Shown piece by piece: positions 1 through 35,994 of a stretch of DNA of 35,994 nucleotides. Source of the stretch: Ignavibacteriaceae bacterium (GTDB lineage Bacteria; Bacteroidota; Ignavibacteria; Ignavibacteriales; Ignavibacteriaceae); NCBI GenBank assembly GCA_013388515.1, contig JACAFC010000189.1, positions 1 to 35,994 on the forward strand, in the 5' to 3' direction. A program made the translations under genes and the position numbers. The notes beneath the pieces were generated by a model that made no database searches, was not told the origin of the DNA, and saw nothing but the letters and a program-made list of their open reading frames with translations. Each line of letters begins with the position of its first letter. Position 1 is the first letter of the stretch.

Positions 1-2345
1 ATATTGAGCCGAACAGATTTAGACGAATTGGGATGAAATTACGAGTTGCTCAAGATCCTTTAATCAAATTATGGCAGCACAACGATAGACTTGAACATAA
101 AATGATTGAGTTACGGCTGGAACGAAGAAAAAAACTTGAATACTATTTTAAATTGAATAAGAACTTGCGAAAAACGCTGTACAACTTGATTCCTGTTATT
201 GTTAAAAATTCATCAAATCCCAAATTGATGATTCAAGCTGGGCTTTATCGGGATATTTTGCAGCGCTTTATACTTACACCAAGGATACATCAAAAATTAA
301 TTACTGCAAAAGATCAATTTGCTATTAATACCACTGTGCACAATATTTTTGAAATAAATGAATTATCAGGAAAATTTGGGAATCCTGGTATGGTACTTGG
401 CTTACAAGTAAGTATGTCAACCAATCCAGATGCTTTAATTTCTCTTGATAAAAAATTTAATTCCGAAAGAGAGCGAGTATTAAAGAATAATTTTACTGAT
501 GTTCCTAAAATATGGTCTATTCCCCTTTTCGAAGATATTGAGACAGTTCAAAACATTGACAACTACCTTTCTAAAATTTGGGAGTTTTCAATTCAAAGCA
601 GAAGCATAGATCAAGAAGTAAGAACCCGTTTCTCGGAAATATTATGTGAAATATTTATTGCAGGATCGGATTTGAGCCAGCAAGTTGGGCAAACTGCTGC
701 CGCTTTACTTTACAATACTGCAAAACATAAAACCATTGAATGGTTAGCAAAACGCGGTTTAACTTCCAACATAAGGATTAAATTAGGTTGCGGTGAACCT
801 ATGCAAAGACAGGGAGGATACTATGCTGATTTTTCTAGTAAACCAGCTTTCGTGAAAACTGAAACGACAGGAAAGTTATTATTTGAAAATCTTAAAGAAT
901 CAACGGTAAAAAGTACGGAGTTTGCAATCAGCCCTCTTCATGGTGTATTTGCGGGTGGAGATTTGAGAACACTTCAAAGTGCAATTGCTGAAAAAGTTAG
1001 ACAATTGACTCCTGCAGAAAGATCTCAATTATATTTTCATTTAAGAAAAACTCAGGATTTTTATCGCGCAGAATTAAATCGAGCCTCGGAACCGTTTATC
1101 GATACACGATTAGCTTACGAATCTAAAAGTTTGAAAGAACTTGAAAGATTAACACTCGGAAAGACCGATGAAGTCTTTAACGAGTTTGTGGATTTAACAA
1201 GTAAAAACTTCAAACAAATAATTTATGGAAACGAAGATGATGTTGTTGGAATTCATGTCATTTCTTACTTCCTCTCACGTGCAATGCCGATTTTAAGAGA
1301 TCGGCCTGTTGAAAGACCATCGAAAAGTATAAGTACAAACAAGGGGCAAAAGATTTTAGAGATAATTGCATCAACCATTCCTCTTTGTAAACACGGCAGT
1401 TTGCTTAGAGCAATAAGTCATAATAAAGCGCAGACTTTTGTTTTAGGCATCAATCAACTCTCAACCGGATTATTCAGAGCATTGAATCAATTTTCTCAGA
1501 AGGAATTTGTGGGAGGAAGTGGATATCAATTATTAACTGACCGCATACTTCCCCGTCTGCCTGTTTATGAAATACTGCAAACATTAAGAATACTTCAGGA
1601 TTGCAGTTTGAAGAATGTATCAAAATTTTCAAATGCTTTCCCTGCAGGTTTAACTGCTTTTGCACTGCTTCGAGAAGATATGGATTCACTGCCGCTTTTC
1701 ATTCCTTTGTTCCAAAAAGAATTATTGAGAAGGCATGGAGTAAACGTTACTGAATTTTTCAAGGATGATAAGTTTATAACAGAATTGCTCCCAACTGTTC
1801 GCCCCGATTTAGCTGTTCTGCTTCAGCCAGATTTATTCAATACAAAAATTGAATCTCTTCTTGGAAAATTTCATAGAAATATTTCAAAAGCTTGGATTGA
1901 TGATTTCACATCACTGTTAATTATTCCAGAGAAAATTACATACTGGCGTGAAAAAGTGTGGGCACTGCTTGAAGAACCCGTTAAAGAACAAGTAAAATCT
2001 TTTGTTGAACTTGCTGTCGCACTTAATACATTATCTAAGGATATTGATACGCGTGACTTTACTGCAGCAATTACTTCTGCAAAACAAAGTAAGATTGAAA
2101 CATCAATTGCATATCTGTTTAAAAGTGGTGTTGATGATTCCATGAGGGATTTTCTCTCGGCCGCAGTTCAATATTTAACACGCCTGCCAAGTCAAATGGT
2201 GGAAGTACCGATTGATATTGTACGCGCACTAAAAGAAGTTGAAAGAATTTTACGTATTGAAGAACAGGCTTTAACAAAATCCAAACAAGACCTGCTTAAT
2301 TTTTACCTATTGCAAATTGCTCATCATGTTGGCGATAATGGTTAA
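1..2345 (+). CDS. Divergent phosphoenolpyruvate carboxylase-like protein (5' end outside window)
   Basis: Probably makes oxaloacetate from PEP and bicarbonate, but this rests on motif resemblance only. Numbering from the ATG at 33: SIPLFED (162-168), FIAGSDLSQQVG (208-219) and GCGEPMQRQGG (252-262) fall in the same order as the IPLFED, RSDPAMNYG and GMGSAPFRGN blocks that I recall from archaeal-type PEP carboxylase. The Asp of the second block and an Arg in the third are kept. At 770 residues it is much longer than archaeal enzymes (about 500) and shorter than classical bacterial ones (about 880-930). The frame is open to the left edge and the ATG at 33 has no properly spaced ribosome binding site, so the true start probably lies upstream. 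The aminotransferase and PEP carboxykinase that follow use the same metabolites, which supports the call. The region after about residue 300 matches nothing I can name. Confidence 0.55.
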   Translation, partial: IEPNRFRRIGMKLRVAQDPLIKLWQHNDRLEHKMIELRLERRKKLEYYFKLNKNLRKTLYNLIPVIVKNSSNPKLMIQAGLYRDILQRFILTPRIHQKLITAKDQFAINTTVHNIFEINELSGKFGNPGMVLGLQVSMSTNPDALISLDKKFNSERERVLKNNFTDVPKIWSIPLFEDIETVQNIDNYLSKIWEFSIQSRSIDQEVRTRFSEILCEIFIAGSDLSQQVGQTAAALLYNTAKHKTIEWLAKRGLTSNIRIKLGCGEPMQRQGGYYADFSSKPAFVKTETTGKLLFENLKESTVKSTEFAISPLHGVFAGGDLRTLQSAIAEKVRQLTPAERSQLYFHLRKTQDFYRAELNRASEPFIDTRLAYESKSLKELERLTLGKTDEVFNEFVDLTSKNFKQIIYGNEDDVVGIHVISYFLSRAMPILRDRPVERPSKSISTNKGQKILEIIASTIPLCKHGSLLRAISHNKAQTFVLGINQLSTGLFRALNQFSQKEFVGGSGYQLLTDRILPRLPVYEILQTLRILQDCSLKNVSKFSNAFPAGLTAFALLREDMDSLPLFIPLFQKELLRRHGVNVTEFFKDDKFITELLPTVRPDLAVLLQPDLFNTKIESLLGKFHRNISKAWIDDFTSLLIIPEKITYWREKVWALLEEPVKEQVKSFVELAVALNTLSKDIDTRDFTAAITSAKQSKIETSIAYLFKSGVDDSMRDFLSAAVQYLTRLPSQMVEVPIDIVRALKEVERILRIEEQALTKSKQDLLNFYLLQIAHHVGDNG

Positions 2346-2508
2346 CTGAGATTTTCAACACTAGTCCTTAATAAACATTATTCTTCTCTATTATATTTCC
2401 AATAAAATCAAACAGGTTTATTTATTTACACACTTGCTAATTAGCCATTTAGCAAATAATTTAACATTGCATTGATTCAATTTATTTTTCACTTCGTGAG
2501 GAAATCAC

Positions 2509-3726
2509 ATGAGTTTAAGTCTAATAGCAAAATCGATTAAAGCCTCCCCTACACTAAAGTTAAATGAGAAGTTCGCAATTCTCAAAGAAAAAGGTGATCC
2601 GGTAATTCACCTTGGAGGCGGAGAGCCTAAAAGCCGCATGCCTATGGATGCCATTCTTGCAACAGTTGCACACGTAAATACAGGTGAAGTTAGGTACGCA
2701 CCAGCTGATGGAATTCCGGCATTAAAACAGGCAATTATTCGTTATACAGAAGAATTTTATGAACGAAAAGTTAAGCCAGAAAACGTGATTGCCTCTGGCG
2801 GTGCAAAACAGGCAATTATGGTTGCCTTGCAGGCGATATTAAATCCTCAGGAAGAAGTCCTCTTCCCGGCACCTTACTGGGTCAGCTATCCAGATATGGC
2901 TAAACTTATTGGAGCTATTCCGGTTGCGGTATTACCTGAAGATGGAACTTTTTATCCAAGATTAAAAGATATTACAGATCGCGTAGGTTCTTATACAAAA
3001 GCTGTTATTATTAACAGTCCAAATAATCCCACAGGGGCTATGTACTCCGAAGAGTTTATTGCTGATGTGGTAGAATTCTGTGAGAAAAAAGATTTATGGC
3101 TGATAATGGATGATATTTATCATCGTTTAATTTTTGATGGTAAAAAACCAATTAACTGCTACAAGTATGCAAAAAAATTTGACGAGAATTCAAAAATTAT
3201 TCTCATCAATGGAGTATCTAAGCAATATGCGATGACAGGATTTAGAATTGGCTGGGCAGTTGGCAATAAAAAAGTGATTGAAGCAATGAGCAATATTCAA
3301 GGTCATCAAACTTCAGGACCATCAGTACTTCTGCAAAAAGCCGCAGTTGCTGCTTTGAACGGAATTCAATCTGGAGTGGAAAGTTTGCGTACCACATTGG
3401 AAAATAACAGAAATGTAATGATTGATCTGCTCAATTCTTTTGAAGGCGTGAAAGTAACAAAACCAGACGGCACTTTTTATTGTTTGGCTGATTTTTCTGC
3501 TTATGAGAAAGATTCCAATAAACTATCCGAATTTTTAATTGATAAAGTTCAAGTGCTAACCGTTCCCGGCAAAGAATTTGGATTGGATGGTCATTTAAGA
3601 TTAAGCTATTGCGGAACAATTAAAGATATTCAAGATGGAATTGAGCGTATGAAGTGGGCGCTCGATCCTAATTCAGCTAACGAACTTTACATTGGCGACA
3701 GAAAATTAGTGAGGGATTGGTCATGA
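2509..3726 (+). CDS. Class I PLP aminotransferase, aspartate aminotransferase-like
   Basis: Fold-type I aminotransferase, probably interconverting aspartate/oxaloacetate with glutamate/2-oxoglutarate in the cytoplasm. Visible motifs are the nucleotide-cofactor segment ASGGAKQA (95-102), NSPNNPTG (169-176), the Asp/Tyr pair in DDIYHRL (201-207), the PLP lysine in NGVSKQYAMTG (K238) and the substrate-carboxylate Arg in HLRLSYCG. The usual VGEPDF motif near the N-terminus is replaced by GGGEPKSRMP, so substrate choice may differ. It has a C-terminal extension of about 20 residues beyond the usual end. AGGA lies just upstream of the ATG. Its TGA overlaps the pckA ATG (ATGA), implying translational coupling. 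Substrate specificity cannot be settled from sequence; aspartate is favoured by the neighbours. Confidence 0.85.
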   Translation: MSLSLIAKSIKASPTLKLNEKFAILKEKGDPVIHLGGGEPKSRMPMDAILATVAHVNTGEVRYAPADGIPALKQAIIRYTEEFYERKVKPENVIASGGAKQAIMVALQAILNPQEEVLFPAPYWVSYPDMAKLIGAIPVAVLPEDGTFYPRLKDITDRVGSYTKAVIINSPNNPTGAMYSEEFIADVVEFCEKKDLWLIMDDIYHRLIFDGKKPINCYKYAKKFDENSKIILINGVSKQYAMTGFRIGWAVGNKKVIEAMSNIQGHQTSGPSVLLQKAAVAALNGIQSGVESLRTTLENNRNVMIDLLNSFEGVKVTKPDGTFYCLADFSAYEKDSNKLSEFLIDKVQVLTVPGKEFGLDGHLRLSYCGTIKDIQDGIERMKWALDPNSANELYIGDRKLVRDWS

Positions 3727-5372
3727 GTAAATACCTGGAATTCAACACACCGGCAACTAAGCAAGCAATGGAGCTTGCATCAGATTTCAGACTAAAAAAT
3801 CAAGGATTAACTGATCTTGATAGAGTTTTCTGGAATTTACCTTCCGAAGCTTTGTACGAAGAAGCAATCTTTAGGAATGAAGCAAAGCTAACAAAGCACG
3901 GGGCATTAGTTGTAAATACTGGAAAACATACAGCGCGTGCTGCTGCTGATAAATTTATCGTTCAAGAACAAAGTACAAATGACAAAATTTGGTGGGGAGT
4001 TTATAATCGCCCATTCAGTTCTGAAAAATTCAATCAGTTAATGGGCAGAGTACAGGCTTTCCTTCAGGGTGAAGAATTGTTTGTACAAGATTGTTATGTT
4101 GGTGCCGATCCCGAATACAGAATGCCAATTCGAATTATAACTGAAAAGGCTTGGCATAGTTTGTTTGCAAGAAATATGTTTATTACAACAGACAACAGAG
4201 ACGAACTAAAAAAGTTTGTACCAGATTTTACCGTAATTGCACTTCCGGGTTTTAAGGTTGATCCTTCTATAGATGGAACACGTACAGATACAGGAATCAT
4301 TTTAAACTTTGAGCAAAGAACTGCGATTATTGCAAATTCACTTTATGGCGGTGAAATTAAAAAATCAGTATTCACGCTGCTTAATTTTCTTCTTACATTC
4401 GAAGATGTTTTACCAATGCACTGTTCTGCAAATGTTGGCAATGATGGAGATGTAGCATTATTCTTTGGATTAAGCGGAACTGGAAAAACCACTCTTTCTG
4501 CTGATCCAAAAAGAAAACTTATTGGCGATGATGAACACGGCTGGAGTAACCAAGGTGTGTTTAATTTTGAAGGCGGATGTTATGCAAAAGTTATTCGTTT
4601 ATCTGCAGAGAGTGAGCCTGAAATTTATGCAACAACAAAGCGATTCGGAACAATATTGGAAAATGTTGTTTTCGATCCAGTAAGTCGTAATATTGATTTA
4701 GATGACGACAGCATCACCGAAAATACAAGATGTTCATACCCGCTTGAATTTATTCCGAATGTTGTACCGGATGGATATGTTCGTTCACATCCAAAGAATA
4801 TTATTTTCTTAACATGCGATGCAAGCGGAGTTATGCCTCCAATTGCAAAATTAAATCCTGAACAAGCTCAATACCATTTCATCAGCGGATATACATCTAA
4901 AATTGCTGGAACGGAGATTGGATTAGGAATTGAACCTCAATTAACTTTTTCTGCATGTTTTGGAGCACCGTTCATGGTTCGTCATCCATTTGAGTATGCC
5001 GCAATGTTAAAACAAAGAATGCTTAAGCATAAAGCAAATGTTTGGCTTGTGAATACCGGCTGGGTCGGTGGAAAATTTGGAGTTGGGAAACGTATTAGTA
5101 TTCGGCATACAAGAAACTTATTGAACGCCGCATTAGAAGGTAAACTCGACAAAGTTAAATACAGAAAAGATAAACTGTTTGGATTTGAAGTTCCGTTGAG
5201 CTGTCCTGAGGTTCCTGAGGATGTACTCGAACCATCCAACTCATGGGGAAATAAAAACGAGTACTGGAAAAAGTATGATGCACTCGCAGCAAGATTTATT
5301 GAGAACTTTAAACTTTTTGAAAAAGGAACTTCCGAAGAAGTTAAGAAAGCCGGACCGGTTAGGTTGAAATGA
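3723..5372 (+). CDS. pckA: Phosphoenolpyruvate carboxykinase (ATP)
   Basis: Converts oxaloacetate and ATP to PEP, CO2 and ADP, the first committed step of gluconeogenesis, or runs in reverse anaplerotically. The P-loop GLSGTGKTT (249-257), metal-site motif IGDDEHGW (267-274), YGGEIKKS and NTRCSYPLEFI are all present, and 549 residues fits the ATP-dependent family. The usual GRSPKDKF substrate loop reads TARAAADKF; its Arg (R72) and the terminal DKF are kept. I chose the ATG at 3723, which overlaps the upstream TGA, over the in-frame TTG at 3717, because GAGGG lies at a workable distance. Being coupled to an aminotransferase and following a PEP-carboxylase-like gene suggests joint control of the PEP-oxaloacetate node. 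Confidence 0.96.
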   Translation: MSKYLEFNTPATKQAMELASDFRLKNQGLTDLDRVFWNLPSEALYEEAIFRNEAKLTKHGALVVNTGKHTARAAADKFIVQEQSTNDKIWWGVYNRPFSSEKFNQLMGRVQAFLQGEELFVQDCYVGADPEYRMPIRIITEKAWHSLFARNMFITTDNRDELKKFVPDFTVIALPGFKVDPSIDGTRTDTGIILNFEQRTAIIANSLYGGEIKKSVFTLLNFLLTFEDVLPMHCSANVGNDGDVALFFGLSGTGKTTLSADPKRKLIGDDEHGWSNQGVFNFEGGCYAKVIRLSAESEPEIYATTKRFGTILENVVFDPVSRNIDLDDDSITENTRCSYPLEFIPNVVPDGYVRSHPKNIIFLTCDASGVMPPIAKLNPEQAQYHFISGYTSKIAGTEIGLGIEPQLTFSACFGAPFMVRHPFEYAAMLKQRMLKHKANVWLVNTGWVGGKFGVGKRISIRHTRNLLNAALEGKLDKVKYRKDKLFGFEVPLSCPEVPEDVLEPSNSWGNKNEYWKKYDALAARFIENFKLFEKGTSEEVKKAGPVRLK

Positions 5373-5377
5373 TTATA

Positions 5378-5427
5378 AGCTATGCCAGATTTAGCAACGA
5401 TATAACTTAAGAAAATCTGGCATAGCT
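5378..5427 (+). terminator. 15-bp perfect inverted repeat after pckA
   Basis: The arms at 5378-5392 and 5413-5427 are exact reverse complements around a 20-base loop, starting five bases after the pckA stop codon. There is no run of T directly after the stem. A second palindrome, ctaaaatattttag (5430-5443), follows at once. The position fits transcript end formation or 3'-end protection for the pckA mRNA, but it is not a textbook intrinsic terminator. Confidence 0.6.
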
Positions 5428-5474
5428 CTCTAAAATATTTTAGATTTAATTATATAAATCAAGGGAGCAATGAA

Positions 5475-6791
5475 GTGAAAACTATATTATCAGTTTTTGT
5501 CATTTCAGCAAATTTTCTCACCACCCAACAAAATATGTGGCCACTCGCAAAAGGGAATCAATATCAATACTTCGAATATGGAACACATTCGGTCGGATAT
5601 TCATACGCTCTAAGAAGAGAAATGATTATTAACGATACTGTAATAAATCAAGTAAAATATTATTCTTTTAATAAATCAGGAGATTATTTTAGATACGATA
5701 AAGACTCCAACAAAGCATTTTTATGGTTTAATGGAGTGGAAGGTTTATACTTCGATTTTAATTTGTTAAATGGCAGTACCTTTTCTCAGTTTAAACATTC
5801 ATTACATTCTTATGGCGATGTTATAATTTCAACGGGAACGGAAAATTTCTTCGGGATGGAATATGAAACTAGCCAGTGGACAACATCTTATGGATTTAGT
5901 AGAAATTATGAACGGTTTGGTGATAATCTGGGAATTGTTGCCAGAGGAAGTAGTGTCTTTGGCCCCGGCCCAGACTCGGAAATAAATTCCTGGATTATTA
6001 ATGTCATATTATACGATAGTCTCGGCAATTACTCTTATTATTCGAATGCATATGAACCTACAATAACATTCCAACCTTTTTCTACTTTAGCGGATAGTTC
6101 TTTTCATTCATTTTCATCACAAGTAGATCATCATTATAATAGATTTAGTTCATTTCTCGGAAATTTAAGTGATGGTATTGTTTATATTGATTCAGTATTT
6201 GTAGAATTCTTTTACCAAAGAGATTCTATTAAAACATCCCCTCTCAGAATAGATGCACAAAGAATTCCTGTAACAAATTCTTATGAATTTTTGCTCCCCG
6301 TGGATACATTTTTAATTAAAACTGGCTACGAACTTTTATATAGGATAGGGGCAAAAGACAAAAGCATCATTCCAGTTTATTCGTACTCCCCCGATAGTGG
6401 ATACTATCAGGCAGTATATCAACCAACTTCGATTGAAGATGAAAGTTCCCGAATAAAAACTTTTTCCCTTTCCCAAAACTACCCAAACCCGTTTAACCCG
6501 GTTACAAAAATAGTTTATTCTATTCCTTCTGTAGGGGCACGATGCATCGTGCCCGTACTACTAAAAGTTTATGATGTGCTTGGGAACGAAGTTGCAACTT
6601 TGGTGGATGAATATAAGCCAGCAGGAAACTATGAGGTTGAATTCCAGTCGGTAATAGGCAATAAGCAGTTGGCAAGTGGAATTTATTTTTACCAATTATG
6701 GGCTGCGCCTAGCGGCGGACAAGTTGTTGATCCCGAATCAAGTTCTGGACAAGGTTTTGTGGAGACAAAGAAAATGATCCTGCTTCGATAA
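5475..6791 (+). CDS. Secreted protein with type IX (Por) C-terminal sorting domain
   Basis: The function of the body (residues about 20-315) is not recognised; it is rich in Tyr, Phe, Ser and Asn, as in extracellular beta proteins. A short hydrophobic N-terminus fits a Sec signal, although no strong cleavage site is obvious. The C-terminus is a type IX sorting domain: SLSQNYPNPFNP (331-342), then YDVLGNEVATLVDE, SGIYFYQL and a final ETKKMILLR. Such domains direct export across the outer membrane and are then cleaved. The start is GTG with AAGGGAG at 5461-5467; the ATG at 5470 is out of frame and stops at once. Two stretches interrupt the domain consensus: VGARCIVPV (353-361), encoded by a DNA palindrome, and about 18 residues near 411-428. 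Confidence 0.85.
   Translation: MKTILSVFVISANFLTTQQNMWPLAKGNQYQYFEYGTHSVGYSYALRREMIINDTVINQVKYYSFNKSGDYFRYDKDSNKAFLWFNGVEGLYFDFNLLNGSTFSQFKHSLHSYGDVIISTGTENFFGMEYETSQWTTSYGFSRNYERFGDNLGIVARGSSVFGPGPDSEINSWIINVILYDSLGNYSYYSNAYEPTITFQPFSTLADSSFHSFSSQVDHHYNRFSSFLGNLSDGIVYIDSVFVEFFYQRDSIKTSPLRIDAQRIPVTNSYEFLLPVDTFLIKTGYELLYRIGAKDKSIIPVYSYSPDSGYYQAVYQPTSIEDESSRIKTFSLSQNYPNPFNPVTKIVYSIPSVGARCIVPVLLKVYDVLGNEVATLVDEYKPAGNYEVEFQSVIGNKQLASGIYFYQLWAAPSGGQVVDPESSSGQGFVETKKMILLR
6531..6558. repeat. 28-bp palindrome inside coding sequence
   Basis: Positions 6535-6554 form a perfect 20-bp palindrome centred on ATGCAT. It extends to 6531-6558 with one mismatched pair. It begins exactly at a codon boundary and is read through as VGARCIVPV in the sorting domain of the secreted protein. 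The GGGCACGATG/CATCGTGCCC arms look like a dispersed short palindromic repeat that inserted in frame; I see no second copy in this window. Confidence 0.7.
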
Positions 6792-6829
6792 TTTCATCAC
6801 GATAAGAATGGCGAATTATTTATAAAATT

Positions 6830-6898
6830 GTCATGCTGAACGAAGTGATGCATCTAAATTGTGAAAAGTTCGAGATGTTTCGCTTCGCTTAACATGAC
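6830..6898. repeat. Imperfect 26-bp inverted repeat (dispersed hairpin type)
   Basis: The arms 6830-6855 and 6873-6898 pair with 19 of 26 positions matching around a 17-base loop. The core gtcatgctgaacgaag against cttcgcttaacatgac resembles the GTCATTCTGAGCGAAGCGAAG hairpin repeats that I recall as common in Bacteroidota and relatives. It lies 39 bases after the stop of the secreted protein, so it could also end or protect that transcript. The rest of the gap to 7001 shows no gene. Confidence 0.6.
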
Positions 6899-7001
6899 CT
6901 ATAAAATACCTCCTCCTTTTCTTTTTGCTTTTCAAGTAATATCTTTGCTCAAGTTATTCTTTGAATAACCAATCATTTTTCCCAATATAATTTGGAAACT
7001 T

Positions 7002-8195
7002 ATGAATACATCAGAAAGAGTGAATAAGATACACGTCTCTCCAACAATGCAAGTTGCTGCCGAAGCAAAAAGAATGAAGTCTGAGGGAATTGATGTAATT
7101 GATTTGAGTGTTGGCGAACCAGATTTCCCCACTCCCCACAACATTAAAGAAGCTGCCAAGAAAGCGATTGATGAGAATCAAACAAGATATACAATTAATG
7201 CAGGAACAGTTTAACTGCGAAAAGCTATCATTCAAAAATTGAAACGGGATAATCACCTTGATTATCACCTAAATCAAATAATAGTTACCAATGGTGCAAA
7301 GCAAGGAGTATTCAACTCAGTGCTTGCAACAGTAAATGAAGGTGATGAAGTAATTATTCCTTCACCATACTGGGTTTCGTATCCCGATATGGTAAGCATG
7401 GCTAACGGCAAATCAGTTTTTATCCAAACCAAAGAAAAGGATGGTTTCAAGCTAAAACCGCAAATTCTGGAGAAAGCCATCACACCAAAAACAAAAGTCT
7501 TAATATTATGCAATCCTTCCAATCCAACCGGTTCCACCTACACTAAAAAAGAATTGGAATCCTTAGCTGAAGTAATTAAGAACAAAAATTTATTCATTAT
7601 TTCGGATGAGATTTATGAGAAGCTTGTTTATGGTGATTTCAAATTCACAAGCTTTGCATCAATAAACAGCGAAATGAAACAGCGGACAATTTTAGTTAAT
7701 GGTGTTTCCAAAACTTATGCAATGACCGGATGGCGAATCGGTTATGTTGCAGCTCCGGAAAACATTGTAGATGCATTGAATAAAATACAAAGCCACAGCA
7801 CTTCCAACGCTTCATCAATTTCACAGGCTGCTGCCATTGAAGCATTAGCGGGACCTCAATATGTGATAAGCGAAATGCTGCAAGAGTTTAAATTGCGGCA
7901 AGAATTTTTTCACAATGAAATAACATCAATAAAGGGAATTACTTGTTATAAACCCGAGGGCGCTTTTTTCCTTTTCCCAAATGTATCATCATACTTTGGG
8001 AAAACATTGGGTAATCATAAGATTTCAGATTCTTTTGATTTTGCTATGCTTATTTTACAAAAAGCACACATCGCAGCGGTTCCGGGAAGCGCTTTTGGTG
8101 CAGAGGGTTTTATTAGATTTTCCTATGCAACTTCTATGGAAAACTTAAAAGAAGCCGCAATAAGATTGAAAAGGATTTTGGTTAAAATAAGTTAA
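7002..8195 (+). pseudogene. Class I aminotransferase interrupted by one in-frame TAA
   Basis: A second aspartate/aromatic-type aminotransferase, about 397 codons. Codons 1-70 hold the N-terminus with the VGEPDFPTP motif. Codon 71 (7212-7214) is TAA. The same frame then continues without further damage through NGAKQG, NPSNPTGS, DEIYEKL, the PLP lysine in NGVSKTYAMTGWRIGY and FIRFSYATS. In relatives the position usually reads Glu in a context like AGTVELRKAI, so GAA to TAA is the simplest explanation. No frameshift is involved. A TTG at 7239 could restart translation, but the product would lack the N-terminal substrate-binding segment. The full-length paralogue at 2509 may cover the role. Alternatives are a sequencing error or suppression of the stop. 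It converges on aroE with six bases between. Confidence 0.85.
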
Positions 8196-8201
8196 TAGAA
8201 A

Positions 8202-9074
8202 TTAGCTGTTCAGATACAGCTGTAATGATTTTAAAACTTCTGCCTGCGGAAATTCTACATTTGTCCACAATTGAAAAGATTTGGCTGCTTGAGCAATTAA
8301 CATCTGCATACCATTAATTGTTTTTGCTCCGGCTAGCGAGGCAGTTTTTAGCAGTAAAGTATTTTGAGGATTATAAACCAAATCAAAAACTATTTGTTCC
8401 TTAGTAAAGACATCTGCTGAAGTTACAACAGAATCATTTTCATTTGGATGCATTCCAACCGGTGTTGTATGAACAACAAGACTTGAATCTTTAATTACTT
8501 CAAATGCAGATGGCGGGACGAGCTCTTTAGTTTTTATTGACGAGTACTTCATTTTCTCGGCGAAGAAATCCTTTAAGTTTTCAGCTCGTCTTTCATTACG
8601 ATTAACGATAAAAATCTTCTTTGGTTTGAAGTTTTTTATCAAAGTATATATTACTGCACGAGCAGAACCTCCTGCGCCAATTACACAAACTTTATTGCCG
8701 GCTATTTCTTCCTTGAATGGAAGCAGCGTCTCTAGTATTCCAAAAGTATCGGTATTGTAACCAATTAATTTCCCTTGTTCGTTAACAATTGTATTAACTG
8801 ACCCAATTATTGAAACTTCATCCGAAACACTGCTAAGATATTGTATTGCTGCTTCCTTATGAGGAATGGTGATATTAAAACCTTTTATTCCGAGAGCGGT
8901 CATTCCTTTTAAAGCATCCTTTAGATTTAATGCAGGAATATCAAATGGCAAATAAACATAATCCAGTTTTCGTATTTCAATAGCAACATTATGAATGAAA
9001 GGAGAATACGAATGCTTTATTGGATGACCAATAATGCCAATAATTTGCGTGTTGAAATGAAATGTATTTTTCAT
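8202..9074 (-). CDS. aroE: Shikimate dehydrogenase
   Basis: Reduces 3-dehydroshikimate to shikimate with NADPH in aromatic amino acid synthesis. The N-terminal substrate domain shows GHPIKHSYSPFIHN (16-29) and the catalytic lysine in NITIPHKEA (K73). NTDT (107-110) supplies the catalytic Asp (D109). The dinucleotide motif is GAGGSAR (133-139) and the C-terminal NGMQMLIAQAAKSFQLW is typical. 290 residues is normal. The ATG start has no clear Shine-Dalgarno, as for several genes here. It is downstream of the TPR gene on the same strand but 217 bases away, so it probably has its own promoter. Confidence 0.95.
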   Translation of the reverse strand: MKNTFHFNTQIIGIIGHPIKHSYSPFIHNVAIEIRKLDYVYLPFDIPALNLKDALKGMTALGIKGFNITIPHKEAAIQYLSSVSDEVSIIGSVNTIVNEQGKLIGYNTDTFGILETLLPFKEEIAGNKVCVIGAGGSARAVIYTLIKNFKPKKIFIVNRNERRAENLKDFFAEKMKYSSIKTKELVPPSAFEVIKDSSLVVHTTPVGMHPNENDSVVTSADVFTKEQIVFDLVYNPQNTLLLKTASLAGAKTINGMQMLIAQAAKSFQLWTNVEFPQAEVLKSLQLYLNS

Positions 9075-9148
9075 AAGAAAAAGATAGTGAACTTAAATGC
9101 CCTGTTCAAGTGGTAGTGTTAGAAAAAATTATTTGGGAACTTTCGCCA

Positions 9149-9169
9149 AATTACTTTTTAAAAGTAATT
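9149..9169. promoter_or_regulatory. 10-bp perfect inverted repeat upstream of aroE
   Basis: The arms aattactttt and aaaagtaatt flank a single T, 75 bases upstream of the aroE start. The symmetry suits a dimeric repressor site or a small hairpin after the TPR gene. In AT-rich DNA such a palindrome can also arise by chance. Confidence 0.3.
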
Positions 9170-9291
9170 AGGATGGATGGAATGACGAAACAACCACGAA
9201 GTTTTTCATAAGAATAATTTTAGCTTGCCTGGAAGTACTTGCAAAGAAAGATTTATGAATTTTTCAAAAGTCTTAAAATTAGTTAGATGAA

Positions 9292-10710
9292 CTAAATCTC
9301 ATCCAATAATTTTTTGAACAGCTTGGATGATTTAATTTCCGGATATTCTTTTGCAAACTCATTTCTTATTGAAGGATCGAGCATAAAAGCCATCTTAAGA
9401 CAATCGATTGCTTCCTGTGTTTGATTAATGATAAAAAATACTTTTGACTTGCCGTAATAACTGGCTGCATCATCAGATTTAATGCGAGTGCAGTGATCAA
9501 AAGCATCAATTGCATCAATCCAAGAACCAATTTCTAAAAATGTTTCGGCTAAGTTAAACCAAATTTCAAAATTATCGGGCTCAATGTGAAGTGCTTGGCG
9601 ATAACTTTCAACTGCTGCTTTAAGTTGTCCAAGCGAATATTCAAGATCAGCTTTAGCGTACCAAGCATCTGCACAATTTTCTGAGAGAGAAATAGCTTTG
9701 TTGAAATCCTTCAAAGCCAGTTGATATTTCCCGACAGAATCAAAACAATAGCCGCGAGCTAAATAAGCTTCATAATAATTATCATTAATATTTATTGCTG
9801 CAGTATAGTTTTTAATTGCGTTAACAAGATCACCAAGTTCCTCATAAATATTTGCTATGTTGTAAAGAGCAGCTTCGTCTTCCCTGTCTATTTCATAAGC
9901 TTTCTGAAAACATTCAATAGCTTCATTATATCTCTGCTGGTCAGCCAATAAGTTCCCTTTATTAAACCATGCGCTGGCAAAATCATCTTTTATTGCAGTG
10001 GCAAGATCATAACTTGCAATGGCTTTTTCATAATTATTTAAACGGGTGTACATCACTGCTCGGTTATACCAGCCATTTGGATTGTATGGATCTTTGTCCA
10101 GAAAAGCTTCATAAGCTTCAAGTGCTTCTTCGGGTTCATTCATCATCTCATAACAAAATCCTAATTCGTAATATGCATCGGTATAAGAGCTGTTACGGGA
10201 AATAAGCTTTGAGAGATAATAAACAGCAGTTTCGTAGTCTTCCTTTTGCTGATGAATTAAACCAAGACTGAATAGAGCATCTTCATTATGCGGATCACTA
10301 GTTAATGCTTCTTCAAGCGATTTACGTGCTTGCGCAGTTAAACCAAGATTCTCCTCGGCAGAAGCTCTATCAATTAAAATTTCGGAGTCGCCCGGATTTA
10401 ACGAAAGAGATTTATTGTAACACTCAATTGCCTCTTCGAATCGATGAAGACCATTTAGAAAGAAGCCTTTCTTGAACCAATATTCGGAATTGTAAGGAGA
10501 GACATCGATAAGAAGATTCACAATGTAAAGTCCATCAGAATAGCGTCCATTTTCCCCGCACATTTGAAGCACTTCTTCAGCAGCTTCCATTAATTCAAAT
10601 ATGCTTCCAGAGTCAACTAATTCTATGCAGCGTTTGATCTCTTCGTCAACATTTTTACCTTCTGCAAACAAGCCCCCTTGTTCACTGTATTCTGAATCAA
10701 AATATGCCAT
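9292..10710 (-). CDS. TPR-repeat protein with 11 tandem repeats
   Basis: 472 residues. After an acidic N-terminal segment (about 1-75) it consists of 11 back-to-back 34-residue tetratricopeptide repeats up to about residue 450. They show the usual W/Y..L/G/Y..A/F..A..P pattern, for example SAWFNKGNLLADQQRYNEAI. There is no signal peptide or membrane segment, so it is probably a cytoplasmic scaffold. The partner is unknown. GGAG sits seven bases before the ATG. It lies between sucC and aroE on the same strand but with more than 200 bases on both sides, so an operon is not evident. Confidence 0.9.
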   Translation of the reverse strand: MAYFDSEYSEQGGLFAEGKNVDEEIKRCIELVDSGSIFELMEAAEEVLQMCGENGRYSDGLYIVNLLIDVSPYNSEYWFKKGFFLNGLHRFEEAIECYNKSLSLNPGDSEILIDRASAEENLGLTAQARKSLEEALTSDPHNEDALFSLGLIHQQKEDYETAVYYLSKLISRNSSYTDAYYELGFCYEMMNEPEEALEAYEAFLDKDPYNPNGWYNRAVMYTRLNNYEKAIASYDLATAIKDDFASAWFNKGNLLADQQRYNEAIECFQKAYEIDREDEAALYNIANIYEELGDLVNAIKNYTAAININDNYYEAYLARGYCFDSVGKYQLALKDFNKAISLSENCADAWYAKADLEYSLGQLKAAVESYRQALHIEPDNFEIWFNLAETFLEIGSWIDAIDAFDHCTRIKSDDAASYYGKSKVFFIINQTQEAIDCLKMAFMLDPSIRNEFAKEYPEIKSSKLFKKLLDEI

Positions 10711-10869
10711 CCGAATCTCCGTAAGTTATATACGCAAAAAAACTAACGCTATTCAAACCTAAAATCAAGATGTGTAAACAATAAATAACAGGGCAATTTT
10801 TCTCAAGATTTTTGATGGTTTAAAGAGCTTCTCTAATTACATACTCAGTTGGGTGAGCACAAAATATGT

Positions 10870-10895
10870 GCCGAGTATAAATTCTTAAACTCGGC
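10870..10895 (-). terminator. Possible terminator hairpin after sucC
   Basis: 7-bp perfect arms (gccgagt at 10870-10876 and actcggc at 10889-10895) surround a 12-base loop, about 40 bases past the sucC stop on its strand. On that strand the stem is followed by acatatttt, a weak T-rich tail. The rest of the gap 10711-10936 shows no gene. Confidence 0.4.
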
Positions 10896-10936
10896 TTAAA
10901 AAATATTAAAAATCGAGTATAAAGCCTAAAATTTGA

Positions 10937-12100
10937 CTAGCTGTGAAGTATCGAGGTAACTTTTTCTGCAGCATCTTTGAGGCTGCTAGCAACTTCAAAG
11001 TTCAAACCCGAATTTCGCAAAAGCACTCCTGCTTCCTCAGCATTTGTTCCTTCAAGCCGCACAACAATAGGCACATGCACGTGCATCTCTTTAGCTGCAT
11101 CAATTACACCTTCAGCTACTCTATCACATCTCACAATTCCACCAAAAATATTTATGAGTATTGCTTTAACATTAGGATCCGATAAAATTATTTTAAAACC
11201 ATTAGCTACAGTAGTTTTATTTGCACCTCCGCCAACATCTAGAAAGTTAGCCGGCATACCACCTGCAAGTTTAATAATGTCCATTGTAGCCATAGCTAAC
11301 CCGGCACCGTTTACCATACACCCAACATTACCATCAAGTTTTATATAATTCAAATTATATTTTGATGCTTCAACCTCAAGTGGATCTTCTTCATCAAGAT
11401 CTCGATATGCTAAAATATCAGGATGACGGTTAAGTGCATTGTCATCGAAGTTCATTTTAGCATCAAGTGCCAAAACCGCTCCTTCCTTTGTAACAACTAA
11501 CGGATTAATTTCTGCTAATGAAGCATCGGTTTTTTCATATGCATCATATAACGCAAGTAAAAACTTAACTGCATTCTTCAGTTGATCACCAGATAAACCT
11601 AGAGCATAGGAAAGTTTACGGGCTTGGTATTGCTGTAATCCTAGTTCCGGTTCAACTATTTCCTTGATTATTTTCTCAGGAGTCTCTGCAGCAACTTTTT
11701 CTATTTCCATTCCACCTTCGGTTGAAACCATTAAAACATTTTTTGACAATGAGCGGTCCAGCGTGATTCCCACATATAACTCCAGTTCGATATTGATCCC
11801 CTGCTCAATTAACAATCTTTTTACGGTTTTTCCTTCTGGTCCAGTTTGGTGTGTAATTAAGGTCATGCCAAGCATATTTTGAGCAAATTCTTTAACTTCA
11901 TCTAGGCTTTTAGCAACCTTAACACCACCACCTTTCCCCCTTCCTCCAGCATGAATTTGTGCTTTTACAACCCATAAATTTCCGCCAATTTCTTGGGCAG
12001 CAGTAACTGCTTCATCGACTGAAAATGCTACTTTACCTTTTGGTACGGCAACATTATATTTTTTTAAAATTTCTTTAGCTTGATATTCATGAATTTTCAT
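10937..12100 (-). CDS. sucC: Succinyl-CoA synthetase (ADP-forming) beta subunit
   Basis: Beta subunit of the TCA-cycle enzyme that links succinyl-CoA cleavage to ATP formation. 387 residues matches the family. It begins [17 protein letters not shown], has the ATP-grasp segment [17 protein letters not shown], and near the C-terminus the phosphate/CoA region [26 protein letters not shown] and [15 protein letters not shown] precedes the ATG. The alpha subunit sucD, which is often adjacent, is not in this window, so the two subunits are encoded apart. Confidence 0.97.
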
Positions 12101-12157
12101 TTAAATCCTTATCATTAGTTTATGATTAGTAATGATTTCTAATTTAAAGATTGTGGT

Positions 12158-12239
12158 TAAAGCCAACATGGGTTAACATTATATTCACCCCAGAGTAGAA
12201 GCCGGGGTCAAAAAATCTAAAAAAAATATCCGGGCTTTA
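12158..12239. repeat. Repeat-like nested inverted repeats between sucC and pruA
   Basis: Outer arms taaagcc (12158-12164) and ggcttta (12233-12239) enclose a second pair, acccc (12187-12191) and ggggt (12204-12208). The GC-rich blocks stand out in this AT-rich gap and resemble degenerate REP-type elements built on GGCTTTAG. It could serve as the 3' end signal of pruA on the minus strand. No other copy was found here. Confidence 0.4.
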
Positions 12240-12267
12240 GTCCAAAATATAAACAACACTGTAATAT

Positions 12268-13818
12268 TTACTTAACTTTCTCGCTCATCAATTTCGCTTG
12301 CAAGAATAAAAGTAAATAATCTCTTCCGCCAGCTTTAGAATCCGTACCGGACATGTTGAAACCACCAAATGGGTGACCTCCGACTAAAGCCCCAGTACAT
12401 TTTCTGTTGAAATATAAATTACCAATTAACAATTCTTTCTTCGCACGCTCAATTTTCTTTCGATTCTTTGTGTATACTGCGCCTGTTAGACCATATTTTG
12501 TATTGTTAGCAATTTTTAAGCTCTCATCAAAGTTTGGTGACTTAATAACTGCTAGCACAGGTCCAAAAATCTCCTCCTGCGAGATTCGTGCATTTGGTGA
12601 TACATCAGTATAAACGGTTGGCTTGATGTAAAAGCCATTACCCTCGGCTTTTGAACCACCATTCAGTAATCTGCCTTCGTTTTTACCTATTTCAATGTAT
12701 GATAATATACTTCTTTCTGCACCAGCACTAACTACCGGTCCCATTCTAAAATTATCTTCAGCAGGACCAATCTGAATTTGATCTACCGCAGATTTTAATT
12801 TTTCAACAAATTCATTGTACACAGCAGCATCAACAATTGCACGAGAACAAGCTGAGCATTTTTGCCCTTGAAATCCAAATGCAGAAGCAACAACTCCAGC
12901 TACAGCATCATCAATGTTAGTTTCCTTGTCTACAATTATACTATCCTTACCACCCATCTCACAAACAACTCGTTTCAGCCATATTTGTCCAGGTTGTACT
13001 TTTGCAGCTAATTCATTGATATGAATACCTACTTCCATCGAACCAGTAAAAGCAATGAAACGCACTTTTGGGTGTGCAACAAGATTGTCGCCAACTTCCC
13101 CACCCGATCCAGGTAAAAAATTAAGTACACCACTAGGCAGACCCGCTTGCGCCATTATTTCATAAAATAAATATCCCATCATTGGGGTATCACTGGAAGG
13201 CTTAAGTACAACTGTATTACCAGATACAATTGCTGCTGAAGTCATTCCAACTAAAATCGCAAATGGAAAATTCCATGGTGGAATAACAACTCCAACTCCG
13301 AGCGGTATATAAACTAACTCATTTTTTTCGCCCTTCACGGGAGTGAGTGGCTGCTTAGAGGAATATCTTAATATTTCACGAGCATAGAATTCTAAAAAAT
13401 CAATTGCTTCAGCAGTGTCTGCATCGGCTTCAGAAAAATTCTTTCCTGCTTCGAGAATCATCCAAGCGTTTATCTCAAATCTTCTTTTTCGAGCAATACT
13501 TGCTGCTTTAAAAAGTATCCTAGCACGTTTTTCAGCTGGAACATACTGCCATTCTTGGAATTTATTTAATGCCGAATCTACAGCAAGATTCACCAACTCA
13601 ACAGTCCCTTTTGAAAAGCTCGCTACAATTTCATCCTTATTGGAAGGATTGTATGAATTGAATTTATTCTCTGTCTGGTATTCTTTACCATTAATAAATA
13701 AGTTATAACTGGCTCCAAGTTTTTTTCTTACTTCTAGTAAAGCTTTTTTTTGTTTTTCACTGTTTGATTTAACCGAAAAATCAAGTATTGGTTCATTCTT
13801 GAAAGGTTTAACTTTCAT
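12268..13818 (-). CDS. pruA: 1-pyrroline-5-carboxylate dehydrogenase
   Basis: Oxidises glutamate semialdehyde/pyrroline-5-carboxylate to glutamate with NAD, the second step of proline degradation. It has the aldehyde dehydrogenase fold with PPWNFPFAI (180-188), the cofactor segment VVLKPSSDTP (203-212), FTGSMEVG (257-264), the general base in CEMGGK (E287) and the nucleophile in GQKCSACSR (C321). The C-terminal GGHPFGGFNMSGTDSKAGG and the long 516-residue form mark the P5C dehydrogenase branch rather than generic ALDH. AGGAGA precedes the ATG. No proline dehydrogenase gene is nearby. The 274-base gap to the divergent acyl-CoA ligase gene should hold both promoters, but I cannot pick convincing boxes. 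Confidence 0.93.
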   Translation of the reverse strand: MKVKPFKNEPILDFSVKSNSEKQKKALLEVRKKLGASYNLFINGKEYQTENKFNSYNPSNKDEIVASFSKGTVELVNLAVDSALNKFQEWQYVPAEKRARILFKAASIARKRRFEINAWMILEAGKNFSEADADTAEAIDFLEFYAREILRYSSKQPLTPVKGEKNELVYIPLGVGVVIPPWNFPFAILVGMTSAAIVSGNTVVLKPSSDTPMMGYLFYEIMAQAGLPSGVLNFLPGSGGEVGDNLVAHPKVRFIAFTGSMEVGIHINELAAKVQPGQIWLKRVVCEMGGKDSIIVDKETNIDDAVAGVVASAFGFQGQKCSACSRAIVDAAVYNEFVEKLKSAVDQIQIGPAEDNFRMGPVVSAGAERSILSYIEIGKNEGRLLNGGSKAEGNGFYIKPTVYTDVSPNARISQEEIFGPVLAVIKSPNFDESLKIANNTKYGLTGAVYTKNRKKIERAKKELLIGNLYFNRKCTGALVGGHPFGGFNMSGTDSKAGGRDYLLLFLQAKLMSEKVK

Positions 13819-14092
13819 GGTTTCTCCTAATAAAAATTAATCAAAAGATAGTGGTAAAACTTAGTTCTTTTGGGTATGATAAACAATTTTTATTCTTAAC
13901 ATAAAGTCTAGGTTTTCTTTTAATTTGTTCAAAAAACAAAGATTTTTGTCAAACTTTGCTGTACTTAAATCTGCTCTATTGAATTTATCAAAAGAAACTA
14001 TTAGTATTTTTATAAAAAATAAAATATTTTGGCAACCCTAAATTATTAGCAACCGATAATTATCTATTTCTCTAAAAAAAGTAGGAGTAGTT

Positions 14093-15907
14093 ATGGCACT
14101 CTTAGCGAATTTTAAAACCATTCCTGAGATGTTTGTTTTTCTTACGGAAGAATATGGAAAACAAACAACAAAAAACCTCATGTACAGAAAAGTTGACAAC
14201 AAATACAAAGGAATTTCATATGGTGAATTCAAGGAGCAAACAGAGTTATTTGCTTTAGGTTTGGCAGCTTTAGGTGTAACAAAGGAGGATAAAGTTGCCA
14301 TAATTTCGGAAAACCGACCTGAATGGGTTTATTCCGATATGGCAATACTTGGTTTAGGCGCCATAGATGTTCCCATTTATCCCTCGCTTACGGCTGAGTC
14401 AATTGAGTTTATTCTAAACAACTCTGAGTCCAAAGGAGTTATAATTTCAACAAAGTTTCAATTGAACAAAGTTTTGAAGATAAAGCAAAACTTACGTTAT
14501 CTTAAGTTCATTATTGTGCTTAACGAAACTGATACTAATCATGAAGAAAAATTCATCTATACTTTTAAAGAAGCACAGGAATTAGGAAAAACCTTCAAAA
14601 CTACTGATCATTACTATTTCGCTAACAAAATAAAAGCCGTTAAGGAAAATGATCTATGTACAATAATCTATACTTCAGGAACCACTGGTGAACCAAAAGG
14701 AGTGATGCTAACACATCACAATATTATTTCAAATGTTAAAGCTGCTCTGGAAACCTTCCCGATAAGCGAGATGGATATTTTTCTATCTTTTTTACCATTA
14801 TGTCACATTTTTGAAAGAATGGCAGGATACTATACTGCGTTTTCATCAGGTGGACAAATATATTATGCTGAAAGTATTGAAACAGTTGCTCAAAACTTAC
14901 TTGAAGCTCATCCAACAATTGTTACTTCTGTGCCAAGATTATTCGAAAGAATCCATTCCAAAATAATTAAAAATGTTGAGAGTCAACCTGAGAAGAAACA
15001 GAAAATATTTTATTGGGCGATTGAAATTGGTAAAACATATGCAACAGCAAAAAAGGCAGGCAGAGTACCCATTTCTCTCGCAGTTAAGCAGAAACTCGCC
15101 GATAAACTCGTCTTTAAAAAATTAAGAGAAAAAACTGGTGGAAACTTAAGATTCTTTATATCAGGCGGCGCTGCCTTGTCTAGGCACCTAGGTGAATTTT
15201 TTGAAGCTGCTGGACTAAAAATTATTGAAGGTTATGGATTAACAGAATCCTCTCCTGTAATTGCTGCAAACAGAGTTGACGATTACAAATTTGGAACTGT
15301 AGGCAAACCATTCCCCGGTGTAGAAGTAAAAATTGCTTCTGATGGCGAGATATTGGCTAAAGGTCCAAATATCATGCAAGGTTATTATAAAAATAAAAAG
15401 GAAACAAATGAAGTTTTGCATGATGGCTGGCTTCATACTGGTGATATTGGTGTATTCGATGCTGAAGGCTTTTTAATGATTACCGACAGAAAGAAACATC
15501 TGTTCAAAACCTCCACTGGCAAATATATTGCTCCAACTCCAATCGAAAACCTTTTCTTGAGCAGTAAATATATTGATCAATTTGTTTTAATTGGCGACCG
15601 AAGAATGTTTCTTAGTGCTCTAATTGTTCCCGATTTTGAAGCAATAAAAGAATATGCGGACTCCCACAAAATTAAATACAACAGTGTTGAAGAACTTTTA
15701 AGTATGAAAGAGATTTATGAATTGTTCGATAAAGACATGGGGCAATTGCAAAAGAAGCTGGCAAACTATGAAAAAATTAGAAAGTTTAAGCTTTTAAATC
15801 GTCCCTTCTCAATTGAGACAGGAGAAATTACTCCAAGCATGAAAATAAAACGCAAATTTGTAGAAGATCAATATGCTCAATTAATTGAGGAGATGTACAA
15901 GGATTAG
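14093..15907 (+). CDS. Long-chain fatty acid-CoA ligase (AMP-forming)
   Basis: Activates fatty acids to acyl-CoA through an acyl-adenylate. The AMP-binding motif YTSGTTGEPKGVMLTH (193-208) is intact, followed by FLPLCHIFER, GYGLTESSPV, LHTGDIG and the hinge DRKKHLFKTSTGKYIAPTPIE. 604 residues and this hinge sequence fit the FadD15-like, eukaryotic-style long-chain ligases common in Bacteroidota. It has no membrane segment, so it is probably cytoplasmic or peripheral. GGAG precedes the ATG. It is transcribed divergently from pruA and followed closely by a palindromic repeat. Confidence 0.92.
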   Translation: MALLANFKTIPEMFVFLTEEYGKQTTKNLMYRKVDNKYKGISYGEFKEQTELFALGLAALGVTKEDKVAIISENRPEWVYSDMAILGLGAIDVPIYPSLTAESIEFILNNSESKGVIISTKFQLNKVLKIKQNLRYLKFIIVLNETDTNHEEKFIYTFKEAQELGKTFKTTDHYYFANKIKAVKENDLCTIIYTSGTTGEPKGVMLTHHNIISNVKAALETFPISEMDIFLSFLPLCHIFERMAGYYTAFSSGGQIYYAESIETVAQNLLEAHPTIVTSVPRLFERIHSKIIKNVESQPEKKQKIFYWAIEIGKTYATAKKAGRVPISLAVKQKLADKLVFKKLREKTGGNLRFFISGGAALSRHLGEFFEAAGLKIIEGYGLTESSPVIAANRVDDYKFGTVGKPFPGVEVKIASDGEILAKGPNIMQGYYKNKKETNEVLHDGWLHTGDIGVFDAEGFLMITDRKKHLFKTSTGKYIAPTPIENLFLSSKYIDQFVLIGDRRMFLSALIVPDFEAIKEYADSHKIKYNSVEELLSMKEIYELFDKDMGQLQKKLANYEKIRKFKLLNRPFSIETGEITPSMKIKRKFVEDQYAQLIEEMYKD

Positions 15908-15923
15908 TACTAAAGAAATTTGT

Positions 15924-16026
15924 AAATCGTTAAAACGGTTGGTTTAATAATCAGCTCCCTTTCTGTTCGGGATTAATCCCGAACAGAACATCCAAAAGTT
16001 ATACATAAAAACCGTTTCAACGGTTT
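15924..16026. repeat. Composite palindromic element after the acyl-CoA ligase gene
   Basis: Two outer 17-base arms (15924-15940 and 16010-16026) are reverse complements at 15 of 17 positions, each itself near-palindromic around aaccgtt/aacggtt. They enclose a perfect 28-bp palindrome, 15961-15988, centred on GATTAATC. The unit begins 17 bases after the stop codon. It resembles a REP/BIME-like or small MITE-like element and could also end transcription. The remaining stretch 16027-16227 shows no gene or other structure that I can identify. Confidence 0.7.
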
Positions 16027-16227
16027 GATAATATTATCTTGTGAATTTTTGAAGTGTAAATCAAATTTATTGGAAGCCAACACGCACAGCTAATTGAATA
16101 ATTAATTGAGGTTTCGAATATTTCTGAACGAATGTAAAATTCACTTTTTAATAACGAGTTTGAACAACTTCTCCCGAGTTATTTGGAATAAAATATCGTT
16201 CGGCATTATTGATTTATTTACCCATTT

Positions 16228-16776
16228 ATGTTGAAGACATTGAGATTTCTTTTCATTTTATTTTTCATTATTTCATCATTTACTCACCCTCAAAAGAATA
16301 AATTGAAAATTGATTCATCCAAATCTCTTCCGATCTTGACAGTAGAATCCTTGTCAAATGCTCAGTATCGAGTTGGTAATTATTTAAATTTAATTAGACT
16401 TTATGATGGTGCTTACGTATATCCTATGGGTAAACAATATTCAGATCGAGATTTTTATATTATCTATGATCGACAGACTTATTGTAAATTGGATGGAGAT
16501 GATCTTATAGATGCAATTGTTATTTTGTGGGAAAAGTTTGGCGGTAGTGAATACTGGCCGTATATAGTTCCAGTTCTTAATAAAAATGGAGTCCCTTATT
16601 CATTAAAATCCTTTCCCTTACCTGACAGAACAGAAATCAAAAGAATTTATAAAAAAAACTCCATTATTTATCTTGAACTTGTGGTTCACGATAAAGATGC
16701 CCCCCCTTTTTACCGAAGTAAGAATGAAACTTGGAAATTAAAATTAGAAAAGAATGAATTTTTAAGAATAGACTAG
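16228..16776 (+). CDS. Small secreted protein, GDxxxDAxV-type hypothetical
   Basis: 182 residues with a strong N-terminal signal peptide (about 1-20, hydrophobic LRFLFILFFIISSF). The mature part has the layout of a widespread uncharacterised secreted family: an opening TVESLSNAQY, then LIRLYDGAY, an acidic CKLDGDDLIDAIVILWEKFGGSEYW block (the GDLNGDGxxDAxVxL motif of the family, here altered) and a VVPVLN-like IVPVLNKNGVPYSL. The function of that family is not known to me. The Asp-rich loop might bind calcium. No Shine-Dalgarno is evident at the ATG. The gene stands alone between a repeat and a transporter. Confidence 0.7.
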   Translation: MLKTLRFLFILFFIISSFTHPQKNKLKIDSSKSLPILTVESLSNAQYRVGNYLNLIRLYDGAYVYPMGKQYSDRDFYIIYDRQTYCKLDGDDLIDAIVILWEKFGGSEYWPYIVPVLNKNGVPYSLKSFPLPDRTEIKRIYKKNSIIYLELVVHDKDAPPFYRSKNETWKLKLEKNEFLRID

Positions 16777-16891
16777 TTCGACAAATAAACTTTTGTAAAT
16801 GTAAAATTCAATAAAATACAGCAACACTGCTAAATAATAATTTGCTTTAGAGCATGGATAAAATTGCCTGTTTAACGAAAGTCAATCCGTA

Positions 16892-17839
16892 TTGTTCAAT
16901 AACATAATCTTCACTGCTAACATAGTCGCTCCTGTCTTTTTAATTGTTTCACTTGGGTACTTGGCAAAGCGACTAAAAATAATCAATGAAAATTTTGTAG
17001 AGGTTACGTCCAAGTTTGTTTTTAATGTTTCGCTTCCGGTTTTCATCTTCTTAGAAATTATAAATATCGATTTGTCAATAGTATTGGAAATTGGACAAAT
17101 CGTTTACATTTATGTTGGGACAATAACAACCTACCTAATTGTGTGGTTTGTCAGCAGTTCTTTTATCAAAGATGGAAAAAATCTCGGGGTATTCATTCAA
17201 GGTGCTTACAGAAGCAATTATGCAATTGTCGGACTTGCAATCATCTCTAATCTTTTAGGTGAAGACGCACTGGGAAAGGCATCAATAATACTTGCATTTA
17301 TCCTGCCTCTCTACAACGTTCTTGCAGTAATTGCCTTAACAGTCCCTCTGCGAAAAGAGAGAAAAGTTGATCTGAAAACATCTTTGTCTGAAATTATTTT
17401 TAATCCTTTAATCCTGGCGGTTATTTTTGCATTACCCTTTTCATATTTTAAAATTCAACTGCCGGAATTGATTTTAACAACCGGAGAATATCTTTCAGAT
17501 CTTGCTTTGCCGTTAGCATTAATTGGAATTGGCGGGTCGCTTAACCTCGAGTACATAAGAAAAGCTTCGGGACTTGCATTCACCGCCTCAGCTATCAAAA
17601 TAATTATCATTCCTATAGTCTTAACCTATGGCGCTTATTTGTTTGGTTTCAGAAATGATGACCTTGGAATTATGTTCGTGATTTTCGCTTGTCCAACAGC
17701 AATTGTAAGTTTCATCATGGCGGAGGCGATGGGTGCAAACTCAAAACTTGCCGGAAATATTGTGCTTATCACAACAATCGGTTCAGTTTTTACTTTTGCG
17801 ATTGGAATTATTTTGTTGAAAAGTTTAGGATTGATTTAA
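16892..17839 (+). CDS. AEC-family transporter (auxin efflux carrier type)
   Basis: 315 residues with about ten hydrophobic membrane segments, beginning IVAPVFLIVSLGYLAKRL. This opening, with FVFNVSLPVFIFLEI, GAYRSNYAIVGLAI and the closing half ALPLALIGIGGSL, is typical of AEC permeases in the inner membrane. Family members carry organic acids, amino acids or other anions; the substrate here cannot be inferred. The only in-frame start codon after the upstream TAA at 16859 is TTG at 16892, with a weak ribosome binding site, so the start is uncertain. It converges on the alkaline-phosphatase-like gene. Confidence 0.88.
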   Translation: MFNNIIFTANIVAPVFLIVSLGYLAKRLKIINENFVEVTSKFVFNVSLPVFIFLEIINIDLSIVLEIGQIVYIYVGTITTYLIVWFVSSSFIKDGKNLGVFIQGAYRSNYAIVGLAIISNLLGEDALGKASIILAFILPLYNVLAVIALTVPLRKERKVDLKTSLSEIIFNPLILAVIFALPFSYFKIQLPELILTTGEYLSDLALPLALIGIGGSLNLEYIRKASGLAFTASAIKIIIIPIVLTYGAYLFGFRNDDLGIMFVIFACPTAIVSFIMAEAMGANSKLAGNIVLITTIGSVFTFAIGIILLKSLGLI

Positions 17840-17862
17840 TCAGAATCTTTAAAAACTAGTAC

Positions 17863-19149
17863 TCACTCCAACCACACACCGAACAAAGTTAAGTACATAA
17901 TTCTGTAAATATCGGTGTTATCAATTTTGCCATGCATTTTTTCTGCGTTTAGACCGTTAGCACGTGCAACAACGGCACCACTCAAATCACCTGAGCTTGC
18001 CCACACAATGCCAAATGGAAAAGTTCTTCCGGACTTATCAGGTTTAGAGATAAACGGCAAAGTTCCAGTACCATTTATTCCGTCCATGGGAGCACCATTG
18101 TGATCTTTGGGAGGCAGAGGAATATTCTTATCAAGACTATCTACTTCGTAACCAGCTGTCGCTAATCCGCCGGCTTCACTATCAGCGGCTGTAATCAACA
18201 TAGTGCTAGGATGAGATTCATAAAATTTCAGCACTTCACCAATTGCATTGTCAGCATTTAGAAGGGCTTCAATTTTGCCGTTCGCGTTATTTTTATTTGC
18301 AAAATTATCAGTTCCTTCTTCTTCGGCAACTAAAAGAAATTGGCCTTTTGCTGACAGGAAATCCAATGCAAACTTAACCATTTGATTGAGACGCGGAGCT
18401 GTTTCAATATAATTACTCAATCCAGCAGAGATTAAGTCTTCCTCAGTCTCATCATTAAAAGTATGGCTTGCTGCGAAAACTCCTAAAACTTTTTTCTCAT
18501 GAATCGATGTTGCAAGCAATTCTTCCTTAGTGTAAATAATTTTGTATTCATTCTCTGCTGCCCATTGAATAAGATTCAATCCATCCATTCTTTTTCCTTC
18601 GCAAAATCTGCCTTTAACTCCAATAGGAAGCATCCATTCCTCACCACCAGAAAGGATAATATCCACACCTGATTGAATTACATCTTTGGTTATCAATTCA
18701 TACATATTTCTCTTTTCGCGGCTCGAAACAAATACGGCAGTGCCTGGTTCAATAATAGAGCCAGAATTGATCAACCCAGTATAAATACGATTCTGCATGG
18801 CTTCTTGCATTATACTCATTTTTTTCCCTGATCTGGAAATTGGAATTTCGTTGTCGATCATTCCAAAATCATGAAGGTCGGCTTTTACACCATAAGCATG
18901 AATCGTTGCACCTGCATTTGAGGAGGAAGTTATCCTATCTCTAATGTGCCCTTGATACAAACCAATACCGGATAGTTTATCCCAGTTAATATCCGAATCT
19001 GGACCAACAGTTAGGATTCTTAATGCATTCCAATCAGCTAAAGATGTTCCATCAGGATGGATAAAAATTACATTCCCAGTTTTTGGTTGAGGATGTACAA
19101 AAGAACAAAAAAACAAAAAGAAAAAAAACGAGAATAAAATTCGCCTCAT
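17863..19149 (-). CDS. Alkaline phosphatase-fold protein with altered metal ligands
   Basis: Secreted or periplasmic, with a signal peptide at 1-20 (RRILFSFFFFLFFCSFVHP). The fold is recognisable: HPDG (31-34) carries the first metal Asp (D33), TSSSNAGATIHAYGVK (74-89) matches the nucleophile segment (S77), EEEG (276-279) holds the Glu, and AADSEAGG (321-328) replaces the usual ADHETGG. By my hand alignment the zinc ligands equal to E. coli D327, H331, H370 and H412 read F, N, S and D. Activity may be lost or rely on other metals. I moved the start from an upstream ATG at 19179 to 19149, where GGGAG lies six bases before the ATG and the signal peptide begins. 428 residues. Confidence 0.8.
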   Translation of the reverse strand: MRRILFSFFFFLFFCSFVHPQPKTGNVIFIHPDGTSLADWNALRILTVGPDSDINWDKLSGIGLYQGHIRDRITSSSNAGATIHAYGVKADLHDFGMIDNEIPISRSGKKMSIMQEAMQNRIYTGLINSGSIIEPGTAVFVSSREKRNMYELITKDVIQSGVDIILSGGEEWMLPIGVKGRFCEGKRMDGLNLIQWAAENEYKIIYTKEELLATSIHEKKVLGVFAASHTFNDETEEDLISAGLSNYIETAPRLNQMVKFALDFLSAKGQFLLVAEEEGTDNFANKNNANGKIEALLNADNAIGEVLKFYESHPSTMLITAADSEAGGLATAGYEVDSLDKNIPLPPKDHNGAPMDGINGTGTLPFISKPDKSGRTFPFGIVWASSGDLSGAVVARANGLNAEKMHGKIDNTDIYRIMYLTLFGVWLE

Positions 19150-19390
19150 TAATAACTCCCAAAAATTTAAGATGATCATGCTTAAAGATATATAATTGTT
19201 TTGAGGATGTAGATTAAAAAATGATTAATTATTTGAAAAATTTTATTTCTCTAATATTAGAAATAGATTTAATAAATGTTTACAAAAGAGAAAAAACTTG
19301 AATAAATATTTCTATATGATTTTAGAAAATTTTATTAAAATAGAATAAGGATGAATTCAAATTAAAGAGACTAAACTGCAAATTAAATTC

Positions 19391-19546
19391 ATGCAAAATT
19401 TTGGCAAGAAATTCGACTTCTTAAGCCATTCTCAAAAACAAAGAGGATTTTGGATCGGATTATTCACTCTCCTTCCAATTGAATTTATTGGAAAAATGCT
19501 TAACAGAGATGGTTACTTCGAAGCCTATCTTACAAAAATGGATTAG
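19391..19546 (+). CDS. Possible small ORF of 51 codons
   Basis: An ATG-to-TAG frame encoding MQNFGKKFDFLSHSQKQRGF followed by a hydrophobic WIGLFTLLPIEFIGKML and a polar tail. It is the only coding-like piece in the 379-base gap between two leftward genes. No Shine-Dalgarno precedes it and I recognise no homologue, so it may be chance. The rest of the gap (19150-19390) is very AT-rich with no visible gene. Confidence 0.25.
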   Translation: MQNFGKKFDFLSHSQKQRGFWIGLFTLLPIEFIGKMLNRDGYFEAYLTKMD

Positions 19547-19558
19547 CATAATTAATAT

Positions 19559-20326
19559 TTAATTTTGCATTAGTACATCAATCATAGCATTATGCACTTT
19601 CCCATTAGTCGCAAGAATTCTTTTGGAGAAAATGTTAATTTTGCTGCCATCAAAATCAGTAACTAATCCTCCTGCTTCTTCAACAATCAATTTGCCGGCA
19701 CACATGTCCCAAGGTTTCAAATGAACTTCCCAAAATCCATCAAAAACACCTTTTGCAACAAAACAAAAATCAATTGCAGCAGAACCGAGTCTTCGAATAC
19801 CACGAGCAGATTTAGTTAGTGCTGCAAACTTTCCTAATGCATTATCCGGATTTTCTCTTACATCATAAGGAAATCCGGTAACCAAAAGTGCATGCCGCAA
19901 ATTTGTATTGCTGTTAACCTTTATCCGTCGGTCATTTTCATAAGACCCATTTCCAATTTCTGCAGAATAAATAATGTCTTGCATAATATCATGTACAACG
20001 CCTGCAATAGTTTCATTATTTTTCTGAACACCAATGGAGATTGCAAACATTGGAAATCCATGAGCAAAGTTGACTGTTCCATCTAACGGGTCAATAACCC
20101 AGTTATATTCTGATTTGCTAAGTGTTGTCCCTCCTTCTTCAGTAATTAACCCATGAGCAGGATGTTTTTTCTTGATAAAGTCAACTATGATTTTTTCAGA
20201 CGCTTTATCCACTTCAGTAACCAAATCAGATTCATTAGACTTAAATTCCAAACTAAAATTAGTATTAAACCTGGAACGAATTAGCTGGCCAGCCTCTTTT
20301 GCTATGTTAATAATATCTTCAATCAT
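19559..20326 (-). CDS. suhB: Inositol monophosphatase family protein (SuhB-like)
   Basis: Magnesium-dependent phosphatase of the inositol-1-phosphatase family, 255 residues. Metal-site motifs are intact: EEGG near the N-terminal third, then WVIDPLDGTVNFAHGFP (the DPLDGT signature), and the C-terminal WEVHLKPWDMCAGKLIVEEAGG containing the WDxxAG signature. I prefer the ATG at 20326, giving MIEDIINIAKEAGQ as in relatives, to the TTG at 20353. In E. coli SuhB also acts in rRNA antitermination; whether that applies here is unknown. It is divergent from lon, with about 150 bases for two promoters. Confidence 0.92.
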   Translation of the reverse strand: MIEDIINIAKEAGQLIRSRFNTNFSLEFKSNESDLVTEVDKASEKIIVDFIKKKHPAHGLITEEGGTTLSKSEYNWVIDPLDGTVNFAHGFPMFAISIGVQKNNETIAGVVHDIMQDIIYSAEIGNGSYENDRRIKVNSNTNLRHALLVTGFPYDVRENPDNALGKFAALTKSARGIRRLGSAAIDFCFVAKGVFDGFWEVHLKPWDMCAGKLIVEEAGGLVTDFDGSKINIFSKRILATNGKVHNAMIDVLMQN

Positions 20327-20475
20327 ACATCCACTAAAAAAATTAATAATCAAATTAACTAAACAAAGTTACAAACTTAATTTGTCAAGACTATATTTTC
20401 ATTCCTTGTTACGCCCTTTTTATTTTAATATATTTTCAAAAGAAATATTATTTGATAACGCAACGGAGCTAAACT

Positions 20476-22902
20476 TTGACCCAGATTGAAAGAATTGACA
20501 ACATAAAATCTAACCATAATAATATACTTGACAGCATACCAGGTGTTTTACCAATATTACCATTAAGAGATATAGTAATTTTTCCATACATGATTTTTCC
20601 AGTTCTAGTTGGAAGAGAACAGTCTATTCGGGCAGCAAACTATGCTTCCGAAACAAGCAAGTACATCTTTTTATCTGCACAAAAAAAATCAAGCGTTGAA
20701 GATCCTAAAAAGGAGGATATTTATTTAGACGGTACAATTGCCAAAATTGTACAAATCCTTAAACTCCCCAATGGATTAATAAAAATACTTGTTGATGGAT
20801 TACTTCAAGGGCGCATTACTGAATTCACTGATGAGTCCCAATTTTTTGAAGGTAAAATTGAAATTGTAGTACCTACCTATGAGAATGATCATGAGATGAA
20901 CGCACTAGTTAGGCAGATGTCGCAGCTGTTCAAGGATTATGTTAAAATAAATAGGAACATACCAAATGAAGCTGTGAATGCATTTGATAATATAGAGGAG
21001 CCTGATCGTAAATTATTTTATGCCGCCGCAAATATTACACAGCAAATCGATGTTAAACAGACTATTCTTCAAAAAGCAAATTTGAAGGAGCAATTTTACG
21101 ATGTTATTAAGATTCTCAATTCCGAAATTGACATACTGCGCATTGAAAAAGAAATAGATAATAAAGTTCAAGAAAATATTGCTAAAACTCAGCGCAAGTT
21201 TATAATCCAAGAACAAATAAAAATATTGCAAGATGAACTAGGCGACGAGGATGATGCATCACCAGAATTTACCAAGCTGCGTGATAAAATAAAAAAAGCA
21301 AAAATGCCCAAAGAAGCTGAAACAAAAGCACTAGAGGAATTAAATAAGCTGAAGAAAACTCCACCAATGTCACCGGAATCAACCGTCATACGAAATTATT
21401 TAGAATGGCTTGTAGATGTTCCTTGGGCAAATAAAACTAAAGACAACCTTAATATAACGCATGTTCAAAAAATTTTAGATGAAGATCACTTTGGACTTGA
21501 AAAACCCAAAGAAAGAATTGTTGAACATATTGCTGTGCTTAATTTGGTAAAAAATATGCGAGGACAAATTCTTTGTTTTGTTGGTCCTCCCGGAGTTGGT
21601 AAGACTTCACTCGGTAAATCTATTGCAAGAGCATTAGGCAGAAAATTTGTACGAATTAGCTTAGGCGGAATTAGAGATGAAGCTGAAATTCGTGGTCACA
21701 GAAGAACTTATATTGGTTCAATGCCCGGTAAAATTATTCAATCAATGAAAAAAGCAGGAACAATAAACCCTGTTATGCTTTTAGATGAAATTGACAAGAT
21801 GAGTATGGATTTCAGAGGTGATCCTTCTTCAGCAATGTTGGAAGTTTTAGATCCTGAGCAAAACCACACTTTTAATGATCACTACCTCGAAGTTGATTAT
21901 GATTTATCTCAAGTTATGTTCATCACAACAGCAAATGTTCGATACAATATTCCATTACCGCTTCAGGATCGAATGGAAATTATTGAACTGCCGGGCTATC
22001 TTGAATATGATAAAATTGAAATTGCAAAAAGACACATCATCCCAAAACAAATTGAAGCTCATGGGCTTGCGAAGAAAAAAGTATCCGTTTCCGATGCTGC
22101 CATAAAAAAAATTATTTCAGAATACACACGCGAAGCCGGAGTTCGTAATCTTGAAAGAGAGTTAGCTTCTGTTTTTAGAAAACTGACAAGAGATATTGTT
22201 GTTAAAGAATCTTTAAACGGAAAATCAAAACAAAAACACCAATATTTAGTTGATGAAAACAAAATTGAAGAATATTTAAAGGTTGCACGATTCCGACATT
22301 TGAGGCATATTAAAGAGAAAAAAGTAGGAAGCGTTACAGGATTAGCTTGGACAAGTGTTGGAGGTGAATTATTGGCTGTCGACGTAACAATTATGAATGG
22401 ATCAGAGAAACTTACATTAACTGGACAGCTTGGAAATGTAATGAAGGAATCGGCACAAGCGGCTTTAAGCTATATTCGTTCTGAAGCTAGGTCTTTTGGA
22501 TTAAGTCCCGATTTTTATAAAGGGAAAGAAGTTCACATTCATCTTCCCGAAGGGGCAATCCCTAAGGATGGACCATCGGCTGGAATTACAATGGCAATGG
22601 CATTACTGTCCGCCGTAAGCGGTAAACCAGCGCTAAATGACGTAGCAATGACCGGTGAAATTACTTTGCGCGGAAACATTTTACCAATCGGCGGATTGAA
22701 TGAAAAGCTGCTGGCAGCTAAAAGAAATGACATAAAAACTGTACTTATTCCCAAGGATAATTCAGTTGACTTAAGTGAAATTCCGGACAAAGTAAAAGAT
22801 GGTTTGAAGATAATTCCTGTTGATACTATTGCATCAGCTGTAAAATATGTTATCCCCGATCTTAAGGTTTCGCCTAAGTTGAAAACTCAGAAAAAGAAGT
22901 GA
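20476..22902 (+). CDS. lon: ATP-dependent protease Lon
   Basis: Cytoplasmic AAA+ serine protease for misfolded and regulatory proteins, 808 residues. The order is the N-terminal substrate domain (LPILPLRDIVIFPYMIFP onward to about 220), coiled-coil linker, AAA+ module with Walker A GPPGVGKT (370-377) and Walker B MLLDEIDK, then the protease domain with PKDGPSAG (S701) and the lysine of GGLNEKLLAAKR (K744). The Ser-Lys spacing of 43 equals that of E. coli. The start is TTG at 20476, supported by GGAG seven bases upstream. I looked for a CIRCE element before the gene and saw none. msrC follows 13 bases after the stop. Confidence 0.98.
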   Translation: MTQIERIDNIKSNHNNILDSIPGVLPILPLRDIVIFPYMIFPVLVGREQSIRAANYASETSKYIFLSAQKKSSVEDPKKEDIYLDGTIAKIVQILKLPNGLIKILVDGLLQGRITEFTDESQFFEGKIEIVVPTYENDHEMNALVRQMSQLFKDYVKINRNIPNEAVNAFDNIEEPDRKLFYAAANITQQIDVKQTILQKANLKEQFYDVIKILNSEIDILRIEKEIDNKVQENIAKTQRKFIIQEQIKILQDELGDEDDASPEFTKLRDKIKKAKMPKEAETKALEELNKLKKTPPMSPESTVIRNYLEWLVDVPWANKTKDNLNITHVQKILDEDHFGLEKPKERIVEHIAVLNLVKNMRGQILCFVGPPGVGKTSLGKSIARALGRKFVRISLGGIRDEAEIRGHRRTYIGSMPGKIIQSMKKAGTINPVMLLDEIDKMSMDFRGDPSSAMLEVLDPEQNHTFNDHYLEVDYDLSQVMFITTANVRYNIPLPLQDRMEIIELPGYLEYDKIEIAKRHIIPKQIEAHGLAKKKVSVSDAAIKKIISEYTREAGVRNLERELASVFRKLTRDIVVKESLNGKSKQKHQYLVDENKIEEYLKVARFRHLRHIKEKKVGSVTGLAWTSVGGELLAVDVTIMNGSEKLTLTGQLGNVMKESAQAALSYIRSEARSFGLSPDFYKGKEVHIHLPEGAIPKDGPSAGITMAMALLSAVSGKPALNDVAMTGEITLRGNILPIGGLNEKLLAAKRNDIKTVLIPKDNSVDLSEIPDKVKDGLKIIPVDTIASAVKYVIPDLKVSPKLKTQKKK

Positions 22903-22915
22903 GTAATACGGATTA

Positions 22916-23401
22916 ATGGAAAACTTGATAACCGATTACAGATTATCAACAAAAGAAAAATATGAACTATTGTTAAGTCAACTGGAATCTTTGATATTAA
23001 AAGGTGATAATAAAATTTCGAGTTTGGCTAACTTAAGCGCTGCTTTAAAACAATCGTTTGATAAAATAAGCTGGGTGGGTTTTTATATATATGAGAATCA
23101 AAAACTTTGGCTTGGACCTTTTCAAGGCAAAGTGGCGTGTACATCAATTGATATTGGCAAGGGAGTTTGCGGAAAAGCTGCCGAATTAATTCAAACGATA
23201 ATTGTACCGGATGTGAATAAGTTCCCAGGGCATATATTCTGTGATTCAGATTCAAAATCCGAAATTGTGGTTCCGCTAATCAAAGAAAAGAAACTCTTTG
23301 GAGTATTAGATGTTGATAGTAACCAATACAATTCATTTGATGAAGTAGACAAGCATTATCTTGAAAAAGTTTGTACATTTTTAATGAACAGAATTAATTA
23401 G
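22916..23401 (+). CDS. msrC: Free methionine-(R)-sulfoxide reductase (GAF domain)
   Basis: Reduces free methionine-R-sulfoxide using a GAF fold. All three cysteines used by the E. coli enzyme are present, in VACTSI (C75), GVCGKAA (C85) and HIFCDSDS (C109), as are WVGFY, LGPFQGK and the closing GVLDVDS. 161 residues is normal. It starts 13 bases after lon and ends 17 bases before dnaX, so co-transcription with both is likely. Pairing with lon suggests a shared role in dealing with oxidative protein damage, but that is inference. Confidence 0.93.
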   Translation: MENLITDYRLSTKEKYELLLSQLESLILKGDNKISSLANLSAALKQSFDKISWVGFYIYENQKLWLGPFQGKVACTSIDIGKGVCGKAAELIQTIIVPDVNKFPGHIFCDSDSKSEIVVPLIKEKKLFGVLDVDSNQYNSFDEVDKHYLEKVCTFLMNRIN

Positions 23402-23418
23402 TTTATAATACTTACACT

Positions 23419-25089
23419 ATGGATTTTGTAGTAACAGCAAGAAAATGGCGTCCAAAAATTTTTAGCGATGTAGTTGGCCAAGAACACATTACAACTACCT
23501 TACAAAATTCTATTAAAAGCAATAGAATTGCGCATGCATATTTATTCACAGGTCCACGTGGAGTTGGTAAAACCAGTACAGCAAGAATATTCGCCAAATC
23601 TTTAAACTGCCTTAACCCTAAGAATGCAGAACCTTGCAATGAATGCGAACTATGCATAGATATTCAGTCTAATCAAACTTTAGATATAATAGAAATTGAC
23701 GGTGCATCAAATAGAGGAATTGATGAAATAAGAACTTTACGTGAATCAGTTAAGTATGCTCCAACTAAGGGTAAGTACAAAGTTTATATCATTGACGAAG
23801 TTCACATGCTGACAAAGGAGTCATTTAATGCCTTTCTAAAAACTTTAGAAGAACCACCAGCACACACTATTTTCATTTTTGCAACAACTGATGTGCACAA
23901 AGTTCCATTAACAATTATCTCCCGCTGCCAGCGTTACGATTTTAGAAGGATTGGATTAGAAACTATTAAAAAGGCTATAAAAGAAATTGCCGATAAAGAA
24001 AAAATTGCAATTGATGATAAAACGCTGAATATAATTGCAAAAAAAGCTGATGGTTCATTACGAGATGCAGAAAGTTATTTTGATCAAGTTGTTGCCTTCT
24101 GTAACAAAAAAATTGATCCATCTACAGCTGCAAAGATGCTTAATCTTATAGATGACGAAATTTACTTTAGAGTTACCGATGCGATTTTGGAAAAGGATTT
24201 TAGTTCTGTTTTTGAGATTACTAAAGAAATTTATGAAAATGGCTGGAACTTTGTCGATTTCATGGACGGGTTAGTCGAACATTTTAGAAATATTCTTACT
24301 GTTATCCTTAATAAAAAAGCCGACTTGATAGAAACTGCTGAATCCATTAAAGCACGTTACTTGAAATACGAAGCTAAATTTAGTTCTGGAGATATTTTAA
24401 GACTGTTAAATTTTTTAACAAAAGTTCAGCAAGAATTAAGATACAGCCAAAATCACAGATTAAAAGTTGAGATTGCTCTCTGCCATTTGGTTGGGCTCGA
24501 GAAAACATCAACAATTTCCGAAATAATTAATAAACTAGATTCTGTTGACAATAGTGCACCTTTTTATTTATCGGAAAATTCAACCTCAAAATATACTCCA
24601 GGTAATTCACAGCAGACAGTTGAAGCAAATAAGGTAATCCTCGAACGATCTGAGGTAAAAACTTATGATGTTATAGATGAAAAAAAAATTGAAAACACTA
24701 TTCAAAATGAAACTGGAGAATTTAATGATGTAGTCAAAATGTGGGAAAGTTTCGTAAACTCAATCAGCCAAGAACGTTCATTAATATTTGGTCCTTTAAT
24801 GAAAAATTTGCAATTAATAAATCTTGAAGGGAACAAAATTAATGTTAGTGGGGCTGACGAACATGGCAAATTCTTGTTATCTAAGAATCAAGATTACATC
24901 AACAAAAAGGTGTTAAACGCATTTGGCAAAAAATTTACTCTCCATTTTTCGGAAAATAACTCTCCAACTTCATCAAACCAAACTCCAACAAATAGAGAAA
25001 CTGCTAAGCAAACTGAAAAAAACAATGGCCAAACTAATCCGCTGATTGATGCAATTATTAATGAGTTAGGTGGACAAGAAATTGATTAA
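23419..25089 (+). CDS. dnaX: DNA polymerase III subunits gamma/tau
   Basis: Clamp-loader ATPase of the replisome. It begins VVTARKWRPKIFSDVVGQEH and has Walker A GPRGVGKT (45-52), the zinc module with C64, C73, C76 and C79, Walker B YIIDEVHML and the SRC motif ISRCQRYDF. After the AAA+ and lid domains (to about 370) comes a variable linker and a tau-specific C-terminal region, 556 residues in all. A run of nine A at 24680-24688 lies in the linker. A -1 shift or one extra A there leads straight to TGA at 24690-24692, giving a product of about 424 residues, the usual size of gamma. No clear ribosome binding site precedes the ATG. Confidence 0.97.
   Translation: MDFVVTARKWRPKIFSDVVGQEHITTTLQNSIKSNRIAHAYLFTGPRGVGKTSTARIFAKSLNCLNPKNAEPCNECELCIDIQSNQTLDIIEIDGASNRGIDEIRTLRESVKYAPTKGKYKVYIIDEVHMLTKESFNAFLKTLEEPPAHTIFIFATTDVHKVPLTIISRCQRYDFRRIGLETIKKAIKEIADKEKIAIDDKTLNIIAKKADGSLRDAESYFDQVVAFCNKKIDPSTAAKMLNLIDDEIYFRVTDAILEKDFSSVFEITKEIYENGWNFVDFMDGLVEHFRNILTVILNKKADLIETAESIKARYLKYEAKFSSGDILRLLNFLTKVQQELRYSQNHRLKVEIALCHLVGLEKTSTISEIINKLDSVDNSAPFYLSENSTSKYTPGNSQQTVEANKVILERSEVKTYDVIDEKKIENTIQNETGEFNDVVKMWESFVNSISQERSLIFGPLMKNLQLINLEGNKINVSGADEHGKFLLSKNQDYINKKVLNAFGKKFTLHFSENNSPTSSNQTPTNRETAKQTEKNNGQTNPLIDAIINELGGQEID
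24680..24692 (+). promoter_or_regulatory. Candidate dnaX slippage site (A9) with immediate TGA
   Basis: In frame the run reads gaa aaa aaa att gaa. One extra A in the transcript, or a -1 ribosomal shift, turns the next codons into aat tga. This would truncate DnaX at about residue 424, just before the tau-specific part. E. coli makes gamma by -1 frameshifting and Thermus thermophilus by transcriptional slippage on an A9 run. The same arrangement here suggests a two-product dnaX. Confidence 0.5.
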
Positions 25090-25192
25090 ATGCTTGGTAG
25101 AATAATCCAAAACTCGCAAATTTTACCATTTTAGTGGTATTCAATCAAGACTTTTTTGGGATTCTTCCTTCATTTAAGTATTTTTACCGCCT

Positions 25193-25876
25193 ATGTTTAG
25201 AAGATTTATAGTAGCTATTGATGGACCGGCAGGCTCAGGCAAGAGCACTTCTGCAAAGTTGGTAGCTCAAAAACTAGGTTTTCTTTACATAGACACAGGT
25301 GCAATGTATCGCGCCATTACATTTCTAGCCATGGAAAAAAACATTTTAAATTCCCAAAATGAGGTTTCCAAACTGGCTGAAACTTGCGTTATGAAACTTC
25401 GATTTGTGGAAGGAAAAACACAAATCCATGTTGACGATAAAGATCTTACGAAAGAGATCCGTTCTCCGGAAGTTAATGCAAAAGTTAGTGAAATAAGTAA
25501 GATTCAGGGTGTAAGACAGGCTCTTGTTCAGAAGCAGAGAGAGATGGCAGCAGAGAATGCAGGAGTCGTAATGGAAGGAAGAGATATTGGCACTGTAGTT
25601 TTTCCTAATGCTGATGTAAAGATTTATCTGATAGCATCACTCGATGAGCGGTCTAAAAGACGAGCTAAAGAATTTGCAGAACAAGGAAAAAATATTACAG
25701 TTGAAGCAGTTAAAGAAAATTTGGTTCAGCGAGATATAATAGATTCAACAAGAGAATTTGCTCCGCTAACAAAAGCCTCCGATGCAATTGAAGTTGATAC
25801 ATCCAATATTACGATTGAAGAACAGGTTGAAATTATTGTTCAATTAATAAATGAAAAATTAAAGAACTACAATTAG
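25193..25876 (+). CDS. cmk: Cytidylate kinase
   Basis: Phosphorylates CMP and dCMP with ATP, supplying CTP and dCTP synthesis. The P-loop is GPAGSGKST (11-19), followed by the substrate motif YIDTGAMYRAIT (about 32-43) and VMEGRDIGTVVFPNA. The later ERSKRRAKE and RDxxDSTRExAPL lid motifs are intact. 227 residues is normal. No Shine-Dalgarno is evident. It is followed by rpsA, the same order as in many bacteria, and lies 103 bases after dnaX. Confidence 0.97.
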   Translation: MFRRFIVAIDGPAGSGKSTSAKLVAQKLGFLYIDTGAMYRAITFLAMEKNILNSQNEVSKLAETCVMKLRFVEGKTQIHVDDKDLTKEIRSPEVNAKVSEISKIQGVRQALVQKQREMAAENAGVVMEGRDIGTVVFPNADVKIYLIASLDERSKRRAKEFAEQGKNITVEAVKENLVQRDIIDSTREFAPLTKASDAIEVDTSNITIEEQVEIIVQLINEKLKNYN

Positions 25877-25985
25877 GATATAATAAAGCCATTATTAATT
25901 AATTTATGTATAAATAAATTTTTCTGCCGATTACTCTTAAATGGCTTGGAGTTTAATTAGCAGATGAACTTTTTTAGGAGGATTA

Positions 25986-27806
25986 ATGTCCACCGGAGCT
26001 AAAGAGACAAAGAAACATTTACCAACTGTTGAAGATTTTGAGAAGGCAAAAAAGGAATTTAATAACACTTACAGCCAGGAAGAATTTTTAGCGCTAGCAA
26101 AACTATACTCTGAATCATTCCGTGATGTTAAAGAAGGAGAATTAATTAAGGGAAAAATAATTCGAATTCAAGGGGATCAAGTTATACTCGACGTTGGATT
26201 TAAATCTGAAGGTGCAGTTTCCAAATTAGAATTTAGCAATCCAGATGAATTAAAAATTGGTCGTGAAGTTGAAGTTGTTCTTGAAAGTGTAGAAGATGTA
26301 GAAGGAAACCTTGTTCTTAGTAAACAACGAGCAGATTTCTTAAAAATTTGGGATCGCGTTTTACGCGCACACGATACCGGCGAAATTATTCAAGGTAAAA
26401 TTGTTAAGCGAATTAAAGGCGGTATGGTTGTTGACCTAATGGGAATGGAGGCATTCTTGCCAGGTTCACAAATCGATATTAGACCAATTCGGGATTTTGA
26501 TGTGTTTGTGGGACAAATGATGGACTTTAAAGTTGTTAAAGTTAACATTCCTACAGAAAACGTTGTTGTTTCACACAAAGTTTTGGTTGAAGAAGAAATC
26601 TCTGACCAAAGAAATGCCATACTGAATAGTTTAGAAAAGGGGCAAATACTGGAAGGCATTGTTAAAGCAATTACCGATTTTGGTGTATTTGTCGATCTTG
26701 GCGGTGTTGATGGGTTGATTCACATTACCGATCTCAGCTGGGGCAGAATAAATCATCCAAGCGAAGTAGTTAAACTCGATCAAACTATAAAAGTAGTTGT
26801 AACCGATTATGATGAAGAGAAGAAACGAATTTCACTCAGCTTAAAGAAGCTTCTCCCCCATCCATGGGAAAATATTGATGAAAAATTAAAGATCGGGGAT
26901 AAAGTTTCGGGTAGAGTTGTATCATTAACTGAATATGGCGCTTTCATAGAAATTGAAAAAGGAATAGAAGGACTAATTCACAATTCAGAAATGAGCTGGA
27001 CACAACATGTTAAACATCCTTCGCAAGTTGTAGCAATGGGACAAATTGTTGAAGCTGTAGTACTTAGCTTAGATAAAGAAGAGAAAAAGATTTCTCTTGG
27101 TATCAAACAGCTGGAACCAGATCCATGGCAAACGTTAATGCAAAAATATCCAGTTGGATCACAACATTCAGGAATTGCCCGTAATCTTACCAACTTTGGT
27201 GTATTTATTGAGCTTGAACCAGGTGTGGATGGTTTAGTACATATTTCGGATTTATCATGGACAAAGAAAATCCGGCATCCCGGTGAAGTTGTTAAAAAAG
27301 GTGAAAGACTTGATGTAATCGTTCTTGGTGTTGATGTTGATCAGCGAAAAATATCTTTGGGTCATAAGCAAATTCATGATAACCCGTGGGACACTTTTGA
27401 GAAGACTTATGGTGTTGGCGCTGTTACTCAAGGCAAAGTTGTTAGAATTATTGAGAAAGGCTTAATTGCAGAACTTCCTGATAAAGTTGATGGCTTTGTA
27501 CCAGCTACACTTTTAACGCCTGCAAAAATTAAAAACGTAGCAAATCATTTTCCGATTGATGATATAATTCCGCTAAAGGTTATTGAGTTTGATAAGGAAA
27601 ACAAGAAAATTGTTCTTAGCGCATTAGCAGTTTTGAAGGATAGACCGGAAGAAGAGATTCGTGCATATCTTGATAAGCATAAAATGGAACGAGTCTCAGT
27701 ATCTGAAATTCAATCTGCAGAAACCACTGCAATTGATGCTTCGGAATTCCCAATATTCGAAGTTCCGGGAGAAAATCCTCCACCCCCAACTGAACTTAAA
27801 CAATAA
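25986..27806 (+). CDS. rpsA: 30S ribosomal protein S1
   Basis: Binds mRNA leaders on the 30S subunit and aids initiation. Six S1 RNA-binding domains can be read at about 56-120, 137-205, 222-291, 307-377, 394-464 and 481-548. The central ones show the DFGVFVDLG..GLIHxSDLSW pattern. 606 residues is slightly longer than the E. coli protein; the extra is an N-terminal segment of about 50 residues. A strong AGGAGG lies just before the ATG. A good terminator hairpin follows. Many genes nearby lack a Shine-Dalgarno, so S1-dependent initiation may matter here. Confidence 0.97.
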   Translation: MSTGAKETKKHLPTVEDFEKAKKEFNNTYSQEEFLALAKLYSESFRDVKEGELIKGKIIRIQGDQVILDVGFKSEGAVSKLEFSNPDELKIGREVEVVLESVEDVEGNLVLSKQRADFLKIWDRVLRAHDTGEIIQGKIVKRIKGGMVVDLMGMEAFLPGSQIDIRPIRDFDVFVGQMMDFKVVKVNIPTENVVVSHKVLVEEEISDQRNAILNSLEKGQILEGIVKAITDFGVFVDLGGVDGLIHITDLSWGRINHPSEVVKLDQTIKVVVTDYDEEKKRISLSLKKLLPHPWENIDEKLKIGDKVSGRVVSLTEYGAFIEIEKGIEGLIHNSEMSWTQHVKHPSQVVAMGQIVEAVVLSLDKEEKKISLGIKQLEPDPWQTLMQKYPVGSQHSGIARNLTNFGVFIELEPGVDGLVHISDLSWTKKIRHPGEVVKKGERLDVIVLGVDVDQRKISLGHKQIHDNPWDTFEKTYGVGAVTQGKVVRIIEKGLIAELPDKVDGFVPATLLTPAKIKNVANHFPIDDIIPLKVIEFDKENKKIVLSALAVLKDRPEEEIRAYLDKHKMERVSVSEIQSAETTAIDASEFPIFEVPGENPPPPTELKQ

Positions 27807-27817
27807 TTCTGGAAATT

Positions 27818-27848
27818 GAGCGGAAGTATTCCTTCCGCTCTTTCTTTC
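27818..27848 (+). terminator. Intrinsic terminator after rpsA
   Basis: A perfect 9-bp stem, gagcggaag (27818-27826) with cttccgctc (27832-27840) and a 5-base loop, is followed by tttctttc. It lies 11 bases after the rpsA stop and is the clearest rho-independent terminator in the window. Confidence 0.85.
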
Positions 27849-27861
27849 AATCAAACTATAC

Positions 27862-29184
27862 ATGAAAGTTGCGTTACACACACTAGGCTGCAAACTTAAT
27901 TATTCCGAATCATCTTCGATTGCCACCCAATTCTTAACTAAAAATTTTGAAATTACAGATGATAAAGAACACGCTGATGTTTATGTGATTAATACTTGCA
28001 CTGTTACTGAAAATGCCGAACGGGAGTGCAGACAAGTCGTGCGACGTTTCCTTCGCCAAAATCCGGAAGCTTTCATTATTGTAACTGGATGTTATGCTCA
28101 ACTCCGACCAGAAGAAATTTCAGCAATTAAAGGGGTTGATGCTGTGCTTGGCAACGCTGAAAAATTTGATATTTTTTCATTGATAAGCGATTTTCGAAAG
28201 AAAGATTTGTCGTGCGTTTTTGTTGCGCCAATAGATGAGCATAAAGAATTCGGACAGGCTCAGTCATCAGAAAATGACGGCAGAACTCGTGCATACTTTA
28301 AGATACAAGATGGCTGCGATTATAAATGTACTTTCTGCACAATACCTTTAGCAAGAGGTAAAAGCCGCAGTATGAATCCAGATGAATTAGAAATTGAATT
28401 TAACAAACTGTTAGATTCTGGTTATAAAGAAATTATTTTAACTGGAGTAAATGTTGGGGATTATGGGAAGTCAATCAATACAAATTTATATCAACTTCTA
28501 CTTCGATTGATAAAAATTGAAGGAGATTTCAGGATTAGAGTTAGTTCAATAGAGCCAAATTTACTCAACGATGAAATTCTTGAATTGACAGCCGAAAGTA
28601 ATAAGCTGTGTAAACATTTTCACGTACCATTACAGAGTGGAAGCGATAGGATCCTGAAACTGATGCAAAGGCGTTATATCTCTAGTGATTATAAAAATCT
28701 GATTTTCAAAATTAAAAATCGCATTCCGGATGCCGGAGTTGGTGTTGATGTAATAGTTGGCTTTCCAGGTGAAACAAAGGAAGATTTTAAAATAACACAT
28801 CAATTTCTTAGTGATCTCCCAATCTCTTACCTGCACGTCTTCACTTATTCGGAAAGACCTGACACAAAAGCTATTAATATGAATCAGAAAGTAGATATGT
28901 TTGAACGCCGTGAGAGAAATAATATTCTGAGGATTTTAAGCACAAAAAAACGTCGTGAGTTTTTGGATGAGATGATTGGAAAAAATGTTAATGTACTTTT
29001 CGAGCATGAAAATCACCGTGGGATTATGAAAGGTTTCTCGTCCAATTACGTAAGAGTTTGCCATCCTTTCAACTCTGAATTGACAAATATGATAATACCT
29101 ATGAGACTAAATTCCATCATAGATGATGAAGCACATGGAGAAATTTTGGATACAAAAAAAGCAGTTGACTTAATTGTAAATTAA
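27862..29184 (+). CDS. mtaB: tRNA t6A37 methylthiotransferase MtaB
   Basis: Radical-SAM enzyme that adds a methylthio group to N6-threonylcarbamoyladenosine at position 37 of tRNA. The N-terminal domain carries three cluster cysteines in TLGCKLNYSES (C10), NTCTVTE (C46) and VTGCYAQ (C77). The radical-SAM triad is GCDYKCTFC (C152, C156, C159). The TLGCKLN opening marks the MtaB branch rather than MiaB or RimO. A TRAM-like C-terminal domain follows from about residue 375. It starts 55 bases after rpsA beyond the terminator, so it needs readthrough or its own promoter. No Shine-Dalgarno is evident. Confidence 0.93.
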   Translation: MKVALHTLGCKLNYSESSSIATQFLTKNFEITDDKEHADVYVINTCTVTENAERECRQVVRRFLRQNPEAFIIVTGCYAQLRPEEISAIKGVDAVLGNAEKFDIFSLISDFRKKDLSCVFVAPIDEHKEFGQAQSSENDGRTRAYFKIQDGCDYKCTFCTIPLARGKSRSMNPDELEIEFNKLLDSGYKEIILTGVNVGDYGKSINTNLYQLLLRLIKIEGDFRIRVSSIEPNLLNDEILELTAESNKLCKHFHVPLQSGSDRILKLMQRRYISSDYKNLIFKIKNRIPDAGVGVDVIVGFPGETKEDFKITHQFLSDLPISYLHVFTYSERPDTKAINMNQKVDMFERRERNNILRILSTKKRREFLDEMIGKNVNVLFEHENHRGIMKGFSSNYVRVCHPFNSELTNMIIPMRLNSIIDDEAHGEILDTKKAVDLIVN

Positions 29185-29205
29185 AGCTTAAGTTTCCGCA
29201 AGGTT

Positions 29206-29943
29206 ATGAAAAAAATACTTTTATTACTCCTAATTACTCACTCTGCCTTTATTTTCTCACAGGAAATTGAGCATAGAAATCTGCTTGAGCTTAAAAATGA
29301 ATTAAAGCTTACGGAGATCAAATCAGAAAATGAAATTACTCTTAATCAACCTGCTGATTTTAAAAAGAAAAATGCGGGATTAGCTATGCTTTTTTCGCTC
29401 CTGCTTCCTGGAATGGGAGAACTTTATGCCCAATCGTATGAAAGCGGTAAATACTTTACAATTGCTGAGGGCGTTCTTTGGGGCACATATATTGGAATTA
29501 ACAGTTATGGAAATTGGCAGAAAGATAGATACCGAAGTTTTGCTGCTTCAAACGGCGGCGTAAATCTGGAGGGAAAGGATGACGATTACTTTGCAACAAT
29601 CAGCGAGTATTTAAGCATAGAACAGTACAATAATGAAAAAGCTCTAGAGAGAAATTATACTGATATGCTTAACGAAAATAAATATTTTTGGAAATGGTCC
29701 AGCGACGATAGACGAACCTACAGAAGTATGTGGGTTTCCAGTGAACAGGCATTTAATAATTTAAGATTTGTTGTTGGCGCTCTAATTATAAATAGAATTG
29801 CCAGCGTTGTGAATGCGGTTAGATTAGTTGCAAAATATAACAAACAGCAAAATGAGGAAGTAAGCTGGAATATTTCTGCGAGTGTTGAAAATTCAATTAA
29901 CCTTCCAAATCATTTAACACTTAATTTTCAAACGCAATTTTAA
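29206..29943 (+). CDS. Small exported/membrane protein, DUF5683-like
   Basis: 245 residues with a clear signal peptide (KKILLLLLITHSAFIFSQ). A hydrophobic segment GLAMLFSLLLPGMGELYAQ with nearby SGKYFTIAEGVLWGTYIGIN (about 57-98) resembles the LPGxGxxYxG...G motif of the DUF5683 family in Bacteroidota. A further hydrophobic stretch, LRFVVGALIINRIASVVNAV (about 185-204), precedes a C-terminus ending in LTLNFQTQF, with a final Phe as in outer-membrane beta strands. The function is unknown. It starts 21 bases after mtaB and may be co-transcribed with it. Confidence 0.75.
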   Translation: MKKILLLLLITHSAFIFSQEIEHRNLLELKNELKLTEIKSENEITLNQPADFKKKNAGLAMLFSLLLPGMGELYAQSYESGKYFTIAEGVLWGTYIGINSYGNWQKDRYRSFAASNGGVNLEGKDDDYFATISEYLSIEQYNNEKALERNYTDMLNENKYFWKWSSDDRRTYRSMWVSSEQAFNNLRFVVGALIINRIASVVNAVRLVAKYNKQQNEEVSWNISASVENSINLPNHLTLNFQTQF

Positions 29944-30085
29944 TCCAAAGCATAATCTTCCTTCGAGTCGCTAAAACTCAAAATATGATTACTGTAGTCT
30001 CAGATATTAAGCACTGTAAAAGTATATTTCAAATTAAGGGTGAAAAGAATGTTCCCTTTTAGCTATAATTTTTTGTTTTAGCACA

Positions 30086-30439
30086 TTAGACAATTGAATT
30101 CAATCTAAGCAGCTCTTCATGAATAGGTTTTAGATAATTTTCTTGAAGTGTAGTTGCTCCTCCCATCACAACTTTTCCTGAATTTTCATTAGCAAAAAAT
30201 AAAATCATTTTTTATTCCTGTTCAAAATTATATCGAATAAAAAATCCCCAATTTTCATAATCATTTCTGATTATCCATTCTCATGCTTTACTCAAAACAT
30301 AACCGTTCCAGAAAAAACTCAAGATATTTTTATTTAAAGCCTTGAAATGTTGGACACCCAGCAGGATTATTGCAGTGTAAAACATTAAATCAAAAGAACT
30401 TTTGTCACCTATTACATTTCCAAAATCAGAATTATTCAA
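30086..30439 (-). pseudogene. Decayed coding remnant with two in-frame stops
   Basis: In the 639-base gap between 29943 and 30583, one minus-strand frame reads as protein-like for about 117 codons, broken by TGA at 30281-30283 and TAA at 30212-30214. The first part includes FDLMFYTAIILLGVQHFKAL and ILSFFWNGYVLSKA, the middle EWIIRNDYENWGFFIRYNFE, the last KVVMGGATTLQENYLKPIHE. I recognise no family. The last piece (30086-30208, 40 residues) has its own ATG with AGGA seven bases upstream and might be a small gene. The rest of the gap, apart from the argC promoter, shows nothing clear. Confidence 0.35.
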
Positions 30440-30523
30440 TCATACAGCTTTCTGGGTCAAAAACACAAGGTGTCTATTAGGATTTTAACAAACATTATTT
30501 TTACATATTTATACATTTTACTA

Positions 30524-30550
30524 TTGACAAAGCTAAATAAATCGTATAAT
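30524..30550 (+). promoter_or_regulatory. Candidate promoter of the arginine operon
   Basis: TTGACA at 30524-30529 and TATAAT at 30545-30550 are exact consensus boxes, but the 15-base spacing is short. They lie 33 bases before the argC start. Two similar sites, each read on the minus strand (TGTATAAATATGTA for 30502-30515, TGTATAATTATAA for 30565-30577), flank the promoter and loosely resemble ARG boxes for ArgR, whose gene is in this operon. Confidence 0.5.
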
Positions 30551-30582
30551 TTCACGATACTTAATTATAATTATACATTAAA

Positions 30583-31659
30583 TTGAATACATTGGATAAA
30601 ATAAATATAGCACTTATTGGTGGTACAGGTTATACTGGCAAAGAGCTACTGAAACTTCTCGCCACCCACCCTAATGTAGGGAGGATTGAAATTTATGCAC
30701 TATCTACCGCTGGACACTCAGTTTTGGATATTTTCCCGGAATTATGCGGAAGTGTAGAAGATATACAGATTAAATCCATTAACAATTTGGATTATAATGA
30801 AGATTTGTACTTTACTGCGCTTCCACATGGAGAAACGCTGAATTACATTCCTCATTTAATTGCGGAAGGCAAAAAAGTGATTGACATTGGCGGCGATTAC
30901 AGACTAGCATCATCTGCACTTTATAAACAGTGGTACGGATTCGAACATACTTCCTATGAGCTTCTAAAAACCAAAGTTTACGGGCTTGCTGATGTTCTGG
31001 AAGACTCTGATTACAAATATGATTTGATTGCCAACCCCGGTTGTTACCCAACTGCAACATTAATCCCACTACTTCCAATTGTCGAACACTTTGCAGATGA
31101 TATTATTGCAGTTAGCACAGTCGCATACTCTGGAGTCAGCGGAGCGGGTAAATCTGCTAAAGCGGAATTAATGATGGCTGAAATGTTCGGAAATGTTAAA
31201 GCATATAATCTTAACAAGCACAGACACGAGCCGTAAATTGTTCAAGTGCTTCAAAGTGTAGGATTGAGAAACAAACCTTACAGTTTTTCAACTCACTTAC
31301 TGCCAATTGCAACGGGAATTTATTCTACAACTACTGTTCACCTTAATTTTGATATATCTCAAGTAGAAGTTGATAAGGCGATCAAGCAAAAATATTCATC
31401 AGCTCCGTTTGTGAGGATCAGAAAAACTCCACCCGAAATTAAATGGGTGTTAGGAACAAACTTCTGCGATATTCATGCTTCTGTGGGTCCAAGCAGAATT
31501 ATTCTCACATCGACAATTGATAACTTAATTAAAGGAGCCGCAGGTCAAGCTGTTCAGAACATGAATAGACTTTATGGATTTGATCAGACTACAGGCTTAA
31601 TCCCAAGTAATAATTCTATTCCTCAATTTTTCGAAGAAAATGCTAAAACAGGACTATGA
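30583..31659 (+). pseudogene. argC: N-acetyl-gamma-glutamyl-phosphate reductase, interrupted by one in-frame TAA
   Basis: The third step of arginine synthesis, reducing acetylglutamyl phosphate to the semialdehyde. The dinucleotide motif GGTGYTGKE (13-21), the catalytic Cys in ANPGCYPTA (C154) and the His region NKHRHEP (211-217) are all present. Codon 218 (31234-31236) is TAA, and the same frame continues to 31659 with STHLLPIATGIYSTTT, for about 358 codons in total, the expected size. Relatives read HRHxPEI here, so a GAA-to-TAA change is the simplest cause. The C-terminal third is part of the fold, so a truncated product should be inactive. The start is TTG without a clear Shine-Dalgarno. 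The end overlaps argJ as ATGA. Sequencing error or stop suppression are alternatives. Confidence 0.88.
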
Positions 31660-32861
31660 TTGAATACTTAGAAAACGGTACAATAACTTCAGTTAAAGGA
31701 ATAAAAGCCGCAGGTGTTTTTTGCGGATTGAAAAAGCAAAAGAAAGATTTAGCTCTAATATTCTCAGATTACCTGGCAACTGTCGGCGGAACATTCACCC
31801 TTAACAAGGTGAAAGCTGCTCCCCTGCTTATCTCACAAGATATTATTGCGAAAGATCAGAAAGTGAAAGCTATTTTAATTAACTCAGGCAATGCAAATGC
31901 ATGTACAGGTGAGCAAGGATTTGAGAATGCAATTAAAACACAGATTTTCACTGCCGAACATTTTAGCATTAGTAAAGATGAAGTGCTGATTTCTTCGACT
32001 GGAGTTATTGGACAGCAGCTTAATGTTGAAAAAATCAAAGAAGGAATAAAAAGTATTCAGCTTTCCAGTGAACTTTCTGCAGGGCATGATGCTGCTGAAG
32101 CAATTCTAACAACGGATACATTTCCAAAATCATTTGCGTGTAAAGTTAAGCTTAGCAAAGGCGAAATTAGAATTGGTGGAATCTGCAAAGGAAGTGGAAT
32201 GATTATGCCGAATATGGCAACAATGCTGGCATTTATTGCCACAGATGCTGAAATGCCGAAACCTCTTGTTCAAAAACTGATTGCAGAAGCCGTTAACAAA
32301 TCGTTTAACAGAATTTCCGTGGATGGTGATACAAGCACAAACGACATGGTTGTTCTTATGGCTAACGGCGCATCGAGTATTTCAATTATTGAAGGAGATC
32401 AAGATTATCAGCTTTTCAAAGCGGCATTGATAGACCTTTGCAAAAAAATGGCAATGGCAATTGTTAAAGATGGTGAAGGTGCTACAAAATTTATTTCAGT
32501 AAAAGTAGCTTCGGCTAAATCTGAAATTGATGCGGACTCAGCAGCAAAGGCAATTGTAAATTCTCCTTTAGTTAAAACCGCACTTTATGGTGCAGATGCA
32601 AACTGGGGACGAATTTTATCTGCCGTAGGTAATAGCGGAATCAACTTCTGCCCGGAAAAAGTTATGATAAAAATTGGCGATTTACATCTTCTGAATCCCG
32701 GCTACGATTCAAACTTTGATGAATCAATAGCAAAGGAAATCTTATTGAAGAAAAATGTTGATATTACAGTTGAGCTAAACGAAGGTGATGCATCAACTAC
32801 TTGGTGGACCTGTGACTTTTCGGAACAGTACGTAAAAATAAATGCTAATTACAGAACATAA
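31656..32861 (+). CDS. argJ: Glutamate N-acetyltransferase / ornithine acetyltransferase
   Basis: Moves the acetyl group from N-acetylornithine to glutamate, closing the acetyl cycle. The self-cleavage site GMIMPNMATML (181-191) is intact, with T189 as the new N-terminal nucleophile of the beta chain. NSGNANACTG (76-85) and the C-terminal ADANWGRILSAVGNSG are typical. 401 residues is normal. The ATG overlaps the argC TGA, so its translation depends on ribosomes finishing argC; the stop inside argC could reduce this. I cannot tell whether it is the bifunctional form that also uses acetyl-CoA. No argA or argF is in the window. Confidence 0.96.
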   Translation: MIEYLENGTITSVKGIKAAGVFCGLKKQKKDLALIFSDYLATVGGTFTLNKVKAAPLLISQDIIAKDQKVKAILINSGNANACTGEQGFENAIKTQIFTAEHFSISKDEVLISSTGVIGQQLNVEKIKEGIKSIQLSSELSAGHDAAEAILTTDTFPKSFACKVKLSKGEIRIGGICKGSGMIMPNMATMLAFIATDAEMPKPLVQKLIAEAVNKSFNRISVDGDTSTNDMVVLMANGASSISIIEGDQDYQLFKAALIDLCKKMAMAIVKDGEGATKFISVKVASAKSEIDADSAAKAIVNSPLVKTALYGADANWGRILSAVGNSGINFCPEKVMIKIGDLHLLNPGYDSNFDESIAKEILLKKNVDITVELNEGDASTTWWTCDFSEQYVKINANYRT

Positions 32862-32872
32862 TAAGGATAATT

Positions 32873-33652
32873 ATGAAAACTGCAGTGATTAAGTTAAGCG
32901 GAAAATCGATAGATCAGTTTCTTTCAGAAGAAACGTGGATAATGCAAATCAAAAATTTTCTGCACCAGTATGATGGGATGGTAATTGTTCATGGTGCAGG
33001 AAATATCATTTCGGATTGGGCAACAAAACTCGGATGTAAAAGTGAATTTGTTAACGGTCATCGTGTAACTGATGATGATATGATGGATATTGTTGCCGCT
33101 GTTCAAAACGGTTTAGTAAATGCAAAAATTGTCTCTCGCCTTTTGGCAAAAAATATAAAAGCTGCCGGTTATAATGGAATAGATAATGATCTATTTGTTG
33201 CTGAATATTATAACACCGAACTTGGTTATGTTGGCGTACCAAAACTCAATTCTCAAACCCAATGGCTAAAAGATTTGATTATGGCCAAAACTATTCCTGT
33301 GTTTGCAAGTATTTGTCGTGATTCTGAAGGACACTTAATGAATGTAAATGCTGATTTATTTACCATGGTACTAGCTGAATCCATTCAAGCTGATTCAGTA
33401 ATTTTTCTTTCCGATGTGGAAGGGGTTAAAATTTATGGAACTACTCAAACTCATATTTCTGAGAGTGATATTCACCATGGCATAAAAAACGGTGAAATAA
33501 AAGATGGCATGATTCCTAAACTACAAAGCAGTCTTAACTTAATTAAAAAAGGTGTAAACAAAGTCTGGATTGGAAACGATCTGCATCAATTAACACATAC
33601 TTCAAAATCGAAAGGAACTTGGGTTGTATCATCAAGCAAAGTCAGTGCTTGA
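32873..33652 (+). CDS. argB: Acetylglutamate kinase
   Basis: Phosphorylates N-acetylglutamate, the second pathway step. The amino acid kinase fold is clear: VIKLSGKSID (5-14) with the phosphate-binding lysine, IVHGAGN (38-44), the substrate Arg in GHRVTDDD (R64), LMNVNADL and the closing DGMIPKL. 259 residues without the N-terminal helix of arginine-inhibited enzymes, so it resembles the short E. coli type that is not feedback regulated; this is inference. AAGGA lies before the ATG. It starts 11 bases after argJ and overlaps argD. Confidence 0.94.
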   Translation: MKTAVIKLSGKSIDQFLSEETWIMQIKNFLHQYDGMVIVHGAGNIISDWATKLGCKSEFVNGHRVTDDDMMDIVAAVQNGLVNAKIVSRLLAKNIKAAGYNGIDNDLFVAEYYNTELGYVGVPKLNSQTQWLKDLIMAKTIPVFASICRDSEGHLMNVNADLFTMVLAESIQADSVIFLSDVEGVKIYGTTQTHISESDIHHGIKNGEIKDGMIPKLQSSLNLIKKGVNKVWIGNDLHQLTHTSKSKGTWVVSSSKVSA

Positions 33653-34808
33653 ATCTGATTCGGCACTGCTAAAAATTTATAAAAAATTTCCTATTGAATT
33701 TGCTTACGGAAATGGAGTTTTTCTTTATGATAAGAGTGGCGACAAATATCTCGATTTTTTATCTGGCATAGCAGTTACGGGATTTGGCCATTCTCATCCT
33801 GCAATAAAAAAAGCTGTTGAAGAGCAGCTTAACTCGCTCTGGCATACTTCAAACCTTTTTGAATCAAGCAGTCAGCAAATCTTAGCTGATAAATTAGCAG
33901 AAGTTTCAGGATTAGAAAAAGTTTTTTTCAGTAATTCCGGAACTGAAGCAAACGAAGCAGCGATAAAATTTGCTAGGAAATTCGGCGAAGAAAAAACTAC
34001 TATTATAACGGCTGTGGGAAGTTTTCACGGACGAACTATGGGAAGTCTTTCTGCCTCCGCACAAGTAAAATTATGGAATGGATTTCGACCTCTTACTCCG
34101 GGATTTAAATATGTTGCTTTTAATGATGCCGATGCACTTCGTCATTCAATAACTGATGATGTATGCGCTGTAATGCTGGAACCCATTCAAGGTGAAGGTG
34201 GAATTGTGGTTCCAGCACCTAATTATCTCAAAGAGGTTGAGGCGATCTGCAAAGAGAATAATTTGCTTTTAATTCTCGATGAAGTTCAAACAGGAATGGG
34301 TAGAACAGGAAAATTCTTCGCTCATCAATGGTTTGATATTCAGCCGGATATTATAACAATAGCAAAAGGAATTGCAAACGGTTTACCGCTGGGTGCAACA
34401 ATAATTTCACCTAAAGTTGCAGTAAAAATTCAAGCTGGTGATCATGGCTCTACTTTTGGCGGGAATCCGGTTTCCGTTGCAGCCGCCATCGCAGTAATGA
34501 ATATGCTTAGCGAAGATGTACTTAACCAAATTTCGAATTCAGGCACTTATTTAATTAACGAATTAAAAAAACTTAAATCACTGTTCATAAAAGATGTTAG
34601 AGGATTAGGTTTGATGATTGGTATAGAGTTCAGTGATACAATTACAAATTCCCAAATTGTAGAGGCATTGCTTGCTAAAAAAGTTGTGGTTTATCAAGCT
34701 GGAAGAAACACAGTTCGTTTACTTCCGCCGTATACAATTGATAGAGCACATATCTCGCATTTTATACAAACATTTAAAAGTGTTTTAAATGATTTACATT
34801 TGGAATAA
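33624..34808 (+). CDS. argD: Acetylornithine aminotransferase
   Basis: PLP enzyme (class III aminotransferase) making N-acetylornithine from the semialdehyde. The motifs are FSNSGTEANEAAIKFAR (102-118), GSFHGRTMG (132-140), LDEVQTGMGRTG (218-229) and the PLP lysine in ITIAKGIANGLPLG (K248). It is 394 residues from the TTG at 33624, which has AAAGGAA seven bases upstream and overlaps argB by 29 bases. An in-frame GTG at 33645 would give 387 residues and a more typical N-terminus, so the start is open. ArgD can also serve lysine synthesis. Confidence 0.94.
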   Translation: MYHQAKSVLESDSALLKIYKKFPIEFAYGNGVFLYDKSGDKYLDFLSGIAVTGFGHSHPAIKKAVEEQLNSLWHTSNLFESSSQQILADKLAEVSGLEKVFFSNSGTEANEAAIKFARKFGEEKTTIITAVGSFHGRTMGSLSASAQVKLWNGFRPLTPGFKYVAFNDADALRHSITDDVCAVMLEPIQGEGGIVVPAPNYLKEVEAICKENNLLLILDEVQTGMGRTGKFFAHQWFDIQPDIITIAKGIANGLPLGATIISPKVAVKIQAGDHGSTFGGNPVSVAAAIAVMNMLSEDVLNQISNSGTYLINELKKLKSLFIKDVRGLGLMIGIEFSDTITNSQIVEALLAKKVVVYQAGRNTVRLLPPYTIDRAHISHFIQTFKSVLNDLHLE

Positions 34809-34835
34809 TAATATTATTTCAATTGGAGGTCATAA

Positions 34836-35291
34836 ATGTACAGTAAAACTCATCGACAAAACAGAATTAAAGAACTCTTAAAGGAACGAGTATTTTATAA
34901 CCAGGAAGAATTAGTTAAAACTTTAAGCGATGAAGGAATTGAAGTAACACAGGCAACATTAAGCAGAGATTTTCAGGAATTAGGTGTTGTTAGAACTTCA
35001 GCTGCTGAAGGTTCTCGCTATACTTTAAATGTTGAAGAAGCTGGAAATCAAATTCGCAAATTGATTTCCTTCGAAATTTTAGCAGTTCAATCCAACGAAA
35101 TGGTGATTATTGTTCGCACTTTAGCAGGCAGAGCTCAAGGTGTTGCTCATTATATAGACAAGCTTAACTCGAAGCTGATATTGGGAACTATATCTGGCGA
35201 CGATACTATTATGATTGTTCCTTCAAGCACAAAAAATATAAACGACATTGTACAATTAATGAACAAAATAATGAATGCTGAAATCACATAA
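34836..35291 (+). CDS. argR: Arginine repressor ArgR
   Basis: Arginine-sensing regulator, 151 residues. The N-terminal winged helix-turn-helix (1-70) includes TLSDEGIEVTQATLSRDFQE. The C-terminal hexamerisation and arginine-binding domain includes GRAQGVAHYIDKL and LGTISGDDTIMIVP, with the GDDT motif whose Asp residues contact arginine. A strong GGAGG lies six bases before the ATG. Lying within the operon it presumably regulates, it should be autoregulated. It is one of the few genes here with a near-ideal ribosome binding site. Confidence 0.96.
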   Translation: MYSKTHRQNRIKELLKERVFYNQEELVKTLSDEGIEVTQATLSRDFQELGVVRTSAAEGSRYTLNVEEAGNQIRKLISFEILAVQSNEMVIIVRTLAGRAQGVAHYIDKLNSKLILGTISGDDTIMIVPSSTKNINDIVQLMNKIMNAEIT

Positions 35292-35309
35292 ACTTACAAG
35301 GAAGCAAAA

Positions 35310-35994
35310 ATGAAGAAGAAAAAAATTGTTGTTGCCTATTCAGGCGGGTTAGACACTTCAGTCATGGTTAAATGGTTAAGTCAAAAATATAATGCCGAAA
35401 TTATAACTGTTACCGGAAATCTTGGACAAAAAAAAGACATTGAAAATCTTGAAGACAAAGCTATTAAAACTGGTGCTTCTAAAGCGTATATAGTTGACCT
35501 TCAAAATGAATTTATTCAAGATTATGTTTGGAAAGCACTAAAAGCTGAAGCTCTTTATGAAGGAGATTATCCCTTAGCAACATCAATTGGAAGACCTCTT
35601 CTTGCAAAGCTTATGGTGGATATAGCTCAAAAAGAAAATGCAGACATGATTGCACACGGCTGTACCGGAAAAGGTAACGATCAAGTTAGGTTTGAAGTTG
35701 GAATAAAAACTTTAGCTCCCGATATGGAAATACTAGCCCCGCTCAGAACTTGGGAATTCAAAACAAGGGAGGAAGAAATCGATTATGCTATGCTTCATAA
35801 CATCCCAATTTCTATCACTAAAGCAAAACCTTACTCAATTGATGAAAATTTATGGGGAATTGCGGTTGAGTGCGGTGAACTAGAAGATACCATGAATGCC
35901 CCCCCCGAAGATGCTTATCAAATAACAAAAAGCCCATTGAAAGCAAAAGATAAACCTCAAGATGTAACTATTAGTTTTAAGGAAGGAATACCAT
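35310..35994 (+). CDS. argG: Argininosuccinate synthase (3' end outside window)
   Basis: Joins citrulline and aspartate using ATP, the seventh step of arginine synthesis. The ATP pyrophosphatase loop [15 protein letters not shown] (9-23), [19 protein letters not shown] and [14 protein letters not shown] are intact; 228 codons are present of about 400. AAGGAAG at 35298-35304 sets the ATG at 35310. It lies 18 bases after argR in the same operon. An eight-C run at 35899-35906 encodes NAPPED in the conserved region and keeps the frame. The segment [11 protein letters not shown] differs from the usual ADVGQGEE. Confidence 0.95.

Follow-up and report, generated by a model that had tools for sequence, protein, structure and literature searches.

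A fused aminotransferase and phosphoenolpyruvate carboxylase-like protein paired with an SPFH/Band_7 gene in Ignavibacteria and Calditrichota

The window, a stretch of 35,994 nucleotides from an Ignavibacteriaceae bacterium, opens inside a gene and carries its 3′ portion; the product is a fusion protein composed of an aminotransferase and a phosphoenolpyruvate carboxylase (PEPC)-like part. Two known folds, those of PEPC and of class I/II aminotransferases, are joined here in a new architecture in which the PEPC part stands on its own branch, and the gene is paired with an upstream gene for an SPFH/Band_7 protein. Our best reading, to which we give an even chance of being right, is a bifunctional enzyme that would convert phosphoenolpyruvate (PEP) and HCO3− to oxaloacetate and then to aspartate, probably scaffolded at the membrane by the SPFH partner.

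A review of the PEP node recognizes only two PEPC lineages, bacterial/plant and archaeal (PMC8100219), the genome paper of Melioribacter roseus mentions phosphoenolpyruvate once, as PEP carboxykinase (PMC3534657), and no description of an aminotransferase-PEPC fusion was found in the open-licence PMC literature. PEPC stands at a central point of carbon fixation, and the mixed motifs of this family are relevant to the kinship of the two known types; the fusion, if active, would place the fixation of bicarbonate and the transfer of nitrogen on a single polypeptide. Coordinates of all features are collected in Table 1.

Table 1. Features of the window, with window coordinates, and of the SPFH/Band_7 partner gene, with the coordinates of the contig or locus named.
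Feature	Position	Strand	Remarks
PEPC-like C-terminal part of the fused aminotransferase-PEPC protein	3..2345	+	780 aa; 5′ end open at contig edge
LTPRIHQ	273..293	+	Arg 282-284 tentatively E. coli Ppc R396 (by eye); P and R invariant, 37/37
SIPLFED	516..536	+	Glu 531-533 corresponds to E. coli E506 (metal ligand); invariant, 37/37
FIAGSDLSQQVG	654..689	+	Asp 669-671 corresponds to E. coli D543 (metal ligand); invariant, 37/37
GCGEPMQRQGG mobile-loop motif	786..818	+	Arg 807-809 corresponds to E. coli R587; invariant, 37/37
LRDRPVERP	1290..1319	+	Arg 1302-1304 tentatively E. coli R699 (LGSRPAKR), by eye
LLRAISHNKAQ	1401..1433	+	Arg 1407-1409 tentatively E. coli R713 (RAIPW), by eye
C-terminal GDNG	2316..2342	+	Cf. 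the RNTG terminus of classical PEPC
Stop codon TAA of the window ORF	2343-2345	+
Separate class I/II (aspartate-type) aminotransferase	2509-3726	+	PF00155, 2e-65
ATP-dependent PEP carboxykinase	3717-5372	+	PF01293, 4e-216
Secreted protein	5475-6791	+	Sub-threshold Por_Secre_tail match; SQNYPNPFNPVTKI segment; ordinary for the group
SPFH/Band_7 partner (A7 family), same genome	G000:C57:3287-4240	-	Example in L012: 775-1728

Extent of the gene

The window is the entire contig C47, one of the 293 contigs that make up the 3.9-Mb genome, and the contig edge cuts the gene. The front half of the protein (1,087 aa, ending ...LTNQLEN) is encoded on the minus strand of contig C57, right where that contig stops, and comparison with the related locus L012 indicates that ~10 codons are missing from the junction of the two contigs. 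In related genomes the same 780 residues form the end of single ORFs of 1,866 to 1,922 codons; an uninterrupted ORF of about 1,840-1,890 aa is present in many genomes, and the full ORF is intact in the closed genome of M. roseus P3M-2 (G213; 3,300,414 bp). Judged from these sequence comparisons, the intact protein of the source genome is about 1,870-1,878 residues long. The first-pass annotation had described a protein of more than 770 residues; that length was an effect of the contig edge, and the real chain is more than twice as long. When compared with L012, the gene differed at 25/11/54% of codon positions 1/2/3, and this excess of third-position substitutions indicates that it is under purifying selection.

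PEPC-like C-terminal part

A model of the PEPC part (~1,080 residues) was of moderate quality (pLDDT 69, pTM 0.60). In Foldseek its first 31 matches were all PEPCs, bacterial/plant and archaeal, with E-values of 2.5e-9 to 1.2e-4; E. coli 1fiy was best (2.5e-9), archaeal-type 3odm appeared from 8.7e-6, and the first match that was not a PEPC had E=0.011. VIA likewise placed PEPCs at ranks 1-23 (Z 17.1-13.7), led by 3odm_B (Z 17.1, 453 residues at 7.8 Å), with plant PEPC reaching Z 16.6 and E. coli 1jqn 13.7. The C-terminal ~1,080 residues are accordingly modeled as a PEPC barrel with its helical fold, and the C-terminal half that had initially been reported as unmatched falls within the rest of this large predicted fold. 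The comparison of a predicted structure with both PEPC types, proposed at the outset as a check, thus returned a PEPC fold.

Sequence profiles gave a different picture. The window protein matched Pfam PEPcase_2 (PF14010) at E=0.0032 and 16.5 bits, where the cut-off is 25 bits, and TIGR02751 at E=0.026 and 13.4 bits, where the cut-off is 146 bits; the weak PEPcase_2 match was present in just 1 of 8 members of the fusion family. No match to PF00311 (bacterial/plant PEPC) above its cut-off was found in the source genome or in members of A2, so that the proposed profile check yielded a weak archaeal-type match but left both the archaeal and the classical profiles below cut-off. The C-terminal part was not recognized above a PEPC cut-off by any profile library searched, and PDB searches by sequence alone with the PEPC part as query found nothing useful. 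Because profile libraries miss this part, annotation pipelines can be expected to label such genes plain aminotransferases. Scores from hhalign against classical PEPC were not significant; the register nonetheless set PLFED, GSD and the RQGG (R587) loop on E. coli 503-590, and a longer alignment additionally placed VHPTQ on AHPTE. For the C-terminal third of the protein, the hhalign register differs from the motif mapping made by eye.

The roles of H138, R396, E506, D543, R581, R587, R699 and R713 in E. coli Ppc are established. The three motifs first pointed out in the window, SIPLFED, FIAGSDLSQQVG and GCGEPMQRQGG, do occur in that order, and each carries an invariant equivalent of one of these residues (Table 1). 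Across 36-37 members H909 (HPTQ), D998 (GDWDG), E1260, D1306 and R1352 (L012 numbering) were invariant, H909 in 36/36; the HPT and DWDG motifs fall in the portion of the chain upstream of the window part. Candidates for the PEP-binding residues R396, which we take to contact the PEP phosphate, R699 and R713 were also invariant and lie in similar motifs, in a register set by eye; hhalign did not confirm the C-terminal register. The fusion protein lacks equivalents of E. coli K546, H579 and R581.

These motifs mix the two PEPC types. On the bacterial/plant side (Ppc, PF00311; 1fiy), the fusion protein shares the best Foldseek E-value, large size, the HPT motif, with TVHPTQ resembling classical AHPTE, and PLFE and GSD in register, but it lacks a PF00311 match, has not kept K546/H579/R581 and reads DWDGS where the classical enzymes read DRDGN. 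On the archaeal side (PpcA; 3odm, from C. perfringens), it shares the predicted fold and the Glu/Asp metal ligands in order, its DWDGS resembles DFEGK, and its GCGEPMQR has the same spacing as GCGSLPFR(G), in which 3odm carries a Cys at the position of E. coli R581. It differs in lying below the PF14010 and TIGR02751 cut-offs, in being fused to an aminotransferase, in carrying HPTQ rather than HPDN, and in a PEPC part of about 1,080 aa as against about 500-530 residues. The archaeal-type chain is about 55-60 kDa (PMC8100219), and the fusion protein, with its chain of about 1,870 aa, lies outside this range. The PDB sequence of 3odm contains PILGCGSLPFRG, TQHPDN and MIDFEGK; these motifs were retrieved with query peptides patterned on archaeal PEPC, and the comparison uses the retrieved PDB sequence only.

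Since the motifs of both types are mixed, the protein was placed between them, and it passed the sequence test of neither. Our best explanation makes the PEPC part a third branch of the family, not classified before, that stands between the bacterial/plant and the archaeal types. These results support the original suggestion that the divergent protein, with its PEPC-type fold, belongs to a branch of its own.

N-terminal aminotransferase part

A PF00155 match covered about residues 430-770 in all 8 of the members tested. For residues 1-785, AlphaFold2 gave a model (pLDDT 79, pTM 0.82) that matched class I/II aminotransferases with Foldseek E-values down to 1.9e-14 and, by VIA, with Z up to 29.7 over 377 aligned residues. 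The PLP-site residues N528, D556, Y559, K603, R611 and R747 were invariant in 36/36 sequences. The protein thus resembles fold type I aminotransferases (Thermus LysN 2egy, aspartate aminotransferases) in fold and in all PLP-site residues, the Schiff-base lysine among them. Likeness to aminotransferase subfamilies was spread over several unrelated ones, none dominant and all far below cut-off.

Unlike other class I/II aminotransferases, the protein carries, besides the PEPC fusion, an inserted and degenerate large domain. In the predicted model, residues ~143-330 (L012:2178-2741) form a second alpha/beta unit resembling an aminotransferase large domain. It had no match in profile searches or PDB sequence searches, and hhalign gave a weak alignment of this unit to the second copy, in register, setting GKIF(S) on GKIF(R). 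The NNPHN and PLP lysine motifs are missing from it, whereas the HFxLKGTP and SLARE segments are invariant. An independent, active aminotransferase at this position was rejected on the lack of a profile or PDB match, the lack of a conserved lysine and the weak hhalign result. The N-terminal ~785 residues are modeled as one class I/II aminotransferase that carries an additional large domain in degenerate form. This dead domain probably arose by internal duplication and stands in for the second subunit of the normal aminotransferase dimer; its invariant KGTP segment would sit at the position of a partner-subunit loop. The N-terminal part would then have one PLP-dependent active site, with the dead copy probably acting as the partner subunit.

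SPFH/Band_7 partner

In 26/31 loci examined, a gene of ~320 aa ends shortly upstream of the fusion gene on the same strand, with 0-170 bp from its end to the fusion-gene start in most loci; additional Calditrichota loci whose contigs reach far enough upstream likewise had the partner gene there. The partner encoded at L012 scored 27.1 bits against PF01145, above the 23.6-bit cut-off, and 10/12 partner members matched this profile at E<=0.01. Besides its Band_7/SPFH match, the partner protein combines a hydrophobic stretch at the N-terminus with an extended, charged tail that is probably helical, and from its sequence it is predicted to be a membrane protein with a single span. In these features it is like SPFH/Band_7 proteins at large; it differs from them as a distinct subfamily tied to the fusion protein. 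No PDB relative of the partner family was found by sequence.

The partner-family profile and the fusion protein occurred in identical sets of genomes, 22 of the 197 sampled in the class; the chance probability of such identity is about 10^-29 before correction for shared ancestry. The partner adjoins the fusion gene wherever the contig extends far enough for the check, as in G053, G126 and G508. Such strict pairing suggests a central-metabolic enzyme held at a membrane microdomain. The partner is also retained upstream in a very divergent Calditrichota member (L089 in G532, branch length 1.97).

Distribution and neighboring genes

The fusion gene was present in 15/395 genomes of a phylum-wide sample, all 15 in the class of the source genome, in 22/197 genomes of the class-wide sample, and in 12/40 genomes of a sample of Calditrichota, the phylum of L021. 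One member of the last sample, a 4,978,541-bp contig (G528), is presumably Caldithrix abyssi; with M. roseus, this puts the gene in cultured bacteria, in which it is directly testable. In the tree of the fusion protein one change separates Calditrichota from Ignavibacteria, which makes descent with many losses the simplest history. Fusion proteins on MAG contigs labeled Acidobacteriales and Candidatus Aquidulcis (L014, L020) nest among ignavibacterial sequences, a placement that means transfer or mis-binning. Plasmid carriage gave no match.

Canonical PEPC was found in 44/197 genomes of the class and occurs together with the fusion protein in 6 of the 22 genomes that have the latter (Fisher p=0.59). 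Replacement of canonical PEPC by the fusion protein was rejected, as co-occurrence across the 197 genomes showed no anticorrelation; nor does canonical PEPC track the fusion protein. Pyruvate carboxylase (PF02436) was considered as an alternative and discarded; it was present in 8/197 genomes of the class and in 0/22 of those with the fusion gene.

The gene order first noted downstream, an aspartate-type aminotransferase followed by PEP carboxykinase, is real in the window but is shared with no more than two other loci, L015 and L062, which makes 3 of about 35, all of one clade; a conserved operon with this pair was rejected. The constant neighbor is instead the upstream SPFH/Band_7 gene, which in the source genome lies on the other contig, C57. 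The one-clade neighbors nevertheless fit a PEP-oxaloacetate-aspartate theme. Beyond the fusion and SPFH genes, the flanks were unrelated between most loci, and no other biosynthetic gene was conserved beside the pair in the loci compared. Membership of a defense system was rejected, as PADLOC gave no match to the fusion protein and a weak match (E=0.024) to the SPFH protein.

Proposed function and alternatives

In the bifunctional reading, the C-terminal part would carboxylate PEP with bicarbonate to give oxaloacetate and phosphate, and the aminotransferase part, for which oxaloacetate is a candidate substrate, would convert it to aspartate with glutamate as donor. The order of the fused fold types fits the consecutive steps PEP to oxaloacetate to aspartate. 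Oxaloacetate is unstable, and because of this its transfer within a single chain would be sensible; the intermediate may be handed directly from one part to the other, while the SPFH partner would scaffold the enzyme at the membrane. The main weak points of this reading are the moderate PEPC model, the equivalents of R396/R699/R713 assigned by eye and the lack of a replacement pattern with canonical PEPC. The fuller proposal, that a third class of PEPC, fused to a pseudo-dimeric aminotransferase, works with the SPFH protein as a membrane machine making aspartate from PEP and bicarbonate, is held more tentatively, and we lean somewhat against it.

Both domains may alternatively be active in a specialized biosynthesis, and not in the supply of aspartate, at an SPFH-marked membrane site, in which another electrophile would react with PEP or a rarer amino acid would be made. 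The patchy occurrence of the two genes as a cassette whose flanks are otherwise unrelated speaks for this, as do the canonical PEPC alongside the fusion protein in part of the genomes, the loss of the K546 and H579 equivalents and an aminotransferase nearest to several subfamilies at once; the invariance of the PEPC metal ligands, HPT motif and R587 loop and the lack of a further conserved biosynthetic gene weigh against it, and we regard it as unlikely. Less likely still is a PEPC-like part that has lost carboxylase function and serves as a PEP- or aspartate-sensing, regulatory module that controls the aminotransferase to which it is fused as well as the SPFH protein. Very divergent sequence, the absence of some E. 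coli catalytic residues and an obligate partner of scaffold type would suit such a module, but conservation is higher at the metal site than elsewhere in the chain, a pattern seldom expected of an enzyme that has lost its activity. That the long ORF is an artefact of assembly or gene calling and the window protein a stand-alone 780-aa enzyme is scarcely credible: the gene is divided between two contigs in its own genome and its frame is split in a few others (G036, G485), but a single uninterrupted ORF is present in dozens of independent genomes, including the closed chromosome of the M. roseus isolate, and catalytic motifs are encoded on the front half, upstream of the part in the window.

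Remaining window content

Genes at 9292-19179 of the window encode a TPR protein, a succinyl-CoA synthetase-like ATP-grasp protein, an aldehyde dehydrogenase, an AMP-binding enzyme, a Mem_trans transporter and an alkaline phosphatase, all ordinary by Pfam.
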